Shown here: piece after piece, positions 1 through 64,000 of the stretch
Numbering within the stretch: position 1 is the stretch's first letter
Layout of the letters: every line of letters begins with the position of its first letter
Assembly: GCA_014297435.1 (NCBI GenBank)
Contig: JACOQA010000004.1
Location: forward strand, 1-64,000
DNA length: 64,000 nucleotides
DNA from: Candidatus Nanohaloarchaea archaeon
GTDB lineage: Archaea > Nanohalarchaeota > Nanosalinia > Nanosalinales > Nanosalinaceae
Direction: 5' to 3'
Made by a program: the position numbers and the translations under genes
Notes under the pieces: model-generated
Databases searched by the model: none
Told to the model about the DNA's origin: nothing
Seen by the model: the letters and a program-made list of their open reading frames with translations, nothing else

Positions 1-117
1 AATATAGTAGAGACGATGGGTGAAGGCTACGGCAAAAACTACTTTTTGACAGACCAGATGGAGAGTAATATGAACGAAATGGAAAGAATCGCAGACAAAT
101 CGGGTGTGGAACTATGA
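1..117 (+). CDS. 3' end of an unidentified gene (partial)
   Basis: The frame is open from the first base of the window and ends at TGA 115-117. The visible C-terminus is 38 residues, ends in ADKSGVEL and has a mixed, slightly acidic composition. Its stop overlaps the ATG of the next gene (ATGA at 114-117), so the two are probably co-transcribed and translationally coupled. Too little is present to name a family. Confidence 0.6.
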   Translation, partial: NIVETMGEGYGKNYFLTDQMESNMNEMERIADKSGVEL

Positions 118-512
118 ACTCAAATAGAGAGCTTCAATCCATACTTGTAGGAAGCATACTCTTCGGTGTGCTAACTGCAGTTCTTGCGAACAGCACGATG
201 AGCTTTTTCGGTCATAGAAGACTTTTCGAAAATGTGATAATCGCCAAAGTATTCTTCACATCCATCAACATCATCCTGCTCTCCGCACTTTCAATCAACT
301 ACTACAGAATCTACTCAGAAATATCAACCAAAATGGCGAGAAGCCTCACAATATTCAGCCTCGCACTACTCATGTACGCCATAACATCAAGCCCATTATT
401 CCGCGCATTCTTCGGAATAAAAGGAGGACCAGGACTTGGAGTATTCGCCTACATACCAGATCTCTTCGTGACAATAGCATCAGGGATTATACTTTATGAG
501 AGCTATCAGTAA
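114..512 (+). CDS. small four-helix membrane protein
   Basis: The product has 132 residues with four hydrophobic segments at about residues 9-33, 41-64, 77-96 and 113-130, and a short Arg-rich link after the first helix (FFGHRRLF). It looks like one of the short integral membrane proteins of unknown function common in halophilic archaea; I cannot assign a family with certainty. The start ATG overlaps the stop of the preceding gene (ATGA), which supports this start. It converges on the HEPN gene with a 7-bp overlap of the 3' ends. Confidence 0.75.
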   Translation: MNSNRELQSILVGSILFGVLTAVLANSTMSFFGHRRLFENVIIAKVFFTSINIILLSALSINYYRIYSEISTKMARSLTIFSLALLMYAITSSPLFRAFFGIKGGPGLGVFAYIPDLFVTIASGIILYESYQ

Positions 513-907
513 TCCAATTCTTTCTTTGTTTTCTTGAGAAATCTCTTCGATGCTTTCAAAGCTCGATCTGCATCATCGAGAGAAACTTTCTTGTTCTTGT
601 ATTGAATTGCAGTCTTCTCATCTACAACCCATTTTCTAACAGAGTCGACATTTGACTTGAAGTTATCCGAAATAAGACTATCCTCATACAGTCCTTGAAG
701 AGATCTAGAAGTCTTCGAATGATCGCTGTTCGTATGACCTCTTTTCTCCAACATAAGTGCATCAACCGACTTAATCATTGCCATTATGCAGTTTACAACA
801 ACAGGATTCCAGATCTTGTCATTTTTCTGGAGAATGTTTTCGTAACTGCTTTCAGCGGATTCTATATACTCTTCAGCTTCTTTAATCGAATCATTTACTC
901 TATTCAT
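506..907 (-). CDS. HEPN-domain protein (toxin half of a HEPN-MNT pair)
   Basis: This is a 133-residue all-alpha protein. The C-terminal part has the HEPN pattern of an Arg followed by a Tyr (SVRKWVVDEKTAIQY) and then an Ala/Lys-rich last helix (DADRALKASKRFLKK). The N-terminal half has the EAEEYIESAE and VNCIMAMIKSVDAL helices typical of HEPN proteins. The classical Rx4-6H RNase motif is not obvious; the R...Y form is seen. HEPN proteins paired with minimal nucleotidyltransferases form type VII toxin-antitoxin modules in which the nucleotidyltransferase can AMPylate the HEPN partner. Here the gene starts inside the last 8 bp of the MNT gene, a typical coupled arrangement. Function as a toxin is inferred from family and context. 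Confidence 0.75.
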   Translation of the reverse strand: MNRVNDSIKEAEEYIESAESSYENILQKNDKIWNPVVVNCIMAMIKSVDALMLEKRGHTNSDHSKTSRSLQGLYEDSLISDNFKSNVDSVRKWVVDEKTAIQYKNKKVSLDDADRALKASKRFLKKTKKELDY

Positions 908-1526
908 AAAACAAGTCCTCCAGTTCTTTCCCCCTCAGTGCTTTTCCATCTCTAATCACACCAGACTCAAATCTGTCCTTTGATTTTAGATTTCTTTCAA
1001 ATTCAGACACTGTTTCTACTACTGGCACTATTTCTGTTTCTTCACCAGAATGTTTCTTCGCCAAATCTAGAGCTTTAGACTTTACTTTTTCTTTGTCTTT
1101 CCCATCCTTGATCAAAACTAGAATATCGATATCTGAATTTGAATCTGCTGTCCCTCTTGCAACACTGCCAAACAAAACTATAGATTCAATCTCTTCCTTA
1201 TGTGTAGAATTTTCAAATAGTCCGATTGCGAACAGAACTCCTTTTTCCCACAGATCTGAGATGTCTCCTTTCAACATTTCGCGAACTGCATCATCGTACC
1301 TTGAATGTGGGTTATATTCTATAAGATATGAACCTGCCTTTTTTCTAAACTTCACTAAACCAAGGTCTGACAGCTCTTCAAGGAATTTCTTGACAGAAGG
1401 ATTGGACCCAGATGTTTTCTCCGCGATTTCATTAATGCTGAAAAAATCGCCGGGATTGTCCTTTAACAACTTCAGTACTTCTCTCTTGTACTCTCCACCT
1501 AATAGGTCAGCGAATTTTTCGGCCAT
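900..1526 (-). CDS. winged-helix / MNT nucleotidyltransferase fusion (antitoxin of the HEPN pair)
   Basis: This 208-residue protein has two parts. Residues about 1-75 form a winged-helix DNA-binding domain (KEVLKLLKDNPGDFFSINE, then SNPSVKKFLEELSDLGLVKF). Residues about 110-190 are a minimal nucleotidyltransferase with the pol-beta signature VLFGSVARGTADSNSDIDIL (GSxxxG then SDxD metal ligands). MNT proteins act on a HEPN partner, and the partner follows directly with an 8-bp overlap. The N-terminal HTH suggests that it also represses its own operon. A set of three 20-bp repeats lies just upstream of the start and is the obvious operator candidate. Confidence 0.85.
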   Translation of the reverse strand: MAEKFADLLGGEYKREVLKLLKDNPGDFFSINEIAEKTSGSNPSVKKFLEELSDLGLVKFRKKAGSYLIEYNPHSRYDDAVREMLKGDISDLWEKGVLFAIGLFENSTHKEEIESIVLFGSVARGTADSNSDIDILVLIKDGKDKEKVKSKALDLAKKHSGEETEIVPVVETVSEFERNLKSKDRFESGVIRDGKALRGKELEDLFYE

Positions 1527-1550
1527 GTAGCCATTATTTGAAGCAAAGTT

Positions 1551-1610
1551 TAAATGTTTAAAGTTTTCTTTAAATGCTTAAAGAATTCTTTAATTGTTTA
1601 AACTTTTCTT
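1551..1610. repeat. three tandem 20-bp iterons, likely operator of the HEPN-MNT operon
   Basis: Three direct repeats of exactly 20 bp lie at 1551-1570, 1571-1590 and 1591-1610, and a fourth copy begins at 1611 (TAAG). Each unit has the form TAAWTGYTTAAA followed by an A/T-rich TTCTT end. The array starts 25 bp before the ATG of the MNT gene at 1526, so it covers the expected TATA/BRE position. Spacing of about two helical turns would place bound repressors on one face of the DNA. Binding by the HTH domain of the MNT protein is inference. Confidence 0.75.
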
Positions 1611-1678
1611 TAAGATCTGGATGAATTTGGGTCTAAGTTTGGAATACGCTGTTTAAAGGGAGTCGAGAAGCTCTGTGT

Positions 1679-2758
1679 ATGAAAGAAAGTTATATCCATA
1701 GGTTGAAGGATGAGTCTACTAAAATCGTTTTAGCAGCTTTTTTCCTTACGGCGATGTCTGTGGCAGCTTTTACAGCGTTCCAGACATCAGGGGGTTCTGG
1801 CAGTGAGCTGCAAGAGGTTTTCTATACTGGCGGTGAAGGACCTCAGGAGCGTGCTGAGATATATCAGTACAGTAATTCGGAAGAAGGAGAGCCCGTTGTG
1901 ATGGTTCCGGGTCTCGGTCTCGATGAATATATCTACACGGATACCCCTGACGGCAGAGATGGCTGGGCTCAGATATTCGATGAGAACGGCTACAATTCGT
2001 ATGTCTACAACCCTCCGAACATCGTTGACTCGAATGAAACTGTGAATGATTCCATGAGTACATCCCAATGGAGTCTTGGTCGTGCATGGAGCAAGTGGGG
2101 CTTCGGACCTCAGCAGGGAGAAGCATATGAGGATAGCAAGTATCCTGTCGCTCAGATTCAAGATCTCGAAAATAACTTCCCGCAGTATACCAGCGGTATG
2201 TCTGGCGGAAGTAAATCGGGCAGCAGCCAAGCAGATAGAACTGGTAGTCAAAGAGGCGGACAGTTTGATGGAAATCTCTCAGATCAGAAAGGAGGTCAAC
2301 AATCGAGTAGAAGCGGTCAAGGTTCAGCTCAAGGAGGCAGCAGATTTGGCTCTCAAGCCTCGACAGAAGCACTTATCGACCTGCTTGAAAGAACAGGTCC
2401 TGCAACCGTTATCGTCCACTCGGCAGAAGGAGCTACAGGTTTTGAAGTAGCACGGCAGAGACCTGACCTGATCGAGACCCTGGTCGCTGTCGAACCAGTC
2501 GGATGTCCGGAGACTCAGAGCCAGGTGTTCAACGACACGGAGTTCGTCGCGGTCTACGGCGACTACGTCCAGGATAGAGGTCAGACAGGAAGAAAACAAG
2601 CCTGTGAGACAACTGTTGAAATGGTCAACCAAAATGGTGGAACTGCAGAGATGGTCTCGTTACCTGATATGGGCGTAAAAGGCAACTCTCATCTCTTGAT
2701 GCAGGGAGAGAACAACGAAGAGATTGGTGAGATTATAATGGACAGATTAGAGGGTTAA
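1679..2758 (+). CDS. membrane-anchored alpha/beta hydrolase with a low-complexity insert
   Basis: The 359-residue product has one N-terminal transmembrane or signal segment (about 15-35). A hydrolase core begins with EPVVMVPGLGLDEYIY and has the nucleophile-elbow-like IVHSAEGATGFEVA, where Ser replaces the centre of the usual GxSxG with Glu two places later. The C-terminal block GNSHLLMQGENNEEIGEII supplies the likely catalytic His. Between about residues 170 and 230 lies a Gly/Ser/Gln-rich insert without predicted structure. Family resemblance is to secreted lipases and esterases of the alpha/beta superfamily; the substrate is unknown. It probably acts outside the membrane. No partner genes are adjacent. 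Confidence 0.75.
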   Translation: MKESYIHRLKDESTKIVLAAFFLTAMSVAAFTAFQTSGGSGSELQEVFYTGGEGPQERAEIYQYSNSEEGEPVVMVPGLGLDEYIYTDTPDGRDGWAQIFDENGYNSYVYNPPNIVDSNETVNDSMSTSQWSLGRAWSKWGFGPQQGEAYEDSKYPVAQIQDLENNFPQYTSGMSGGSKSGSSQADRTGSQRGGQFDGNLSDQKGGQQSSRSGQGSAQGGSRFGSQASTEALIDLLERTGPATVIVHSAEGATGFEVARQRPDLIETLVAVEPVGCPETQSQVFNDTEFVAVYGDYVQDRGQTGRKQACETTVEMVNQNGGTAEMVSLPDMGVKGNSHLLMQGENNEEIGEIIMDRLEG

Positions 2759-2920
2759 TTTTTCCTCTAACTTTCTTCTTAATTATCTTCGGACATATTT
2801 TTACCAAAATTGGGTGGTTTAACTCAGTCGCCATCACTCAGAAAGGAGCTTCCCGTCGTTGTGTTCAGAGCTCTCTTATAGAATCCCTTTTAAGGGAAAG
2901 AGATGCCTGGTGTAAATCCA

Positions 2921-3050
2921 GTCTAATTCGAGAAAGTAGTCCGCTCAGCGCCCGAAGAAACGAAGCAGTATTTTCCGCCCTGACCTCACTATTCGTTTGA
3001 GTGACCGGAGATCAGGTGGTTGATTCGGTTCCAGAAATTACGGATTAGAC
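2921..3050 (+). ncRNA. candidate structured RNA closed by a 10-bp helix
   Basis: The 387-bp stretch between the hydrolase and glycosyltransferase genes has no convincing reading frame but a strong long-range complementarity. Bases 2921-2930 (GTCTAATTCG) pair with 3041-3050 (CGGATTAGAC) over 10 bp with one G-U. Inside, CCTGA pairs with TCAGG and encloses TCACT/AGTGA with a 9-nt loop. Just upstream, CTGG-TGTAAAT-CCAG and CTCT-AGAG/CCCTT-AAGGG hairpins can form. The layout fits a noncoding RNA of about 200-250 nt. I tested SRP and RNase P RNA signatures by eye and neither fits well, and strand is uncertain. No transcript is demonstrated. Confidence 0.35.
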
Positions 3051-3103
3051 AGACGATTTATTTCTCGCCCAAGCATAAGCTGTCCAAGTAACCATCTACA
3101 AAC

Positions 3104-3117
3104 CGTAAATTTATATA
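3104..3117 (+). promoter_or_regulatory. BRE/TATA promoter of the glycosyltransferase gene
   Basis: A TATA box (TTTATATA, about 3110-3117) preceded by a purine-containing BRE (CGTAAA) sits about 30 bp before the ATG at 3146. This spacing predicts a leaderless or nearly leaderless transcript. Confidence 0.55.
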
Positions 3118-3145
3118 TTTGCCACATTAAAGTAACAAATAAGGT

Positions 3146-4414
3146 ATGAGTTCTTCCCTAATCGTTCCGGCATACAACGAGGAAGAAATTATCGAGAACA
3201 CTCTAGACCATCTAAACGATCTAGAGCCATATTTTGAAGAAATTTATCTGATGGACGACGCCTCCATCGATTCCACACAACAGAGAATAGAAGAGTACCT
3301 GAAAGAAAACGACACAGATGTCAAAGTAGCTTACATGATGGAAAACGGAGACAAAGTAGGAGCGATTCGGGAAGCTGTAAGACACACAGACTCAGAGAAT
3401 GTAGTGCTAACTGACTCGGACACCGAACTTTCCAATCCGGAGAAGCTTGAAGATGCAGAAACTTACCTGGATGAAAATAAGCTTGAAGGCTTAGCTTTCA
3501 AGATTGTACCCGACTGTTCTTCTGAAAACCTTAAAGATAGGATATGGACCAGACTTCAGGACTTTGAGTACGCGATGACCCGTTCCTTTGCTGACTACAC
3601 GACCGGCGAGAGTTTTAGACTTGATCCTGACCACAAAAAGGTAAAGGTAGTTCCCGGAGCCGGTGGAATGTACAAAACTGAAGAACTTCAGGAGGCTTTG
3701 GATAATCATAGCGGCAAGCATGCCGGAGACGACATCGAGACAACATCTTACGTACAGCTAATACAGGACGGTGCTATCGATCACTTCGACGATATCGTAA
3801 TGAAAACAAAAGCCCCAATTTCTTACGAGGAGTTGAACGCACAGAGAAAAAGGTGGATGAAAGGCGGATTCCAGGCATTCCAAGAACAACCGCTAGAACA
3901 TCTTAAAGAAACTCTTTCAGGTTCAAGATATGGTCAGGTTATGGCAACCGAAACCGCCGCAGCAGCAACAGCACCCCTACTTCTAGGAAAAGCAGGTTTT
4001 GAAGCATCTCAAGGTGATTTCGCGGGCATGGCTGATTCACTTGAGCATCTAGCCTATGTACAGGTAGGTATGACAGCAGTTCTAGGAAGCCACGCAATAT
4101 CTAAAGACGACTTTGTTGATAAGAAAACTATTCCTGCCGGAGCAGCAATGCCTCTTTACAAACCTGCTGTAGTAATTCCCTCGCTTGTACAGGCGGAAAA
4201 AGAGGTTGTTACCGAAGAGGTTTCAGAAGCGAAGGAAGGATTTTTCCAAGGTATAGAGGAAGGCAACAGCGAATACAGTCGTATAAGAGAGCTAGGAAGG
4301 GCGTTTGAGAGGTCCAGACAGAAAGCAAGGGAAATATTCAGCTTTGGAGAGGAAGACGAAACGGAAGCCTTGTTGGAGGAAGACAGCCACTCAGAAGCCG
4401 TGGCGGCAGACTGA
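3146..4414 (+). CDS. family 2 glycosyltransferase (processive type)
   Basis: The product has 422 residues. A GT-A domain starts at residue 4 (SLIVPAYNEEEIIENTL) and has the nucleotide-sugar binding DD (MDDASIDST) and the DxD-type LTDSDTEL. The acceptor motif is GAGGMYKTEEL, the catalytic-base region is GDDIETTSY, and QRKRWMKGGFQ near residue 235 is the QxxRW motif of processive GT2 enzymes such as cellulose, chitin and hyaluronan synthases. Unlike those enzymes there are only weakly hydrophobic stretches after the motif (about 265-330), so membrane anchoring is doubtful. The C-terminus is an acidic, charged tail. It probably builds a surface polysaccharide or glycan from a nucleotide sugar; the sugar cannot be predicted. 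Confidence 0.85.
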   Translation: MSSSLIVPAYNEEEIIENTLDHLNDLEPYFEEIYLMDDASIDSTQQRIEEYLKENDTDVKVAYMMENGDKVGAIREAVRHTDSENVVLTDSDTELSNPEKLEDAETYLDENKLEGLAFKIVPDCSSENLKDRIWTRLQDFEYAMTRSFADYTTGESFRLDPDHKKVKVVPGAGGMYKTEELQEALDNHSGKHAGDDIETTSYVQLIQDGAIDHFDDIVMKTKAPISYEELNAQRKRWMKGGFQAFQEQPLEHLKETLSGSRYGQVMATETAAAATAPLLLGKAGFEASQGDFAGMADSLEHLAYVQVGMTAVLGSHAISKDDFVDKKTIPAGAAMPLYKPAVVIPSLVQAEKEVVTEEVSEAKEGFFQGIEEGNSEYSRIRELGRAFERSRQKAREIFSFGEEDETEALLEEDSHSEAVAAD

Positions 4415-4486
4415 ATTTAAGCTGGTTCGAATTACCACTCAATTTTTTCAGTTAAAATAAAAGCAACCAGAGAAAAAAAGTAATTT

Positions 4487-4996
4487 ATGATCCGTGAGTA
4501 CGCACCTATCGGGTTGATTCCAGCAGCGTGGTTGATGACATTAGCGACGCTTGTATACCCGAAGATAAGTACTTACTGGATTGAGCATATGCACTACTTC
4601 ATGATAGCTTTTCTCGGAGGTTTCACGCTTTTTTCCTGGAGACAGATGGACTCCGACCCTGTTTTGAAGATTTGGAGAAACGTGATTGCAGGAGGACTGT
4701 TTTTCACTTTAATAGGAGCTCTCAGTTTCATGAATCTTCCTTACACAGGTTTAATGTCGTGGGCTTCGATAGGATACTGGTTTTTAGCTCCATCAACAGC
4801 CCTATACCTTTCAGCGGAAGAAATGGATAGATATTCTCAGCTCTACAACCAGCTTTCCTTCGTTTCAGTCGCTGGTGTCGCGGTTTTCGTTACAGGTATC
4901 CTCCTAAGTTCTGATCCTGCAATAGCAGTTGGGATAGTAGGGATAGCGGCGGCACAGACTGTGAGTATAGTTGCTGCAGCAGACTTAGACAGCTGA
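4487..4996 (+). CDS. six-helix integral membrane protein, unknown function
   Basis: The 169-residue product has about six hydrophobic segments (roughly 5-24, 36-51, 67-83, 88-110, 123-140 and 145-165) and short polar loops (WRQMDSDPVLKIW after the second). No catalytic or ligand motif was recognised. The ATG follows an A/T-rich stretch that could hold a TATA box. The next decayed frame begins directly after its stop codon. Confidence 0.7.
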   Translation: MIREYAPIGLIPAAWLMTLATLVYPKISTYWIEHMHYFMIAFLGGFTLFSWRQMDSDPVLKIWRNVIAGGLFFTLIGALSFMNLPYTGLMSWASIGYWFLAPSTALYLSAEEMDRYSQLYNQLSFVSVAGVAVFVTGILLSSDPAIAVGIVGIAAAQTVSIVAAADLDS

Positions 4997-5233
4997 ATGT
5001 ATGAGGAAATCGATGATATTAGGAGTTAATTCTCCTCTATAGAGGATCAAGCCATAATACCGGAGGAAGAAATTCTTGGTCAATCCTACCACATTTTCCC
5101 TCTATCAAGTAGAGTGATTGATCAGTGGACAGAGATTTACGTGCAGGCTGATGAAGACCCGAGCGATCTTAAAGCACTTGAAACAGCAAGAGAAACGCCT
5201 AAAGAGCATGAAACCTCATGCTTGAGTTGGTGA
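4997..5233 (+). pseudogene. short gene interrupted by an in-frame TAA
   Basis: An ATG directly follows the stop of the membrane protein gene. Its frame reads MYEEIDDIRS, then TAA at 5027-5029, then continues open for 67 more codons to TGA 5231-5233. The continuation is acidic, protein-like sequence (for example IIPEEEILGQSYHIFPLSSR and YVQADEDPSDLKAL). The composition matches neighbouring genes, so this looks like a real coding sequence broken by one nonsense change. A shorter protein from an internal GTG (about residue 39) remains possible. The remaining 80 bp to 5314 show nothing recognisable. No family was identified. Confidence 0.45.
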
Positions 5234-5314
5234 GAACGCCTTCTGAAAAATCCTTATATTGAATCATTTGAAGAGAAAATAATTGAACGAGTTTAGACAG
5301 ACAACTTACTAAAC

Positions 5315-5806
5315 TTAGATATCGTCCATCAAGTCATCTTTCTTCTCCTCAAACTCTTCTTCCGTGATAACTCCTTCATCCTTCAGATCTTTCAGTTTCT
5401 CGAGCTTGTCAAATTCATCCTCTCCATCTTTGTGTTGAGACTCTTCGTTGTCGGAGACCTGTTGCTTCATCTTGTTTTCAACGTCTACGGATACGTCTGT
5501 GACTGCGTCCCTTGGACCGCTCGAACCGGCAAGTGTCATAACCTTCCATGTTTTGGTCATCGCCCATGCCCCAACAGGAAGGAACAGTATTGTTAGCATC
5601 AAAGCAAGGCTTAAACTGAACCATATTATTCCAAGCCACCAACCTATGAAGAGGAACCAGATTAGCCTGACGACGGGATTTGTCTTAGATCTTCCGTTTC
5701 CTCCGGATAGAAGCATTACGAAACCGAAGAAACCTAGTAAAGCGATTAGAGGAAGAATAATATTTCCAAAACCTGTTGACCCTGCACTCATAGCCATCGC
5801 CAGCAT
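5315..5806 (-). CDS. YccF-like membrane protein with C-terminal SHOCT domain
   Basis: The 163-residue product opens with a hydrophobic helix (about 10-33). It then has a YccF-type inner-membrane component (NPVVRLIWFLFIGWWLGIIW, then a second hydrophobic stretch LALMLTILFLPVGAWAMTKT). An acidic linker leads to a C-terminal SHOCT motif, LEKLKDLKDEGVITEEEFEE. SHOCT domains are short oligomerisation or tethering modules, and YccF domains occur in membrane proteins of unknown function. Several Met codons lie near the N-terminus; the first is used here. It is followed downstream by a convergent decayed gene. Confidence 0.75.
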   Translation of the reverse strand: MLAMAMSAGSTGFGNIILPLIALLGFFGFVMLLSGGNGRSKTNPVVRLIWFLFIGWWLGIIWFSLSLALMLTILFLPVGAWAMTKTWKVMTLAGSSGPRDAVTDVSVDVENKMKQQVSDNEESQHKDGEDEFDKLEKLKDLKDEGVITEEEFEEKKDDLMDDI

Positions 5807-5868
5807 ATCAAACCCTTTCTCATATACAGTTTAAAACATGTTCTCTGGAAAACCCGGAAAAAAGGATT

Positions 5869-7464
5869 TTAGAAGATGTCGAGGATCTTCTCGACCAGTC
5901 CAGGACTTTTGTAGAACTGTGCTGTAGGTCCTTGAGGTTTCTCACCTGATTTCGCAAACTCTTCTGCATCCTTGTAAAGCTGGTTTGCTTCCTCAGGACT
6001 GAAATCGCTGCTGTAATCTTCAAGCCTAGTCAGGTACTCCCTAAACCTTTCAGTCTCTTCCTGTCCAAGACTATCGGGAACTACGTTCGAAGCAACCTCT
6101 TTAGGCTCTTCCCATTCGGAGGCTTTCTCAACAAGTTCGCGTGCCTCACCGAGCTCAAGACTTTGCTTTACCTCGGCATCCATATCTTCCCACTTAATTT
6201 CCTCAACCTTCGATTCAACAAAACTCTCTACATTGCTAAGAGATTCACTGTTCTTAGCTTCATCAACAATTTTGTTGAGGAAGTCCGCTTTCTGGGCTTC
6301 CGTAAGCTGTTTTGCCAAGTCGCTTTCCTCGTTGACAACCTCCTTCATGAATTCTTGGGCTCTTCTAGCCTCTTTCTCGTTTACAGCTCCATCGAGGTAC
6401 TGTTTCTCGAGGTAGTCGACGCCACCTCTAAAGAAATCGACATCTTCTTCATCCTCTATCTCATCGACCATGTTGCTGCCGAAAACTTTGCCAAGCTCTG
6501 CCGAAAATTCGGCTTCCTTCATGATCCGTGAGTAAAGCTCTTTTGCCTCTTCATCAGTAAGTTCATCTCCGTATTCAGAGGAGATTTCCTTTGCTTTCTG
6601 GTAGAGTCGTTTTGCTCTCTCCTCATCGATGTAATCCGTATTTATTAGCTGTTTGAAACTTGTCTGAGAATCTATCTGTTCTATAAGCCTGTTTGCTCTT
6701 GACTCGGTCATTTCTCCGAAGTCATGTGTAATTGTCTGGACGTCTCTCGCTATTTCTCTTGCTTCATCGCTCTCTGCAAATCTTTCAACTGCATCACCCG
6801 CATCCTGAACTGAGTCAAATGCCGAGCTGTAAATTCGCTGCATCTCATCACTGTTCAACCGCTCCCAGCTTTCAACTCCTAGTTCTTCCGCTTTCTGCAC
6901 AGCATTCCTGTAAAATCTTTTAGCTTCTTTGTCTGTCAACTCGGAGTAAGTTTCCTTTGTAGCGTATTCAGTTCCCTCAACAACCCCGTTATAGAACTCT
7001 TGAGCTTCTTTGCTTGTAACTGCTTCATAACCTTCCTCACCAAGCTGTTTGGAGTCTTCAACGACGTTAGAGTAGAATTCTTGTGCATGCTCATCTGTCG
7101 CCTCCTTTACAACCTCCGAACCGAACTCGTCGGCTCGCTCCATACTGTTTTCGTAAAACTGTTGAGCCTGTTCATCTGTCGCTTCTTGATAAGCTTCTTC
7201 TCCGGTTTCCTGAACCGCTTCAGCACCGTCCTCTATAGCTTTACCGGTAATTCTGCCAGCGCTTTCAGCAGCATCCCGGAACTCATCCCGATTCTGTTCT
7301 ATAGTTTCACCCGCGCTCTCAACTGCATCGCCTACACTTCCTGCAGCATCATCTATGGCTCCCCCTATACCTCCTCCGCCTCCCAAACTAAAAGCTGTAG
7401 AGGTTGAAACTGAAAGGGTTATGGTTACGAGCAAAACCATGAACTTGGTAGTACGGTTCATCAT
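5869..7464 (-). CDS. secreted protein of tandem 27-residue helical repeats
   Basis: This is a 531-residue protein with an N-terminal signal peptide (MMNRTTKFMVLLVTITLSVS), then a Gly-rich stretch. From about residue 90 comes a run of helical repeats with a clear 27-residue period. The repeat core is [A/L]TD[E/K]xAxxFYxN followed by a VExAxxLG-type second helix. At least five units are regular, and further degenerate ones reach about residue 350. The protein is very acidic and has no cysteine. It resembles no enzyme; a surface or periplasm-like scaffold or binding role is possible but is inference. The gene stands alone between the YccF-like gene and a divergent regulator gene. Confidence 0.75.
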   Translation of the reverse strand: MMNRTTKFMVLLVTITLSVSTSTAFSLGGGGGIGGAIDDAAGSVGDAVESAGETIEQNRDEFRDAAESAGRITGKAIEDGAEAVQETGEEAYQEATDEQAQQFYENSMERADEFGSEVVKEATDEHAQEFYSNVVEDSKQLGEEGYEAVTSKEAQEFYNGVVEGTEYATKETYSELTDKEAKRFYRNAVQKAEELGVESWERLNSDEMQRIYSSAFDSVQDAGDAVERFAESDEAREIARDVQTITHDFGEMTESRANRLIEQIDSQTSFKQLINTDYIDEERAKRLYQKAKEISSEYGDELTDEEAKELYSRIMKEAEFSAELGKVFGSNMVDEIEDEEDVDFFRGGVDYLEKQYLDGAVNEKEARRAQEFMKEVVNEESDLAKQLTEAQKADFLNKIVDEAKNSESLSNVESFVESKVEEIKWEDMDAEVKQSLELGEARELVEKASEWEEPKEVASNVVPDSLGQEETERFREYLTRLEDYSSDFSPEEANQLYKDAEEFAKSGEKPQGPTAQFYKSPGLVEKILDIF

Positions 7465-7615
7465 GATTAAGCAGCTTTATCTCAAATTTGAAAAACGTTT
7501 CTCGAACTTAGACGTCTTATCTCGAGCAGAAAAATTGATTTACAGTCTTGAAAGGCAGGTTTATCCACGGATTTAAACGTTAGAGTCTCGAATAATATTT
7601 ATCGGCGATCAAACC

Positions 7616-7969
7616 ATGGAGCAAGAGACAGTAAGAAAAGCTGTAGTGAAGGCCAAAGACACACATTCCAGAAGTTTCAACCACTTGACCGACAATTTCC
7701 ACGTTATAATGTCCGCATTAAGATATTACAGCGTTAAGAAAGGGAAGACCTTCACCTCGAACGAGATGGCTGAAGACTTTCCAGTATCAATTCCTGTGGC
7801 CGGTTCCTGTCTAAGTCTTCTAGAAGAGCTGGACGTTGTGAAGCCAAGAACCCGTTCGAGCTCTCCCGACCGCTATATGCCACGCGACACAGACATGGAA
7901 AGAATGATGGAAGTCAAAGAAATTCTAGAGAAGAACTATGAGATCGAAAACTTCATGCCCGACAACTAA
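7616..7969 (+). CDS. small winged-helix-like DNA-binding protein
   Basis: The 117-residue product has a central winged-helix pattern: a helix ending in FHVIMSALRYY, then FTSNEMAEDFPVSIPVAGSC as the helix-turn-helix, and SLLEELDVVKPRTRSSSPDR as last helix plus wing. It is related in layout to small archaeal wHTH regulators; the target is unknown. A TATA-like AATATTTATC lies about 20 bp before the ATG. It is divergent from the repeat-protein gene, which makes that gene a candidate target. Confidence 0.6.
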   Translation: MEQETVRKAVVKAKDTHSRSFNHLTDNFHVIMSALRYYSVKKGKTFTSNEMAEDFPVSIPVAGSCLSLLEELDVVKPRTRSSSPDRYMPRDTDMERMMEVKEILEKNYEIENFMPDN

Positions 7970-8002
7970 TACAAAAACACGTTTCCACAAAACGAATACT
8001 GT

Positions 8003-8233
8003 ATGAATCGAAAACATGTGGAGAGATTTCTGGAGTTTGTGGTTATCGGTGTTATTTTTGGAACTGCGGAAGATCTTCTTGCTGTAACACTGGCGAGCGA
8101 CGCAAAAATCAACTTAGAGGTTATAGGTATTGTGCTTGCCGTCTCGATACCTTTCGCAGCGTTCTCAGAGCTGTGGGTTGACAGGGAAGAGTTCGCTTTC
8201 TACGTCTGGCTTAGAGAAAAAAGTATTCTCTAG
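8003..8233 (+). CDS. two-helix small membrane protein
   Basis: The 76-residue product has two hydrophobic segments (about 9-31 and 39-60) and a charged C-terminus (DREEFAFYVWLREKSIL). It resembles short membrane proteins of unknown function in halophilic archaea. It follows the wHTH gene by 33 bp in the same direction, so both may be one transcript. Its stop codon overlaps the stop of the convergent stalk-protein gene by 4 bp. Confidence 0.65.
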   Translation: MNRKHVERFLEFVVIGVIFGTAEDLLAVTLASDAKINLEVIGIVLAVSIPFAAFSELWVDREEFAFYVWLREKSIL

Positions 8234-9150
8234 TTCGGACCGGATGGACGGTCAGGACGTTCTGGCCTTTCAATCCCCTCACTTTCCTCCCCACTGCTTT
8301 CGCTCTCCTGTGTTTCACGTTGCTCATTCTCTGTTTCCCCTTCGGATACGTCGGCATCTTCCGAACTAGAGTCTTCGTTTTCCAGGTCTTCAGGGCTCCC
8401 ATTCTCTTCTACAGTGGTTCCATAAGGCGTACCCGAATCAGAGTTGTTTGAGGAACTATTTCCGGTTGTTTCCGGCGGAGTTTCTTCTGACTGGTTTGTT
8501 GTACTGTTTTGAGGCGGGTTTTCAGAAGTGGTTGTCGAGTTTTCAGTCCTGTTCCGGTTTTCAGGCTCTTGTCCTGTTTCTGAGCTGTCAGTTTGATTGT
8601 TAGTTGAGTTAGCCGAGTTGTTCCTTGAAGTGTTTCGGTCTTCCTCCTGATCTGACGTGTTTTCTGGTTCCGTGTTATTTCTCTCTTCAGTTTGTGTTTC
8701 TGTGTCTTGTTCTGTGTCTTGTTCGTTTTCAGACTCCGTTGATTCATTTGTCTCGTCTGAACTGTTCGAGGTCTGGTAGTTTCCGCGAGGTGGCGCAGGA
8801 CTGTAGAAACCGGGATAAGTCGGTTCTGTAGCTCTGTCTTCAGGAACCGGCTCACTATACTCCTGGCGGTCTTCGGACGTGTTAGGACTATAAACATCAG
8901 GCGAGCTTCCAACATTTCTCTCCCTCGGATATTCGGGTTCAGTCGTGAAGTTCTGTGGTTGGTAGGTTTCAGACTCTATATCTGTTGAGGGTTCCGGTTG
9001 TTGTTCCGTCTCTGTCGAGACTTCTTCCTCTATGAAAGGGTTTGAGTCGGCTCCTGAGGCATTACCCATTATCCCTATTAGAAATATTATGCTAAGTCCA
9101 AGCTGGATGAGTTCTTTCGACTCCGGAACATCTATATTTTGAGTATCCAT
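8230..9150 (-). CDS. Ser/Thr/Glu/Asn-rich sequon-dense extracellular stalk protein
   Basis: The 306-residue product has one hydrophobic segment near the N-terminus (LIQLGLSIIFLIGIMGNASG, about 16-35). The rest is low complexity: Pro/Thr/Glu then Asn/Ser/Thr/Glu/Gln repeats without a folded domain. It is packed with N-x-S/T sequons (NSS, NNT, NTS, NRT, NGS and others, more than fifteen), so heavy N-glycosylation outside the cell is likely. Topology is a signal anchor with the chain outside. It may be a glycosylated spacer or stalk; this role is inference from composition. Confidence 0.65.
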   Translation of the reverse strand: MDTQNIDVPESKELIQLGLSIIFLIGIMGNASGADSNPFIEEEVSTETEQQPEPSTDIESETYQPQNFTTEPEYPRERNVGSSPDVYSPNTSEDRQEYSEPVPEDRATEPTYPGFYSPAPPRGNYQTSNSSDETNESTESENEQDTEQDTETQTEERNNTEPENTSDQEEDRNTSRNNSANSTNNQTDSSETGQEPENRNRTENSTTTSENPPQNSTTNQSEETPPETTGNSSSNNSDSGTPYGTTVEENGSPEDLENEDSSSEDADVSEGETENEQRETQESESSGEESEGIERPERPDRPSGPN

Positions 9151-9240
9151 ACTCGGAGGTTTCTGCTTCAGGCAACTTCAACATTATTCCGATCTATATC
9201 CACGGTTAAGGTAGAAAATAAAGGTTAAATGATTGCGGTG

Positions 9241-9375
9241 TTATGCCGATACCGATGTCTCGGATATACAGCTGTGGTGGCAGTATCCATCAGATGACTC
9301 GATAAAGGTCTCGTCAGAAAATACTCTATCACCGCAGATCACGCAGAAACCCAGTTTTTTGCGTAGTTGTTCCAT
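9241..9375 (-). CDS. 44-residue zinc-finger microprotein
   Basis: A short reading frame begins at ATG 9373-9375 and ends at TAA 9241-9243. It encodes a Cys/His cluster: CVIC at residues 11-14 and YCHHSC at residues 31-36, a C-x2-C...C-x2-H/C treble-clef or LIM-like pattern. A strong Shine-Dalgarno (GGGGGGAG) lies 5-7 nt before the ATG, and a TATA-like ATTTAAAC lies at 9400-9408. In a cysteine-poor proteome the paired cysteines argue for a real zinc protein. Function is unknown; nucleic acid or protein binding is possible. Confidence 0.65.
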   Translation of the reverse strand: MEQLRKKLGFCVICGDRVFSDETFIESSDGYCHHSCISETSVSA

Positions 9376-9547
9376 GTTTTTCTCCCCCCTTGTCTGGAGT
9401 TTAAATTTGTAGATCAAGCCTTAAAAATCTTTCGAGACAATTTGAAGCGATCTCCTGCTTCCTCAAACCGACTTGAGCAAAAACGAGTTCGGAAAGACTC
9501 CTAAAACACTGAGAAAGCGGTTTATTCACAGGTGGTAACATTGTTGT

Positions 9548-9955
9548 CTAGAACTTCCTTACCTGATACAACTCAAGAGAACCGTCCTCCGAAACACTAG
9601 AATTATCGCTGTAACGGAAATACAACATGTAACCATCAGAATCTAATCCTAGAAGCTCAACCTTCGTATGTTCCTCACCGTCTCTAACCAAGCCATTCAG
9701 CCTCTTATCAAAGGAACCGTCTCTGTTCACATCGATATACATACCTGCCTTATCAGAACTCTCATACATCAGGTTGATCGAGCGGTTATCGAAAGAGGCG
9801 GTCGCAACTTGGGTCGAAGAGTTAACCCTGACATCCAGCAACTTCGAATAACGCTGCTCCACAGGTTCAGACTGGAAAGACTGCCCTATCAAAGCACCTG
9901 CCCCCGTCGCTAAAACAAAAATACTTGCCAACAAGACCAGATCTCTATACTCCAT
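9548..9955 (-). CDS. membrane-anchored extracytoplasmic protein with an EF-hand-like calcium loop
   Basis: The 135-residue product has an N-terminal hydrophobic segment (about 5-25), then a soluble domain with three N-glycosylation sequons. The loop DVNRDGSFDKRL near residue 75 has the D-x-N-x-D-G-x-x-D pattern of dockerin or EF-hand calcium sites. It probably lies outside the membrane. No known family was recognised. The upstream 170 bp to the zinc-finger gene hold no further gene. Confidence 0.6.
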   Translation of the reverse strand: MEYRDLVLLASIFVLATGAGALIGQSFQSEPVEQRYSKLLDVRVNSSTQVATASFDNRSINLMYESSDKAGMYIDVNRDGSFDKRLNGLVRDGEEHTKVELLGLDSDGYMLYFRYSDNSSVSEDGSLELYQVRKF

Positions 9956-10036
9956 AGTTAATCATTCTTTCTCTAACGCTTTAATTTGTCCCCGCTCTTC
10001 TACAAACTATTAAGATTTCAATCAAAGGAGTAGTGT

Positions 10037-10708
10037 ATGACTACCAGTGAAACCATGCCACTGGAAGATTGCTCTAATATGGTCAAGGAGTTTGTAGATA
10101 GATATATGGTCGAGGGACTGGAACCTATTCCCAGAGATGACTTGAATGAAGGAGACCTGATAGTTCTGCACTCTCCATATCATGATGAGGCAGGATGCAA
10201 CAACTCCGCCTTCGAATTTGGTTTCTACAACCCACACCATCCGGATGAAGAAGCAGATAATGCCGATATCGGACTTGAAGGATCTTTCTATGCATTAGGC
10301 CGATTCAACCTATGGAATATTAACTCCCCAACCCCTGAATTAGATCTCGTCGGATACTACAGCGAAATAAACATCAACCAAAGTGCTGACGATGAGCTAG
10401 CGGATTTACCTCAAACACCTGAATCAACCGAGGTTCCTTTCCCCAACAAACAGGAACTGAAAGATGAAGAAGTTTCAGAAAACGCAACACAAAGCATCAC
10501 AGAACCCCTAGGAATTCAAACAAATCATAAGTGGCGAACTGAGCTCTACACAAGCAAATCACTTGATCACAGATTGGAGCTTGTTGACCGAGGATGGGAA
10601 TCAGACTATCTAACCCGGCTTGAGGACGAGGACAGAGAATATTTCAGAACAGTTTTAGAATCCTTAATAGCGAGGACAGAAGTACCAATCTATGTTGAGC
10701 ACATATAG
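10037..10708 (+). CDS. conserved-looking hypothetical protein
   Basis: This is a 223-residue acidic soluble protein without signal or membrane segments. An N-terminal part (about 1-115) has mixed alpha/beta character, with DLIVLHSPYHDEAG and ALGRFNLWNI. A disordered acidic linker (about 118-150) leads to a C-terminal helical part with Trp residues. A Shine-Dalgarno (GGAG) is placed 6 nt before the ATG. Family not recognised. Confidence 0.6.
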   Translation: MTTSETMPLEDCSNMVKEFVDRYMVEGLEPIPRDDLNEGDLIVLHSPYHDEAGCNNSAFEFGFYNPHHPDEEADNADIGLEGSFYALGRFNLWNINSPTPELDLVGYYSEININQSADDELADLPQTPESTEVPFPNKQELKDEEVSENATQSITEPLGIQTNHKWRTELYTSKSLDHRLELVDRGWESDYLTRLEDEDREYFRTVLESLIARTEVPIYVEHI

Positions 10709-10755
10709 AGAAGTTCAGAACTCGTTATGCAAATCTATGAGAGAGACAAAGTTTT

Positions 10756-10864
10756 TGCGGCGTCGGGGATTTGAACCCCGGTTACGACCACTCTGCCCTT
10801 CAGAGAGCGTCTGGCTCTCGTTCTGGATGGCAAGGTCGTGTCTTAGCCACTGGACCAACGCCGC
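10756..10864 (-). tRNA. tRNA-Gly(GCC) with a 37-nt canonical intron
   Basis: On the minus strand, acceptor GCGGCGT (10864-10858) pairs with ACGCCGC (10763-10757), with A73 at 10756. The D stem is GTCC/AGAC-type, the anticodon stem is CGACC/GGTCG, and the T arm is CGGGG-TTCAAAT-CCCCG. The anticodon GCC is at 10831-10829. The loop is interrupted after position 37 by an intron at 10827-10791. A canonical bulge-helix-bulge forms: bulge CA|T, central helix TTGC/GCAG, bulge AG|T, and an intron hairpin closed by CC/GG and GAGAG/CTCTC. The splicing endonuclease should remove it to leave a 7-nt loop. Confidence 0.93.
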
Positions 10865-10908
10865 CTTTCAGTTAGACTCGAGGGGTTTACAGTTAAAAAC
10901 CATCCGGT

Positions 10909-11484
10909 CTATTCACTGAACCGACCTAGGAACTGAAGTAATGCGCCTACTGTGCGGTCCTCCTGAACCTCACCATTAAGGCACATTTCCTTTACTTCAT
11001 CAAAGCTGTACCAGTCGGCTTCTATACTTTCCCCCAACTCTGTATCTTGCTTAACTTTTTCGAAGTCCTCAACTATGAAGTAGTACAGATTCCATTCAAC
11101 TGTGGCTCCGGAATGGTTTTTCTTGAACAATTTAACCTCACTAGGTTTTATACCTGCTTCTTCGACAGCTTCGGTCTTCGCTGCTTCTCGAGCTTTGGGA
11201 ACAATTTTCTTCCCTTTTTCGAGGAAACTGTTGTAGTTTTCTAGCGAATCAAACACTTTGCCACCCGGCAACCTTATATCTCGACAGCCTATTTCATGCC
11301 GGTATTCATCAGTCAAAAGCATTCTTTCATTTTCAACTATGATCAGCCTGGTGCCTGGCGCTCTCCTCGCTATTTCAAACGTAGTTCTATTTTCTCCTAT
11401 CTTCATCGGCTGTCTGATGATTTCAACTATATCTCCTTGAGCAAAGATTTCCTCATCGCCATCAGGCTGCGGTATTTTGGACAT
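10909..11484 (-). CDS. Nudix hydrolase, ADP-ribose pyrophosphatase-like
   Basis: This 191-residue protein has a beta-rich N-terminal part followed by a Nudix core: RLPGGKVFD, an insert of about 18 residues, then AKTEAVEEAGIKP. The acidic catalytic glutamates (EAVEE) are kept, but the usual Arg before them is Thr and the box is split by the insert. Related enzymes hydrolyse nucleoside diphosphate derivatives such as ADP-ribose. The C-terminus has the usual WYSFDEVKEM helix. Substrate cannot be told. It is convergent with the tRNA-Gly gene. Confidence 0.75.
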   Translation of the reverse strand: MSKIPQPDGDEEIFAQGDIVEIIRQPMKIGENRTTFEIARRAPGTRLIIVENERMLLTDEYRHEIGCRDIRLPGGKVFDSLENYNSFLEKGKKIVPKAREAAKTEAVEEAGIKPSEVKLFKKNHSGATVEWNLYYFIVEDFEKVKQDTELGESIEADWYSFDEVKEMCLNGEVQEDRTVGALLQFLGRFSE

Positions 11485-11581
11485 ACTAACCGCTTATTAA
11501 CAGCAGATTAATATTAGTTGAACCTGGAAACCCTCGGGTAAGCCGCAAAGTTAAGAGTATTCCGTGATTGACTACAACTAT

Positions 11582-12505
11582 ATGACTGAGGACGTGAGGG
11601 ACTTGATTATCGTGGGAGGGGCTGTCGCAGCCCAGACATCTGCAATCTACGCTGCTAGAAGCGGAATGGATGTACTTGTTATTGCGGACGAGTACGGAGG
11701 ACAGATAAACAATACTGACGTCGTAGAAAACTACACCGGGTTCAAACATATTTCAGGACCTGAACTTGCGGAAAACTACCTAGAACACATGAGAGACTAC
11801 GATGTTGAGGAAGAAAAAGGCGAGAAAATCGTCGACATAAGAAAGAATAATGAGATATTCGAAGTTGAGAACGAGTCAGGTGACGTATTCGAATCCTACT
11901 CTGTTATTATTGCAACGGGCGGTCACAGAAGAAAGCTTGATGTTCCAGGCGAGGAAGAGTTTGAGAACAAAGGTGTAGGCTACTGCGCTGTCTGCGATGG
12001 ACCGCTTTACCAAGGCGAGACTGTTGCTGTTATAGGAGGAGGGTATGCCGGTACAGAAGCCGCAGTCTACCTTTCAGATATTGCCGAAAAAGTTTACGTT
12101 CTTTCACGTTCAGGAGTACTGAAAGGTGAGGAGATAACCAGAGAGAAAGTTAAGGAAGCCGAGAACGTTGAAGTACTTGAAGAAGCTCTTACCCAAGAGT
12201 TTTACGGCAATAATCTGCTTGAAGGATTGAAGTACGAGGATGAAAACGGCGAACTACAAGAACTAGAGGTTACAGGCGCATTTGTTGAAATCGGAACAGT
12301 TCCGAACTCAGATATAACCGATCTAGTTGAAACGAATGAAGGAGGTTACATCAAGGTTGACAGAGAAATGCAGACCGGTACTGAAGGCTTGTTTGCTGCT
12401 GGCGATGTAGCTGACTGGGGTGCCCAACAGCTGATAGTATCAGGCGGAATGGCGTGCCAAGCAGCATTAAACGCTTCCGATTATGTGAAGGAGAGGAAGT
12501 CTTAG
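11582..12505 (+). CDS. trxB: thioredoxin reductase (FAD/NAD(P)-dependent)
   Basis: The product is about 307 residues from the chosen ATG 11582 (a GTG at 11564 is in frame but adds only MIDYNY). An FAD-binding motif lies at the N-terminus (IIVGGAVAAQTSAIYAAR; the GxGxxG is unusual, reading GGAVAA). The redox-active CAVCDG is near residue 140, followed by the NAD(P) Rossmann VAVIGGGYAGTEAAV. The C-terminal FAD motif is TEGLFAAGDVADW. Length is normal for low-molecular-weight thioredoxin reductases. It reduces thioredoxin-type proteins with NAD(P)H or a related donor. No thioredoxin gene is visible nearby. Confidence 0.88.
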   Translation: MTEDVRDLIIVGGAVAAQTSAIYAARSGMDVLVIADEYGGQINNTDVVENYTGFKHISGPELAENYLEHMRDYDVEEEKGEKIVDIRKNNEIFEVENESGDVFESYSVIIATGGHRRKLDVPGEEEFENKGVGYCAVCDGPLYQGETVAVIGGGYAGTEAAVYLSDIAEKVYVLSRSGVLKGEEITREKVKEAENVEVLEEALTQEFYGNNLLEGLKYEDENGELQELEVTGAFVEIGTVPNSDITDLVETNEGGYIKVDREMQTGTEGLFAAGDVADWGAQQLIVSGGMACQAALNASDYVKERKS

Positions 12506-12532
12506 AGAGCTATTGACTGCTAACCTAAAATG

Positions 12533-12961
12533 CTATGAAAGTATCTCTTTCATCAGATCGACATCCTCAATTTCGGCTTTAGCTATAAGCGAACATCTGC
12601 TTGAACCTGAATCGATCAAGGGATAGGAATCTTCCTCTAATCTTGAGGTTTCAACGTCAAGAGGTGAGGGATCGACAACTTCCTCGTAGAAGGACTTAAT
12701 AAGGATTTCTTCTTCGCCGTTCCTGCTGAAAACCGATATAGTATATTCTTGAGTATGGTAGTTTCTTCTTGAGTCTGAAAGCGCGAAAAGAACGTCCTCC
12801 ATAAACTCTTCTGGTTCGAACTTTCCTTTTGCAGGTCTGCTGTATTTTTCCGGGTCTACCTTCCAATTAACCTTCTCTTCCATATATTCCTGAAGATCCA
12901 TAACCTCAACTATCCCCGTTTTTCTAAACATGGAAGTGGATGTGTAATCCTCTGTACTCAT
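12533..12961 (-). CDS. hypothetical acidic protein
   Basis: A 142-residue soluble acidic protein without recognisable motifs. It has a predicted alpha/beta middle (YTISVFSRNGEEEILIKSF) and a helical N-terminus. It starts 5 bp after the stop of the 205-residue hypothetical gene upstream (12967-13584), so the two form a two-gene unit. No family recognised. Confidence 0.55.
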   Translation of the reverse strand: MSTEDYTSTSMFRKTGIVEVMDLQEYMEEKVNWKVDPEKYSRPAKGKFEPEEFMEDVLFALSDSRRNYHTQEYTISVFSRNGEEEILIKSFYEEVVDPSPLDVETSRLEEDSYPLIDSGSSRCSLIAKAEIEDVDLMKEILS

Positions 12962-12966
12962 AGTTC

Positions 12967-13584
12967 TTACCTCATCTCTCCAACATCAATAACATGTTCT
13001 GGTGCATACGCAAACATACTGTTCTTTTCCACTACAACACCGTCGTAACTTGCACCATATCTGCCGAGTATATCTGCTACAACCTCAAAGTTGTCTTCAT
13101 CTAAGCTTGCATGATCTGTTCGAAGCGTGCCATCATATGATATCGTGAACCATGGATTTGGCTCACCTATCTGAAAAGTATAGCCTATGTCGACATCTTC
13201 TGCTGCCTGTTGGGGGAAGTTACCTGATCCGTACACGGTAGCTCCTGCATGAAGAACTCCCATCTCATTATCAAGCTCTTCATATATCTGGAGAAATTTG
13301 TCGACCGGAAAGTCGATCGAAGTATCCATCCGAGTGTTGAAGCTTTGGTAGTTCGCTCCTTTTTTGGCGTGGAGGAACATGCCGATCTGATTAAGCCTCT
13401 GAAGTCGTTCAAGCCGTTTTTCAAATGGGTCGTTCTCTATATCTGCCATTTGTTCCTGTGGCACCTTGACTTCGATACAGGGCATAGATTCCCTCAGTTT
13501 CATATCCTCTTCCTCCATCCTATCCTTCAATATGCTGTAGGCAGAGGTTAGAGAATCTTCATCTTCAAATTCCAGTATAGACAT
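12967..13584 (-). CDS. hypothetical acidic protein, first gene of a two-gene unit
   Basis: A 205-residue soluble protein. The N-terminal half is helical and charged (ENDPFEKRLERLQRLNQIG); the C-terminal half is beta-rich (VDIGYTFQIGEPNPWFTISY) and ends with a short beta hairpin region. No signal peptide, cysteine pair or catalytic motif was recognised. The next gene follows 5 bp later in the same direction. Confidence 0.55.
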   Translation of the reverse strand: MSILEFEDEDSLTSAYSILKDRMEEEDMKLRESMPCIEVKVPQEQMADIENDPFEKRLERLQRLNQIGMFLHAKKGANYQSFNTRMDTSIDFPVDKFLQIYEELDNEMGVLHAGATVYGSGNFPQQAAEDVDIGYTFQIGEPNPWFTISYDGTLRTDHASLDEDNFEVVADILGRYGASYDGVVVEKNSMFAYAPEHVIDVGEMR

Positions 13585-13625
13585 TCTTTCTCTTTGGAAA
13601 GTATGAGAATCAAATTTTATACCTG

Positions 13626-13907
13626 TTAAATTAATTCCTCTTTCTCCAACTTATCCTTCACTTCCTCAAAAATCAGTTCATGACCTCTATTTCCCGGATT
13701 TTTTCTATCCATAACTTTTTCCCTCCATTCTTCTCTATCTAGATCCCTGCTTGTGTCGCCTAAGTGAGAAAGATTGTAAACCTGACGGTTTTCGCTGTTT
13801 TCCAGTGGTTAACGGCGTAGATCTTCTGCGAGGCGATCTGCCTGACCTCCTTTAGGATTCCAGAAACCTGATGTGATACTGGCGCCGAAGACAAGAACAC
13901 GAGTCAT
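13626..13907 (-). pseudogene. SGNH/GDSL hydrolase remnant with in-frame stop and internal deletion
   Basis: The frame starts at ATG 13905-13907 and gives MTRVLVFGASITSGFWNPKG, which is block I of SGNH hydrolases (normally GDSI; here GAS). After LRR the frame meets TAA (13811-13809), then continues open: NRQVYNLSHLGDTSRDLDRE, then KNPGNRGHELIFEEV, which matches the block V pattern around the catalytic His (HPNxxGHxxI). Stop is TAA 13628-13626. Only 92 codons remain of a family usually near 200, so the middle (blocks II-III) is gone. The broken reading frame, the lost block-I Asp and the deletion make this a decayed acylhydrolase gene. Confidence 0.75.
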
Positions 13908-13945
13908 AAACGCAACTTTACTAATTAGACTAATTAAATTCGATG

Positions 13946-14356
13946 TTATTCGAAGACAGGTTCAAGGACTTCTAGAACGGTTAGATAAGGGTTTTCTGAT
14001 GGGTCCTCGCTTTTTATATGTACCTCTCTGCAGCCATCATAGACAACGATTGCATCCTCATCGGTTTCTACTGTTTCTTCAAACTTATCAATTCTTTTTT
14101 CCAGATATTTAGCCAATACTCCCGACCAGGTTATATCATCTTCAAGTTCGATCCCTGTATCCATTAATGCCCTGGCTTCATACCATTGATCTATTCTTTC
14201 TTGGTCTCCAGAGATCATTTTGCTGGCTACAACGGCTTCGGTTATATCTTCCGGATAGCTTCTGAAGCTCTGTCTTAGAGCTCTACAAGTATCTCTGTAG
14301 AGGCTTTCGTTCCAGTCCTCTCTAGAGGTGTTCTTCAGTTCGGCAATAACATCCAT
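13946..14356 (-). CDS. hypothetical acidic helical protein
   Basis: A 136-residue, mostly helical soluble protein (MDVIAELKNTSREDWNESLY at the start). It has an acidic C-terminal part containing DAIVVYDGCREVHIKSEDPS. A TATA-like stretch (CATTATAAG on the minus strand) lies about 20 bp upstream of the ATG. The decayed SGNH gene follows downstream in the same direction. No family recognised. Confidence 0.55.
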   Translation of the reverse strand: MDVIAELKNTSREDWNESLYRDTCRALRQSFRSYPEDITEAVVASKMISGDQERIDQWYEARALMDTGIELEDDITWSGVLAKYLEKRIDKFEETVETDEDAIVVYDGCREVHIKSEDPSENPYLTVLEVLEPVFE

Positions 14357-14429
14357 TATTTACTACCTTATAATGAAACAGTTATATTGTTTCTGATTGT
14401 TTAAAGACTTCTTCACCTGATAATAAGTT

Positions 14430-14666
14430 ATGGAAGAGACAAAGATGGCGAAGTGCGTTTTCTGCGGTGAGAATGCCACAAAGAAGAACAAGAAGGGACA
14501 GCCAGTCTGTAAAGAACACAGGAAGAAAGAGCCCAGAGATGTTGCATGTCCTGAATGTGGCATGCCTATGAAGATTAAAGAAGGTCGTTACGGTTTCTTC
14601 TGGGGCTGTGAAGGGTACCCTCAATGCGACAAAACGTTCCAGGTAGAAGACTTAATAGAGGACTAA
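14430..14666 (+). CDS. two-zinc-finger protein with a topoisomerase-type C4 finger
   Basis: The 78-residue product has a first Cys/His finger, CVFCGENA...CKEH (about 9-30), and a second, CPECGMPMKIKEGRYGFFWG followed by CEGYPQC. The second matches the C4 zinc-ribbon repeat found at the C-terminus of type IA topoisomerases (CPxCG...F.GCsxYPxC). Stand-alone copies are thought to bind single-stranded or damaged DNA. The 3' end overlaps the convergent next gene by 4 bp. Confidence 0.75.
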   Translation: MEETKMAKCVFCGENATKKNKKGQPVCKEHRKKEPRDVACPECGMPMKIKEGRYGFFWGCEGYPQCDKTFQVEDLIED

Positions 14667-15109
14667 CGCCTTTTATCTAATTCTGCGGGTTCTTCAATCT
14701 GCAGCCATTCTTCGGAGTTATCCTGATTGTATATCATAAAATTGCCGGCGGCGACCATTTCCCTGACCTTCCCATCTGCACTCCCTTTCTGTCCAACGTA
14801 GTCCCACTCCTGACCTGGTTCTTCAACACCTGAATCTTCTAGGAGTCCGTCGTCGTTTGCTGCTAGTTTGTATGCGGCCTCCTCTAGACCTGATTTTGTA
14901 GGTTCAAAGTTGTAGCACTCCATCCGCGAAGCGTTGAAGAGGAAAGGTCCTTCAGCCGTCTCGAAAATACTTAGATACTGGTCTTCTAGAGAAGAAAGAA
15001 CTGTTTCGCTGTAGTCTACTCCTATTTCCTCGGCGTATGTTCGAGGTTTAATCTGCTCATTATTAGCGATTTGGTCTAGTTCGACTCTCCAGACCTCGTT
15101 CTCGTCCAT
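14663..15109 (-). CDS. hypothetical acidic protein
   Basis: A 148-residue soluble protein, very acidic and Trp-containing (MDENEVWRVELDQIANNEQI; later QEWDYVGQKG). No signal peptide or known motif. It may be an alpha/beta domain with a possible N-terminal helix-turn-helix (PRTYAEEIGVDYSETVLSSL), but this is weak. The region upstream to the tRNA gene is A/T-rich and holds its promoter. Confidence 0.5.
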   Translation of the reverse strand: MDENEVWRVELDQIANNEQIKPRTYAEEIGVDYSETVLSSLEDQYLSIFETAEGPFLFNASRMECYNFEPTKSGLEEAAYKLAANDDGLLEDSGVEEPGQEWDYVGQKGSADGKVREMVAAGNFMIYNQDNSEEWLQIEEPAELDKRR

Positions 15110-15215
15110 ACCGTATAAATGTTAAATCAACATTTAAAAATATTAGTTCTTGCCTGGTAACAACATTTCCTAAAGTTTGTTATTTGACTATTAATAAACA
15201 CCTTTAACCTGCAAA

Positions 15216-15289
15216 GGGTCTGTAGCTCAGCCGGACAGAGCACTCGGTTCCTAACCGAGCGGTCGAGGGTTCAAATCCCTCCAGGTCCG
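15216..15289 (+). tRNA. tRNA-Arg(CCT)
   Basis: Acceptor GGGTCTG pairs with CAGGTCC with discriminator G. The D stem is GCTC/GAGC, the anticodon stem is CTCGG/CCGAG with loop TTCCTAA (anticodon CCT), and the T arm is GAGGG-TTCAAAT-CCCTC. No intron is needed. An A/T-rich promoter with TATA-like TTAATAAAC lies about 30 bp upstream. Confidence 0.95.
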
Positions 15290-15296
15290 TAACACA

Positions 15297-16103
15297 CTAA
15301 TCCTCAAATATAGATCTCTCAAGATAGGAATCCAGAAACTCGTCCGGCCTATAAGCCTCCCATTCACCACTCATTTTTCTAGAAACAGAGCTTTTCGAAT
15401 TATCATAACTAACCTCTACACCAGAAAGATCAGATATTCTTTCGGCTATACTTCCTATAGAGCGATGGCTCTCATAAGCCTCAAGCCTTGACCCATTACC
15501 AACTTCTGTTATAGCACTTATGGCGTCCTCAATATGGATGAAAGGTCTCAGCTGGTTTCCATCGCCGTAGACCTCTAATCTTTCACCTTCTTTAGATCTC
15601 TCGGTAAAGCTATCTATAACCCCGCTTCCTGATCCATAGACGTTTCCAAGTCGGACAATCGAATGATTCTCGTATCCCTGTATAATTGATTCTCCTACGG
15701 CGTTAGCCCCCGGATAACTTAACCAATCTTTATCTTGATCAGGATTAACTTGGGCAGCAGAACCAGATGATACATAGACTATCCTAGGCGAACTATCAAT
15801 TTTTCTAGCTTCTTCCAGCAAGTTTTCAGTGCCTTCAACCTCAGGCCATTCCTCTCTCGGAGCTTCACCGTTATTCAGGGTAGCTAGATGATAAACTGTA
15901 TCGAACTCTTCAAGCCGGACAGGTAGATCCGAAGAAGTTATATCGCAGTGCAGGAGCTGGCTTTCAAAGAGTTCAGAGCCACTTGATCTTGATATGCCTA
16001 GCGAATTGTCCTCTAGACGAACAGAAAGTTCAGGTCCAAGATTGCCGGTAGCACCTAAAATTAGATTGGAAAACCTGCCCATCAAACTGTCGGTTCTATC
16101 CAA
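15297..16103 (-). CDS. extended SDR / NAD-dependent epimerase-dehydratase with lost catalytic Lys
   Basis: The 268-residue product has the extended short-chain dehydrogenase fold. The NAD motif is LILGATGNLGPEL. The Ser of the active site is in YVSSGSAAQ. The next block is SYPGANAVGESIIQGYE, where the usual YxxxK has Asn for Lys. RLGNVYGSGSG and YGDGNQLRPFIHIEDA match nucleotide-sugar epimerases and dehydratases. With the Lys missing, catalysis may be altered or lost; it could be a binding protein. Start could also be Met8 (MGRFSNLILG), which fits the usual short N-terminus. Substrate unknown. Confidence 0.75.
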   Translation of the reverse strand: MDRTDSLMGRFSNLILGATGNLGPELSVRLEDNSLGISRSSGSELFESQLLHCDITSSDLPVRLEEFDTVYHLATLNNGEAPREEWPEVEGTENLLEEARKIDSSPRIVYVSSGSAAQVNPDQDKDWLSYPGANAVGESIIQGYENHSIVRLGNVYGSGSGVIDSFTERSKEGERLEVYGDGNQLRPFIHIEDAISAITEVGNGSRLEAYESHRSIGSIAERISDLSGVEVSYDNSKSSVSRKMSGEWEAYRPDEFLDSYLERSIFED

Positions 16104-16141
16104 ACAATAAATATCTCAAACCAGAGTACTAATTATTATCT

Positions 16142-16723
16142 ATGAGGCTAGATGTCCCGTTTCATAGACAGGAGTCCGACTATGACTGCGGTCCGGCAGC
16201 ACTGAAAATGGCCTTAGACTTCTTCGGAGACAGTAAATCGATGTCGGAAATAAAAGACCTATTGGAATATTCAGAGGGCGACGCAGTATTCACAGTTCAA
16301 CTCGCCACAGCTGCTGAAGAAATCGGACATGAAGTAGAGTTCTATACGGCTGAGCCCGACAACGATCACGATGACAAAGAGTTCCATAGAGAACATGCTG
16401 TAGACAAGGAGAACGGCGAACTTTACAGGGAAGCTGAAGATGCCGGGACCGAATTAAAATTCGAATCTATATCGCTCGAGGAGATCAAAAAGAGACTTAG
16501 AGAGGGCGAGCTTCCGATCGTGCTGGTTGACTGGAATATACTGAAAGACAGGGAAGGATATCAAGGCCATTTCTTGCCATTTGTAGGTTTCGAAAGTGGG
16601 AAGGTTCTTGTACATAATCCCGATGCCGAGGATGGATCTTACATGGAGATAGAAGAGGAAATGTTCGAAGAAGCCAGGAAAGCTGATGGCACAGATCAGG
16701 ATATTGCTTTAATCAAGAAATAA
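16142..16723 (+). CDS. C39-like cysteine peptidase family protein
   Basis: The 193-residue product shows a papain-like C39 pattern. The catalytic Cys is in DYDCGPAALKMALDFF (residue about 16), the His in GHFLPFVGFE (about 145), and the Asp/Asn in VHNPDAED. A charged insert lies at about 65-105. There is no signal peptide, so it is cytoplasmic. C39-like enzymes process leader peptides or peptides; no substrate gene or ABC transporter is adjacent. The A/T-rich segment just upstream suggests a leaderless start. Confidence 0.75.
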   Translation: MRLDVPFHRQESDYDCGPAALKMALDFFGDSKSMSEIKDLLEYSEGDAVFTVQLATAAEEIGHEVEFYTAEPDNDHDDKEFHREHAVDKENGELYREAEDAGTELKFESISLEEIKKRLREGELPIVLVDWNILKDREGYQGHFLPFVGFESGKVLVHNPDAEDGSYMEIEEEMFEEARKADGTDQDIALIKK

Positions 16724-16724
16724 G

Positions 16725-17426
16725 TTAGAGTATTTCGACAATTTCCCCAAGTTCTCTTCCTTTACGGTAAAGCTTCGCTGGTCTATGAGAAACGCCTTCA
16801 GTCTTCTCTCCTGTATCTTCGACAATATCTTTCTTCTTTAGTTTCCTCCTAAAGTTTCTTCGGTCAAACTCTCTATCGAACACAGTTTCATAGATATCCT
16901 GGAAATCGGAGAGCGTGAATTTTTCAGGTAGGAAAGAGTAAGCTGCTGTAGAGTACTCCATTTTAGCTCTTAAACGTTCAATTGAGTAATCTGCGATCTC
17001 TTCGTGGTCAAAAGCTAGCTCAGGCAGACTGTAAGCAGAGTGCCATTCAATATTTTCCAGTTCGTCTACATCTCGAACTTCTTCATAGTTGACAAGTGCG
17101 TAGTATCCGACTGTTATAACCCGTGTTCTAGGATCTCTTTCCGGTTTTCCAAACGTGTATAACTGTTCGAGGTAGACGTCTTCCAAACCGGTTTTCTCAT
17201 GTAAGGTTCTTTTCGCTGCGTCCTCTAGAGATTCATCCATCTCTATGAAGCTTCCGGGCAGCGCCCATTTTCCTTCGTCCGGCCACGAATCCCTCTTCTT
17301 CAGTAAAAGCTTTAGGTCGTCATCCTTGACCGTGAAGATTATCAGGTCTACCGTCACTGAAGGTCTGTCGAAAGCTTCCTCGTCATACTCTTCGAGGCTA
17401 TCGAACTCGGGTTTTTCCTGAGTCAC
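16725..17426 (-). CDS. nrtR: NrtR-type Nudix/winged-helix regulator of NAD salvage
   Basis: The 233-residue product starts at GTG 17426. Residues about 20-150 form a Nudix-like domain (WALPGSFIEMDESLEDAAKR), where the catalytic REx2EE is degenerate (RTLHEKTG), as in non-hydrolytic NrtR sensors. Residues about 155-230 form a C-terminal winged helix (FTLSDFQDIYETVFDREFDR, then RRNFRRKLKKKDIV). NrtR proteins bind ADP-ribose and repress NAD biosynthesis or salvage genes. pncA and pncB lie directly upstream, and TTTGTGTA-type operators precede both nrtR and pncB. It probably represses itself and the salvage genes. Confidence 0.88.
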   Translation of the reverse strand: MTQEKPEFDSLEEYDEEAFDRPSVTVDLIIFTVKDDDLKLLLKKRDSWPDEGKWALPGSFIEMDESLEDAAKRTLHEKTGLEDVYLEQLYTFGKPERDPRTRVITVGYYALVNYEEVRDVDELENIEWHSAYSLPELAFDHEEIADYSIERLRAKMEYSTAAYSFLPEKFTLSDFQDIYETVFDREFDRRNFRRKLKKKDIVEDTGEKTEGVSHRPAKLYRKGRELGEIVEIL

Positions 17427-17427
17427 A

Positions 17428-17453
17428 GTCTTTGTGTAAAAACTACAAGAATT
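17428..17453 (-). promoter_or_regulatory. putative NrtR operator at the nrtR promoter
   Basis: The site CTTTGTGTA, five bases, then TACAAGAA (17430-17451) is an imperfect palindrome with core TGTA-N5-TACA. It lies between a TATA-like TTTAAATTC (minus strand, about 17450-17459) and the nrtR start at 17426, where a bound repressor would block initiation. The left part AGTCTTTGTGTA is repeated at the pncB promoter. Overlap with the 3' end of pncA is 1 bp. Confidence 0.6.
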
Positions 17454-18142
17454 TAAAGAGCACGGGCCTGGTAGCCCCTGCCCTCCAGGAAGTCTTCTAC
17501 CTCGTAGGTGTCGACAAGCTCGACGCCCTCATCCCGCCACTGTTGCTTGGTTTTCTCAGCTGCTTCCGGATCGATACCCGTCATCGCGTCCTCAACCGCA
17601 TAAACCTGCACATCCCTTTCAAGCAAGCCCTGGATCGCCTGATCGTTGCAGACCTCGGTCGCCACACCGTAGACGAAAGCAACGTCGGGATTAACTTCTT
17701 CAACCACCGGATCTGCATGGGGAGTACCTTCAAACACGTTAAACTTGTCTTTGTAGAGCACTATCTCTCTCGGATTATCGTGAAGCCTTTCCCCCACATC
17801 GTAATCTACACTCCAGTCAAACTTTACCGGATTAGCGGGGTCTGTTGCACCGATAAACTCAGCGCCTCTCGTGTTCTGCATGCAGTGAGGCGGAAATGTC
17901 TGATCGAAGTCAGGTTCTCCTTCGAACACGATTTCCTCAGAAGCCTGGTTGTGCCAGTCCGCGGTGTTGATCGTAGTTAAGTTGTATTCCTGAGCTAGAG
18001 AAGTCAGATGACGGAGGTTTTCTCTTATAGCTGTCGCACCTTTTCCTTCGTTGACCGGGAGCTTTCCCTCAGGTTCAATAAAGTCGTACTGGGTGTCAAC
18101 GTTCCAGAACACGACCTCGTAAGGTTCGAACCAGTTGCCCAT
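17453..18142 (-). CDS. pncA: nicotinamidase (isochorismatase-like hydrolase)
   Basis: The 229-residue product converts nicotinamide to nicotinate plus ammonia. The catalytic Asp is in FWNVDTQYDFIEPEG (about residue 17), metal-site residues are around INTADWHN, and a Lys is in LYKDKFNVFEGT. The nucleophile Cys is in YGVATEVCNDQAIQGLL (about 169). FPPHCMQNTRGAEF matches the conserved region after the metal-site His. It directly follows pncB (1 bp between stop and start), and the product feeds PncB, so the operon covers two steps of the Preiss-Handler salvage route. Confidence 0.88.
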   Translation of the reverse strand: MGNWFEPYEVVFWNVDTQYDFIEPEGKLPVNEGKGATAIRENLRHLTSLAQEYNLTTINTADWHNQASEEIVFEGEPDFDQTFPPHCMQNTRGAEFIGATDPANPVKFDWSVDYDVGERLHDNPREIVLYKDKFNVFEGTPHADPVVEEVNPDVAFVYGVATEVCNDQAIQGLLERDVQVYAVEDAMTGIDPEAAEKTKQQWRDEGVELVDTYEVEDFLEGRGYQARAL

Positions 18143-18143
18143 T

Positions 18144-19316
18144 TTAGACCACCTGCACCATGTTCTCCTGCCTGTAATTCTCGATTTCGGCAGGATCCTG
18201 CTCCCTCCCTACTTTTGCGACAGGCTCTCCCTCTATCATATAGATGTCTGAGGTTGCGTGCATGTTTTCCGAGTCTTTGAAGCTTCCTGCACCAACCATG
18301 TCAAATATGGTGTAGCCTTCGTCTTCTTCGAATCTTTTCTGGGCTCCAGCAAACTGTCTTGCTTTGATGACATCTCCCATACCGCTTGAGATAGCTAGAT
18401 CGACGTTTTCCCTGTAACCAGTATCTATGAGTTCTCTTGCCAGTCCTTCAACTGCGTCCACAGTCATACCTTTCCCTGTCTGATGTGCATCGTACCTTCT
18501 TACTTCATCGGCAGTTTCAGCGTAGTTCTCTCCGCATGTATCCATTCTTGCCACTAGCTCGAAGTCTTCGCCATGCTCTTCTTCCATGTAATCACAGACT
18601 TCAAGCAAGTCAGTTGCTTCTCTGTTCGCTGTATCGATCAGTACCGGCGTAGTTCCTTCCGTGTACTCGTCCATGGCTTTTGCGGCTTCGAGTGTTGCGT
18701 TATCCAATCCGTGCTTCCAGGCGAATGGAAGTACGAATGCGTGTGGCATAGTTCCAGCCGGGTCCTTTCCGTGCGTTTCTGCTCCGGCTCTTGTTGAGTA
18801 GTTTACCGCTCCGTTTTCTATGGCTGCTTCTGCGAGCTCTTTCTGTTGAGCGGGATGGTAGTGTCTGGCTCCGAAGTCGGCGAGAGGAACCCCTACTTCT
18901 CCGAAGATATCGGCTATCTCTCCTACTGCTTCGCCGTATTTCTGTGGATCGGGATGTTCGAGACCGTTTGCTTCAGTTAAGTGGTGTGAGACGATTCCCA
19001 GGTTCAGTGTTTCCGGTTCCAGTAATTGTTGTGCCGGACCTTCGAGAAGCATCAACGGCTCCTTGGCTTCGAATGTTTCGTTGGTGTTGATGTAGATATC
19101 AACGTCTTCCGTCATTTCGTCGACGATTCCTGCGGCTTCCTCGAGTCCCTCTGTCTTGGCCTCTCCTTCGGGTCTTGCGAACACTTTCTTCGTTATTCTC
19201 GGGTTCAAAGACTCTTGTTCTAGGGCCTCAGTTGTGTCTGTGAAGTAGATGTCGGTTCGGTCTGTTAGGTTTTCTGGCGGGTTGTTTTCGAACTCGTGTG
19301 TTTTCGTGGTTTGCAA
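18144..19316 (-). CDS. pncB: nicotinate phosphoribosyltransferase
   Basis: This enzyme joins nicotinate and PRPP to nicotinate mononucleotide. Visible family blocks are YINTNETFEAKEPLMLLEGP near the N-terminus, LADFGARHYHPAQQKELAEA, NYSTRAGAETHGKDPAGTMP, then VARMDTCGENYAETADEVRR and AISSGMGDVIKARQF, and DMVGAGSFKDSENMHATSDI near the C-terminus (phosphate-binding Gly-rich loops). The start is set to TTG 19316. It follows a GGTGA Shine-Dalgarno by 5 nt. An ATG at 19370 lies within the operator only about 5 bp from the TATA box, so it cannot be in the mRNA. From 19316 the protein has about 390 residues, close to the archaeal family length. Confidence 0.87.
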   Translation of the reverse strand: MQTTKTHEFENNPPENLTDRTDIYFTDTTEALEQESLNPRITKKVFARPEGEAKTEGLEEAAGIVDEMTEDVDIYINTNETFEAKEPLMLLEGPAQQLLEPETLNLGIVSHHLTEANGLEHPDPQKYGEAVGEIADIFGEVGVPLADFGARHYHPAQQKELAEAAIENGAVNYSTRAGAETHGKDPAGTMPHAFVLPFAWKHGLDNATLEAAKAMDEYTEGTTPVLIDTANREATDLLEVCDYMEEEHGEDFELVARMDTCGENYAETADEVRRYDAHQTGKGMTVDAVEGLARELIDTGYRENVDLAISSGMGDVIKARQFAGAQKRFEEDEGYTIFDMVGAGSFKDSENMHATSDIYMIEGEPVAKVGREQDPAEIENYRQENMVQVV

Positions 19317-19344
19317 CTTGATCACCTTCTTGTGAAGATTACAA

Positions 19345-19384
19345 TAAGTCTTTGTGTAGAAAACACACATAGAATTTTAAATAC
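19345..19384 (-). promoter_or_regulatory. pncB promoter with overlapping NrtR operator
   Basis: On the minus strand a TATA box (TATTTAAAAT, about 19374-19383) is followed directly by TGTGT-N5-ACACA (19353-19367). The sequence AGTCTTTGTGTA is identical to the one before nrtR. A third half-site CTACAAGAA lies at 19398-19406 and matches the right half of the nrtR site. The layout predicts NAD-status repression of pncB-pncA. Confidence 0.6.
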
Positions 19385-19466
19385 CTTTTTGTTTTTTCTA
19401 CAAGAAGGGGTTGATCACTTCCCCACTATTTAATTCTTGCCAGAGAAAGGCATAGATAGAAGAAAT

Positions 19467-19572
19467 GGGCCCGTAGCTCAGCCCGGACAGACTCTTGGGT
19501 CTACGAGCTTGGGAGGTCTACAGCGAGCGGCTTCGGACCGCTAGGTCCAGGGTTCAAATCCCTGCGGGTCCG
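19467..19572 (+). tRNA. tRNA-Arg(TCG) with a 31-nt intron in the D arm
   Basis: Acceptor GGGCCCG pairs with CGGGTCC, discriminator G. The anticodon stem is AGCGG/CCGCT with loop CTTCGGA (anticodon TCG), and the T arm is CAGGG-TTCAAAT-CCCTG. The D stem GCTC/GAGC forms only if 19491-19521 is removed. A canonical bulge-helix-bulge supports this: central helix GGAC/GTCT, bulges AG|A and AC|A, then an intron stem starting CTC/GAG. The intron therefore splits the 3' side of the D stem after position 22, a noncanonical location known from some archaeal tRNAs. Spliced length is 75 nt. Confidence 0.9.
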
Positions 19573-19762
19573 TCCTCCACACCTATTCATCTTCCAACAC
19601 TAAACCTGTTTTGTTCCTTGAATCCGGTGAAACCCTTGTTTATGAGGTCTCTCCGCCTTGATTTGATTTATAAAGATGAACTCTCCATGGGTACGTGTGT
19701 AGATGAACTGGATGAAGCATTTGAACAAGTTCTTCATCCGTCTCAAAAAGAGGGTGAACCAC

Positions 19763-20971
19763 ATGAGCGAAGAAAATAATAACAACGATGCGGAGCTCGA
19801 ACAGGAAGAGAAAAACCAGGACGAAGGAAAGAAACAGAAGATACAGTTCCCACAGTACTTCCAGAAACAGAACTCAGGGAAAACAAAAAACAACCCGTAC
19901 AGCACCAACCTCAAGACACCGGTACTAAGAGGCGTAGTTGTATCAGAGTTTGACGGCGAAAGAATCTGGGTCGAAGCCTCAGGAAACATGAAAGGACGCT
20001 ACGGAGTCGAAGTACCTTCAGGATACAGCCCCGAAGACTTCACACCGGGAACAGAAGTCGCTCTGGATCCAAACAGCTTCACAGTAACAGATATTGTAGA
20101 AAAAGGAAAAGACGCAGAATTCGACTCTGTTGAAACAGATGTCACCTTCCAGGACGTTGGAGGACTAGACCACATAATCAAATCATTAAAATCCAACGTT
20201 GGAGCCCAGTTGGACGACGATAAACAGAAGAAGATCAAAGAATGGGGTATGGACCTCGACAAATCAATTCTTCTGGTTGGAAGACCGGGAACAGGAAAGA
20301 CCCACCTTGTTAAAGCACTTTCAAACGAGTACGACGCCGACATGTTCATGATCAACGGCCCTCAAATGGTTGAAAAGTTCATCGGAGAAGGAGCCAAGAA
20401 GGTCAAGAGACTTTACGAACAGGCAAGAGCATCAGACAAACCAGCAATCGTATTCATCGACGAAATCGATGCAATCGCAAAGAAAAGGCTGGACGACAGG
20501 AGACACGGCGGGGAAGAAGTCGAAAGAACCATGTCCCAGCTTCTGTCGGAATTGGACGGACTTGACACAGAGTCCGACGCGAACGTAATCTCTGTATTCG
20601 CAACAAACAAGCCAGACATAATGGATCCGGCACTACTCAACAGAACTTCAGCGATCGAAGTACCTGTACCGGAGACAGAGGCGAAAGAAGAAATCCTCAA
20701 GGTCCACTCCAGAAGACTCGACCTTGCGGAAGACGTTGACCTTGAACTGTTGGCAGAACAGCTTGAAGAAGACTTCACAGGAAGAGACATCCAGCAGATC
20801 GTCAAACAGGCAGCAATTAATTCACTTGAGACCGCTGAAGAGGTTGATACTGCAGAGGTTTCGATGAGCGACTTTGAGGAAGCGATCAAAGATCTGAAGG
20901 AAGGCAACCTTGGAACTGAGAAGGACTTCCTAGCCGAAGAGAACATCCATCCGAACGAGATGTTCGCCTAA
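19763..20971 (+). CDS. pan: proteasome-activating nucleotidase-like AAA+ ATPase
   Basis: The product is about 402 residues from ATG 19763, chosen because a GAGGGTGA Shine-Dalgarno lies 5 nt before it (an upstream ATG at 19703 adds a basic stretch unlike the acidic protein). The N-terminal region is acidic and disordered, followed by an OB-like domain (RGVVVSEFDGERIWVEASGN). The AAA+ core has Walker A GRPGTGKTHLVKAL, Walker B AIVFIDEIDAIAKKR, and the second region of homology SVFATNKPDIMDPALLNRTS. The C-terminus ends MFA, similar to the hydrophobic-Tyr/Phe-X tail used to dock to the 20S proteasome. It should unfold substrates for the proteasome. No proteasome subunit gene is in the window. Confidence 0.85.
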   Translation: MSEENNNNDAELEQEEKNQDEGKKQKIQFPQYFQKQNSGKTKNNPYSTNLKTPVLRGVVVSEFDGERIWVEASGNMKGRYGVEVPSGYSPEDFTPGTEVALDPNSFTVTDIVEKGKDAEFDSVETDVTFQDVGGLDHIIKSLKSNVGAQLDDDKQKKIKEWGMDLDKSILLVGRPGTGKTHLVKALSNEYDADMFMINGPQMVEKFIGEGAKKVKRLYEQARASDKPAIVFIDEIDAIAKKRLDDRRHGGEEVERTMSQLLSELDGLDTESDANVISVFATNKPDIMDPALLNRTSAIEVPVPETEAKEEILKVHSRRLDLAEDVDLELLAEQLEEDFTGRDIQQIVKQAAINSLETAEEVDTAEVSMSDFEEAIKDLKEGNLGTEKDFLAEENIHPNEMFA

Positions 20972-21018
20972 CTCTTCCTCTCTTATTCCATTTAACATTT
21001 TACTTCTATGTTATAACT

Positions 21019-21444
21019 ATGAGTCTTGAAAGAAGGTACGAATCTATACTCCAAAAAGGCACACAATACGTTGAACCCAGATTTCCGGAAGGAATAGATT
21101 CCTTGAACCACACCTACGACTTCTTTCCTACCAACGGTGCTAGACTGGACGAGGTAGGAGAAGAGACCTTTGGCTATGAAGGAATGAGAAGAAGCCTTGA
21201 AACTGAGGGCGATTGGTTCTGGACTTTAGAGTACAACCTTGGCGGCGATGCGGTCGATATAGCTTTTCCTACAGCACAAGACTGGGAACAGGAGGATGAT
21301 GTTCAACTCAACCACTCAATAGCAGTCTATGCGCCAGAAAGAGTAGGTGGTGAAACACTAGAGAACCTGGTTAGAACATTTGAAAATAGATTTCTAGAGA
21401 ACGCCTATGAAAGAGGAGGCTACATTAAAAGATCTAAAAGATAG
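21019..21444 (+). CDS. hypothetical acidic protein
   Basis: A 141-residue soluble protein, acidic and rich in aromatic residues (GDWFWTLEYNLGGDAVDIAF). No signal peptide or known motif. It lies 47 bp after the proteasome ATPase gene and 14 bp before the amphi-Trp-like gene, in the same direction, so the three may be transcribed together. It has a loose likeness in layout to the hypothetical protein at 12967-13584 but no shared motif long enough to call homology. Confidence 0.5.
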   Translation: MSLERRYESILQKGTQYVEPRFPEGIDSLNHTYDFFPTNGARLDEVGEETFGYEGMRRSLETEGDWFWTLEYNLGGDAVDIAFPTAQDWEQEDDVQLNHSIAVYAPERVGGETLENLVRTFENRFLENAYERGGYIKRSKR

Positions 21445-21458
21445 TCTAAGTGATATCT

Positions 21459-21689
21459 ATGCCAGAACTTGACGAGACACTCAACTTAAAGAATGGAGAT
21501 GCAGCAGAACTTTTGAGAGAGCTAGCTGATTCAATCGAAGAAGGCGAGGATCTAAACCTTGAAGGCGATGGATGGAGAGTATTCCAGCCATTCGAAGACG
21601 TGATCCCTGTAAGACTTTACCAAGACAAGGAAAGCCTCGAGTTCATGTTCAAGCTGATTAATCCGGACTCGAACCAGAAAACGCAGTAA
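21459..21689 (+). CDS. amphi-Trp-like domain small protein
   Basis: The product is 76 residues from ATG 21459 (preceded by GTGAT 4 nt upstream; an in-frame GTG at 21450 adds three residues). The pattern AAELLRELADSIEEGEDLNL followed by EGDGWRVFQPFEDV and alternating beta strands matches the small amphi-Trp domain proteins common in halophilic archaea: one helix, then a four-stranded amphipathic sheet. Function is unknown. Confidence in the family is moderate because the protein is short. Confidence 0.55.
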   Translation: MPELDETLNLKNGDAAELLRELADSIEEGEDLNLEGDGWRVFQPFEDVIPVRLYQDKESLEFMFKLINPDSNQKTQ

Positions 21690-21690
21690 C

Positions 21691-21951
21691 CTAGGAGAGA
21701 TGTTCAACCAACTTCTCCAGCTTTCTCTCCTTCTCTAAAGTGGAACTTGACATCAAAAATTCTTGGGAAAGCTTGTAGGCATATCCATCGACATCTTCCA
21801 GTTTTGAAATCTTTTTTTCGTCATCCGGAACTTCTTCATCCTTTCTATCATACGCCTGTTTGATTAATTCATCAAGAAGCTGGTTCATAACGTAACGTTT
21901 CTGGCCAACATCATCGATATCCAGTTTCTTCTCAAGTTGCTCAGAGTTCAT
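21691..21951 (-). CDS. small charged helical protein downstream of gatB
   Basis: An 86-residue, highly charged helical protein (MNSEQLEKKLDIDDVGQKRY). Its ATG overlaps the gatB stop by 4 bp (21948-21951), so it is translationally coupled to gatB. No family recognised. Given the coupling it may relate to aminoacyl-tRNA amidation, but that is inference. Confidence 0.6.
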   Translation of the reverse strand: MNSEQLEKKLDIDDVGQKRYVMNQLLDELIKQAYDRKDEEVPDDEKKISKLEDVDGYAYKLSQEFLMSSSTLEKERKLEKLVEHLS

Positions 21952-23348
21952 TCTATCTTCTCAAGAATCTTTTCTCTGGCCTCTTTAGGATCGGCTTTCC
22001 CACCTGATTCCTGCATAACCTGACCCACAAGGAAGTTGATTGCACCATCATCCCCGTTTTCATAGTCATCAACGGCATCAGGGTTTTCCTCGATAACCGA
22101 TTCAACCACGGAATCGACTTCGTCATCCCCGGCCTTCAACAGATCCTGTTCCTCCACAACTTCTTCAGGATGTTGAGGATCGTCAACTATAGTTCTAAGC
22201 ACTTCTTCAGCGTTCCTGTCAGAGATATCATCTTTCTCAAGCAGATCGATAACGTACTTCATCCAGGCGGTTTCAAGACCGGCTTCCGCGTAAGAAAGTT
22301 CGTTGTAGTTCAAGGTCTTTTTGAGTTCGCCGGTCATCCAGGAAGCAACCAGTTCAGGATCATGTTCATCCGCCAAGTCTTCGAAATCTTCTGCCAAAGC
22401 TTTCTCAGCTATCAAAGATTCAACAAGCTTCTGCTCAAGCTCGTAGTCCTGTCTGAAACGTATAGCCTTTTCATGAGGAAGCTCCGGAATATCGATTCCT
22501 TGTTCAACCTCATCCAGCTCCTGTCTTGTAAGGTCAGGATCGAAGATGTAGCCGTAGTCCTCCTCGGTTTCTTTCTCTCTCATCTTTCTCGTTATTTGCT
22601 GGTCGGCATCGTATGATCTTGTGTGCTGAGAAACTGTCTTTCCGTTCTCCACAGCTCTCTTCTGTCTTTTAAGCTCGTGTTTCAAAGCGTTCTCTACTTC
22701 GGAAGTGCCGGTAATGTTCTTGACCTCGACTTTTTCTCCTCCATTAATCGAGAGGTTTGCATCGCTCTTAATCGAAAAACTGGATTCAGGATAGTAGACT
22801 TCAAGGTACTGTAGCATCTGTGCCAGCTTCTGTAGATAAGCTCTTGCTTCTTCAGGTGAACGGAAGTCAGGTTCTGTTACAATTTCAAGCAGAGGTGTTC
22901 CGGCCCTGTTGTAATCTACTAAGGAGTAGTCGGAGTCGCCGATATCCCCTCCAACGTGTTCTGTCTTCGCAGGATCCTCCTCAATATGAATCCTCGTAAT
23001 ACCTATGTCTCTCGAACCTTCATCTGTCCCAACCTCGACCTCTCCGTCTTCGCCTACCGGGATCTCATACTGAGTGATCTGGTAGTTCTTCGACATGTCC
23101 GGGTAGAAATAGGTTTTCCTTGAGAAGAAGATATCATCATTTATATCGCAGTTCAAAGACTTAGAGACCTTGACTGCTTCTTCTAGTACTTTCTTGTTCA
23201 GCTGTGGTTTCGAGCCGGGATGTCCGAGACAGATCGGACAGACATGCGTATTTGGTTCTTCTGCTTCTTCATTAGGGCATCCGCAGAAAAGCTTAGTGTT
23301 AGTATCAAGCTGGACATGAGTCTCCAAACCTATTTTTACATCCGTCAT
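21948..23348 (-). CDS. gatB: Asp-tRNA(Asn)/Glu-tRNA(Gln) amidotransferase subunit B
   Basis: The 466-residue product is full length for the family. It starts with VKIGLETHVQLDTNTKLFCG and has the zinc site CGCP...CPICLGHPG. The kinase-like cradle motif RKTYFYPDMSKNYQITQYEI and IHIEEDPAKTEHVGGD bind the misacylated tRNA and phosphorylate it. The C-terminal YqeY-like helical tail is VGQVMQESGGKADPKEAREK. It works with GatA and GatC, both encoded within 6 kb on the same strand but separated by other genes. Confidence 0.95.
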   Translation of the reverse strand: MTDVKIGLETHVQLDTNTKLFCGCPNEEAEEPNTHVCPICLGHPGSKPQLNKKVLEEAVKVSKSLNCDINDDIFFSRKTYFYPDMSKNYQITQYEIPVGEDGEVEVGTDEGSRDIGITRIHIEEDPAKTEHVGGDIGDSDYSLVDYNRAGTPLLEIVTEPDFRSPEEARAYLQKLAQMLQYLEVYYPESSFSIKSDANLSINGGEKVEVKNITGTSEVENALKHELKRQKRAVENGKTVSQHTRSYDADQQITRKMREKETEEDYGYIFDPDLTRQELDEVEQGIDIPELPHEKAIRFRQDYELEQKLVESLIAEKALAEDFEDLADEHDPELVASWMTGELKKTLNYNELSYAEAGLETAWMKYVIDLLEKDDISDRNAEEVLRTIVDDPQHPEEVVEEQDLLKAGDDEVDSVVESVIEENPDAVDDYENGDDGAINFLVGQVMQESGGKADPKEAREKILEKIE

Positions 23349-23383
23349 ACTTGGAACTGGACATGAAACACTTATTTAGGTTT

Positions 23384-24496
23384 TCAGCGCGATCTCTCGT
23401 AAACCATTCCGGACAACTTCCTTAGATCTTCCTCCCATTCAGGATACTCGATTCCTACCTTATCGAGAACATCGTTTGCGGAATCTCTGTGCTCCTTTGC
23501 TAGGTCGTATGCATCATCTACGGCACCTGAATCGATTAAAATATCTCTTGCTTCCTCTAGATTCTGTGCATTTGGTTCTTCAGCTTCTACTACTTCTCTC
23601 AGTCTTCTCCATTCATAATCCTCAGTGTTCTCCAAGCCGTATATAACAGTGATTGCGGGTTTACCTTCAACTAGATCAGATAAAGCATCCTTTCCAAGCT
23701 CTTCATCGGTCTGTGTAACATCAAGTATATCGTCCGTTACCTGAAGCAATAGTCCGAGATGATATGCGTGGTCTTCCGCAAGCTGATACTCATTATTATC
23801 ATCTTTCTCTCTATGACCTGCGGATATAGCACCTGAACGTGCGCCGGCTTTGAACAGAGTGCCGGTTTTCAGGTCCGCCATTCCTTCATACCATGGTACA
23901 GGAGCCTTTTCGGAACCGTTATACGCTATTACTACTTCCTCGTCCCTGAAATCCAGCATAGAAGGTCCTGCCAAATCCTCGGTTTGACCGTTCACCAGGT
24001 AGCCTACAGAGGTCGCAAGGTTCTCCGTCAGATACGACTTGTCTCTTTCAGGCAGGTTGGAACGAGGGATCATCGCGTAAGGCATCGACATCATTTTAGT
24101 AACCTCGTTCATCGTCAGTTCCTCACGCATATCATCAAACCCGTCCAGGAAATCGGAGTTGTGGAAGGTTGTGACTCCTCTGCGGGTTTCATCCCCGTCC
24201 TGGAGATCATCCAGAATAACGGAGATGTTGTGATGAGACTGGTTTGAAGCACCCAGAGTGACATGCTGATTATCGGAGTAGTTGGAGTCAAGGGCTCTGC
24301 TCCAGAGAACAGTGTAAATGTCCCTGGCATGTTTGCTTGGAGCCGTAGAAATATCTATTATTCGTTCATCCATCTTTTCGGAGAGACTGGAGCTGTTAAT
24401 AACATAGTCTCCAACCATTCTCCGGATTTCTTCGTCGACCTCTCCTAGAAATTCGTTCTCAAAGTTTAGCCTATCAACAATACTGGTATCTGGAAT
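23384..24496 (-). CDS. isoprenyl (geranylgeranyl) diphosphate synthase, probable AUU start
   Basis: This trans-prenyltransferase makes isoprenoid chains for archaeal lipids. The first aspartate-rich motif is VILDDLQDGDETRRG and the second QVTDDILDVTQTDEELGKDA with GKPAITVIYGL. The first ATG (24418) gives 344 residues. However, the frame stays open upstream with plausible coding sequence (NEFLGEVDEEIRRM, normally present in this family). No ATG, GTG or TTG occurs before the upstream TAG. An ATT at 24494-24496 follows a strong Shine-Dalgarno (GGGAGGGGG) by 6 nt and is the best start, giving 370 residues. Product chain length is inferred from the archaeal context only. Confidence 0.82.
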   Translation of the reverse strand: MPDTSIVDRLNFENEFLGEVDEEIRRMVGDYVINSSSLSEKMDERIIDISTAPSKHARDIYTVLWSRALDSNYSDNQHVTLGASNQSHHNISVILDDLQDGDETRRGVTTFHNSDFLDGFDDMREELTMNEVTKMMSMPYAMIPRSNLPERDKSYLTENLATSVGYLVNGQTEDLAGPSMLDFRDEEVVIAYNGSEKAPVPWYEGMADLKTGTLFKAGARSGAISAGHREKDDNNEYQLAEDHAYHLGLLLQVTDDILDVTQTDEELGKDALSDLVEGKPAITVIYGLENTEDYEWRRLREVVEAEEPNAQNLEEARDILIDSGAVDDAYDLAKEHRDSANDVLDKVGIEYPEWEEDLRKLSGMVYERSR

Positions 24497-24536
24497 AGTT
24501 AACCCCCTCCCGGAAATTAATTGAGGAGGAAGCTAT

Positions 24537-25907
24537 TTATTCTTCGAAAGTTTTGGCAACGTCCAGAATCGTTTGCTCCTCGAAATGGTCTCCTACGATG
24601 TGCAAGCCGGTAGGCATTCCTTCGCTTGTCCCATTCGGCACGGAGATCATCGGAAGACCTGCAAGGTTAGGGCCGACAGTCAAAGTATCCATAGCATAGA
24701 CCTTCTCGGGAGCCATGTCTTCAGCATCTTCTATCTTCGGCGCAATATTAGGCATCGAGGGCGAAACCAGTACATCATACTCCTGGAAAGCTTCTTTGAA
24801 CTGGTTGATGATCTTCTGCCTTACCTCCGCGGCTTTGATGTAGTACTGGTCTCTATAACCTGCCTGTCTTGCATAAGTTCCGATCAGGACTCTTCTCTTA
24901 ACTTCTTCACCAAATCCTTCTGACCGAATCTCAGAGAAATAATCGTTGAAATCTTCAAAGTCTTGAGGATCTTTCTCCAGTCCATAACGCATTCCCGAAT
25001 AACGGGCTAGGTTGGTCGATGCTTCAGCCATAGCAATAATGTAGTATGATGATACCGAGATATCTTTTCTGAGAAGCGGCATATCAACCTTCTCAACTTC
25101 CGCCCCCTTTTCCCTAAGTTTCTCTAAAGATTCTTCGAAGTTCTCCCTAACTCCTTCCTCTAAACCTTCAAGTTCTACGTACTGTTTGGGAACTCCGACC
25201 TTCATCGAATCTCTCTCCTTAAGATTTTCCGCAAAGGCAGGAACCGCTCCCCCAACTGTTGTTTGATCCTTCTCATCGTGACCTGCGATTACTTCAAGTC
25301 CTTTCGCAACGGCGAAGACGGTCTTTGCAAGAACACCTATTTTATCGAGAGAGTTTCCATAATCAACAAGACCATTTCTTGATACCCGCCCATAAGTTGG
25401 AGTTATTCCTACTACGCCGTTGTATGCTGCAGGGTTGGTGATCGATCCTCCTGTGCTTTCTCCGATCGAGATTAACGGTTTGTCCATCGCAGCGACGATC
25501 GCACCGGCGCCGCCAGAACTCCCACCAACAACTCTTTCAGGGTCGTGAGGATTTTTCGGCGTCTCGAACGCACAGTTAGTTGAGAACGTTCCGAACCCGA
25601 ACTCATCCTGGTTAGTCTTTCCGTAGAACGTCGCGCCTTGATCTTTCAAACGTTCGACGACTGTCGCATCGAAAACAGGTTTATAGTCCTCTATAATCTT
25701 TGATCCTGCTGAAGTCACTGTTCCTTCAGTTGCGATCGCGTCCTTCACAACGAAAGGTATTCCGGATAGCTCTCCATCTTTAACTTTGTCAGGATCGATC
25801 GCTCTCATGAATTCGAGTTCTTCACTCTTTTCTTCAAGTTCTTCTTTGAATTCTTCGTGAAAGTTTTCGTCGGCACCGTTCTCGATGAACTCTTTTACCG
25901 TGTTCAT
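24537..25907 (-). CDS. gatA: Asp-tRNA(Asn)/Glu-tRNA(Gln) amidotransferase subunit A
   Basis: This amidase-signature protein has 456 residues from ATG 25907; an open frame further upstream adds a hydrophobic stretch foreign to the family and crosses the promoter. The catalytic triad is visible: Lys in GIPFVVKDAIATEGTVTSAG, and the cis-Ser and Ser in RVVGGSSGGAGAIVAAMDKP and SIGESTGGSITNPAAYNGVV. The C-terminus has the usual PNLAGLPMISVPNGTSEGMP. It supplies ammonia from glutamine to GatB. A TATA-like TTAAAAATTC at about 25931-25940 is 25-30 bp from the ATG, which predicts a leaderless mRNA. Confidence 0.95.
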   Translation of the reverse strand: MNTVKEFIENGADENFHEEFKEELEEKSEELEFMRAIDPDKVKDGELSGIPFVVKDAIATEGTVTSAGSKIIEDYKPVFDATVVERLKDQGATFYGKTNQDEFGFGTFSTNCAFETPKNPHDPERVVGGSSGGAGAIVAAMDKPLISIGESTGGSITNPAAYNGVVGITPTYGRVSRNGLVDYGNSLDKIGVLAKTVFAVAKGLEVIAGHDEKDQTTVGGAVPAFAENLKERDSMKVGVPKQYVELEGLEEGVRENFEESLEKLREKGAEVEKVDMPLLRKDISVSSYYIIAMAEASTNLARYSGMRYGLEKDPQDFEDFNDYFSEIRSEGFGEEVKRRVLIGTYARQAGYRDQYYIKAAEVRQKIINQFKEAFQEYDVLVSPSMPNIAPKIEDAEDMAPEKVYAMDTLTVGPNLAGLPMISVPNGTSEGMPTGLHIVGDHFEEQTILDVAKTFEE

Positions 25908-25970
25908 AAACCGAGATTGGCAGAAGAATCTTAAAAATTCGACTAAAAAAGACATTACGCCGACTTGATC

Positions 25971-25989
25971 TTTACTACTCAGTAGTAAA
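25971..25989. promoter_or_regulatory. perfect 9-bp-arm palindrome between divergent promoters
   Basis: The sequence TTTACTACTCAGTAGTAAA is a perfect inverted repeat with 9-bp arms around one central base. It lies between gatA (start 25907, minus) and the hypothetical gene starting at 26020 (plus), directly beside the TATA-like CATTTAAAAG of the latter. Position and symmetry suggest a dimeric regulator's operator; the regulator is unknown. Confidence 0.55.
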
Positions 25990-26019
25990 ACATTTAAAAG
26001 TTTGTTTTCATTAAAATCT

Positions 26020-26397
26020 ATGAGCCAAGACACCATTTTCAACCCCTATAATTTGGCAGATTACTTTGGACGAGAAGTCGGAGAAAGCGTACAAGCAGTA
26101 GGATTCTATACTGAAGATGATCATGAAGTAATCTATGATGGACTCGAAGGCATCGATCTAAGCTCAACTCTGGAAAACCTTAGAGACCAAAACTTGTACG
26201 TAAGAGAAAGAGCCAAAGAACTCGACGACAACGTAAATGCCAGCGTCCATATACTGGAAGATAGATGCGAACTACTTATATTTGGAGAATCAGATACCGA
26301 AGGATTCGTCGCTTATCTCGAACCTGAAGTAAGAGAGGGTTCAAACCTTGACTCTTTCGCTAAAAGATGTACCAGAATACTAAGTGAATCCTACTGA
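26020..26397 (+). CDS. hypothetical protein, halophile type
   Basis: A 125-residue acidic soluble protein from ATG 26020 (an in-frame TTG at 26002 is inside the promoter region). It has an alpha/beta pattern with VQAVGFYTEDDHEVIYDGLE and ELLIFGESDTEGFVAYLEPE, and it ends in a helix (FAKRCTRILSESY). Similar small proteins of unknown function are frequent in halophilic archaea. A TATA-like CATTTAAAAG 25 bp upstream predicts a leaderless mRNA. It converges on the zinc-ribbon gene with a 7-bp overlap. Confidence 0.6.
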   Translation: MSQDTIFNPYNLADYFGREVGESVQAVGFYTEDDHEVIYDGLEGIDLSSTLENLRDQNLYVRERAKELDDNVNASVHILEDRCELLIFGESDTEGFVAYLEPEVREGSNLDSFAKRCTRILSESY

Positions 26398-26546
26398 GAC
26401 ATACAATCTTCAAGGTGGAATGTTTCACCGCATTCTTCACATGTTGGGAAAAGAGGGCGATAGCCTTGCCAACTCATCTCTCCGCCACATTCCGGACAAA
26501 GATATTCTTCCGAACTATTCTTTGATTCTTCTGAAATTGATATCAC
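26391..26546 (-). CDS. zinc-ribbon small protein
   Basis: A 51-residue protein from a GTG at 26546; an ATG at 26585 in the same frame would add 13 residues inside the preceding phosphoesterase gene. It contains YLCPECGGEMSWQG and FPTCEECGETFHLEDC, a classic four-Cys zinc ribbon. It is read in a frame overlapping the last 32 bp of the upstream phosphoesterase gene. Possible roles are nucleic acid or protein binding; no specific function can be given. Confidence 0.65.
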   Translation of the reverse strand: MISISEESKNSSEEYLCPECGGEMSWQGYRPLFPTCEECGETFHLEDCMSQ

Positions 26547-27009
26547 CTTTCTCAAAATCGATAATTGCAACGTGAAACTCTTCATCTTGACCGGGAAGCT
26601 TTATTCCCCCGGGATTAAGTTCGATAGCTCCATTACATTCAGAAACCTTTTTTTGATGCGTATGACCTCTGAGAACGTATTCATAGCTTCCTGATTCAAC
26701 TAGTGATTCAACGATCGATTCTTCTGTTCCGTGGTATACTGCGATCTCATTCCCTGATAGTTCAAGTTCCGCTATGTTGTTGTGGAACTCTCCGAACTCT
26801 TCAACTGTCTGCTTTAGATTCCACTCCCCATCGTTGTTTCCTCTTACGGCGATGAAATCAAAGTCTTTGTCGAAAAGTTCAGCGGCGAAAGGCGCTACCA
26901 TGTCTCCACAGTGAACAACTTTATCGACTTTCTCTGATTCAAAATATTCGACCGCCTTCTTCGCGAGTTCAATATTATCATGGGTATCAGAGATGACACC
27001 GATCTTCAT
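26515..27009 (-). CDS. YfcE/MJ0936-type metallophosphodiesterase
   Basis: The 164-residue product is full length for this family. Metal ligands are visible in order: MKIGVISDTHDNIELAK (DxH), VVHCGDMVAPF (GD), AVRGNNDGEW (GNND), YHGTEES and LRGHTHQKKVSE (GHTH), then LNPGGIKLP. Such enzymes hydrolyse phosphodiesters in vitro; the physiological substrate is unknown. The zinc-ribbon gene overlaps its 3' end and is likely co-transcribed. Confidence 0.9.
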   Translation of the reverse strand: MKIGVISDTHDNIELAKKAVEYFESEKVDKVVHCGDMVAPFAAELFDKDFDFIAVRGNNDGEWNLKQTVEEFGEFHNNIAELELSGNEIAVYHGTEESIVESLVESGSYEYVLRGHTHQKKVSECNGAIELNPGGIKLPGQDEEFHVAIIDFEKGDINFRRIKE

Positions 27010-27080
27010 ATTTTAGGGTTTCTTCAGCAGGCTTATTAGATTTGATAGGTTAAACATCACCTGTGAGCGATAACAGGTCG

Positions 27081-27347
27081 ATGGCGGTTACGGAAGAACA
27101 GGATGTTAATGAGCTAGATCAAGTTAAGCAGAAGTTGAGATCTGACGCAGCTACAGTGAAGGATATGCCTGAATGGTCAGACGACCAGGTGAGAGTTCTT
27201 TCCTATACTATGTATGAAGATGTGGGCGAATTTGAGGCACTAGGAACTGTCCGTTTAGAAGTGTATAGAGACTACTTTCTGGCCAGAGGCGACGAATATC
27301 TTCTAGAGGATTACTTCAGGCGTTCTGAGATCGCCGGTTCATGCTGA
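27081..27347 (+). CDS. hypothetical acidic protein
   Basis: An 88-residue protein from ATG 27081. A GTG at 27063 in frame would add six residues, but a TATA-like GGTTAAAC about 27 bp before 27081 favours the ATG as a leaderless start. The sequence is acidic with a Trp/Tyr-containing middle (DQVRVLSYTMYEDVGEFEAL). No family recognised. It is convergent with gatC, with a 9-bp overlap. Confidence 0.5.
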   Translation: MAVTEEQDVNELDQVKQKLRSDAATVKDMPEWSDDQVRVLSYTMYEDVGEFEALGTVRLEVYRDYFLARGDEYLLEDYFRRSEIAGSC

Positions 27348-27623
27348 TGGACCTTTGAACTTTCCTTCTTCCTCATTTTCTGTGTCTGCGAACACTTGTT
27401 CCTTTGAAAGACTTTCTTCTTTGCTGTCTTCTCTAGTTTCTGTCCCAGTATCTATTGGATGGAATGCTGGCTCAACGTCATCTGTATCAACCTCATCAAG
27501 TTTTTCAAACGTTGATAGAATGTTTTCGAATTCTTCTGCGAACTTTTCGGCTTCTCCCACGTTTAGATTGATTCTGGCGTTATCGGCCACTTCCTTAACA
27601 TCGTCGGTTGATACCATAGTCAA
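27339..27623 (-). CDS. gatC: Asp-tRNA(Asn)/Glu-tRNA(Gln) amidotransferase subunit C
   Basis: The 94-residue product (92 from the second Met) matches GatC. It has an N-terminal helix (DDVKEVADNARINLNVGEAE), FAEEFENILSTFEKLDEVDT, then VEPAFHPIDT with an extended acidic tail ending KFKGPSA, where the usual tail is LL.NAP. GatC is the belt that holds GatA and GatB together. It is separate from gatA by three small genes, all within the same 6-kb stretch. Confidence 0.9.
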   Translation of the reverse strand: MTMVSTDDVKEVADNARINLNVGEAEKFAEEFENILSTFEKLDEVDTDDVEPAFHPIDTGTETREDSKEESLSKEQVFADTENEEEGKFKGPSA

Positions 27624-27699
27624 TGATTGTTTCTGAAGTTTTTTGAATCCGGTCTGTTACCTTTGGATGAAGTCCTAGAATCAGTTATTTTCGATAACA

Positions 27700-27760
27700 T
27701 GAACAGTCATAAACGATTGTGAACTATGCCTGTTCATCGCCAGCGAACACCGAACATAGC
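27700..27760 (+). promoter_or_regulatory. cluster of GAACA/TGTTC half-sites upstream of the RNA promoter
   Basis: Between 27700 and 27757 the motif GAACA or its complement occurs repeatedly: TGAACAG (27700-27706), CTGTTCA (27729-27735), GCGAACAC (27743-27750) and CGAACAT (27751-27757). The first two form a 7-bp inverted repeat. They sit 20-80 bp upstream of the TATA box at 27778-27785, where an activator or repressor would bind. Purely a sequence-pattern inference. Confidence 0.4.
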
Positions 27761-27777
27761 ACCGAAAAAGGCAAACA

Positions 27778-27785
27778 TTTATAAA
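27778..27785 (+). promoter_or_regulatory. TATA box of the multi-hairpin RNA / ftsZ leader
   Basis: TTTATAAA at 27778-27785 with the BRE-like GCAAAC just before it is a near-consensus archaeal promoter. Transcription should begin about 25 bp downstream, near 27806-27809, immediately before the outer stem of the first hairpin (27810). This agreement is the main reason for calling the following region a transcribed RNA. Confidence 0.65.
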
Positions 27786-27807
27786 CTAGTCTTAGAAATG
27801 TTAGTTT

Positions 27808-28065
27808 AGTTCAGAACATTCGTCTTTGGGCGGACGAAATGTGAACGAACTGAATCATATACAACTCGTTTGGGCACGAGTTCAATCATGTCGGATTCGA
27901 CTTGGGCGTTGAATCCATTCACGCGTTTGGGCAAACACGTATTTGGGCAAGTATCTATCTTCTATCGTAGGATTAGGTATCGCGGTTTAAAAAGATTAGG
28001 TTTACCGCTGCCAAAGCTTACACAACACCACTTACATCACATGATGATCAAGAGCTGATAATTGG
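27808..28065 (+). ncRNA. multi-hairpin RNA with UUGGGC loops, standing in front of ftsZ
   Basis: Five successive hairpins present (U)UUGGGC or GGGC in the loop. H1, 27810-27854: outer TTCAG/CTGAA, inner stem ACATTCGTC with GACGAA(A)TGT, loop TTTGGGCG. H2, 27863-27882: perfect 7-bp AACTCGT/ACGAGTT, loop TTGGGC. H3, 27893-27916: 9-bp GGATTCGAC/GTTGAATCC, loop TTGGGC. H4, 27921-27940: ACG.GTTT/AAAC.CGT, loop GGGC. H5, 27939-27954: loop GGGC, weaker and partly exclusive with H4. Compensatory differences between stems with constant loops argue for RNA function. The remaining leader has GATTAGGT twice (27971, 27995) and a GCGGT/ACCGC stem. It may be a long ftsZ 5' leader or a separate small RNA. 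A weaker TATA (GGTTTAAAAAG, about 27984-27994) could drive ftsZ alone. Confidence 0.7.
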
Positions 28066-29130
28066 ATGGAATCCATAATAAACAATTCAGAATCCGGAAA
28101 AGACACCGAAAACCTCGACGACGTAAAGGATGCTAGAATCCTGGTAGTCGGTGCAGGAGGAGCCGGAAACAACCAGGTAACACGAATACAGAAAAAAGAC
28201 GTACAAGGAGCAGACACAGTAGCAATCAACACAGACAAACAACACTTAGAAATGTCCTCCGCCGACAGAAAAATCCTCGTAGGTCGCGACCTAACAAAAG
28301 GACTCGGCGCAGGAGGACAACCCGAAAAAGGAGCAAGAGCAGCAGAAGAAAACCGCGCAGAACTCCGCAGCCTGTTCAAAGACGCAGACATGGTCTTCCT
28401 AACCGCAGGTATGGGAGGAGGAACAGGAACAGGAGTGACACCAGTCCTCGCAGAAATAGCAAAGAAGGAAGATTGTATTGTTATCGGAACAGTAACCATG
28501 CCTTTCGAAATTGAAGGCGCAAGAATGTCAAAAGCCGAAGAAGGACTATACAGGTTGAGAAAACACGTTGACACTGCAATCGTAATCGAAAACGACAAAC
28601 TACTTGATATTGCGGGCGACATGCCTCTCGATCAAGCCTTCGGTGTCGCGGACGAGCTGATCACCACCATGATAAAAGGCGTAACAGAAACAATCTCGAA
28701 ACCTTCACTCGTAAACCTAGACTACGCAGACGTCCAAGCAATCATGAACGAAGGAGGAGTCGCAGTCGTAGGATACGGAGAATCAGACACAAACAACAAA
28801 GGAGAAGAAGCAATCCATGAAGCACTCTCCAACCCACTACTCGATGTAGAGTTTGATGGAGCAAACGGAGCACTCATGCACGTAGCAGGAGGAACCGACC
28901 TCACACTCAACGAGATCAACGACGTAGGTCAGACAGTCAAAGAAAGACTTGATTCAAGAGCTCAGGTAATCTGGGGTGCAAGAGTCAAGGAAGAACTTGA
29001 GGGCAAGATCCAAGTGATCTCGATCATCACAGGGGTAGAATCACCTTATGTACTTGGAGAGGTCGATGAGCAGCAGGAATCAGAAGTAAAAGGCGATGTC
29101 AACGACCTAGGACTGGAGGTTATCGAGTAA
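28066..29130 (+). CDS. ftsZ: cell division GTPase FtsZ
   Basis: The 354-residue product has the nucleotide-binding region ILVVGAGGAGNNQVTRI, the tubulin signature GMGGGTGTGVTPVLA (about residues 115-130), and DTAIVIENDKLL. The T7-loop region is LVNLDYADVQAIMNEGG. The C-terminus ends in a conserved-type peptide (DLGLEVIE) that could bind membrane-tethering partners. FtsZ polymerises with GTP at mid-cell. The gene is preceded by an unusually long leader rich in hairpins and followed by a stable hairpin at 29214-29250. No sepF or second ftsZ is in the window. Confidence 0.95.
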   Translation: MESIINNSESGKDTENLDDVKDARILVVGAGGAGNNQVTRIQKKDVQGADTVAINTDKQHLEMSSADRKILVGRDLTKGLGAGGQPEKGARAAEENRAELRSLFKDADMVFLTAGMGGGTGTGVTPVLAEIAKKEDCIVIGTVTMPFEIEGARMSKAEEGLYRLRKHVDTAIVIENDKLLDIAGDMPLDQAFGVADELITTMIKGVTETISKPSLVNLDYADVQAIMNEGGVAVVGYGESDTNNKGEEAIHEALSNPLLDVEFDGANGALMHVAGGTDLTLNEINDVGQTVKERLDSRAQVIWGARVKEELEGKIQVISIITGVESPYVLGEVDEQQESEVKGDVNDLGLEVIE

Positions 29131-29213
29131 CTCTCGATACCTCTCTTTCACATCATATTTTCCCCCCTACATATTCACATTATGCTTTCAAAGGAAGAAA
29201 GGATCCTCCCGTT

Positions 29214-29250
29214 AGAGAACCGTCGGGGACACAAAAATCCTGACGGCTCT
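29214..29250 (+). terminator. stable stem-loop downstream of ftsZ
   Basis: AGAG, CCGTC and GGGGA on the left pair with TCCT, GACGG and CTCT on the right around the loop CACAAAAA. The stem is interrupted only by small internal loops. It lies 84 bp after the ftsZ stop, and pyrimidine-rich tracts follow (CTCCCCTCCCCCC at 29261-29273, ending in TTT). It may stabilise or terminate the ftsZ mRNA, or be part of a small RNA. The 228-bp intergenic region holds nothing else supported. Confidence 0.45.
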
Positions 29251-29358
29251 CGACCCAACACTCCCCTCCCCCCTTTCACACGCGGAGGCATCCTTTCACC
29301 TTATTTATTTTCCAACAATTCGAAAGAAGTAAAAGAATTCTAAACATTAATTAGAAGC

Positions 29359-29862
29359 GTGAGAAACCAAAAATTCTACATTTACTCTCTCGGAGCAGTT
29401 TTATTATCGATTTTTACAGGTCTCCTGGCGTTTAGAGAGTTATTTCTTCCTGCAGGAGCGATTGGACTAGGATTACTAGGATTTAGATACATGGCTTCGA
29501 GGGAAGGGAACAGATCAGGAAGAACTGATAAAATGAAGCTAACAAAATCCCTTTCCGAGAACATTTCCGAGGTTATTGTTATTTCAAGCGTCCTAATCTC
29601 AGGTCTTGTAGGCAAGACCATCATACTTGGCTTGTTTGCAGCCCTTTGTATTGAAAAGGCTTATATGGGCGACCTGAAGAACAGAGTTCTCAGAATAATG
29701 AGCCTTAGATTCGGATCGGATCTAAGAATTCTTCTAGCTTCTCTGATTCTTCTTGCCTCTCAGTTTAATCCTCACTCGGCGTTCTGGGGGTCGATTCTGC
29801 TGGCATCAACCGTGTTCTACGACACGACCTATCTAGTGTATTCGGGTTTCAGTGAGGCGTGA
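29359..29862 (+). CDS. five-helix integral membrane protein, unknown function
   Basis: The 167-residue product starts at GTG 29359. Hydrophobic segments lie at about 6-25, 28-46, 73-97, 124-136 and 142-164, with a basic loop at 47-60 (SREGNRSGRTDKMKLTKS). The layout recalls CDP-alcohol phosphatidyltransferases, but the DGxxAR...G...D signature is absent, so I do not assign that family. It precedes the NusA-like gene by 45 bp. Confidence 0.6.
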   Translation: MRNQKFYIYSLGAVLLSIFTGLLAFRELFLPAGAIGLGLLGFRYMASREGNRSGRTDKMKLTKSLSENISEVIVISSVLISGLVGKTIILGLFAALCIEKAYMGDLKNRVLRIMSLRFGSDLRILLASLILLASQFNPHSAFWGSILLASTVFYDTTYLVYSGFSEA

Positions 29863-29907
29863 TACCTTTCCCGAACTATTTAACTGTTAGTCGATCGAAT
29901 TCGTTAT

Positions 29908-30414
29908 ATGAAGGCTCCAATTTGTAACGTATGCTTGAAGAGTTCTGACGAGCTCTGCAGCATGTGCGAAGACAAGCTAGAAGACGGTGATATCACCGAG
30001 ACTGATATCAAAATCACCAGAATACTGTACGACCTTTCGAAGGAATACTCCTCTCTCAAGGATTCAGAGATCGTTAAGGTATTTGAGATGGAGAAAGTTA
30101 TAGTTATAGTTACTGCGGAAGGTGACGGCGCAAAAGTCGTCGGAAGAAGCGGCGAAATTGTGAAAGAAGTTGCTTCTGAAGTAGATAAATCCATTCGAGT
30201 TGTCGAAAAGGCTGAAGACGACATGGACACAATCAAAGGACTTCTAAGTCCTGCAGAAGTAGAGTCGATCAACACAGTCTTCATGCCTGAAGGAAAGTCG
30301 AAGAAGATCGTTGTCGACGACGAGTACACCGGCAAGATCAACCTATCGGTCGAGGAGTTCGAGGAGATTATCAAGGAAATCACCGACACGCCTTACAAGC
30401 TGTCGTTCGAATAA
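29908..30414 (+). CDS. NusA-like KH-domain protein with N-terminal zinc knuckle
   Basis: The 168-residue product begins with a Cys cluster, CNVCLKSSDELCSMC (residues about 6-20). It is followed by a KH-like fold with the GxxG loop in VVGRSGEIVKEVASEVDKSI (about 78-97). Archaeal NusA-like KH proteins bind RNA and are implicated in transcription or ribosome-linked RNA processing. It sits 65 bp before the ABCE1 gene in the same direction, in line with an RNA/translation role. The acidic C-terminal extension has no known motif. Confidence 0.75.
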   Translation: MKAPICNVCLKSSDELCSMCEDKLEDGDITETDIKITRILYDLSKEYSSLKDSEIVKVFEMEKVIVIVTAEGDGAKVVGRSGEIVKEVASEVDKSIRVVEKAEDDMDTIKGLLSPAEVESINTVFMPEGKSKKIVVDDEYTGKINLSVEEFEEIIKEITDTPYKLSFE

Positions 30415-30479
30415 CTCCTTACCCAATTTTCCATTCTATTCTGCTTGTTCTTAAGAATCTTCTTCTCATAATCTAGAGT

Positions 30480-32276
30480 ATGTCGACAGGGAAAAACTCG
30501 AAGAAGTTTATCGTAACTATAGATCAGGAGAAGATCGAACCAGACCTAGCCCGAGAGACAGTAATCAAGTACGACCCGTTAAACCGTTCTGGACAGGAAG
30601 GCGGCTTCTATATTGATGAGAATGAGGAGCTTCATATCGATAATGAGAAAGTTATGGAAGCTCATAAGATGGCGATTAACCGGTATCCTTACGAGAACGC
30701 GATCCAGATGATCCAGCTTCCTTTTGAGGAAGGAGAGAAAGTCCACCAGTTCCATGACAACAGTTTCCGGCTTTACGGTCTTCCTGTACCTGAGAACGGA
30801 AGAGTTACCGGAATAATAGGTAAAAACGGCATAGGAAAGTCAGTCTCATTGAATATTCTTTCCGGCGAACTAAAACCTAACCTCGGTAATTTCGAAAAAC
30901 CCCCTGAGTGGGACGAGATAGTGAAAGAATATCGTGGAACCGGCCTACAGACTCATTTCGAAGAGCTATCAAGCGAAGGGATAGAATCAGCTTTCAAACC
31001 TCAACAGGTTGAAAGACTGCCTCAAGCATATGAGGGAAAGGTCAGAGAGCTGCTTGAAGGTGTCGACGAAAAAGATAGTTTAGAGGAAATTGCGGAGGAG
31101 GTCGATATTGATCATCTTCTTGATCGTGAACTTAAGCAGCTATCTGGCGGAGAGCTTCAGAGAGTTGCTATCGCATCCACCTTACTGAAGGATGCTGAAC
31201 TTTACATGTTCGACGAACCTAGCTCATTCCTCGATGTAAAGCAGCGTCTAAAGACAGGAAGAAAAATTAGAGAGATTGGCGAAAAACAGGAAAATACAGT
31301 TCTGGCTGTTGAACACGATCTTGCAACCTTAGATTTAATCTCTGATAACATCCATATCTTCTACGGAGAACAAGCAAGCTACGGAATGGTCTCGAAAGCC
31401 CTTTCTACAAGAGAAGGTATTAACAACTATCTTGACGGTTATCTTCCTGCTTCAAACGTACGTTTCCGTTCGAACTCGATAAAGTTTGACAGAACCAAGC
31501 GATCTCAGGTCGAAAAGAAACCTGTAGTCCTGAGCTTCGACGAAATGGCAAAGGACTTTGGTGAGGGAGAGTTTGAACTTGAAATCGAATCCGGAAAGGT
31601 ACACGAGGAAGAAGTGCTTGCAATATTTGGCGAAAACGGTTTAGGTAAGACAGTGTTTGCAAAGATGTTGGCAGGAGCTATCGAAACAGATGAAGGAGAA
31701 TCACCAGATATCTCGATCTCCTACAAACCACAGTACCTCGAGGCTGAGAACGAGACAGTCAAGGAAGCTATCTCGAACTATGTCAATCCGGAGAACAAGA
31801 AGTTTGAAAACCGTATTGCTGAGCCTCTAAACTTGGAAGATCTCTACGAAAACAACCTAGAAGAGCTTTCGGGAGGAGAGCTTCAGAAAGTAGGGATCGC
31901 TATCTGTCTTTCAAGAGATGCAGAGGTCTATCTACTTGACGAACCTTCTGCTTACTTGGATGTTGAATCCAGGGTTGAGCTTGGAAAGATGTTGAAGCGT
32001 TTCGCTAGGAAGGAGGGGAAACCTCTGATGATCATCGATCACGATCTTATGATGCTTGACTATGTTGCGGATAGAGGCATGGTGTTCAAAGGAGAACCAG
32101 GTAAAGGTGGAGAAGGTTCTAAGCCTATGAGTATCGGTAAAGCGATGGACTCTTTCTTGGAAGAAGTTGATATTACTTTCAGAAAGGATCCGGATTCGGG
32201 ACGTTTGAGAGCGAATAAACCTGGAAGCCAGAAGGATCAGGATCAGAGAAGTTCTGGAGAATACTACGAAAAGTAA
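30480..32276 (+). CDS. ABCE1/RLI ribosome-recycling ATPase lacking the Fe-S cysteines
   Basis: The 598-residue product is a tandem ABC ATPase of the ABCE1 family: Walker A GIIGKNGIGKS (about 111-121), signature LSGGELQRVAIAS, Walker B ELYMFDEPSSFLDV, then a second cassette with FGENGLGKT, LSGGELQKVGIAI and VYLLDEPSAYLDVESR. ABCE1 splits post-termination ribosomes with aRF1 or Pelota. The N-terminal part still aligns with the family (VIKYDPLNRSGQEGGFYIDE) but none of the eight cysteines that bind two [4Fe-4S] clusters remains; the only Cys in the protein is in the second cassette. The aRF1 gene is 19 kb away in this window. The start ATG fits the family N-terminus. Confidence 0.92.
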   Translation: MSTGKNSKKFIVTIDQEKIEPDLARETVIKYDPLNRSGQEGGFYIDENEELHIDNEKVMEAHKMAINRYPYENAIQMIQLPFEEGEKVHQFHDNSFRLYGLPVPENGRVTGIIGKNGIGKSVSLNILSGELKPNLGNFEKPPEWDEIVKEYRGTGLQTHFEELSSEGIESAFKPQQVERLPQAYEGKVRELLEGVDEKDSLEEIAEEVDIDHLLDRELKQLSGGELQRVAIASTLLKDAELYMFDEPSSFLDVKQRLKTGRKIREIGEKQENTVLAVEHDLATLDLISDNIHIFYGEQASYGMVSKALSTREGINNYLDGYLPASNVRFRSNSIKFDRTKRSQVEKKPVVLSFDEMAKDFGEGEFELEIESGKVHEEEVLAIFGENGLGKTVFAKMLAGAIETDEGESPDISISYKPQYLEAENETVKEAISNYVNPENKKFENRIAEPLNLEDLYENNLEELSGGELQKVGIAICLSRDAEVYLLDEPSAYLDVESRVELGKMLKRFARKEGKPLMIIDHDLMMLDYVADRGMVFKGEPGKGGEGSKPMSIGKAMDSFLEEVDITFRKDPDSGRLRANKPGSQKDQDQRSSGEYYEK

Positions 32277-32309
32277 AGAAGCTTTGAAACCAATATTTTT
32301 CTCTGGTGA

Positions 32310-33164
32310 ATGAAAATATTGAAAACTGTAGCAAGGGCTCTCTTGAGAGATGAAGAAGGAAAATTCCTTGTTGTGCCGGCAGATGAGCCTGAAAACTCAT
32401 GGAGTCTTCCAGGTATTGAGTTAAATGATGTAGAGAATCGGAAAAGACGGCTTTCTATATCTCTTAATGACATGGGAATTGAAACTGAGAATCCTAAGGA
32501 TGTAGTGAGAATAGCTACTGAGACAGATGATAATATAGAGCGATATGTCATCTATTTTGATGATTTTTCAGGCGAGATTGAAGAGGGTCGATGGGTGACA
32601 GGAAAAGAATTTTTAGAGTTAGAGGAATCGCCTGAAGCAGGTCTTTATATTGTTCCTATGTGTTTTCTTGACAGCTATCTTGAGACCGAAGCAAATTATG
32701 GAGTAAAAGGTCATGAGCTGGATGTTGAGAAGACTTTGGTTTCAGATGGCAGCAAACTGTTGATGTTGAAGAAGGCGCGTCGTCTCAAGGTCTCAAGTTC
32801 AGAGGTTGTTGATAGGTACGGCGAGATGTCTAAGTGTTGGGAACAACCTGGAGGAATTATTGAAGATGATGAAAACCGGTTTGAGGCGGCGAAGAGAGAA
32901 CTAAAGGAGGAAACCAGCCTCGAAGTCAAAGAGCTAAAAGGTTTCATGAGAATGGAAATAGAACATATCAACACTGTAAAATGTTACATTCTATTTACAG
33001 AGAGTTTTTCCGGCGAGGTCGAACTGTCCAAAGAGCATACAGAATTTCGTTGGATAGAACCTAAAGAGTTTAGAGGGCTTGAATGGCATCGTGACGCCGG
33101 ATACGGTATAGCAGCGATTGAAAACCTTGACTTACTACTTAGGAAAAATTATAACCGGAACTAA
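32310..33164 (+). CDS. tandem Nudix-domain protein
   Basis: The 284-residue product has two Nudix folds. The N-terminal one (about 1-125; ARALLRDEEGKFLVVPADEP, SLPGIELND) has lost the catalytic REx2EE. The C-terminal one (about 135-275) has a complete box in GGIIEDDENRFEAAKRELKE followed by ET, with Ser where Gly is usual. The intact half should be an active nucleoside-diphosphate hydrolase; the substrate is unknown. The degenerate half may be regulatory or structural. It starts 33 bp after the ABCE1-like gene and is followed by a Nudix-like regulator. Confidence 0.8.
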   Translation: MKILKTVARALLRDEEGKFLVVPADEPENSWSLPGIELNDVENRKRRLSISLNDMGIETENPKDVVRIATETDDNIERYVIYFDDFSGEIEEGRWVTGKEFLELEESPEAGLYIVPMCFLDSYLETEANYGVKGHELDVEKTLVSDGSKLLMLKKARRLKVSSSEVVDRYGEMSKCWEQPGGIIEDDENRFEAAKRELKEETSLEVKELKGFMRMEIEHINTVKCYILFTESFSGEVELSKEHTEFRWIEPKEFRGLEWHRDAGYGIAAIENLDLLLRKNYNRN

Positions 33165-33195
33165 TATTAGGTTTTAACTACTAAAAAATAGTTTA

Positions 33196-33876
33196 ATGGA
33201 ACTTTCAAACCTACACGAAATACAGGTCTCTATACTCAAGCAACTGGGGTACGAGGAGCAAAAAAGTTTCTCTGAGCTTCAGGGAGACTTTCCTAGCAAC
33301 AAGCTGGCTTTCCACCTAAATCAATTACAGGAGAAGAATATAATTGAGAAAAAGGACGACCTGTATGTTACTACCAAAAAAGGCAGAGAGATAATCATTG
33401 AATTCTTGGGTGCGGATACCTCTAACCCCGTCACACTCTTGAGTCTGGTTATCTGCTCAGACGACAATGTTTACCTTGAATACCAGTCCAATCCGTTAAC
33501 TATTTTCAAGGATATGTACAGGCTTCCGACGGACAAGGTTCGAACTCGGGAAAGACTTAGTGAGACAGCTGAAAGGATTTACAGGGAAAGAACTGGTGAA
33601 GAACCGGAAAACTTTGAGAAAATGGGTGTTTTCGACAAGGTAGTTGAACTGAAAGACGGTGTTGAACAAAGATACCTTCTTTTCTATCTCAAAACCGAGT
33701 ATGAAGGAGATCTCGACAATCTTGTGTCTATGTCGGAACTAGAAAGCCTTGAATTAATTCCAGGAGTTAAGAAGGTGATAAAAGAGGTCCACGGCGAACA
33801 AGAATGTGATTTTGTCGGAGACTGGGAAGTTAAGCAGACTCAGGAAGGGTTCATCAACAAGAAATTCGACCTTTGA
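33196..33876 (+). CDS. winged-helix regulator with degenerate Nudix-like sensor domain
   Basis: In the 226-residue product, residues about 5-72 form a winged helix (EIQVSILKQLGYEEQKSFSE, then SNKLAFHLNQLQEKNIIEKK and a Lys-rich wing). The rest has Nudix-like strands (PVTLLSLVICSDDNVYLEYQ, MYRLPTDKVRTRERLSETAE), where the catalytic Glu are not kept. The domain order is the reverse of NrtR (HTH first). It probably senses a nucleotide-type ligand and regulates nearby genes, perhaps the tandem Nudix gene 31 bp upstream. This is inference from architecture. Confidence 0.65.
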   Translation: MELSNLHEIQVSILKQLGYEEQKSFSELQGDFPSNKLAFHLNQLQEKNIIEKKDDLYVTTKKGREIIIEFLGADTSNPVTLLSLVICSDDNVYLEYQSNPLTIFKDMYRLPTDKVRTRERLSETAERIYRERTGEEPENFEKMGVFDKVVELKDGVEQRYLLFYLKTEYEGDLDNLVSMSELESLELIPGVKKVIKEVHGEQECDFVGDWEVKQTQEGFINKKFDL

Positions 33877-33949
33877 TAGAGAAAAGATTTAAAAACGTTA
33901 AGCTCAATTGTACTGTTTGTCAAGTCGATTTGAGTCGAGGTGATAGTTC

Positions 33950-34423
33950 ATGGAGATGATAACCAAATCCTGTGCTGAAGAGATTATTGAAGTATCAAAT
34001 ATTGAGAGTAGAGTAACAGAGACTCACTTCCTTTTCGGCAGAAACGATGTTTTCTCATTTGAAGAAGACGGATCTGTTTTCACTCTTATTGAGACCGATG
34101 AAACTAACTTCCTTATCCATGACTTTGTCTCACAGGGTAAGGAAGAGAGAAAGATTTCAGAAGTAGATCGAGAAGATGCTGTTGAGTTCCTAGAAAATAC
34201 AGGGCATAAACCTTTCATGAGGCTTGACATAGAACGTTTCGAGATTGATAATGGAGATGAATCGTTTACTGTAGAGAAAGTCGAACAGTTAGGCTACTTT
34301 TCTGGTAAAGACTCTGACTCGAAAAGAAACTATGGAGAGCTTCTGAAGGATAAAATGATCAAGGACAAGGAGAAGAATGAGGAAGTGCATCGAGGCGCGA
34401 AAAAGGTACTGAACCTTTCATAA
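33950..34423 (+). CDS. hypothetical acidic protein
   Basis: A 157-residue soluble protein. A Shine-Dalgarno GAGGTGAT is placed 7 nt before the ATG, one of the clearest in the window. The N-terminal two thirds look beta-rich (ETHFLFGRNDVFSFEEDGSV) and the C-terminus is a charged helix (KDKMIKDKEKNEEVHRGAKK). No family recognised. Confidence 0.6.
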   Translation: MEMITKSCAEEIIEVSNIESRVTETHFLFGRNDVFSFEEDGSVFTLIETDETNFLIHDFVSQGKEERKISEVDREDAVEFLENTGHKPFMRLDIERFEIDNGDESFTVEKVEQLGYFSGKDSDSKRNYGELLKDKMIKDKEKNEEVHRGAKKVLNLS

Positions 34424-34463
34424 CTGGTCTGGTTTTAAGAAGTTTTAGGTCTGTTTTTTCTAT

Positions 34464-34667
34464 ATGGGACGTGTAAGACCTACATACATCAAGAGACTTG
34501 CAAAAGACCTGGTAGAAGCCGATCCTGAAAGCTTCTCAGAGGAGTTCGAAGAGAACAAAGAAGAACTAAATGATAAAGCAGATTTCAAGTCGAAGAAGCT
34601 AAGGAACAGAGTAGCTGGGTATATTGTCAGAGTCGTGCAGAATAGAGAAGACCCGACACCAGCATAA
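34464..34667 (+). CDS. rps17e: 30S ribosomal protein S17e
   Basis: The 67-residue product matches archaeal S17e: MGRVRPTYIKRLAKDLVEAD at the start and KSKKLRNRVAGYIVRVVQNR at the end of the core. It is a small-subunit protein of archaea and eukaryotes. It ends with a short tail (EDPTPA) that overlaps the 3' end of the convergent VWA gene by 41 bp. The ATG lies about 20-25 bp after an A/T-rich TTTTAGG element, probably a leaderless mRNA. Confidence 0.92.
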   Translation: MGRVRPTYIKRLAKDLVEADPESFSEEFEENKEELNDKADFKSKKLRNRVAGYIVRVVQNREDPTPA

Positions 34668-36996
34668 TGAAGAATAACTGAACCGTACCTATTCCGGGAA
34701 CTTCTTGAGCTGGAGAAGTAGGATTTGAACTTGTTACAAGGACGGGCAGTTTTTTCACTGTCTTAGTATTGAAATTACGGTTTCTTGTAGTTACTGTTAA
34801 TTCTCTCTCCTCCTGATCATTTGAGGGAGAGTTTGGAGTTACTTCTGCTAGAAATCTTTCGGATTCTCCAGGTCCTAGTTCGAACGCGATGTCCTTCTTT
34901 CCGTTTGACTGAAATCTGCTATTGACTCCGGAAAGATTTAAGAACAGTCTACGCGGATCACTGTAATCAACAAGATTAGTTACTTTAATAGGAACAACCT
35001 TGGTGTTTTTATGAGACGTTACTAATGAGCCGTATTCGTATTCTATGGTTGGTTGAACACGAAAGCTCGATCCGATAACTTTTTCGAAAGAGAAGGTTTC
35101 TACCGTTCTATCAACTCCATCATATACTTCGATTCTCCAGCGCATCTGACCCAAATCCCTCACCTTCCAATCTGTGCCTATCCTGTTTTCATCCGCCACA
35201 GATAGTTTGTCGCCAATCAGAGTTCCATCGTTAGCATTATAGAAACTGACATCAACAGAATCATTGTTTCTATCTTCAACTAGAGCACTGATATCTACTG
35301 GATAGCGGAAGGCATAACCATCGTCCTCAGGATCAGGATTACTTATTACGGGAGGAGGGTTTTCAACGTAGTAATCTTTTTCGTAAACTGATGTAGCTCC
35401 GTTTGCATCTCTTAGACGGAACGTAAAGTTGTACCATCTTTCAGCCTCGTTCGGCACAATTTGACTAGTTAGAAACTTTCTCTGGTTACCCGCAAGATTT
35501 TGCTCATTTAACTGCGCCCCATCAATCTCTAAGTTTGATCCCTCCTTCATGCTGTAAGTTCCATCAACTCCTGAAACTGAGTAATGCTCGACGTTGAAGC
35601 TTGTCTGAAACTCTCTGTTCCAGTCTGGATGGTCTAATTGCGAAGGATCAAAAGAAGAAACTATCTGTGAAGGATAACCAAGCTCGACACGATTGTTTCC
35701 CTCATTAGGCTCCAGTGTTTTGCCATCTCCATACGAAGTTGAATCCCATAGTCCCTTTGGGTCTATATGAGCGTAGATGGGCTCGTTATCAGAGAAGAGA
35801 CTATTTGAGGACGAGAAACTGATATCGAACTGCTGTGATTCTCCAGGATCTAGAACTCCTACTTGTCTTTCTATCTTGGTGCTCCCGGATTGATCTCTTA
35901 TCCATAACTTTCTGGGCTTTGAAGCTGTGTTACCTGAGTTGGTTACTTCTACTTTTATACGGACAGTTCCGTCCGATGATTTTCTTACAAGACTGTGGTC
36001 TGAAATAGCAAAGTCGACGTATTTCACATCCATTTGGTTTGAACTGCTGAAGTCGTATTCTACAGTGTTTCCGTTCGCTTTCTGAATTCTGATATAGGAC
36101 TGACCTGTTTTCCGTGGATAATTGCCGTAAAATGTAGGTCTCCAGACGAATTTCTCTGAATGGATGCCGCCAGATAGATCTAGACCTGAAATTGTGTAGT
36201 CTCTGACATCTCCATAAGTATTTGAGTCCGTAAATGTGTCAAATGAGTGAGTCTGGTCATTGTAAACCGGATGGAGCTGTCCTGACGCTCCTGAACCTGC
36301 TTCCTGCGAGATATCATCAAGTATTTTATCCCAGTCGGTTCCGAAAGAATAGTGAGATCCACCTGTGGTGTCAGGAAGATCGTTCGCTACAGCGTTATAA
36401 CCTCCACAACTGAGATCATCCGTGACTGTGAATACTTTGTATCCCTGACTATCCAGAGTGTCTGCCATGTTCTTTATTGATGAGGGCGAGTGAACTCCCG
36501 CCCCCACAACCAGTATCATGATCTTGCGTTGTCCTGACTGCCAGTTTAAATTGTTTAAAGAGTTTGAAAGTCCCCCCGATGCATCCTCCTCGCAGTCTGC
36601 TCCACCTCCCGCCGAAATACTGTTAACTGAGGACTCTAACGTATTTTCACTTGTAGTGAATGTCTGATCAACAGAGGCTGAATCCTTAAACGTGACTATT
36701 GAACCTCTAGCATCTGAACCTAGACCTTGAAAGAATGACTTGATATTGTTCTTAATCCCATCTATCTGACTTCCCATTGAACCCGTATCGTCGATTATGA
36801 ATGAGACCTGAACAGGTTCTAACTCCTCCACTTCGTATTCAAACGTCGAGTTAATCATCCGTCCCATCACAAATTCGCCATCATCATCTCCATCAACAGT
36901 TGAATGCGACTGGCTCAGTATTTCCGTGTCAGCAGTCGCTGAACTAAGTAAAGTGAAGAGTATAAGAAGTGGCAGAATTTTGCTAAGGGAGATCAT
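34627..36996 (-). CDS. secreted VWA-domain surface protein (copy 1)
   Basis: The 789-residue product has a signal peptide (about 1-22) and a von Willebrand factor A domain with MIDAS SFIIDDTGSMGSQIDG (about residue 69; Asp-x-Thr-Gly-Ser variant) and AGGGADCEEDASGG. Beta-sandwich domains follow, with CARDB-like features such as VEVTNSGNTASKPRKLWIRD and YVENPPPVISNPDPEDDGYA. The C-terminus is EVPGIGTVQLFFIMLVSGLL, a Pro-Gly-Ile-Gly motif before a membrane helix and Arg. That resembles PGF-CTERM sorting tails of haloarchaeal surface proteins. It likely binds ligands or other cells through the metal site. It is a tandem duplicate of the next gene upstream (5 bp apart); the C-terminal halves are nearly identical. 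Confidence 0.82.
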   Translation of the reverse strand: MISLSKILPLLILFTLLSSATADTEILSQSHSTVDGDDDGEFVMGRMINSTFEYEVEELEPVQVSFIIDDTGSMGSQIDGIKNNIKSFFQGLGSDARGSIVTFKDSASVDQTFTTSENTLESSVNSISAGGGADCEEDASGGLSNSLNNLNWQSGQRKIMILVVGAGVHSPSSIKNMADTLDSQGYKVFTVTDDLSCGGYNAVANDLPDTTGGSHYSFGTDWDKILDDISQEAGSGASGQLHPVYNDQTHSFDTFTDSNTYGDVRDYTISGLDLSGGIHSEKFVWRPTFYGNYPRKTGQSYIRIQKANGNTVEYDFSSSNQMDVKYVDFAISDHSLVRKSSDGTVRIKVEVTNSGNTASKPRKLWIRDQSGSTKIERQVGVLDPGESQQFDISFSSSNSLFSDNEPIYAHIDPKGLWDSTSYGDGKTLEPNEGNNRVELGYPSQIVSSFDPSQLDHPDWNREFQTSFNVEHYSVSGVDGTYSMKEGSNLEIDGAQLNEQNLAGNQRKFLTSQIVPNEAERWYNFTFRLRDANGATSVYEKDYYVENPPPVISNPDPEDDGYAFRYPVDISALVEDRNNDSVDVSFYNANDGTLIGDKLSVADENRIGTDWKVRDLGQMRWRIEVYDGVDRTVETFSFEKVIGSSFRVQPTIEYEYGSLVTSHKNTKVVPIKVTNLVDYSDPRRLFLNLSGVNSRFQSNGKKDIAFELGPGESERFLAEVTPNSPSNDQEERELTVTTRNRNFNTKTVKKLPVLVTSSNPTSPAQEVPGIGTVQLFFIMLVSGLLYSARL

Positions 36997-37001
36997 ATTG
37001 G

Positions 37002-39407
37002 TTAGATAGAACTGGCTCGTTCAAAAGTTCTTCCGTAAGATCCGTAGAGACCTGCTTGAATCATTAAAGCCATTATAAAGATAAAAATAATCTGTATCGA
37101 TCCTATTCCTGGCACCTCTTTCGATGGCGAGACTGAACTAGACTCTCTAACTAACACAGGAAGCTTTCTCACTGTCTCAGTGTTGAAATTCCGGTTTCTG
37201 GTAGTTACTACAAGATTTCGTTTTTCAGTTTTACCTGATGGCGGATTAGGAACAACCTCTATCAGAAATCTTTCGGATTCTCCAGGTCCTAGCTCGAAGC
37301 CTATATCCTCTTTACCATTGGATTGGAATCTGCTATTCACTCCCGATAAATTGACTGCTAGTTTACGTGGTTCACTGTAGTCGACAAGATTAGTAACAGT
37401 CAAAGGAACAACCTTAGTATTTTTATGGGATGTGACAAGTGAGCCGTATTCGTATTCTATGGTTGGACGGACTCGAAAGCTCGATCCGATAACCTTCTGA
37501 AAATTGTAAGTCCGGGTGGTGGTGTCAACGCCGTCGTATACCTCCATTCTCCAGCGCAACTGCCCTAATTCTCTTACATTCCAATCTGCGCCTATGCGTG
37601 TCCCGTCACCCATCGAGAGCTTTTCATCTATCAAATAACCGTTATTATCATTGTAAAACCTGATATCAACAGAATCGTTATTCCTATCTTCGACCATTGC
37701 ACTTAGCTCTACAGGATAACGGAAAGCATAACCATCATCTTCCGGATCAGGATCACTTATAACCGGAGGAGGATTTTCAACATAGTAGTTTTTCTCGTAA
37801 ACTGATCTAGCGCCATTAGGTCCTGTTAATGTAAATGTGAAGTTGTACCATCTTTCGGCTTCATCAGGAACCAAATTGCCTGTCAGAAACTTCCTTCTAT
37901 TCCCTGTCAGACTCTGTTCACTCAAAGGTTGTCCATCAGCTTCAATCTCTGTTCCTTCTTTAAGTTTGAAGGTTCCATCAACCTCTGAACTTGAGTAGTG
38001 TTCTACATTAAAGCTTGTCTCAAACTCGCGGTTCCAGTCAGGATGGTTTAGCTCCACAGGGTTAAAGTTCGAAACCAGCCGAGGCGGATAACCAAGCTCG
38101 ACACGATTGTTTCCCTCATTAGGCTCCAGTGTTTTACCTTCTCCGTATGATGTAGAGTCCCATTCTCCTCGAGGATCTACATGGGCAAAGACAGCTTCAT
38201 TATCCGAGAAAACTGCATTACTGGTCGAAAAATCAAAATTATATGTCTTAGTTTCACTTGGATTAAGAGGAGAAAGATCTCGTTCAATCTTGTTGCCTGA
38301 ACTGTCTACTAATCGGAATATTCTCTGCTTTGATGCTTCATTCCCACGGTTTTCCACAGTCACAGAAACTCGGATTCTGCCCTGTAAATTCTTATTGTAT
38401 TCAACTGAGGTATCAACGATATCAAAATCCACATAGTTTATTTCTCGTCTATCTTCACTCGAGAAATCATAGATCGTTGTATCACCATCCTCGGTCAACC
38501 TGAAGTAAGAGTTACCTGTCTTTAACACCCGGTTCTGACCCTTTGACGTGTAGCTCCAAGGCATCTCAAATGAGTTAGAACCTTCCTTAACGTTCCTGTC
38601 GAAGACGTATTCCTTTTGACCGCTCGAAAGTATATTGTCAGGGGCGTAAGTAAATGATTTAGAGTTTTCAGGCATAATTATATGGAGTTCAGCACTTCTG
38701 TCCGTGCTAACCGCTTCTCTAATTGAATTATATACCTTATCTACTGTTCCGGACCGAGCATACCAACATCTATCGCTATCATCGTTCTCAGATGAGTATG
38801 TAGAACAAGATTCACCGGTAAGCATGCTTTCGAACTCGCCTGTGCATGCACCACTGCCGTACATGATTGCATGTATCTCTATTCCATCTTCTCTTGCATT
38901 GTTCGCTTGTGTGGTAGCGGATCCTCCACAACCATCCCCTAAAACAATCATAACCTGGTTGGGGTTGGAGCCGCCATTCAATGCACTATGACCCTCTGAG
39001 ACTGCTGAAGAGTGATCTGTACCTCCTCCGGAAGAAAGACCATTTATTGCGCTTTTTGCCTTTGATTTACTTGATGTCAGGCTCTGAACTGTGCTGGCTC
39101 CGGATGAAAAGGAAACCACAGCGTTTTGATCGCCCTTTCCGGTATTTGTATTGTCTACATAATTTTTGGCTCCGCTTTGAGCACTGGAGAGGGCTCCGCC
39201 TCCCATACTGCCTGACGTGTCTATCACAAGCGCGGTATCTATAGGCTGATACGTGACCGTTATGTCCCAGTTAAAGTCAGTGGTCAACTGTCTGCCCATA
39301 ACCTCCTCACCTGATATCGAGTAGTCTAGGTTGCTTGCAGGCGCCGAAACCACCGCTGCTAAAAGAGGCAAGAATAACAGAAATAAAATTCCTCTCGAGA
39401 ATCTCAT
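37002..39407 (-). CDS. secreted VWA-domain surface protein (copy 2)
   Basis: The 801-residue product has a signal peptide (about 1-22) and a VWA domain with a full MIDAS LVIDTSGSMGGGALSSAQSG (about residue 63) and SSGGGTDHSSAV (the MIDAS Thr region). The VWA domain carries several Cys (GDGCGG, GSGACTGEF, GESCS, DRCWYA) that are absent in copy 1 and could form disulfides outside the cell. The following beta-sandwich part is nearly the same as in copy 1. The C-terminus EVPGIGSIQIIFIFIMALMI precedes a basic tail. Duplicated N-terminal domains with a conserved stalk suggest diversification of binding specificity. Confidence 0.82.
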   Translation of the reverse strand: MRFSRGILFLLFLPLLAAVVSAPASNLDYSISGEEVMGRQLTTDFNWDITVTYQPIDTALVIDTSGSMGGGALSSAQSGAKNYVDNTNTGKGDQNAVVSFSSGASTVQSLTSSKSKAKSAINGLSSGGGTDHSSAVSEGHSALNGGSNPNQVMIVLGDGCGGSATTQANNAREDGIEIHAIMYGSGACTGEFESMLTGESCSTYSSENDDSDRCWYARSGTVDKVYNSIREAVSTDRSAELHIIMPENSKSFTYAPDNILSSGQKEYVFDRNVKEGSNSFEMPWSYTSKGQNRVLKTGNSYFRLTEDGDTTIYDFSSEDRREINYVDFDIVDTSVEYNKNLQGRIRVSVTVENRGNEASKQRIFRLVDSSGNKIERDLSPLNPSETKTYNFDFSTSNAVFSDNEAVFAHVDPRGEWDSTSYGEGKTLEPNEGNNRVELGYPPRLVSNFNPVELNHPDWNREFETSFNVEHYSSSEVDGTFKLKEGTEIEADGQPLSEQSLTGNRRKFLTGNLVPDEAERWYNFTFTLTGPNGARSVYEKNYYVENPPPVISDPDPEDDGYAFRYPVELSAMVEDRNNDSVDIRFYNDNNGYLIDEKLSMGDGTRIGADWNVRELGQLRWRMEVYDGVDTTTRTYNFQKVIGSSFRVRPTIEYEYGSLVTSHKNTKVVPLTVTNLVDYSEPRKLAVNLSGVNSRFQSNGKEDIGFELGPGESERFLIEVVPNPPSGKTEKRNLVVTTRNRNFNTETVRKLPVLVRESSSVSPSKEVPGIGSIQIIFIFIMALMIQAGLYGSYGRTFERASSI

Positions 39408-39453
39408 TAATAACTTCTTACAATTGTTTCAATAAAAATATGGCATTTTTTAC

Positions 39454-40416
39454 TTACAGAACTCTTCTATCTCTTCTCTTAACTTCCGGCGAAAATCTTT
39501 TCTCCAACCTTTTCAGATATTTCTGATCAAGCTTCGCTCTCCTATCTGCCTCCACAATCGGAGAAGGAACAGTGTAACGGTCAGAGCTTTTCATATATAG
39601 TAATTTTGAAGCTATATCATCAGCGTGTTCCGGATCGCCAAAGTAATCGATTCTAAGAGGTAAATCTTGAGAAGAAAGCTTAACATAGAAGGTGTGGATT
39701 CTGTTAACGTCCTGTTCCTCAAGTTTTCCAAGCACAGGATGTTCTACAGGACCTTTTGCATACCGACGTACAAAGCTTCTCTCTCCCTCCTCAAGTATCA
39801 TGTCCATCAAAAGTGTGTCTCTCATCTCACTGATCTCGAAACCCAGCTTCTCTTCGAGTATTTCACCTAGCTTTAAGCCGTAAGAGTCCTCCACTACTCC
39901 TATTAGTTTGCCTGCTCCAGCCATCTTGAAAAGTTCTGTATAGTTTTCAAGTGCTTTATTGTCTTCCAGATAGCTTGGGACCACCGACCCGTCCATCAGC
40001 ACCATATCACACTTCTCAGTCGAATCTATGGCAACCGAAGTTTCTGCTTTCAATCTTTCGGATTCAGCATTCCTATCGATTGAATCTGCCTCCTCCGGTT
40101 CAAAAACATGGTAATCAGGCTCCGGGCTTTTCGAGGGTACGTATTTTGACTCCACTTTATCTTCGGAGAAATCTAGTATGGCTGCGACCGCTCGAATGGC
40201 TACAAGATCCCCTGTAGAGTATCTTTTCTTGATGAGTCCGCCGTCAACTCCTGCGACCTTACCGGGTCGCGTAATTTCAATTTCTTTTCTAAGTTCAGAC
40301 TCTTTAACTACCGCATCTTTTTCGATACTCTCTATATCATCAAATCTTTCCTGAAGATGTGAGCCTTTACTGGTGTTCTCTGAAAGCTTTTCAGCGGCTT
40401 CCTCTATCCCGGGCAT
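39454..40416 (-). CDS. nurA: NurA-domain 5'-3' nuclease
   Basis: The 320-residue product has the NurA pattern. The first catalytic Asp is in KVAGVDGGLIKKRYSTGDLV, a second in DMVLMDGSVVPSYLEDNKAL, a following acidic site in GVVEDSYGLKLGEIL, and the C-terminal HPVLGKLEEQDVNRIHTFYV region is typical. NurA pairs with the HerA ATPase to resect double-strand breaks in archaea. herA is not in this window. The N-terminus is a helical extension (EEAAEKLSENTSKGSHLQER). The HAD gene diverges from it, 38 bp away. Confidence 0.85.
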   Translation of the reverse strand: MPGIEEAAEKLSENTSKGSHLQERFDDIESIEKDAVVKESELRKEIEITRPGKVAGVDGGLIKKRYSTGDLVAIRAVAAILDFSEDKVESKYVPSKSPEPDYHVFEPEEADSIDRNAESERLKAETSVAIDSTEKCDMVLMDGSVVPSYLEDNKALENYTELFKMAGAGKLIGVVEDSYGLKLGEILEEKLGFEISEMRDTLLMDMILEEGERSFVRRYAKGPVEHPVLGKLEEQDVNRIHTFYVKLSSQDLPLRIDYFGDPEHADDIASKLLYMKSSDRYTVPSPIVEADRRAKLDQKYLKRLEKRFSPEVKRRDRRVL

Positions 40417-40454
40417 AAACAGGTATAAGAGGTTTAAAGCTTTAAATCCCGGTT

Positions 40455-41234
40455 ATGGAACTTCACGAACAACTTGAGGAAATCAAATACTTCTTCCTTG
40501 ACCTAGATAAAACGCTCTGGAACTGGGATGACACAATAATAGGAGCCGAAGACTTAGTGCATTCGCTCAGACAGAGGGATAGACAGGTTTATTTCCATAC
40601 AGACAACACCTTATTGACCCGAGAACAGTACGCGAAGAAGCTGACCGGAATGAACATTGGGGCAGAGCCTGAACAGGTTCTGACTGCCGGACATTCCACA
40701 GGTTTGAAACTCGAAAAAGATAATGTAAACAAAGCCTATGTGATCGGAGAATCAGGTCTGATAGAGGAGCTTGAGAGACACGATGTGAAGATGACGGATG
40801 AGGCTGAAAACGTAGTAATGGGTTTCGACAGACAGTTCAGCTATAGAAAGACAAGAAAGGCTATGAAGATCCTAGAAGATGGAGGAAAACTTTATGTCTG
40901 CTCTAACGAACAGGTTTTCAGAACTTCAAAGGTTAAGCAACCCCATCAGGGATTGTTTAACGCCGGCTTCAGACGTTACGACCCTGTTCTTACCGGTAAA
41001 CCAGGTGAAGCGTATATTGATGCTTTTCAGGACTATTTCGATTTCTTCCCCGATCGTTCCTTGCTCGTGGGAGATAGACTTGCGGACGTAGAGCTGGGAA
41101 ACAGGCTTGGAATGAAGACTGGCGCAGTTATGTCAGGTGATATCACAAGAGAGAAGCTTAAGAGGGCTGATGATGTACAGAAACCGGATTTCGGGATTTC
41201 AAGCCTTAACAAGTTGCGAACCAAGTTTGTCTAA
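40455..41234 (+). CDS. HAD-superfamily phosphatase, NagD-like (IIA)
   Basis: The 259-residue product has HAD motif I FFLDLDKTLWNWDD (Asp nucleophile at about residue 17) and motif II YFHTDNTLLTREQYA. A C2-type cap region follows, then motif III with LTGKPGEAYIDAF, and motif IV LLVGDRLADVELGNRLGMKT. NagD-like enzymes dephosphorylate small phosphate esters; the substrate is not predictable. A TATA-like TTTAAATCC about 15-20 bp upstream suggests a short or absent leader. Confidence 0.85.
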   Translation: MELHEQLEEIKYFFLDLDKTLWNWDDTIIGAEDLVHSLRQRDRQVYFHTDNTLLTREQYAKKLTGMNIGAEPEQVLTAGHSTGLKLEKDNVNKAYVIGESGLIEELERHDVKMTDEAENVVMGFDRQFSYRKTRKAMKILEDGGKLYVCSNEQVFRTSKVKQPHQGLFNAGFRRYDPVLTGKPGEAYIDAFQDYFDFFPDRSLLVGDRLADVELGNRLGMKTGAVMSGDITREKLKRADDVQKPDFGISSLNKLRTKFV

Positions 41235-41270
41235 AAACCTTATTTAATTCTTTATGGCTTATCAGTAGTC

Positions 41271-41921
41271 ATGGAACGAGAATTAAATAAAAGCTTTCTG
41301 AGCAGATCATTAGAAGAAGTCGATCTGCACAATATTGCGCCTCCCCAAAGACTGGGAAGAATAATCAATAAAGATACTAGTCCAACTGATTTTGGGGCAG
41401 ACGAAAGCTTTAGAGGTTATCTAGAGGATTCATCGCGTTATGAAAATGTTCCAAGAACCGGACTAAGATTAGATTTTTGGGATTTTCCCGATCATGTCGT
41501 GGATTTTCTGAAAAGAGAGACTGTGGAAGAACACAGTGATGAGGCAGCTGCAGGAGCAGACCTTGCTGGAAAAGCTATAGAAGTTATTGAAGATTCAAGG
41601 TGGAGGAACTCAGGTTTTTCATGTGCCTTACTAAGCGTGCCTCTTAACGTGCCCGAAACAAAGAAAGTTAACGTAAATCAGTATGCAGGTCCTTCAAAGA
41701 TAGATGTTGCAGCCCCTATACCGGAAGAATATCGTCAGGATGATCGTCTCTCTCAATTTACTGAAGATAATTCAGTAGGGGTGCTAGTGGACGATAATAC
41801 CGTTCTAGCCACTCAACTTGAATATATGATGGACGAACTGGAAGATCAAGGTTACGAATTCGAAGATCTATACCGAATGGGCTTTGAGGAGACAGTAGAG
41901 GGCTACAAGCTTAATTGGTAA
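41271..41921 (+). CDS. hypothetical acidic protein upstream of metG
   Basis: A 216-residue soluble protein with an even acidic composition (GLRLDFWDFPDHVVDFLKRE; later AGPSKIDVAAPIPEEYRQDD). No signal peptide or catalytic motif recognised. It ends 48 bp before the inferred AUU start of metG and is read in the same direction, so the two may be co-transcribed. Confidence 0.6.
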   Translation: MERELNKSFLSRSLEEVDLHNIAPPQRLGRIINKDTSPTDFGADESFRGYLEDSSRYENVPRTGLRLDFWDFPDHVVDFLKRETVEEHSDEAAAGADLAGKAIEVIEDSRWRNSGFSCALLSVPLNVPETKKVNVNQYAGPSKIDVAAPIPEEYRQDDRLSQFTEDNSVGVLVDDNTVLATQLEYMMDELEDQGYEFEDLYRMGFEETVEGYKLNW

Positions 41922-41969
41922 AGGAGTTAAAAGATTCTTCTTCCTTTTCAACCTATAGGTGAACTGAAA

Positions 41970-44042
41970 ATTAAAGACCGCGTAACCGTTACATCCGCAC
42001 TTCCATACATTCACGGCGTTCCACACTTAGGAAATATTGTAGGATCTCTACTGCCTGCGGATATCTTCCACCGATATCTCGACGTAAAAGGCAAGGATAA
42101 CGTCTACATCTGTGGAAGCGATGTCCATGGAACACCTCTCGAACTTGAATCAATCGAAAGAGGTGTTGATGTAGAGGAACTGAAGCAGGAGCAGCACGAA
42201 AAGACGAAGGAAGTGCTTGAAAGGTTCGACATGGACTTCTCAATTTACTCGGATACTGACTGCGAACACAACAAGAAGCAGACTTACGACATGTTCGAGG
42301 AGCTTTACTGCAGCGGTTACATCAAACAGAAAGAACAGAACCTTCCATACTGTTTAAATGATAGAAGATTTCTGCCTGACAGGTATATTGAAGGAGAATG
42401 TCCTCACTGTGGAGGTTTAGCTCGTGGTGACCAGTGCGATGACTGTGGTAAACTGGTTGAACCTCAAGAGCTTGATAATAAGGAATGTCAGATCTGCGGC
42501 AACTCAAACATCGAGTTCAGAGACACGAAACATCTTTTCCTCGACCTAGAACCGTTTAAGGAAGATCTAAATGAATGGATAGATTCAGATCCTGTTCCTG
42601 TGAACATGGAGAAGCAGGTTGAAAACGATATTGCAGAAGCTGAGGACCGCTCAATTACTAGAGATCAGAAGTGGGGATTCGACGTCCCAGTTGAAAGAGT
42701 GAACAAGAGGATCGAAGAAGAGAATCTTGATGTCCCAAAACTTGGCGAAGAGTTTGAGGACAAAGTTCTCTATGTGTGGTTTGACGCTCCAATAGGTTAT
42801 ATCGGGTTTACCAGAGAGCTTTTTGATGATAACGATGAGTGGAAGGATTACTGGATGAATGATAGGAGCGATGTTTTCTACTCGATCGGGAAAGACAATG
42901 CTATCTTCCACACAGTTATCTGGCCAAGTATGCTGAAGGGATCCTCAACAGAGGAAGAGAGTTATACTCTTCCTACATATGAGTTTATCCAGCAGTACCT
43001 TCTGGCTGAGGACACCAAGTTCTCGAAGTCAAGAGGTAAAGGACTGAGTACTGAGGAGGCGCTTGACATGTATCCTTCGGATTACTGGCGTTTTTACCTG
43101 GCACGAAACATTCCATCACACCACGACACGAGATTTGAATGGCAGGACTTTGAGAAAGAGATCAACAACGTGTTAAACGATACTGTCGGCAACTTTGTCA
43201 ACCGTACTCTTTCTCTGGCTGAGAAATGGTTCGACAACCAGGTTCCTGATCCGGAACTAGAAGAGAGGGATGAGGAGATTGTTGAGGAAGCCGAGGAAAT
43301 TGTTCAAGAGTACGAGAGGAAGTTTGAGGAGCATGACTTGAAGGAGGCTCTTGACGAGGCTTTGAAGCTAGCCAGGCTCGGAGACCAGTATCTTTCAGAC
43401 GAAGAACCTTGGAACAATGAGGAAAGAAGAGAGGAAACAATCCATGTTTCAATCCAGTTGTGTAGGGCTATCGGAGCCACTTTGTATCCTTACACTCCCG
43501 AAGCTTCTGAGAAGATCGGAGACATGCTTAACACAGAGATAGATACTTCGGAAAGTGTTGACGAGTTTTCGGATCCTCTACTAGGAGGGGTAAACTCAGG
43601 TCATGAACTAGGTGAGAGAGAAATCCTCTTCGAGAAGATCGATGTGGAGGAAGACCGAGAAAATGAGGATGAATCAGAGGAAGAGGTAAACGATGAACTG
43701 AAACGTTTGAACTCGGAAACAGTCGGCTTTGAAGAGTTCGGAGAAAACGAAATCAGGATCGGAAAAGTTCTTTCTGTAGACGAACATCCTAATGCCGACA
43801 AACTATACAAGATCAGGATTGATGTAGGAGGAGCAGAACTACAGACATGTGCAGGTTTGAAGAACTATTACTCGAAGGACGAACTTGAGAACAGGAAAGT
43901 TGTTGTCCTTGCTAACCTCGAACCTGCCGAGCTTAGAGGAGAGAAAAGCGAGTGCATGATCCTAGTTGCGGAAGATGAAGAAGGGAACGTCTCCTTGTTA
44001 GAGACGGGAGAGGAAATGAAAGAAGGAAGCGAAATTAAATAG
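41970..44042 (+). CDS. metG: methionyl-tRNA synthetase, probable AUU start
   Basis: This is class I MetRS of about 690 residues with a C-terminal tRNA-binding domain. The N-terminus KDRVTVTSALPYIHGVPHLG carries the HIGH-type motif. The zinc knuckles are CPHCGGLARGDQCDDC and CQICGN, and the KMSKS-type loop is KFSKSRGKGL. The last ~110 residues form an EMAP/Trbp111-like domain (EIRIGKVLSVDEHPNADKLY). The frame is open from TAA 41928-41930, but it has no ATG, GTG or TTG until GTG 42213, which would delete the HIGH motif. ATT 41970-41972 follows AGGTGA (41957-41962) by 7 nt and gives the normal family N-terminus. An alternative ATT at 41934 follows AAGGAG (41921-41926). The use of AUU is inferred. 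Confidence 0.92.
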   Translation: MKDRVTVTSALPYIHGVPHLGNIVGSLLPADIFHRYLDVKGKDNVYICGSDVHGTPLELESIERGVDVEELKQEQHEKTKEVLERFDMDFSIYSDTDCEHNKKQTYDMFEELYCSGYIKQKEQNLPYCLNDRRFLPDRYIEGECPHCGGLARGDQCDDCGKLVEPQELDNKECQICGNSNIEFRDTKHLFLDLEPFKEDLNEWIDSDPVPVNMEKQVENDIAEAEDRSITRDQKWGFDVPVERVNKRIEEENLDVPKLGEEFEDKVLYVWFDAPIGYIGFTRELFDDNDEWKDYWMNDRSDVFYSIGKDNAIFHTVIWPSMLKGSSTEEESYTLPTYEFIQQYLLAEDTKFSKSRGKGLSTEEALDMYPSDYWRFYLARNIPSHHDTRFEWQDFEKEINNVLNDTVGNFVNRTLSLAEKWFDNQVPDPELEERDEEIVEEAEEIVQEYERKFEEHDLKEALDEALKLARLGDQYLSDEEPWNNEERREETIHVSIQLCRAIGATLYPYTPEASEKIGDMLNTEIDTSESVDEFSDPLLGGVNSGHELGEREILFEKIDVEEDRENEDESEEEVNDELKRLNSETVGFEEFGENEIRIGKVLSVDEHPNADKLYKIRIDVGGAELQTCAGLKNYYSKDELENRKVVVLANLEPAELRGEKSECMILVAEDEEGNVSLLETGEEMKEGSEIK

Positions 44043-44045
44043 AAG

Positions 44046-44333
44046 TTAATTAAGCTCTATCCTGTCTATTCCTTTCTTTTTCGCTTCTCTTACTAGAGGA
44101 TTATCATCTATCACAAAATCATTCTCTTCATAACCTGTTTCTTCCTCCACAGTCTCTCCTCTCACACGCGTATCTAGACTTCCGTGTGTTCCTCTTGCTT
44201 CAAACTTATAGGATGCCTCTGTCTGTTCAAGCTGGTCCATGAGTTCTCCGATTGGTTTTTCGTTCAGATGTTCACCGTCATCCAAAGCGGCGGTATGGTC
44301 GTATACTTCGTCTGATCCACTTTCATAGTCCAT
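44046..44333 (-). CDS. hypothetical acidic protein, last gene of a three-gene unit
   Basis: A 95-residue acidic protein from ATG 44333, which overlaps the stop of the preceding gene (TAAAATGG around 44333-44337); longer in-frame starts reach into that gene. It contains EASYKFEARGTHGSLDTRVR and no known motif. Coupled translation with the upstream 157-residue protein is likely. Confidence 0.5.
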   Translation of the reverse strand: MDYESGSDEVYDHTAALDDGEHLNEKPIGELMDQLEQTEASYKFEARGTHGSLDTRVRGETVEEETGYEENDFVIDDNPLVREAKKKGIDRIELN

Positions 44334-44334
44334 T

Positions 44335-44808
44335 TTAGTAGCCTCCATCGGGAATATATCCTTCTCCAAGTTTCTCCTTGATCTCTGGTACACAAGGTTC
44401 GTCAAGGGATTCTACAACTGTTTCAAGATCTTCCGTCTTTTCTGATCTGTAAACTTCGACTGAATCGGGCGATTTACCGTTTACTTCAATTCTTTCGTAA
44501 AGCCTTTCTCCTTCATCGTTCTTTATTGCAGTTGTCTTGTGTTTCTTACCGTCTACATCAAATTCTGCAGTCTCAATAGTATAGGCTGAACTGTCGACCA
44601 GAACTTTTGTAGTGTTAAGCCCCCCATCTTCTGAGCTGGCTGCTTCAGCCACCAAGTGGCGTTCTTCCATAGGGCGATACGCTTCCATCTGACCGTATCC
44701 GCCATCAGTTCTAGCCTCCTCGTTTAAGTTTTCTGGATTGTCGAGTTCCAGTTTTGGAACATCTTCTTCCAAAATGGTTTCTATTTTGCTGTCTGTATTG
44801 CTGTTCAT
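44335..44808 (-). CDS. hypothetical acidic protein
   Basis: A 157-residue soluble protein, Glu/Asp-rich with a beta-rich middle (SAYTIETAEFDVDGKKHKTT). GGTGA lies 7 nt before its ATG inside the preceding 37-codon frame, and its ATG overlaps that frame's stop (ATGA). It ends with EGYIPDGGY. No family recognised. Confidence 0.55.
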   Translation of the reverse strand: MNSNTDSKIETILEEDVPKLELDNPENLNEEARTDGGYGQMEAYRPMEERHLVAEAASSEDGGLNTTKVLVDSSAYTIETAEFDVDGKKHKTTAIKNDEGERLYERIEVNGKSPDSVEVYRSEKTEDLETVVESLDEPCVPEIKEKLGEGYIPDGGY

Positions 44809-44918
44809 TTTGTGTTCACCTCAATTTTCTGTTTCGTAATTTGTCTTGTTCCAACCTCTTCGTTGAGTTCTTCGAGGCTTTCGTTGGTCGCGTTGTCGTA
44901 AATCACGTCCGGACTCAT
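44805..44918 (-). CDS. 37-residue microprotein coupled to the next gene
   Basis: A frame from ATG 44918 to TGA 44805-44807 encodes MSPDVIYDNATNESLEELNE and 17 more residues, acidic like its neighbours. Its stop overlaps the ATG of the following gene (ATGA). A TATA-like TTTTTATG at about 44940-44949 on the minus strand is 25 bp upstream, so the mRNA is probably leaderless. It may be a functional small protein or a leader that couples translation. Confidence 0.55.
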   Translation of the reverse strand: MSPDVIYDNATNESLEELNEEVGTRQITKQKIEVNTK

Positions 44919-45102
44919 GTGTTGTTATTACTTAGTGACACATAAAAAGGTTGTGGTGCACCGCAACCTAACCGATATTTCAAACCTCAAAATATATAAC
45001 GCGGAACATCAGAGAAAACTAGATCCTGATTCCCGAAAATATCAACCTAATAATTCTCAGCAATGCCTTTCCCCATTATCTTTAGAGCAGGTAGATAGCC
45101 AC

Positions 45103-45361
45103 CTAAACCAATCCTTCATAAGTATCCAGGGCTTCTTCCACCAAATCAACCCCATCAACAACTTGATCTAAGAACTCAAAACGGAAAACATCTTCTTGTC
45201 TAGATCTGGGTCCATAGACACAAGATAAGAATATCCCCCCAAGACCTCGAAAAATATTCAAATTCCTCATTTACTTCAGAAGCCATACCCATATCCACGT
45301 AGACTCCAAGAAATACCTCTTCTCCTGATTTAGAAACTGAATCTATGAACGAGATATAGTT
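45103..45361 (-). pseudogene. 5'-truncated gene frameshifted at a six-G run
   Basis: On the minus strand a coding-like frame opens at 45361 after a stop and reads YISFIDSVSKSGEEVFLGVY then MASEVNEEFEYFSRSWG. At GGGGGG (45240-45235) the sense continues in another frame: IFLSCVYGPRSRQEDVFRFE then FLDQVVDGVDLVEEALDTYE, ending at TAG 45103. Adding or removing bases in the G run would join the halves into about 85 residues. No start codon is available near the 5' end, so the gene is also truncated there. The rest of 44919-45398 holds only promoter-like A/T-rich sequence. Family unknown. Confidence 0.6.
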
Positions 45362-45398
45362 TCAAAATATAAAATACTGAATTTCAGGTAGCAAAGAT

Positions 45399-46178
45399 AT
45401 GAAACTCAAGTTTCTAGGAACCGGCGGAGGAAGATATGCCACAGGAAAACAGCTAAGAAAAACAGGCGGAATAATTGTGAAAACCGATGAAACACAGATC
45501 CATATTGATCCGGGTCCTGGCGCACTCGTCGAAACACACTCAGAACTAGAGAAACCAGAAGATACGGAAGCAATCATAGTTTCCCACGGTCACCCTGACC
45601 ACTCGAACGATGCAGAACCTATTATTGAGATGATGACTCACTGCTTTGAACATCCCGGAACCGTTTTTGCTTCCGAAAGCGTTCTCTCAGGTTTCGGCGA
45701 GATCGAGAAAGGGATCAGCACTTACCACCAAAACCTCTGTGGGAAAGTCAAAACACTTGAAGAAGGTACAGAGGTCGAGTTCAAGGACGTGAAAATTGAG
45801 TCCCAACAAATGTTCCACTCAGATCCTAGAACACAGGGATTCACAATTGAGACCGGTGAGAAGAGGATCGGTTTCTGGACAGACACCGAGTACTCAGAAG
45901 AACTACTTGATCTTTACGAAGGCTGTGACACCATGGTCATTTACTGTTCCAGACCGAGAAGCAACGAGATTCCGAGCCATACCTCAATAGAAAAGGTGCC
46001 GGACATAATCAAGTCAGTTCAACCTCAAACAGCTATACTGACACACTTCGGCTCTAAATTTTTGGAGTCGGACATGGAAGCAGAACGAGAATGGATAGAG
46101 GAGAAAGTAGAATCGAAAGTTATATTGGCGGAGGATGGAATGGAGTTTCCCGGGAATCGTAGTTTAGGCGACTTTTAG
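45399..46178 (+). CDS. metallo-beta-lactamase-fold hydrolase
   Basis: The 259-residue product has the MBL core: MKLKFLGTGGGRYATGKQLR, GGIIVKTDETQIHIDPGPGA, and the metal motif SHGHPDHSNDAEP (HxHxDH, about residue 63-68). ERIGFWTDTEYSEELLDLYE-type middle blocks and a C-terminal AILTHFGSKFLE follow. It lacks the beta-CASP insert of RNase J types. It is probably an RNase Z-like or small-molecule hydrolase; the substrate is unknown. A TATA-like AAAATATAAAAT about 30 bp upstream fits a leaderless start. Confidence 0.8.
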   Translation: MKLKFLGTGGGRYATGKQLRKTGGIIVKTDETQIHIDPGPGALVETHSELEKPEDTEAIIVSHGHPDHSNDAEPIIEMMTHCFEHPGTVFASESVLSGFGEIEKGISTYHQNLCGKVKTLEEGTEVEFKDVKIESQQMFHSDPRTQGFTIETGEKRIGFWTDTEYSEELLDLYEGCDTMVIYCSRPRSNEIPSHTSIEKVPDIIKSVQPQTAILTHFGSKFLESDMEAEREWIEEKVESKVILAEDGMEFPGNRSLGDF

Positions 46179-46192
46179 CATTTTAAGAAGTT

Positions 46193-47650
46193 TTAGGCTG
46201 CAGCCTCGGACTGAGATTCTGCCTCGGGCTGAGGTTGCTCTTCCTTATTTGCTGCTTCCTGTTGGCTCATCTGCTGATTTACAAATCCAGGAACTTCGTT
46301 AGGCATCAAGCCTCTTTTAGTAAGATCCTTTGCGATCTGTTCAGATTGGTCTCCAGGAATTTCAGGCAACATCGTTGATATCACGTTAGCTGACTCAGAT
46401 ACTATTTCTTCATCGGTCATTCCTCCCGGACCGTATTGGTTTACGTGTACTTCGTCTCCGACACCTAACTTAGAGTATGTCTCCGCAGAGTTCACAGCAA
46501 CAGATTCTTCGTACTCTTCTACCATGTTTTCATGGTTGTGACCACCAACATGAGCCACTACATTATCGTACTCTTCGACAAGAGATCTCTGTGCTATCGA
46601 ACCATATTCCCCTAGGATGTCTTGGTGTCCCGCAAGCACAACAGGACCATCGTGCCCCTCAATCATAGGCTCAATAGGCTCTCTTACCTCTTCAAACGTC
46701 TCCATCGCATCTTCCTTCTCATCCAGATAGTTCTCATGCTCATCATTTCTGAGGTCTTCAGGTATCTCTTTCAATTCAAGTTCTTCGGCATCTAGTCCAA
46801 TATCTCCGTGTCCGAATAGGCTGCCTACATATTCTACAACCGAGCCCACTACAGGTATGCTCCCCAATATACCGTAATCCGGCTCTTGAGATTCTTCCAT
46901 GGTTTCAACGATATTTTCAAGCTCCTCCCCCTCATAAATTTCTTCAAGTTCTGGCTCTTCAAGGTATTTTTCTTCGATTTCAGGTTCGACGCCGTGAGAT
47001 GCGCCTACGATTCTAAGATCTCCTATATCGACATAGTCGTTTTCCAGGTCTTTGACGTCGTAGTCTTCTATAAGGAATTCTCTGAGATTGTTCTCACCTT
47101 CATACTCCTCGAATCTTTCTTCAGCTCTCTCCTCTACAGCTTTCTTGAACGCATCAGCATCATTTGTAGGATGTGATCCGTAAACGTGATCGTGGTTGCC
47201 TGGAAGATCTCCTATTTCAACTTCTAGCTCGTCTTTTATTTTGCTCATTCCTTCGAAGTGGCTGACCTGTCCATCAATATATTCATCTATAAGGTCTTCC
47301 TCGAAGTCTTCAGGTTCATAGTTGTCATCATCGTCAAAGCTAACAACCTGAGGCGGAAGTTTGAAGTTGTCTCCCGAGTTAACTACATAGTCTATCTCAT
47401 CTTCCTCGAATTCTTCGACTATATCATCATAAGGCTCATCAAGTTCGGAGTCGCTCAGGTGGAGAATGTTTGCATCGTAGTCCTCAGAGCCATCTAAGTT
47501 CGGGACATCGTAGCTGTCAATTACTTCCGGTTCGTATGCTTCTTTAGTTTGACCAGCAGGGTTCTGAGGCTCTGAGTCTGGTACAGATGGTGTTTCGGGA
47601 GATACTGTTCCCTCAGGTTGAGAAGAGTCTTGAGTTTCAGCCTTGCTCAT
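46193..47650 (-). CDS. calcineurin-like phosphoesterase with acidic inserts
   Basis: This 485-residue acidic protein has calcineurin-like metal motifs in order: ILHLSDSELDEPYDDIV (where the usual DxH reads DSE), YVVNSGDNFKLPP (GD), GDLPGNHDHVYGSH (GNHD), PVVLAGHQDILG and VAHVGGHNHENMVEEY (GHxH). The changed first motif may alter metal binding. A long acidic insert lies at about 195-320. The C-terminus is Gln/Glu/Ala-rich and disordered. There is no signal peptide. It resembles archaeal metallophosphatases of unknown substrate. Confidence 0.75.
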   Translation of the reverse strand: MSKAETQDSSQPEGTVSPETPSVPDSEPQNPAGQTKEAYEPEVIDSYDVPNLDGSEDYDANILHLSDSELDEPYDDIVEEFEEDEIDYVVNSGDNFKLPPQVVSFDDDDNYEPEDFEEDLIDEYIDGQVSHFEGMSKIKDELEVEIGDLPGNHDHVYGSHPTNDADAFKKAVEERAEERFEEYEGENNLREFLIEDYDVKDLENDYVDIGDLRIVGASHGVEPEIEEKYLEEPELEEIYEGEELENIVETMEESQEPDYGILGSIPVVGSVVEYVGSLFGHGDIGLDAEELELKEIPEDLRNDEHENYLDEKEDAMETFEEVREPIEPMIEGHDGPVVLAGHQDILGEYGSIAQRSLVEEYDNVVAHVGGHNHENMVEEYEESVAVNSAETYSKLGVGDEVHVNQYGPGGMTDEEIVSESANVISTMLPEIPGDQSEQIAKDLTKRGLMPNEVPGFVNQQMSQQEAANKEEQPQPEAESQSEAAA

Positions 47651-47771
47651 ATTGGTTAATGGTGGACGAAGAAATATAAAGCTTTTGTTACCTGATGATC
47701 AACACATATTTCTCTGAACTTTCTTTTCAGAAAGCCCTAAAAAATTCATTTCTAATTACTTATTCATGAGC

Positions 47772-47841
47772 TTGAAGGCAACTCCGGGTGGACGCTTTGT
47801 ACTCCGGGAAAACACAGTTCTACAGTAGCTCCAGCCTTCAA
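47772..47841 (+). ncRNA. candidate hairpin RNA upstream of valS
   Basis: Within the 325-bp gap before valS, TTGAAGGC (47772-47779) pairs perfectly with GCCTTCAA (47834-47841). The enclosed ~54 nt contain ACTCCGGG twice (47780-47787 and 47801-47808) and an imperfect inner stem CTTTGT/ACACAG. CTCCGG also recurs near the valS start (47942-47947). It could be a small RNA or part of a valS leader. No reading frame is convincing here. Evidence is limited to complementarity. Confidence 0.35.
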
Positions 47842-47975
47842 AATATCCTGATTATCTCAACTAATTTTTCTCGTGATTTATCTATGAAACTGAAACACCT
47901 AGACTTAACGCTTTCGCAGCTTCAAAACCCATTTAACGCTTCTCCGGAAATCCGGGAAACAAGAGGCTACTAAAA

Positions 47976-50582
47976 ATGGTTGAAGGCGACTACAACGCAG
48001 GCGAAGTTGAAGAGAAATGGCAACAAAAATGGGAGGAAAACAAGGTCTACAGATATCAGGGAGGCAGAGACTCGGATAAGAAGGAAGTCTTCTCTATCGA
48101 CACGCCGCCTCCGACAGTATCCGGAAACCTCCACTTTGGACACGTCTATGGAAACACTTTAGCGGATTTCCAGGCACGTTTCCAGAGGATGAGAGGTAAA
48201 GAGGTTTACTTCCCTTTCGGTCACGACAACAACGGAATCGCCTCAGAAAGACTTACAGAAAGAGAACTAGGCATAAAACACCAAGACTTCGAGAGAAAAG
48301 AGTTCCAAGAAAAGGTTAGAGAGGTCTGTGAAAAGTATCAGAACGAGTTCGAAGAAGGTATGCGTTCGTTCGGTTTCTCGATGGACTGGGACAACACATA
48401 CACAACAATCGATCCAAAAGTCCAGAAGATCTCCCAGCTCTCCTTTATTGATCTATACGAAAAAGGTAGGGAGTACAGGAAGAAAGCACCAGCGATTTGG
48501 TGCCCTGAATGTGAGACAGCTATCAGCCAGGTCGAGACAGAAGACGATGAACAGCATTCCCATTTCAACGATATCGAGTTCCCCTTAGCTTCAGGAAACG
48601 GATCGGTTATGATCTCTACTACGAGACCTGAACTACTGCCAGCATGTGTCGCAATCTTCGTCCATCCGAATGATGAGTCAAACGACCATTTGGTTGGAGA
48701 GAAAGCTGAAGTCCCGCTGTTTGACAGAGAGGTCCCTATTATAGAGGACGAAGGAGTTGATATGGAGACAGGTACAGGAGTTGTAATGTGCTGTACGTTC
48801 GGAGACCAGAATGACATCGAATGGTACCAAAAACACGACCTAGATCTCAAAGTTGCTATTGACGAGACAGGAACCATGACAGAACTCGCAGAGAAATACG
48901 AAGGAATGAGTACAGAAGAAGCCCGAGAAGAGATCATCGAAGATCTAGAAGCGGAAGATTACCTGATGGATCAGAGAGATATAACCCATACTGTTCAGGT
49001 CCACGAGAGATGTGGCAGCAGTCTAGAGTTCATGGTCTCGGAGCAGTGGTACGTCAAACTGTTGGACAAGAAAGAGGAATACCTTGAAGCAGGTAAAGAG
49101 ATGGATTGGAATCCGGAGAAGATGTTTACACGTTACAAGAACTGGATCGAAGGACTCCAGTGGGACTGGTGCATCTCAAGACAGAGAGACTCAGGCATCC
49201 CATTCCCGGTCTGGTACTGCGAAGGGTGTGGCGAAGAGATTATTGCCGACAAGTCCGACCTACCGGTCGATCCACTCAGTGATGAACCACCAGTTGCTAA
49301 ATGCCCGGAATGTGACTCAACCGATTTTGAACCGGAGGACGATGTCTTCGATACATGGGCAACAAGTTCGTTAACACCTATGATAAACGCAGACCTCCAG
49401 TACAATGAGGAAATCGATGAACTGGATATAAACAAGGAAGAGCTCTACCCTATGAACCTCCGTTATCAGGGACATGACATAATTTCGTTCTGGCTGTTCC
49501 ACACAGTCATCAAATGCCTGGAGCATACCGGCGAGGTTCCATTCGAGGAGGTTCAGATCAACGGCATGATCCTCGATGAGAACAGGCGTAAAATGTCAAA
49601 GTCGAAAGGAAACGTTACAACTCCTGAAGAGGTTACGGACGAGTTCTCTGTTGATGCAGCACGTTATTGGGGTGCAAACGCTTCGGTCGGTGACGATCTG
49701 GCGATGAAGACGGATGAGCTGAAATCCGGAGAGAAGTTGATGAGAAAGCTATGGAACGCATCTAAGCTTGTCGAGCAAATCGGGAACAAGAACATGCCGG
49801 ACATCGAGGAAGAGGACTTGGACGAAGTTGACCGCTGGATTATAGGTGAAGCGGACGCAGCAGTTGAAGAAGTTACCGAGAGAATGGAGAACTATGACTA
49901 CTCGAAGGCACGAGACAGTTTAAGGGTTGCTTTCTGGCATAAATTCTGCGACGACTACCTAGAGATCGCCAAGCAAAGGCTTGACGAGGAAACCGATCTT
50001 TCAACCGTTTACGCATTGAAGGTTGCTCACAAGAAGTTCCTTAAGATGTTCGCACCATTCATGCCTCACATCACCGAAGAGATCTGGAGAGATATGTACA
50101 GCGAGTCTTCGATTCACAGAAGCAAGTGGCCTGAACCAGAGCACGTTGATGCAGAACTAGAGAAAGGTGAGAACGCGATGGAAGTTATTTCGGGTTTGAG
50201 AAAGTTCAAGACCCAGAACCAGATGTCGCCTACCGCCGAACTCGAAACAGTCAAGGTCTTCGGAGAGATAAGGGGCTTCACAGACGCTATCAAGGAAGTT
50301 ATGCACGTGGAAAACCTTGAAATCCTGACCGAGGAACCAGAGACAGAGAAACAGATCGTAGAGATCAAGCTTGACTATTCGAAGGCCGGACCTAAGTTCG
50401 GAGACGATATTGGCGAGATAGAAGCAGCATTAGAGGATAACGAATGGCATATCGATGCAGGAATGCTGGAGGCTGCGGACCACCACATCCCCGCAGAGAT
50501 GTACGAAGTCCACGAACAAAGAGAGTTCAAGGGTGAAGGCGAGATGATCGAGACAGAGAACTCGGTCGTCATCGTCGAATAA
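47976..50582 (+). CDS. valS: valyl-tRNA synthetase
   Basis: The 868-residue class I synthetase starts with the family N-terminus VEGDYNAGEVEEKWQQKWEE. The HIGH motif is LHFGHVYGNTLADF, and SMDWDNTYTTIDPKVQKISQ and the editing domain (TTRPELLPACVAIFVHP) follow. KMSKS is KMSKSKGNVTTPEEV. The anticodon-binding domain is at about 620-800. Zinc-type Cys pairs are CPECETAISQ and CEGCGEEI...CPECDSTDF. Length agrees with archaeal ValRS. A GAGG Shine-Dalgarno lies 8-9 nt before the ATG. Confidence 0.97.
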   Translation: MVEGDYNAGEVEEKWQQKWEENKVYRYQGGRDSDKKEVFSIDTPPPTVSGNLHFGHVYGNTLADFQARFQRMRGKEVYFPFGHDNNGIASERLTERELGIKHQDFERKEFQEKVREVCEKYQNEFEEGMRSFGFSMDWDNTYTTIDPKVQKISQLSFIDLYEKGREYRKKAPAIWCPECETAISQVETEDDEQHSHFNDIEFPLASGNGSVMISTTRPELLPACVAIFVHPNDESNDHLVGEKAEVPLFDREVPIIEDEGVDMETGTGVVMCCTFGDQNDIEWYQKHDLDLKVAIDETGTMTELAEKYEGMSTEEAREEIIEDLEAEDYLMDQRDITHTVQVHERCGSSLEFMVSEQWYVKLLDKKEEYLEAGKEMDWNPEKMFTRYKNWIEGLQWDWCISRQRDSGIPFPVWYCEGCGEEIIADKSDLPVDPLSDEPPVAKCPECDSTDFEPEDDVFDTWATSSLTPMINADLQYNEEIDELDINKEELYPMNLRYQGHDIISFWLFHTVIKCLEHTGEVPFEEVQINGMILDENRRKMSKSKGNVTTPEEVTDEFSVDAARYWGANASVGDDLAMKTDELKSGEKLMRKLWNASKLVEQIGNKNMPDIEEEDLDEVDRWIIGEADAAVEEVTERMENYDYSKARDSLRVAFWHKFCDDYLEIAKQRLDEETDLSTVYALKVAHKKFLKMFAPFMPHITEEIWRDMYSESSIHRSKWPEPEHVDAELEKGENAMEVISGLRKFKTQNQMSPTAELETVKVFGEIRGFTDAIKEVMHVENLEILTEEPETEKQIVEIKLDYSKAGPKFGDDIGEIEAALEDNEWHIDAGMLEAADHHIPAEMYEVHEQREFKGEGEMIETENSVVIVE

Positions 50583-50641
50583 ACTCTTTCCTCTTCTATT
50601 TTAGAACAACCGGTTAAAACTTCCCTTCCCAATTTTCTTTC

Positions 50642-51415
50642 ATGACATCTGAAAATGGGATGCGTGTAGGGCTTTCACTAGGTCCAGAAGGAGATCTTGT
50701 CGAAAATATTGAACTAGCAGAGGACATGGACTTTATCGAGTTTGGACTAGGTGAAGGAGAACGACTTCAGGAAGATATTGACGCTGAAGAAGTCAACGAG
50801 AAACTAGAAGAATTAGATCTTGACTTGGTTGTCCACCTTCCTTTCCGACAGGTTCTTGCGACAGCGGTACCAGAACTAAACGAATCGATACTTGAGTATC
50901 ATGACAGACTTCTCGAGTTCTCAACTCAGATGGGTGCAGAGAAAGCAGTTGTCCACGTAGATACGAGAGGGAAACACGAGGAGATTGAAGAAGAACTGAT
51001 CCTTGAACAGATAGAGAAACTTGACGAACTTGGAAAGGAGCACGGAATTGAGATAGTTTTCGAGAACCTGGGTCACTGGAGAGGTATAGAACTTGAAGAG
51101 CTTGGAACTATGCTGGAAGAGCTTGAAGTCTCTATGTGTTTTGACACAGGTCACGCCTTTTCAGAGGTCGGACAGGAAGAAACAGAAGAATTCTTGGAAG
51201 AATATTCTCACCTGATTTCGCACATTCACTTTACCGATACACGCGAGGGCAGGGACATGCACCTACCTATCGGATCTTCAGAAGTAGGCTTCGAGGGCAT
51301 GATGGAAAAATTCGAGGATTTCGATGGAACAGCCTGTATGGAGATCTTTACAGATGATCCAGACTACATCCAGCTATCAAAGTGGAAGGTGAAGGATCTG
51401 TTCGAAGAAGGTTAA
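50642..51415 (+). CDS. TIM-barrel sugar isomerase / endonuclease IV-like protein
   Basis: The 257-residue product shows the AP-endonuclease-2 (xylose isomerase-like TIM barrel) layout: VGLSLGPEGDLVENIELAED, LDLVVHLPFRQV, AEKAVVHVDTRG, IEIVFENLGHW (metal Glu), MCFDTGHAFSEVG (Asp and His), HIHFTDTREGRDMHLPIGSS and CMEIFTDD. Metal ligands are kept. Members either isomerise or epimerise sugars or act as AP endonucleases; the sequence does not decide which. It is followed by the aRF1 gene 25 bp later. Confidence 0.8.
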   Translation: MTSENGMRVGLSLGPEGDLVENIELAEDMDFIEFGLGEGERLQEDIDAEEVNEKLEELDLDLVVHLPFRQVLATAVPELNESILEYHDRLLEFSTQMGAEKAVVHVDTRGKHEEIEEELILEQIEKLDELGKEHGIEIVFENLGHWRGIELEELGTMLEELEVSMCFDTGHAFSEVGQEETEEFLEEYSHLISHIHFTDTREGRDMHLPIGSSEVGFEGMMEKFEDFDGTACMEIFTDDPDYIQLSKWKVKDLFEEG

Positions 51416-51440
51416 AAGAGTTCTAGTACAACTTTTTCGC

Positions 51441-52691
51441 ATGACCGACCCAAATCAGAACGACGAGGACGTAGGAATGAACAAATACCAGTTGAAGAAA
51501 CTGGTTAACAAGCTTGACGATATAAGAGGTAGAAATACCGAGCTTGTTTCTCTATACATACCGGCAGGTTATGACATGTCCAAGATTTCTGAGTTCATTA
51601 CCTCAGAACAGTCTGAGGCCGAGAATATCAAGTCTAAACATACTAGAACTAATGTCCAAGATGCGCTGGGCAAGATAGGAAGAAAGGTTCAGGAAGAACA
51701 TACTACACCTGAAAACGGTGTTGCTTTCTTTGCTGGAAACGTTTCGGATACACAGGGAAGACCTGAAATTAATATATGGGAGGTAGTTCCCCCACAGCCT
51801 ATCGAGTCCCGACACTATCGATGTGACAAAGAGTTTGTTCTTGAACCTCTAAAGCAGATGATCGTAGACGATTCAGTCTACGGACTTATCGTATGTGACA
51901 AGAACGAGGCTGCAATAGGATATCTTCAAGGTAATTCGATCAAGACAGCGTACACGCTTGATTCTGAAGTTCCTGGCAAAACACGTGCCGGAGGACAGTC
52001 AGCACAGAGATTCGCACGATTAAGAAAAGAGATGCTTAAATCTTTCTTAGGCGAGATCGCGGACAAATCACAGACTGCTTTCCTCGATAAAGCCAGAGAA
52101 GACAAACTTCTCGGCATAATCGTTGGAGGACCCGGATTCGTGAAAGATAAACTTCTAGATGATGACTACCTTCACCAAGAACTACAGGAAAAAGTTATTA
52201 CAAGAGAGAGTCTTGGACACTCCGGCGAGGGCGCCCTGAAAGAACTAGTTAACAGGGCTGAAGAATCTATTGAAGATTCACAAGCCGTTCTGGAGAAGCA
52301 GGAAGTTCAGCGATTTTTCAAGAACCTGAAAGAGGAGAACGGAAAAAGCGAGTACGGTCTTGAGCCAGTTATGAAGGCTTTGAAGATGGGTGCTGTTGAT
52401 ACCGTTTTGATCTCGGAAGACTACGATATGTTTGAAGCTAAGTACGAATGTGATAACGACCATGAGAAGACTGTTTTCGAGAAGGAAGCCGAGATAGATG
52501 ATTCAGTCGAATGCAGCGAATGCGGTGAAGAAATGGTTTTAGAGGAGATTTCTGATATAATTGATGTTGTTGCAGAGAAAGCAGAGGAAATGGGTTCAGA
52601 GCTTGAGATCATTTCCACCGATCACGAGGAAGGACAGCGATTAATGAATATGGGCGGAATCGCGGCAGTTCTAAGGTATAGAATCAGGTAA
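51441..52691 (+). CDS. prf1: archaeal peptide chain release factor 1
   Basis: The 416-residue product is full length. The stop-codon recognition motif NIKS is in SEAENIKSKHTRTNVQ (about residues 62-65). The GGQ peptidyl-hydrolysis motif is in PGKTRAGGQSAQRFARLRKE (about 184-186). The C-terminal domain has Cys in KYECDNDHEKTV and SVECSECGEEM (mini-domain, possible zinc). aRF1 decodes all three stops and recruits ABCE1. Standard NIKS means stop codons are read normally, which argues against reassignment of TAA in this genome. Confidence 0.97.
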   Translation: MTDPNQNDEDVGMNKYQLKKLVNKLDDIRGRNTELVSLYIPAGYDMSKISEFITSEQSEAENIKSKHTRTNVQDALGKIGRKVQEEHTTPENGVAFFAGNVSDTQGRPEINIWEVVPPQPIESRHYRCDKEFVLEPLKQMIVDDSVYGLIVCDKNEAAIGYLQGNSIKTAYTLDSEVPGKTRAGGQSAQRFARLRKEMLKSFLGEIADKSQTAFLDKAREDKLLGIIVGGPGFVKDKLLDDDYLHQELQEKVITRESLGHSGEGALKELVNRAEESIEDSQAVLEKQEVQRFFKNLKEENGKSEYGLEPVMKALKMGAVDTVLISEDYDMFEAKYECDNDHEKTVFEKEAEIDDSVECSECGEEMVLEEISDIIDVVAEKAEEMGSELEIISTDHEEGQRLMNMGGIAAVLRYRIR

Positions 52692-52725
52692 AAAATCCTT
52701 AAAGATGGAAATTCTGTTTCTGTAT

Positions 52726-53280
52726 ATGAACTTTGATATTAAGGGAGTTGAACTTGATGACAACCATTACGTCATCAAACAGGCACTATACAGGAATAAA
52801 TACAGGGTCGAGGATTCTTCGGGTAAAACAGTTCTGAAAACCAAGCAGAAGCTGTTAAAGATGAAAGAGGAATTTCCTTTCACTAATTCGGATGAAGATA
52901 CCGTTTTCAGTATCAAAGCCAAGAACCTGATGGATATAGCAGGCGACTATGCCCTGATAGATGAGGAAACCGGAGAAACGTTCGCAACGCTCGAAAAGAA
53001 ATTCACGTTCTTCAAGCACGACTGGAAGGTCAAGAATTCAGAAGGTCAGGAGATAGCAAGGATTGAAAGTGCGAGCTTCGGACTTGAAGTGATGCGTTCT
53101 TTGGTTGGATTCTTGAACCTGATACCTCAGAAATATGATATCTCAAGAGGTGAGGATAAGATAGGAAGCCTAAACGGAAGATTTAAGCTGAGAGATGTCT
53201 ACGATCTGAAGTTCGATGAGAAAGTGTCTGAGCCGTTGATAGCTGCGGCAGTTGCCGTCGATGCACTGGAGCACAACTAG
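52726..53280 (+). CDS. LURP-one-related (Tubby-like barrel) family protein
   Basis: The product is about 184 residues from ATG 52726 (an ATG at 52705 adds seven residues). It has the LOR pattern of paired beta strands: YVIKQALYRNKYRVEDSSGK, VFSIKAKNLMDIAGDYALID, FATLEKKFTFFKHDWKVKNS and IGSLNGRFKLRDVYDLKF. LOR proteins fold as 12-stranded barrels related to Tubby and scramblases; function in archaea is unknown. A short hydrophobic C-terminus (LIAAAVAVDALEH) may pack in the barrel core. The 3' end overlaps the convergent protease gene by 4 bp. Confidence 0.7.
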   Translation: MNFDIKGVELDDNHYVIKQALYRNKYRVEDSSGKTVLKTKQKLLKMKEEFPFTNSDEDTVFSIKAKNLMDIAGDYALIDEETGETFATLEKKFTFFKHDWKVKNSEGQEIARIESASFGLEVMRSLVGFLNLIPQKYDISRGEDKIGSLNGRFKLRDVYDLKFDEKVSEPLIAAAVAVDALEHN

Positions 53281-56200
53281 AGCTCTGACTCCAGATCCTC
53301 CAGTATTTTTTCCGTCTTCGTATACCTCCCAAGCTCCATAGCTTTCTGTGCGTGCTCGACCTTCATTATAGAGTCCTTTGGAAGCTCTCCACCTTCCTGG
53401 AGATCATTCTTTATCTCTTTTGAGATCTGTTCAAGCTTCAACTTGAGCATCTTTCTTCGATGCATCCTGAAACCCAAGTATCCTGCGCATGCGAATAAAA
53501 CAAGCAAAAGGGACGCCACCACCGGTAGAACTAGTTCTCTAGGTTGTTGTTCTGGTTCTGAGATTTCTTCCTCGGTATTGTTAAGCGTTGAATCGTCTTC
53601 AGCCGGAGTGCTTTCTATCTCTTTAACTCCTATAGCGAATTCAGTTGGTGCAGACATTACTGCACTGAAGTGCGTCTTGCCTGACCTTTCCGCCATTTTA
53701 TTTGAACCTATGCTCTGCCAAGGGTCTCTCCGGACGTAAACATCGATTTTAGAACCGTTCAGGAGTTCGTTACTGACCGAGAAATTAATAATAAAACGGC
53801 TGTTCTGAAGACTAGAGTCAAGACTGTAGCTGTTAAGAATATTGAACTCCTCTGCTTCGAACATCTGTCTTGTGATAGTCAAGTTTATCCTTTCCTCTCC
53901 CGTCCTATCTACCACCAATGAGTTTATTCCCTCCAAGCCTTCTAGATCCAATTTCTTGTCTCGTGATATGTTGATGTTCCTGAAAACTGCTTGGTCATTT
54001 TCAACCGTTCTCTCTTCCTGGATCTGATTTTCGTCTTCTTGCTGGAAAGCTGTTAGGCTTCCTGAACCACCTCCAGACGATCCCCCTCCTGAACCACCGG
54101 AGTCATCGGAAGAGTCTGTAGAGCTTTCCGTCTCTTCAGCGACCGCGTAGGCGGAGAAGCTGGAAACGTTGGTTTTTGCGACTGTTGAGTTCACTTCGCC
54201 CGAATCAATCTCTCTCCAGTCACTATCGCATTCATCCCTTTCAAAAGACCACTCGTCGCATTTCAGGAGTTTAGGAGAGTCGGTCTCAGCGTACTTGATG
54301 GTTAGTCCTGCCTCGGAGAAGTTTAGGTCGGTGTCGGCAGCAATTACCTCCTTGAACTCAGTGTTTTTCCTCTCTAGATTGTCTGTTGAGACGTCCTCGG
54401 ACCAGTTAACTGTAGTATTAGTATCTTTAGATATTTTGACTTCTCTGAGCTCTACATTCGAGTTATTGCCTACTTCTAGATCCCATACTCCCTCAGGGAT
54501 CGATTCATTAAAGGCGGAGGTATTGGAGCTTTTCAGGGTGAAGTTCCTGCCCCGGATGCTATGTTGAACCGAGTTCTTTTTCTTCCCGTTCTTGAACCTT
54601 AAAGTGAGATTAACGGGTTTTCTTACTTCGAAAGTCTCATTCAGGGTGTTCCGCTTTGAATAAGTATCGTTGACTATAACTTTAGCCGTATAGTTTCCTC
54701 TCTGTGCTGTCTTGTTGAAAAGCTCTGTTTTTCTGAAACCGGAAGGATAAGGGTTTTCACCAGGAAAACCTAGTTTCCTTGTTTCTGTGGTTGAGTTCGG
54801 ATACGTGATTTTGAGCTTTACCGTGTCTGGTGTCTCCTCTTTCATCTTGTAACTAAGATTAACTGTATCATTTATCTTGTAGACATCCCTTTTGTCCAAA
54901 TTGGTTATTTTAGGGGCTAAGTTCTCGATCGTAAAGAATTCTGACTTGAAACGTGTGTTGTTAAATTTGTCCGTCCCGTTAACAGTTATGTTGGTTTTCC
55001 CGGGTTTTAGATCAAGCCTCGAGTAGTAGAAGCTCGAATTTTTCGATTTTAACCCTTTGGAAGTCCCGTTTATGTATAGATCTGCCGATTTAAGATCTTC
55101 ATTTGAGCTGATGTTCGCCCAGATCTTCTCTGTCGTGTACGTAGTGTTTTCGATCGTTGAAAACTTCAGGGTTGGAGCTATGCTGTCTATCTCCAGGGAG
55201 CTGTTTGAAACCGCCAGGTTACCTACATCATCCTCAACAAAGTAGGTCAGATTGTAACTTGTCTCTTTGAATTTTACGGTGTTATTGAAGTGATAAGTGT
55301 TGTTTAATGCTAGTGTGTAGTTCTTCTTACCGTCTTCCTCGGACCGTACCTCCGCTACCGCTTCTACATGTGTGCTGTCGTTGACCGAGATGTTTATTGT
55401 ACCAAACGGTTCCCTGTACTTGCCTGCCGGCTCATTCACAGTTATGTTGGGCTTTGATGTGTCGACCGTCAGTCCAACAGATTCCTTCGCTGTGTTGCCG
55501 TTAGGGTCTGTGGCGTAAACCACAAGGTTGTACCTCCCGTCCTCAAGGTCCAGTGAGGTGTTTCCGGTAATCGTCTTGTTATCTGAACCATTGTTGTACT
55601 CTACTGTTGTTTCTTGATCTACACTATATCTAAGATCGAAGCTACCTGGATAGGAACGGTTTTGAGGACTGTACAAACTAAGCTTGGGAACTGTATCGAC
55701 CCTGAAGCTTCGGTTCGTCGAATTTACGTTTCCATGTTCGTCTTCAACATATAGAATTATGTCGTGGTAGCCTTCCTCGAATTCAAACGTTTTGTTCCCT
55801 GAAAGGGTTTTGTTCTCGGATCCGTTGCTGTACAGAACCTGATTAGCATCTTTCGAGGTGTAGTTGATGGATAATTCGTCTTTCGAGTACGTACGGTCTT
55901 TAGGTTGGTGTATACGAATATCTGGCGGAACGGTATCGACAGTAAAGTTTATAGAAGACGAGTTCCAGCCTCCTGAACTGTGCTTGGCGTAGAAAGTCGC
56001 GTTATGGAACCCCTCGCTTAAGCCATCTCTTTTATCGTAAAAGTGAGTCTCTGTATCATTCTGCATGGAGATATTTGAACCATAATCAACTGCGTAGAGA
56101 GTCTTCTCGATCTTCATATCGGTCGAAATGTTGAAGTAAGCTGAATTGTCCGTATAAGTTGTGTTGTTCGGAGATTCTATCGTTATATTCGGATATCTGA

Positions 56201-58055
56201 GCCTCTCTTTTTCGAGTAGCAACGTGTAGTCCTGCTGCCCTATCTCCGGCACACTTGACCCCTTTACTTCTACGGTCAAATCTCCGCTTTCAGGTATATA
56301 GACCTTTTCCACGTTGTTCAGATCGTCTGACTTGTTTCTCCAAGGCTCCTTTGTAGCACGTGAAGAGTTGAGTGTCCAAGGATAGAACCTCTGACCCATC
56401 GAGTTCTTTACAATGAGATCAAGATTGTTCACTAAATTAAAACCTGAGGAGGATTCGGCTGCGGGGTCGGACCACACAAGTGTTAAGTTAGCCGAGCCCT
56501 CTACGTCAAGGCTGTAACTATCTTTTTCGCCTGTTAAGACCGATCCCCTCTTTATCAGGTCTCCTTTGTCTGCACGAAGGTAATCTATAGATCTTGAGAC
56601 ATTCAGTAATCCCCAGCCAGTTTTGTAGCTGGGTCCAGCCGAGTTGAGATCAGTTGCTGTATGTATCATCAATCCTTTTAGCTCCGAAGGTGTAGCGTTC
56701 CTGCCTTTCAACTCTCTGAACTCCTGCTGTAGAAGTAGTATAGCTCCTGATACAGCGGGTGATGACATCGAAGTTCCTTGTTTAGCGGCGTATGAGTTGC
56801 CAGGAACAGTGGAAGTAACAACCTCTCCTTTTGCCATGAGATCGGGTTTTATCCTTCCGTCATCCGTAGGACCGTAAGATGAAAAGCTTGATCTCTTGCC
56901 TGAACCATCAAGCGAACCTACTACGATAGTGTTTTTTGCCGTAGCTCCAGGTCCCGTCAGTGTACTGCCATCGCCACTACATTCACCTAGATTTCCGGCT
57001 GAGAAGACCACTGGTATACGCTCCACGCTTGTTTCTCCGGCAACTACATCATCATAACCAGCACTTCTTTGGGTATAAGCTCCAAGGATATCTTTTTCAT
57101 CTGAACAACCTATATCGAATCCCCATGAGTTTTGTGATACTTCCGCATCGTAATTACTAACTGCATCCTTGTGCTCATTAACTAGTTCAGAGTAGTCAGC
57201 AGGCCATTCATAACTAGCAAGTGTTGCATTAGGCGCGATACCACGATAAAGAGGATTCTTTTTTCCTGCGCCAAGCACGGTTCCGGCAACATGCGTGGCG
57301 TGATCACTAACCGAACAAGCAGACTCTGTGCAGCCTGAGTCCCCTCTAACAGTTTTTCCGGAGTAGTTTAGGTCAACGTGTTGTGCTGCCCAGCCACCAT
57401 CCCATACTGCACCCCTTACACCTGATCCGTTGAGTTCAGTATCCCAGCTTTTCAGCCTGTCTACCTCGATCATGTCCCGGGAACCATCATTCATAACTTT
57501 AAGAGGTGGTGGAGGCGGGCTTATCCACTTTACTGGTCCCTTAGCGAATTCTGACGGTTCTTTTTCTGTCCTAACCTTCCAGCTCTTTTTTCCTCTTGAA
57601 ACAAGTTCGCCGGTTCTTTCAACAAATTCCTCTTTCTCTTCCTGACCTGTATTGTTGAAGAACTCAATTAGGAAAGTATTTTTCTCAGTATTAGAGCTCA
57701 AGTTTCTGTCTTTAATACTGGGAGAAATCCTGTCCTCTGGATTAATATCCAGCACATTAACCTTTGGATTGGTCTCAAGCCTTTCCACAGCGGAGGACGT
57801 AAGATCAGCGTAGTAAGCGTTTTTTGGTATGTACCCCATCAGCTCAACGCCTTTAATTTTACCGTTTGAACGATTAGGAATATCATCGAACTCTAGGATG
57901 TGATATCCGGGTTCAGTTTGGGTTCCAAAAGCACTGATCGAAGGTTTTTCAGGTTCAACAGCACCTGATTTCAGGTTTACCTTTCCGGCTGAAGTCGACA
58001 CCAGCAATAATATCAGAAGTATAAGTCCTAGAAGCCTCCATGAACCATCAGCCAT
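53277..58055 (-). CDS. giant subtilisin-like (S8) surface protease with Ig-like repeats and PGF-pre-PGF domain
   Basis: The 1592-residue product has a signal peptide (about 1-23) and a propeptide (about 45-190), then an S8 catalytic domain: Asp219 (AVWDGGW), His252 (DHATHVAGTVLG), oxyanion Asn309 (QNSWG) and Ser429 (QGTSMSSPAVSG). A PPC-like beta domain follows (SLDVEGSANLTLVWSDP). Multiple Ig-like repeats with VDTVPP-type boundaries fill about 630-1100 and carry dozens of N-glycosylation sequons. A Ser/Gly linker (SSDDSGGSGGGSSGGGSGS) leads to a PGF-pre-PGF-like domain, a transmembrane helix (about 1515-1537) and a basic cytoplasmic tail. It is probably displayed on the surface and digests extracellular protein. 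Confidence 0.88.
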   Translation of the reverse strand: MADGSWRLLGLILLILLLVSTSAGKVNLKSGAVEPEKPSISAFGTQTEPGYHILEFDDIPNRSNGKIKGVELMGYIPKNAYYADLTSSAVERLETNPKVNVLDINPEDRISPSIKDRNLSSNTEKNTFLIEFFNNTGQEEKEEFVERTGELVSRGKKSWKVRTEKEPSEFAKGPVKWISPPPPPLKVMNDGSRDMIEVDRLKSWDTELNGSGVRGAVWDGGWAAQHVDLNYSGKTVRGDSGCTESACSVSDHATHVAGTVLGAGKKNPLYRGIAPNATLASYEWPADYSELVNEHKDAVSNYDAEVSQNSWGFDIGCSDEKDILGAYTQRSAGYDDVVAGETSVERIPVVFSAGNLGECSGDGSTLTGPGATAKNTIVVGSLDGSGKRSSFSSYGPTDDGRIKPDLMAKGEVVTSTVPGNSYAAKQGTSMSSPAVSGAILLLQQEFRELKGRNATPSELKGLMIHTATDLNSAGPSYKTGWGLLNVSRSIDYLRADKGDLIKRGSVLTGEKDSYSLDVEGSANLTLVWSDPAAESSSGFNLVNNLDLIVKNSMGQRFYPWTLNSSRATKEPWRNKSDDLNNVEKVYIPESGDLTVEVKGSSVPEIGQQDYTLLLEKERLRYPNITIESPNNTTYTDNSAYFNISTDMKIEKTLYAVDYGSNISMQNDTETHFYDKRDGLSEGFHNATFYAKHSSGGWNSSSINFTVDTVPPDIRIHQPKDRTYSKDELSINYTSKDANQVLYSNGSENKTLSGNKTFEFEEGYHDIILYVEDEHGNVNSTNRSFRVDTVPKLSLYSPQNRSYPGSFDLRYSVDQETTVEYNNGSDNKTITGNTSLDLEDGRYNLVVYATDPNGNTAKESVGLTVDTSKPNITVNEPAGKYREPFGTINISVNDSTHVEAVAEVRSEEDGKKNYTLALNNTYHFNNTVKFKETSYNLTYFVEDDVGNLAVSNSSLEIDSIAPTLKFSTIENTTYTTEKIWANISSNEDLKSADLYINGTSKGLKSKNSSFYYSRLDLKPGKTNITVNGTDKFNNTRFKSEFFTIENLAPKITNLDKRDVYKINDTVNLSYKMKEETPDTVKLKITYPNSTTETRKLGFPGENPYPSGFRKTELFNKTAQRGNYTAKVIVNDTYSKRNTLNETFEVRKPVNLTLRFKNGKKKNSVQHSIRGRNFTLKSSNTSAFNESIPEGVWDLEVGNNSNVELREVKISKDTNTTVNWSEDVSTDNLERKNTEFKEVIAADTDLNFSEAGLTIKYAETDSPKLLKCDEWSFERDECDSDWREIDSGEVNSTVAKTNVSSFSAYAVAEETESSTDSSDDSGGSGGGSSGGGSGSLTAFQQEDENQIQEERTVENDQAVFRNINISRDKKLDLEGLEGINSLVVDRTGEERINLTITRQMFEAEEFNILNSYSLDSSLQNSRFIINFSVSNELLNGSKIDVYVRRDPWQSIGSNKMAERSGKTHFSAVMSAPTEFAIGVKEIESTPAEDDSTLNNTEEEISEPEQQPRELVLPVVASLLLVLFACAGYLGFRMHRRKMLKLKLEQISKEIKNDLQEGGELPKDSIMKVEHAQKAMELGRYTKTEKILEDLESEL

Positions 58056-58094
58056 AACACATATCTAGAAAAAGCTGTTTTTTATCATATAGGA

Positions 58095-58736
58095 CTATTC
58101 TATAAGGAACTTCCTATAGAGATCCTTAGTATTTCTATAAACTACAAATCCAACGACTAAGAGAACTATACCCAGAGCTACAGCGGTCGAAGCTTTGTCG
58201 ATCTGTGAAGCAATATCTCTGAAACCCTTCTGAGCATACCAACCAATCATAGCTAACCCAAAGTTACGGGGAAGCATCCCTACGAAGCTCCAGAAGCCGT
58301 ATTTCCTCCAATCCATTCTAAAAAGACCTGCGCTACCTGAAATCAGCGAAAGAGGTACAAGCGGAATAGCCCTGAACAGAGCTACGTAGTATCCTTCACG
58401 ACCTGAATCGAAGTGATGTTCCAGACCTTCGATCTCCTTCCAAGAAATATCCAGGTAGCGACCGTACTTCTCGATTATAGGCTTGCCTCCCTTATATGCG
58501 ATCCCATAGACAAAATAAGAGCTTATCACTGAGGCAATTGATGCAGGAAGAGCAATCCAGAAAAATATCTCTAAAGCTGCAGCTCCGATTGTGGTTGCCT
58601 CTACTAGAAATGCTCCGGCAGCCATAGGTATAATCGGTGACGGAATCGGAACTATAACCTCCTCTATCACCATTCCCAGAACCACTGCTAGTAACTTGTA
58701 TTCTATTACGAGCTGGATTAGTTGGGAAGCTACCAT
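58095..58736 (-). CDS. DedA/VTT-family membrane protein
   Basis: The 213-residue product has the SNARE-associated (VTT) layout: VVLGMVIEEVIVPIPSPIIP in a reentrant N-terminal loop, several membrane segments, FRAIPLVPLSLISGSAGLFR (the F/GRxxP...G motif region) and KYGFWSFVGMLPRNFGLAMI, with a last helix at about 185-205. DedA-family proteins scramble or flip lipids such as undecaprenyl or polyprenyl phosphate. The archaeal substrate may be dolichyl- or other polyprenyl-phosphate, which would fit the glycosylated surface proteins nearby; this link is inference. Confidence 0.82.
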   Translation of the reverse strand: MVASQLIQLVIEYKLLAVVLGMVIEEVIVPIPSPIIPMAAGAFLVEATTIGAAALEIFFWIALPASIASVISSYFVYGIAYKGGKPIIEKYGRYLDISWKEIEGLEHHFDSGREGYYVALFRAIPLVPLSLISGSAGLFRMDWRKYGFWSFVGMLPRNFGLAMIGWYAQKGFRDIASQIDKASTAVALGIVLLVVGFVVYRNTKDLYRKFLIE

Positions 58737-58780
58737 GGAAATAAAGTTAACACCTAGTTTAATGTAAAGACCTTAGTCGC

Positions 58781-60214
58781 TCATAGATCTGAGAGAAGTC
58801 CTTCAAAGAACTGAATAATTTTTTGAAGTAAACCGGTTTTTCTCTTGACTTCCTGTGTTCTGTTTGGAAGACTTAATTTCTGGATCTCTAAATTGCTGGA
58901 TGATCCTTCAGGCTTTGCTGTATAAACAGGATAATCAAAGTCGTTAACTTTTTCAAGACATTTTTCGAATTTCTCCCTCTCATTGTAATTACAGGGCTTC
59001 ATGTCCATCCTTTTACTGAAAAACTCCCACTTCTCCTCAGGGCTCTTAACCTTTGAATCGAAATCCATGCCCTCATAAAGTTCGTATATCGAACCGTTAT
59101 CCCTAACATAATTTCTCATAACGAGTTCTGAGTAAGCGTATCCGAAATCTCTGTAATCAGCAAAATTATGGGGGTTCCAGTTCTTCATGAAGCTCATATT
59201 TTGGTCGTAGTACTGCCAAAGTGTTTCCCTTGAGCCTTTCGACTCTAAGGAATAGATAACATTTTTCCCCTCTATCTCGGATCTATACTCCTCCTTCTCC
59301 CCGAATAGGGATCTGGGACCGATATCTATCCTTCCCGAATTGTAGAGTTTTTTCCTCATCAAAAACTCCGCATACTCGGAAGTTCCCTCCTCAAAGTAAG
59401 ATGACTTTGTTCCATCCCATTTTAGCTTCCTGTCGTTCAAACCGTGTACCACTTCATGCGACAGAACCGGTAGAGAACTTTCACCTAGATTTTTCCTAAG
59501 CCGGATGCTTCCTGAAACATATTCTCCTGCACTCCACCTGTTTACTGTTCTGTTGTACTTTTCACTGGGTAGAGTGGCAGCCGGAAATCTTTCGAAGCCT
59601 TGAACCTGTCCAATAGTTCCTACTGCTACAGTATAAGCTTCGTCCGCGTTTTCGGGCAGAGAGCCGAAGAAGTTGAAATAGTCGGTAACGTTCCCCTTCC
59701 CGAAGTTAAGCCTGATATTGGTAGGTCCTTCTCCTCTGAACTGCATTTTCGAGCCTTTGTACGATGATAAAAATCCGTAATCGATCCAACCCGAGATAAA
59801 GTCTACAACTTTTACAGTTCCAGTGGTTTTCTCTCCTTTGAAGCTTGGAAGTGAAAGTTCTCGTCTGTGCCAGTCCTCATGGATTTTTTCTGCCTCCTCA
59901 TTAATCTTCATCCTAATTTGCAGGGTTTCGGAATTCCTAGGTCTTCCTTTGTTTGTGGATACAATCACCGAATCGTTGGATAAAGTATAACTATCTATTC
60001 TACCCAAAGAGTCGTTAATACCAATTATTTCAGCGTTTTCAGGTATTTTCCAGTCCAGCCTCCAGTTTGATACAGGACATTCTTCCTGACAGTCAAGTTT
60101 GACTGTTGTGTTCATCAAAATCTTCTCTCTGTCCGCTTCAATACTGTACTGGACTTCGGCAGCGGATGAAGCAATGAAAATTATGAGTAGAACAAGAACG
60201 ATTTTTTTCCTCAT
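58781..60214 (-). CDS. secreted gluzincin-like metallopeptidase
   Basis: The product is about 477 residues from ATG 60214, which begins a clean signal peptide (MRKKIVLVLLIIFIASSAAE); the frame upstream runs into the divergent dcd promoter. A beta-rich N-terminal domain (about 20-200) precedes the zinc motif VLSHEVVHGLND (HExxH) and the third-ligand helix YFEEGTSEYAEFLMRKKL (E 18-22 residues downstream), as in M1/M61-type gluzincins. A helical C-terminal part ends with a short hydrophobic and amphipathic stretch (KIIQFFEGLLSDL). Probably exported and either free or surface-bound. Exact family not determined. Confidence 0.78.
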   Translation of the reverse strand: MRKKIVLVLLIIFIASSAAEVQYSIEADREKILMNTTVKLDCQEECPVSNWRLDWKIPENAEIIGINDSLGRIDSYTLSNDSVIVSTNKGRPRNSETLQIRMKINEEAEKIHEDWHRRELSLPSFKGEKTTGTVKVVDFISGWIDYGFLSSYKGSKMQFRGEGPTNIRLNFGKGNVTDYFNFFGSLPENADEAYTVAVGTIGQVQGFERFPAATLPSEKYNRTVNRWSAGEYVSGSIRLRKNLGESSLPVLSHEVVHGLNDRKLKWDGTKSSYFEEGTSEYAEFLMRKKLYNSGRIDIGPRSLFGEKEEYRSEIEGKNVIYSLESKGSRETLWQYYDQNMSFMKNWNPHNFADYRDFGYAYSELVMRNYVRDNGSIYELYEGMDFDSKVKSPEEKWEFFSKRMDMKPCNYNEREKFEKCLEKVNDFDYPVYTAKPEGSSSNLEIQKLSLPNRTQEVKRKTGLLQKIIQFFEGLLSDL

Positions 60215-60266
60215 ACCCAAGGATTGGCTTGTAGCAAATAAAAGAACATATGACCAAGAATGTAGT

Positions 60267-60854
60267 ATGGCTATACTCTCGGACAAGGAGATTAGAAGGA
60301 TCGTAAGGGAGAAAAACGCGGTAGAAGCGAAGAAAGGTCCTGAAATAGATCTTGATCTTCAGGTTGGACCGGCCTCGATGGATTTCAGATTGGGATACGA
60401 ATTCGGCGTGATGAACACACGAAAGTTAGATATTATAGATACTAAGAACATGGAGAAGTACCAGAAATACATAGAGAAAGAGAAACATACTGCTGAGGAC
60501 GGTATTGTTATACATCCTGGCGAGTTCATCCTTGGTTCAACAATCGAGAAGATAAACCTGCCTGATAACATGGTTGCTAGAGTTGAAGGTAGATCCAGTT
60601 ATGGAAGACTGGGAATAATCGTTCACTCGACGGCAGGATTTGTTGATCCAGGTTTTGAGGGGGATGTAACTCTGGAGATCCAGAACCTTGGAAACGCACC
60701 CGTGAGAATGTATCCTGAAGACCGTGTATGCCAGGTAGCGTTCGAGACCATGGAAGGTGAGGTAGAGAGTCCTTACGGAGAGAAGAAAGACGTTAAATAT
60801 ATGGGACAGACCGGCGCAACCGGATCTAAACTAGACAGGGAGAAGAGGGAATGA
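60267..60854 (+). CDS. dcd: dCTP deaminase (possibly bifunctional dUTP-forming/dUTPase type)
   Basis: The 195-residue product starts at ATG 60267 (MAILSDKEIRRIVREKN, the family N-terminus); the upstream open frame is antisense to the peptidase signal sequence. Key blocks are LQVGPASMDFRLGYEF, NMVARVEGRSSYGRLGIIVH (Ser/Arg and active-site region), STAGFVDPGFEGDVTLEIQN and the C-terminal YPEDRVCQVAFETMEGEVES with a flexible lid (MGQTGATGSKLDREKRE). It makes dUTP (or dUMP) from dCTP for thymidylate synthesis. The tatD gene overlaps its stop (ATGA 60851-60854), so they are co-transcribed. Confidence 0.9.
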   Translation: MAILSDKEIRRIVREKNAVEAKKGPEIDLDLQVGPASMDFRLGYEFGVMNTRKLDIIDTKNMEKYQKYIEKEKHTAEDGIVIHPGEFILGSTIEKINLPDNMVARVEGRSSYGRLGIIVHSTAGFVDPGFEGDVTLEIQNLGNAPVRMYPEDRVCQVAFETMEGEVESPYGEKKDVKYMGQTGATGSKLDREKRE

Positions 60855-61600
60855 AACCTGTAGACTGCCACTGCCATTTAGACTTCGAACAGTACAAAGA
60901 TGATCGAGAGAAAGTAGTTGAGAGAGCCAGAGACAATCTGGAGTTCGTCATTAACGCAGGAAGCAACTTGAAACATAACGGCAAGGCTCTCGAGCTACAG
61001 GCGAAATATGAAGGTTTTGTTTACGCTAATCTCGGACTACATCCTACTTATACCGAAGATTTTGACCAACTTGAGGAAATTAAAAAAAAGATACGGGATG
61101 AAGACCCTATAGCCATCGGCGAGATTGGTCTAGATCATCACCATGTAGAAGATGACGCAATTCGGGAGAGACAGGAAGAGGTTTTCCGCGGAATGCTTCA
61201 ACTAGCCGAAGAGCTTGAGAAACCAATTGTCGTACATACAAGAGATGCGGAGAAGAAATCAGTTGAGATTATAGAAGAATATGATATAGAGAACGTTATG
61301 CTACACTGTTTTAACGGCAAACCTGATTTAGCGAAGAGAGCAGCAAAAAATGGCTGGAAAATAGGTGTGACCACCCAGGTTCTCTATTCTGCAAGAGTTC
61401 AGAATATTGTTGAGAAGTTAAGCCTAGAATCTATTTTGCTGGAGACTGATTCGCCCTTCCTTTATCGCGGTGAGAGAAACGAACCTGCAAACGTAAAGGA
61501 ATCTGTAGAAAAGATTTCTGAGATCAAAGACCTCGAAGAGACAGAGGTTCACGAGAGAACTACTTCCAGCGCCAAAAAGTTCTTCGGCTTGGAAGGTTGA
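60851..61600 (+). CDS. tatD: TatD-family metal-dependent nuclease
   Basis: The 249-residue TIM-barrel amidohydrolase-type protein has VDCHCHLDFEQYKDD (HxH), NAGSNLKHN, NLGLHPTYTED, AIGEIGLDHHHVEDD (Glu ligand), IVVHTRDAEKKSVEIIEEYD (His), VMLHCFNGKPDLAKRAA (His) and LLETDSPFLYRGERNEPANV (Asp). TatD enzymes show 3'-5' exonuclease or DNase activity. Translation is coupled to dcd through the ATGA overlap. Confidence 0.92.
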   Translation: MKPVDCHCHLDFEQYKDDREKVVERARDNLEFVINAGSNLKHNGKALELQAKYEGFVYANLGLHPTYTEDFDQLEEIKKKIRDEDPIAIGEIGLDHHHVEDDAIRERQEEVFRGMLQLAEELEKPIVVHTRDAEKKSVEIIEEYDIENVMLHCFNGKPDLAKRAAKNGWKIGVTTQVLYSARVQNIVEKLSLESILLETDSPFLYRGERNEPANVKESVEKISEIKDLEETEVHERTTSSAKKFFGLEG

Positions 61601-61646
61601 AGGGTTGAAGCGTATTTCTTTATATGTTGGGCATTAAGTATCCAAT

Positions 61647-62111
61647 ATGGTACTCGAAAAGTTCAAGGACAAGGTTTCTACGGAGCCTAATGTTGCGGTT
61701 TACGTTGACGGACCGAACGTGATCAGGAAACAGTTCGATTTAGACCTGGATGCTTTGAGAGAGAAGGTTGAAGACTTTGGAAACATAAAAGTTGGAAAAG
61801 TCTTCCTCAATCAATACGCCTCCGAAAAACTAATTGAGGCAATAGTATCACAGGGCTTTGAACCAGCTCTAGGTCTTGGAGGAGAAAAAGATAAAGAAAG
61901 CGATGTCGACGTCTATATGGCGGTAAATGCGATGGAATCCGTGTTCTCGGATGATATTGACGTAGTTGTTATCGTTACAAGAGACGCTGACTTCCTTCCG
62001 GTTGTTCAGAAAGCAAAAGAACATGGTAAAGAAACTGTAGTTATAGGAATGGAGCCAGGCTTTTCCACAGCACTTCAGAACGCAGCGGACGAAGTAATCG
62101 AACTAGACTAA
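61647..62111 (+). CDS. NYN (PIN-like) domain protein
   Basis: The 154-residue product has the NYN pattern: VAVYVDGPNVIRKQFDLDLD (first Asp), GKVFLNQYASEKLIEAIV, KDKESDVDVYMAVNAMESV (Asp pair), DVVVIVTRDADFLPVVQKAK (SDxDF-like TRDADF) and TVVIGMEPGFSTALQNAADE. These acidic residues form a PIN-like RNase site. Family members are thought to cleave RNA; the target is unknown. It follows tatD by 46 bp and precedes a small membrane protein gene by 3 bp. Confidence 0.85.
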   Translation: MVLEKFKDKVSTEPNVAVYVDGPNVIRKQFDLDLDALREKVEDFGNIKVGKVFLNQYASEKLIEAIVSQGFEPALGLGGEKDKESDVDVYMAVNAMESVFSDDIDVVVIVTRDADFLPVVQKAKEHGKETVVIGMEPGFSTALQNAADEVIELD

Positions 62112-62114
62112 AAA

Positions 62115-62435
62115 ATGGCTCCGATCAACTTCAACCTTACATCTACCTTCGATCTTCTTGTAGGCATATTAATGCTGTTTACTGCATCTCCCGTCCCAGT
62201 AGTTTTTGCAGAAATACACGCATTCTTTCTGATCTTCAAAGGATCTGTAACCCAGATCAAGGGATTTCCTCCCGTGATGCCAATATTTATCTTGGGTACT
62301 GTAGCAGACCTAATCTCAGCAGCTATAATATATACTGGTAAACCGCCGATATTTGCTGATTACAAAGTATGGATAGCAGGATTCTTGGCTTTCAAAGGTT
62401 TTTCAAGCCTTCTCGGTATAATGTCGATGAGTTAG
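62115..62435 (+). CDS. small membrane protein (three helices)
   Basis: The 106-residue hydrophobic protein has segments at about 11-42 (possibly a helical hairpin), 54-74 and 83-105. It begins 3 bp after the stop of the NYN gene, so it is probably in the same transcript. No motif recognised. Confidence 0.65.
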   Translation: MAPINFNLTSTFDLLVGILMLFTASPVPVVFAEIHAFFLIFKGSVTQIKGFPPVMPIFILGTVADLISAAIIYTGKPPIFADYKVWIAGFLAFKGFSSLLGIMSMS

Positions 62436-62442
62436 AAAAAAT

Positions 62443-62967
62443 TTATCTTCTGCCCTGAAGGTTCTGATTAATTCTCTTGAGGAGCTCAATAATCTGTTCG
62501 TTCTGCGACTTGAGTTCTTCAAAATCCCCTCTCTGATTGGCTACCGATTCATTCGAGGGCTGCAGTTCGTTTCTGCCTCTCTGACCCTGTCTTCCAAGAT
62601 CCTGCTGATTTCCCTGACCTTGGTGTCTTTGCTGTCTCTGGTTCTGATTCTGGTTGTTTAAACCTGCGTTCTCCATTTTTCTCTTCGTCTGGCTACTAAG
62701 CTGAGGTGAGCTAGAGCCTGGATCAGGTCTTCCAGCTTGGGCGTTCGGATGCTGACTGTTCTGAGATCTCTGGTTCCGGGAAGGGTTCGGATTCTGGTTT
62801 CTCTGACTCTTCTGGTTGTTGTTCATATTGTTTCCAGGCGGGGGATTGTTCTGTCCCTGATTATTATTTCCTAGATCCGGTTCGTCCAGCGAGCTGTCTA
62901 GATCTGCCGAGTCAAATCTGGAATCCTCATCGTTAGAGCCCGGCTTTAAGTCATCGAATACGCCCAT
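62443..62967 (-). CDS. Asn/Gln-rich disordered protein with C-terminal coiled coil
   Basis: The product has 174 residues from ATG 62967 (MGVFDDLKPGSNDEDSRFDS). A TATA-like TTTTTAAAC about 25 bp upstream and the divergent gene at 63040 argue against longer starts. The middle (about 35-140) is low complexity rich in Asn, Gln, Pro, Ser and Arg. The C-terminus is a coiled-coil-like helix (ELKSQNEQIIELLKRINQNL). No signal peptide remains with this start. It may be a scaffold or RNA-associated disordered protein; role unknown. Codon use resembles its neighbours. Confidence 0.6.
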   Translation of the reverse strand: MGVFDDLKPGSNDEDSRFDSADLDSSLDEPDLGNNNQGQNNPPPGNNMNNNQKSQRNQNPNPSRNQRSQNSQHPNAQAGRPDPGSSSPQLSSQTKRKMENAGLNNQNQNQRQQRHQGQGNQQDLGRQGQRGRNELQPSNESVANQRGDFEELKSQNEQIIELLKRINQNLQGRR

Positions 62968-63039
62968 AGAGCCTTGTTTAAAAACTTGGTTGATAAGGTT
63001 TCCGGCCTCTTTAAGTACAAGTTTGACTAAAAACCAAGC

Positions 63040-64000
63040 GTGAGCCACGGTCACGACTACTCTGATACTGAACACTGCGAGTTCGGTCACACCTTCGTAG
63101 ACGAAGACGGTCCCAAGTACCCCCGAGAGGTAGAAGGTGAAGAAATCTACAGCTTAAGCGACTTAGAGGAAGCTACTGATGACACATTTCTGAAACCTAT
63201 AATGGGCGATCAGTGGAAAAAGATGAAAGTCAAAGGCTCACAGGGAGACGGCTTCGGAGCAATACTAGAATCAATCGACACATTTGACACTGATAAGGAC
63301 TGGGAGGTTTCAATGGTAGCCGAAGAACTTTTTGTATCGCCTCAAAGCGAACTGCATGGAAGCTACATGCAGCAGAGACAGCAGGCAGAACAAAGAGTAA
63401 AGGAAACGATGAGAAGTCTTTCCGAACAGATAAAACAGAAACATATGCTAGAACACGATATTAGGAAGCTTAGATCAAGAGCTGAAGCGATGGAAGATCA
63501 GGATGACGCAGTTCTTAAAGGTGATTTCGTCGAGTTGGTCGATTCTGCTGGAGGCGGACAAGGTGCTGCACCTGGCTCACTTGACTTCCTTAGAAACAAC
63601 AATATCTACCCTACAATCGTCTCAGACTTCAATGAAATGGATTCTGTAGAGGATCTGGAAGACGATGGAGTTTTAGGAGACCTTCCAGAGAATGAGAAAG
63701 CCATACTAAAGAAAAAATTCAAAATGTACGAGAAGTGGAAAGATCTTTACGGCTCCGAGGTACAGAGAAAACTGAGAGAGCTTAAGGGCGAACTAAGAAG
63801 CACTGAAAGATCGATCAGTGAGACAAAAAACTGGTTAGAACCTTACATCAAGGACATGGTCACGATCAACGACATGACAGCCGGCGATACAGACCAAACG
63901 AAGGGAATGAACCCTCAGTACATTTCGAGAGGCTACTCGTCCATGGAGCGCCACATGACCTATATTGCTTATCAGCCTGTGAAGCCTGAGAACGGCAACT
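63040..64000 (+). CDS. 5' part of a large coiled-coil protein (partial)
   Basis: A frame from GTG 63040 stays open to the window end (at least 320 residues). It begins MSHGHDYSDTEHCEFGHTFV, a His/Cys-containing N-terminus. Two long charged coiled coils follow (around QQRQQAEQRVKETMRSLSEQ and EVQRKLRELKGELRSTERSI), separated by a Gly-rich piece (DSAGGGQGAAPGSLDFLRNN). A TATA-like CTTTAAG 25-30 bp upstream fits a leaderless start. It is divergent from the Asn/Gln-rich gene (72 bp apart). The family is not recognised. Confidence 0.7.
   Translation, partial: MSHGHDYSDTEHCEFGHTFVDEDGPKYPREVEGEEIYSLSDLEEATDDTFLKPIMGDQWKKMKVKGSQGDGFGAILESIDTFDTDKDWEVSMVAEELFVSPQSELHGSYMQQRQQAEQRVKETMRSLSEQIKQKHMLEHDIRKLRSRAEAMEDQDDAVLKGDFVELVDSAGGGQGAAPGSLDFLRNNNIYPTIVSDFNEMDSVEDLEDDGVLGDLPENEKAILKKKFKMYEKWKDLYGSEVQRKLRELKGELRSTERSISETKNWLEPYIKDMVTINDMTAGDTDQTKGMNPQYISRGYSSMERHMTYIAYQPVKPENGN

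Follow-up and report, generated by a model that had tools for sequence, protein, structure and literature searches.

The ftsZ1 gene of a nanohaloarchaeon is preceded by an array of hairpins that differ in their stems and repeat one loop, within a leader that is very probably a structured RNA element acting in cis. The DNA analyzed was a stretch of 64 kb (hereafter the window), assigned to the Nanohaloarchaeota, the name carried by its close FtsZ1 relatives. Comparative analysis demonstrated, at the level of sequence, the array itself, the pairing of its stems, its linkage to ftsZ1, its uniqueness in the complete related genome G004, loops that are lineage-specific and changed mostly in concert, and a conserved 3' domain. 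The explanation that we favor, by a modest degree, is that of a cis-acting leader whose multivalent loops are read by a dedicated, co-evolving factor that sets FtsZ1 synthesis.

Hairpin array upstream of ftsZ1

Counting both strands, the window contains 12 copies of TTGGGC, five of which start at positions 27826, 27870, 27902, 27927 and 27943 of the + strand, between a TATA box and ftsZ1 (Table 1). These five copies fall within the 123 nt between 27826 and 27948, where 0.016 would be expected (Poisson P ~8e-12), and the five hairpins with a common loop core that the original prediction had placed there are indeed present. Two details are to be added: hairpin 1, which had been given as 27810-27854, has the shorter core listed in Table 1, its outer stem (possibly out to 27806-27853) being weaker and also present in the predicted fold, while hairpins 4 and 5, whose sites both exist, cannot both form fully because two bases are common to both; the predicted fold retains hairpin 4 of this overlapping pair.

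Table 1. Features of the ftsZ1 leader and its surroundings in the 64-kb window.
Feature	Positions	Strand	Basis
TATA box TTTATAAA, putative leader promoter with predicted start at ~27808	27778-27785	+	Sequence; similar sites in Nanosalinaceae
Hairpin 1, UUGGGC hexaloop, 7 bp	27819-27838	+	Predicted fold; homologues with compensatory changes
Hairpin 2, UUGGGC hexaloop, 7 bp	27863-27882	+	Predicted fold; homologues with compensatory changes
Hairpin 3, UUGGGC hexaloop, 9 bp	27893-27916	+	Predicted fold; homologues with compensatory changes
Hairpin 4, GGGC tetraloop, U-A closing pairs, one mismatch	27921-27940	+	Predicted fold
Hairpin 5, GGGC tetraloop, 6 bp including two G-U	27939-27954	+	Hairpin listing
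UUCUA/UAGGA triloop hairpin, opens the conserved 3' domain	27960-27972	+	UUCUA spacing kept in relatives
3' domain hairpin GCGGU...ACCGC	27982-28008	+	Profile; weak pairing support
UUAAAAAGAUUAGG in the loop of the 3' domain hairpin	27987-28000	+	Sequence conservation
ftsZ1 coding sequence	28066-29130	+	Pfam Tubulin and FtsZ_C, NCBIfam TIGR00065, above cut-off
gatC, divergent neighbor (context, outside the element)	27339-27623	-	

By itself, the folding energy of 27806-27960 (z = -1.95, only mildly unusual) is weak evidence for the array; in an unbiased count, between 1 and 3 of 200 shuffled sequences equalled the number of same-loop hairpins in the window leader. It is the comparison with the relatives described below that is decisive. 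Two trivial origins were ruled out: a coding repeat, as the five loop positions differ modulo 3 and have no common frame, and a local duplication, as the stems of the separate hairpins are unrelated, so that the loops were not spread by copying.

Conservation among Nanohaloarchaeota

Inspection together with hairpin listing placed an array on the ftsZ strand in all of the Nanohaloarchaeota ftsZ1 leaders that were read (27/27), also before those ftsZ1 genes where gatC was not found upstream; the proposal that this is an ftsZ leader and not a random intergenic repeat is thereby well supported. Of the 16 Nanosalinaceae leaders tabulated, 12 have a TATA-like site 48-58 nt ahead of the loop that opens the array, and in the others it is located farther upstream, in agreement with the near-consensus TATA box predicted for the window. 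The loop is TTGGGC in most Nanohaloarchaeota leaders, GTGGGA or TTGGGA in L009, L011, L012, L013, L015 and L020, and TTGGCG in L028, so GGGC is not the loop core in all of them. Tentatively, both main loop types (UUGGGC and GUGGGA/UUGGGA) appear to occur in cultivated nanohaloarchaea.

Across 26 leaders, TTGGGC was counted 73 times; 52 of these copies close stems of 5 bp or more, and 46 reach 6 bp or more. A good stem is missing from roughly one fifth to one third of the leader copies. Elsewhere in the complete genome G004, stems of at least 5 bp surround only 6 of 150 copies, and at the limit of 6 bp the contrast within this genome is 4/4 leader copies versus 4/150 (Fisher P 3e-6). Moreover, the ftsZ1 leader is the sole cluster in G004 of at least three strong hairpins with a common inner loop, and it holds all three of the directly closed 6-bp TTGGGC hairpins of that genome; this genome-wide uniqueness is read from the complete relative, the genome of the window being represented by 64 kb.

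Covariation in the stems

In a loop-anchored alignment of 31 distinct hexaloop hairpins, a set for which a stem of 4 bp or more was required, its inner pairs thus being partly selected, 89.6% of the cells were paired, compared with 24.7-44.1% when the partners were slid. Changes on both sides, that is, compensatory changes, were seen at 9/9 stem pairs, double-change cells numbered 128 as against 42.6 in shuffles, and each of the four outermost pairs was kept in 22 to 28 of the 31 hairpins. Mismatches were G-T in 22 cases and A-C in 11 (P = 0.08), which leans to a + strand RNA and is not significant. Stems that vary and yet stay paired point to a conserved RNA structure in the ftsZ1 leader, and the selection on RNA structure that had been proposed from variable stems around a constant loop is borne out.

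Arrays in other phyla and changes of the loop

As the original prediction implied, homologous arrays also precede other ftsZ genes: they were found in a minimum of two more small-genome phyla of archaea and in some additional families. The second phylum is represented by 34 genomes (G040 and relatives), the third is large (G031, G053, G093-G147), and the array loops in these two phyla read GGGC, GGAC, GGCG or GGGG(A). In the additional families the loop is TTGGGC in L225, TTGGCG in L226 and CTGGTAA in L223, and single TTGCCG hairpins were detected in L232, L234, L235 and L237. Several leaders of the second and third phyla lack a clear array, and inspection revealed none before the ftsZ genes of L101-L117, L228 and L238-L242, which belong to other families of archaea. 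The array is not haloarchaeal: its carriers are the Nanohaloarchaeota and other small-genome archaea, the latter being taken as DPANN from their small genomes and FtsZ similarity.

Lineages differ in their loop (UUGGGC, GUGGGA, UUGGAC, UUGGCG, CUGGUAA and perhaps UUGCCG), which is mostly uniform inside one leader. Outside Nanohaloarchaeota the unbiased shuffling of single leaders has little statistical power; under a strict definition, 59 leaders contain at least two hairpins with a GG-type core. Core agreement within leaders was 0.65, versus 0.32 when permuted (maximum 0.45 of 2000), the values for permutation within phyla being 0.39 and 0.51. When loop labels assigned by the analyst were placed on a tree of FtsZ1 for 69 leaders, they required a minimum of 14 changes. 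These patterns show that the loops changed mostly in concert between lineages, and not by the random loss in relatives that would have spoken against the original prediction. The concertedness is not absolute, since the closest pair differing in loop label has intermediate loops: the close relatives G061-G064 carry AGGC, GGGC or TGGC, with GGC as the common core.

Other leaders deserve separate mention. L031 and L227, from one small-genome family, have strong ftsZ-leader hairpins with C-rich loops (TCCCC, CCCCA) and no GG-type loops, which may be a further loop type. The L149 leader contains the hairpin AGCUAUA-UUGAGCG-UAUAGCU followed by an A-run and CGCUC, and this last segment could pair with the hairpin loop as a pseudoknot. 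A tandem pair of ftsZ genes is present at G084:C10:71536-74055 (L140).

The 3' domain and the neighboring genes

The array is followed by a 3' domain conserved in sequence, in which UUCUA precedes UUAAAAANAUUUCG in several phyla. TTCTA lies exactly 27 nt upstream of the A-run TTAAAAA in 16/16 Nanosalinaceae leaders, and a profile of the domain built without the tested genus scored 63 bits at ftsZ1, with no site elsewhere in the complete genomes G004 and G015 exceeding 10.7. In the other phyla the motif matching UUAAAAAGAUUAGG reads UUAAAAANAUUUCG and the 3' element reads TTAAAAANATTTCG, with TTCTA ~25-28 nt away in several leaders. As for its structure, RNAalifold consensus folding of the domain returned no pairs, and a hand-written structure had 82.6% of cells paired with only 5 both-side changes; many of the sequences could plausibly form a stem enclosing the A-run, for which covariation gives modest support.

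The domain might be an internal promoter instead of RNA, with TTTAAAAAG acting as a second TATA box for an ftsZ1 mRNA with a short leader. The position of TTTAAAAAG, 38-44 nt upstream of the start codon in most Nanosalinaceae, and the weak pairing support both fit such a promoter, which we nevertheless regard as rather unlikely: in the window TTTAAAAAG is 80 nt upstream of the start codon, the bases upstream of it are not BRE-like, and the A-run is flanked in different phyla, at constant distances, by a conserved TTTCG on its 3' side and a conserved TTCTA on its 5' side. The 3' domain could be an internal promoter in part.

Regarding the gene context, gatC is divergent and upstream of ftsZ in numerous genomes from each of the three phyla. 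Downstream of ftsZ1 follow a membrane protein, a NusA-like KH protein and ABCE1, an order found in Nanosalinaceae only. The KH protein, encoded in the window at 29908-30414, two genes after ftsZ1 and before ABCE1, has an N-terminal CxxC...CxxC pair; this KH/zinc protein is only a weak candidate for the reader of the loops, because it adjoins ftsZ in Nanosalinaceae only. Elsewhere in the window there are tRNA matches at 10756-10864 (109 bases) and 19467-19572 (106 bases), whose lengths suggest that both carry introns.

Possible mechanisms and relation to known systems

An mRNA started by the TATA box at 27778 would carry a leader of ~255 nt, which would fold into independent hairpins, each showing the same loop, followed by the 3' domain and the start codon. 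The repeated loops would then serve as a multivalent platform for a single dedicated factor acting in trans, the likeliest candidate being a small RNA-binding protein with recognition of a GG-centered loop; cooperative binding, read out via the 3' domain, would set the amount of FtsZ1, our guess for the direction of control being negative feedback. That a dedicated trans factor exists we consider probable, and whether it is a protein we would call an even matter; the GGGC-binding protein of the original prediction is likewise hypothetical. Recognition could drift together with the RNA because such a factor has one target, something that a global factor could not easily do.

A trans-acting RNA could also be the partner, base-pairing with the loops in kissing contacts. 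A change in its single site would force all of the loops to change together; the concerted changes are what a single complementary site predicts, and loops as unlike as UUGGGC and UUGCCG do occur. We still find an RNA partner unlikely. G004 has no second TTGGGC cluster on either strand; a search for the complement by comparing G004 with G015 yielded nothing, since among the 41 GCCCAA neighborhoods of G004 aligned to G015, 0 read TCCCAA/TCCCAC and 1 read TCCCAG, an insensitive comparison with few sites aligned. Besides, most lineages retain U/G-U-G-G as the front half of the loop, which looks more like recognition by a protein than like drift at all positions, and a protein reader suits better than an RNA partner because the U-G-G part is conserved while the later bases vary.

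If the reader were FtsZ1 itself, binding the loops alone or as oligomers, the leader would sense free or polymerized FtsZ. Such autogenous control would be in keeping with an array found only at ftsZ1 in G004, and multivalent sites would fit an oligomeric protein; it becomes improbable considering that FtsZ1 is 83-91% identical within the family while the loops switch between UUGGGC and GUGGGA, and that we know of no RNA-binding activity of FtsZ.

The original prediction had also compared the array with CsrB, and a free sponge of this kind would be a separate short RNA titrating a global RNA-binding protein, its proximity to ftsZ being incidental. CsrB binds ~18 CsrA subunits, and GGA recurs in the hairpin loops of CsrB-type RNAs (PMC7652899), while transcriptomes of SVXNc and of halite communities contain abundant unassigned nanohaloarchaeal RNAs (PMC10266531, PMC7002113), including the ncRNAs of cultivated nanohaloarchaea (PMC10266531) and a conserved 266-nt intergenic RNA of the halite metatranscriptome (PMC7002113), all of them candidates at most for an RNA from this locus. 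The ftsZ1 array shares with the bacterial CsrB/CsrC and RsmZ the many hairpins that repeat one loop, GGA there and GG-centered here; unlike them, it is archaeal and lies in cis before ftsZ1, has lineage-specific, mostly concerted loops, and stays upstream of ftsZ1 orthologues on the same strand in several phyla, tied to the gene by the conserved 3' domain that lies between and leads into it. As G004 moreover has no other directly closed 6-bp TTGGGC hairpin as a possible target, we judge a free sponge very improbable, and on this point the original prediction, whose interpretation is partly supported overall, found no support. An element acting in DNA, with the inverted repeats as operators or cruciforms, would suit a promoter region and is highly improbable, given that a double-stranded operator needs no varying arms that stay complementary and that the excess of G-T over A-C mismatches, though not significant, leans to RNA.

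Returning to a cis-acting leader, its close analogues include multi-site protein-binding leaders such as those of trp, bound by TRAP at unstructured sites, and of pgaA, bound by CsrA. Like them, the ftsZ1 leader repeats a short motif several times and would regulate the gene behind it; unlike TRAP sites, its loops are structured, and their recognition would drift between lineages. Among archaea, the k-turn leader of L7Ae is an mRNA leader structure bound by protein that controls translation in autoregulation (PMC6298567); it resembles the present case in being an archaeal mRNA leader with RNA structure and differs in having one k-turn and no array, no k-turn signature being found in the ftsZ1 leader. 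Control of an archaeal ftsZ at its upstream region is also known from Haloferax, where the ribbon-helix-helix transcription factor CdrS controls ftsZ2 (PMC7439475); here the element is RNA-structured and precedes ftsZ1.

Rfam gave no match for the window leader at gathering, only chance-level ones at E up to 5, and none for 20 related loci, so a known RNA family (CsrB/RsmZ, riboswitch, ribosomal leader) was discarded; no description of an archaeal ftsZ leader RNA was found in the literature searched, mostly outside subscription journals. The leader would represent a new RNA family, for which multi-site leaders offer a precedent by analogy only.

How DPANN archaea control their division is largely unknown, and the ftsZ1 leader offers an entry point, its common loop being a ready bait for the partner. 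With somewhat less than even confidence, we propose that the leader is an ancient RNA element for controlling cell division, common to several DPANN phyla, in which a multivalent loop array is read by a dedicated regulator; the recognition code would have drifted many times, loops and regulator being re-matched each time, so that the versions of this one switch in related archaea would be incompatible with each other. If true, this would be a clean natural case of an RNA recognition code co-evolving with its reader.
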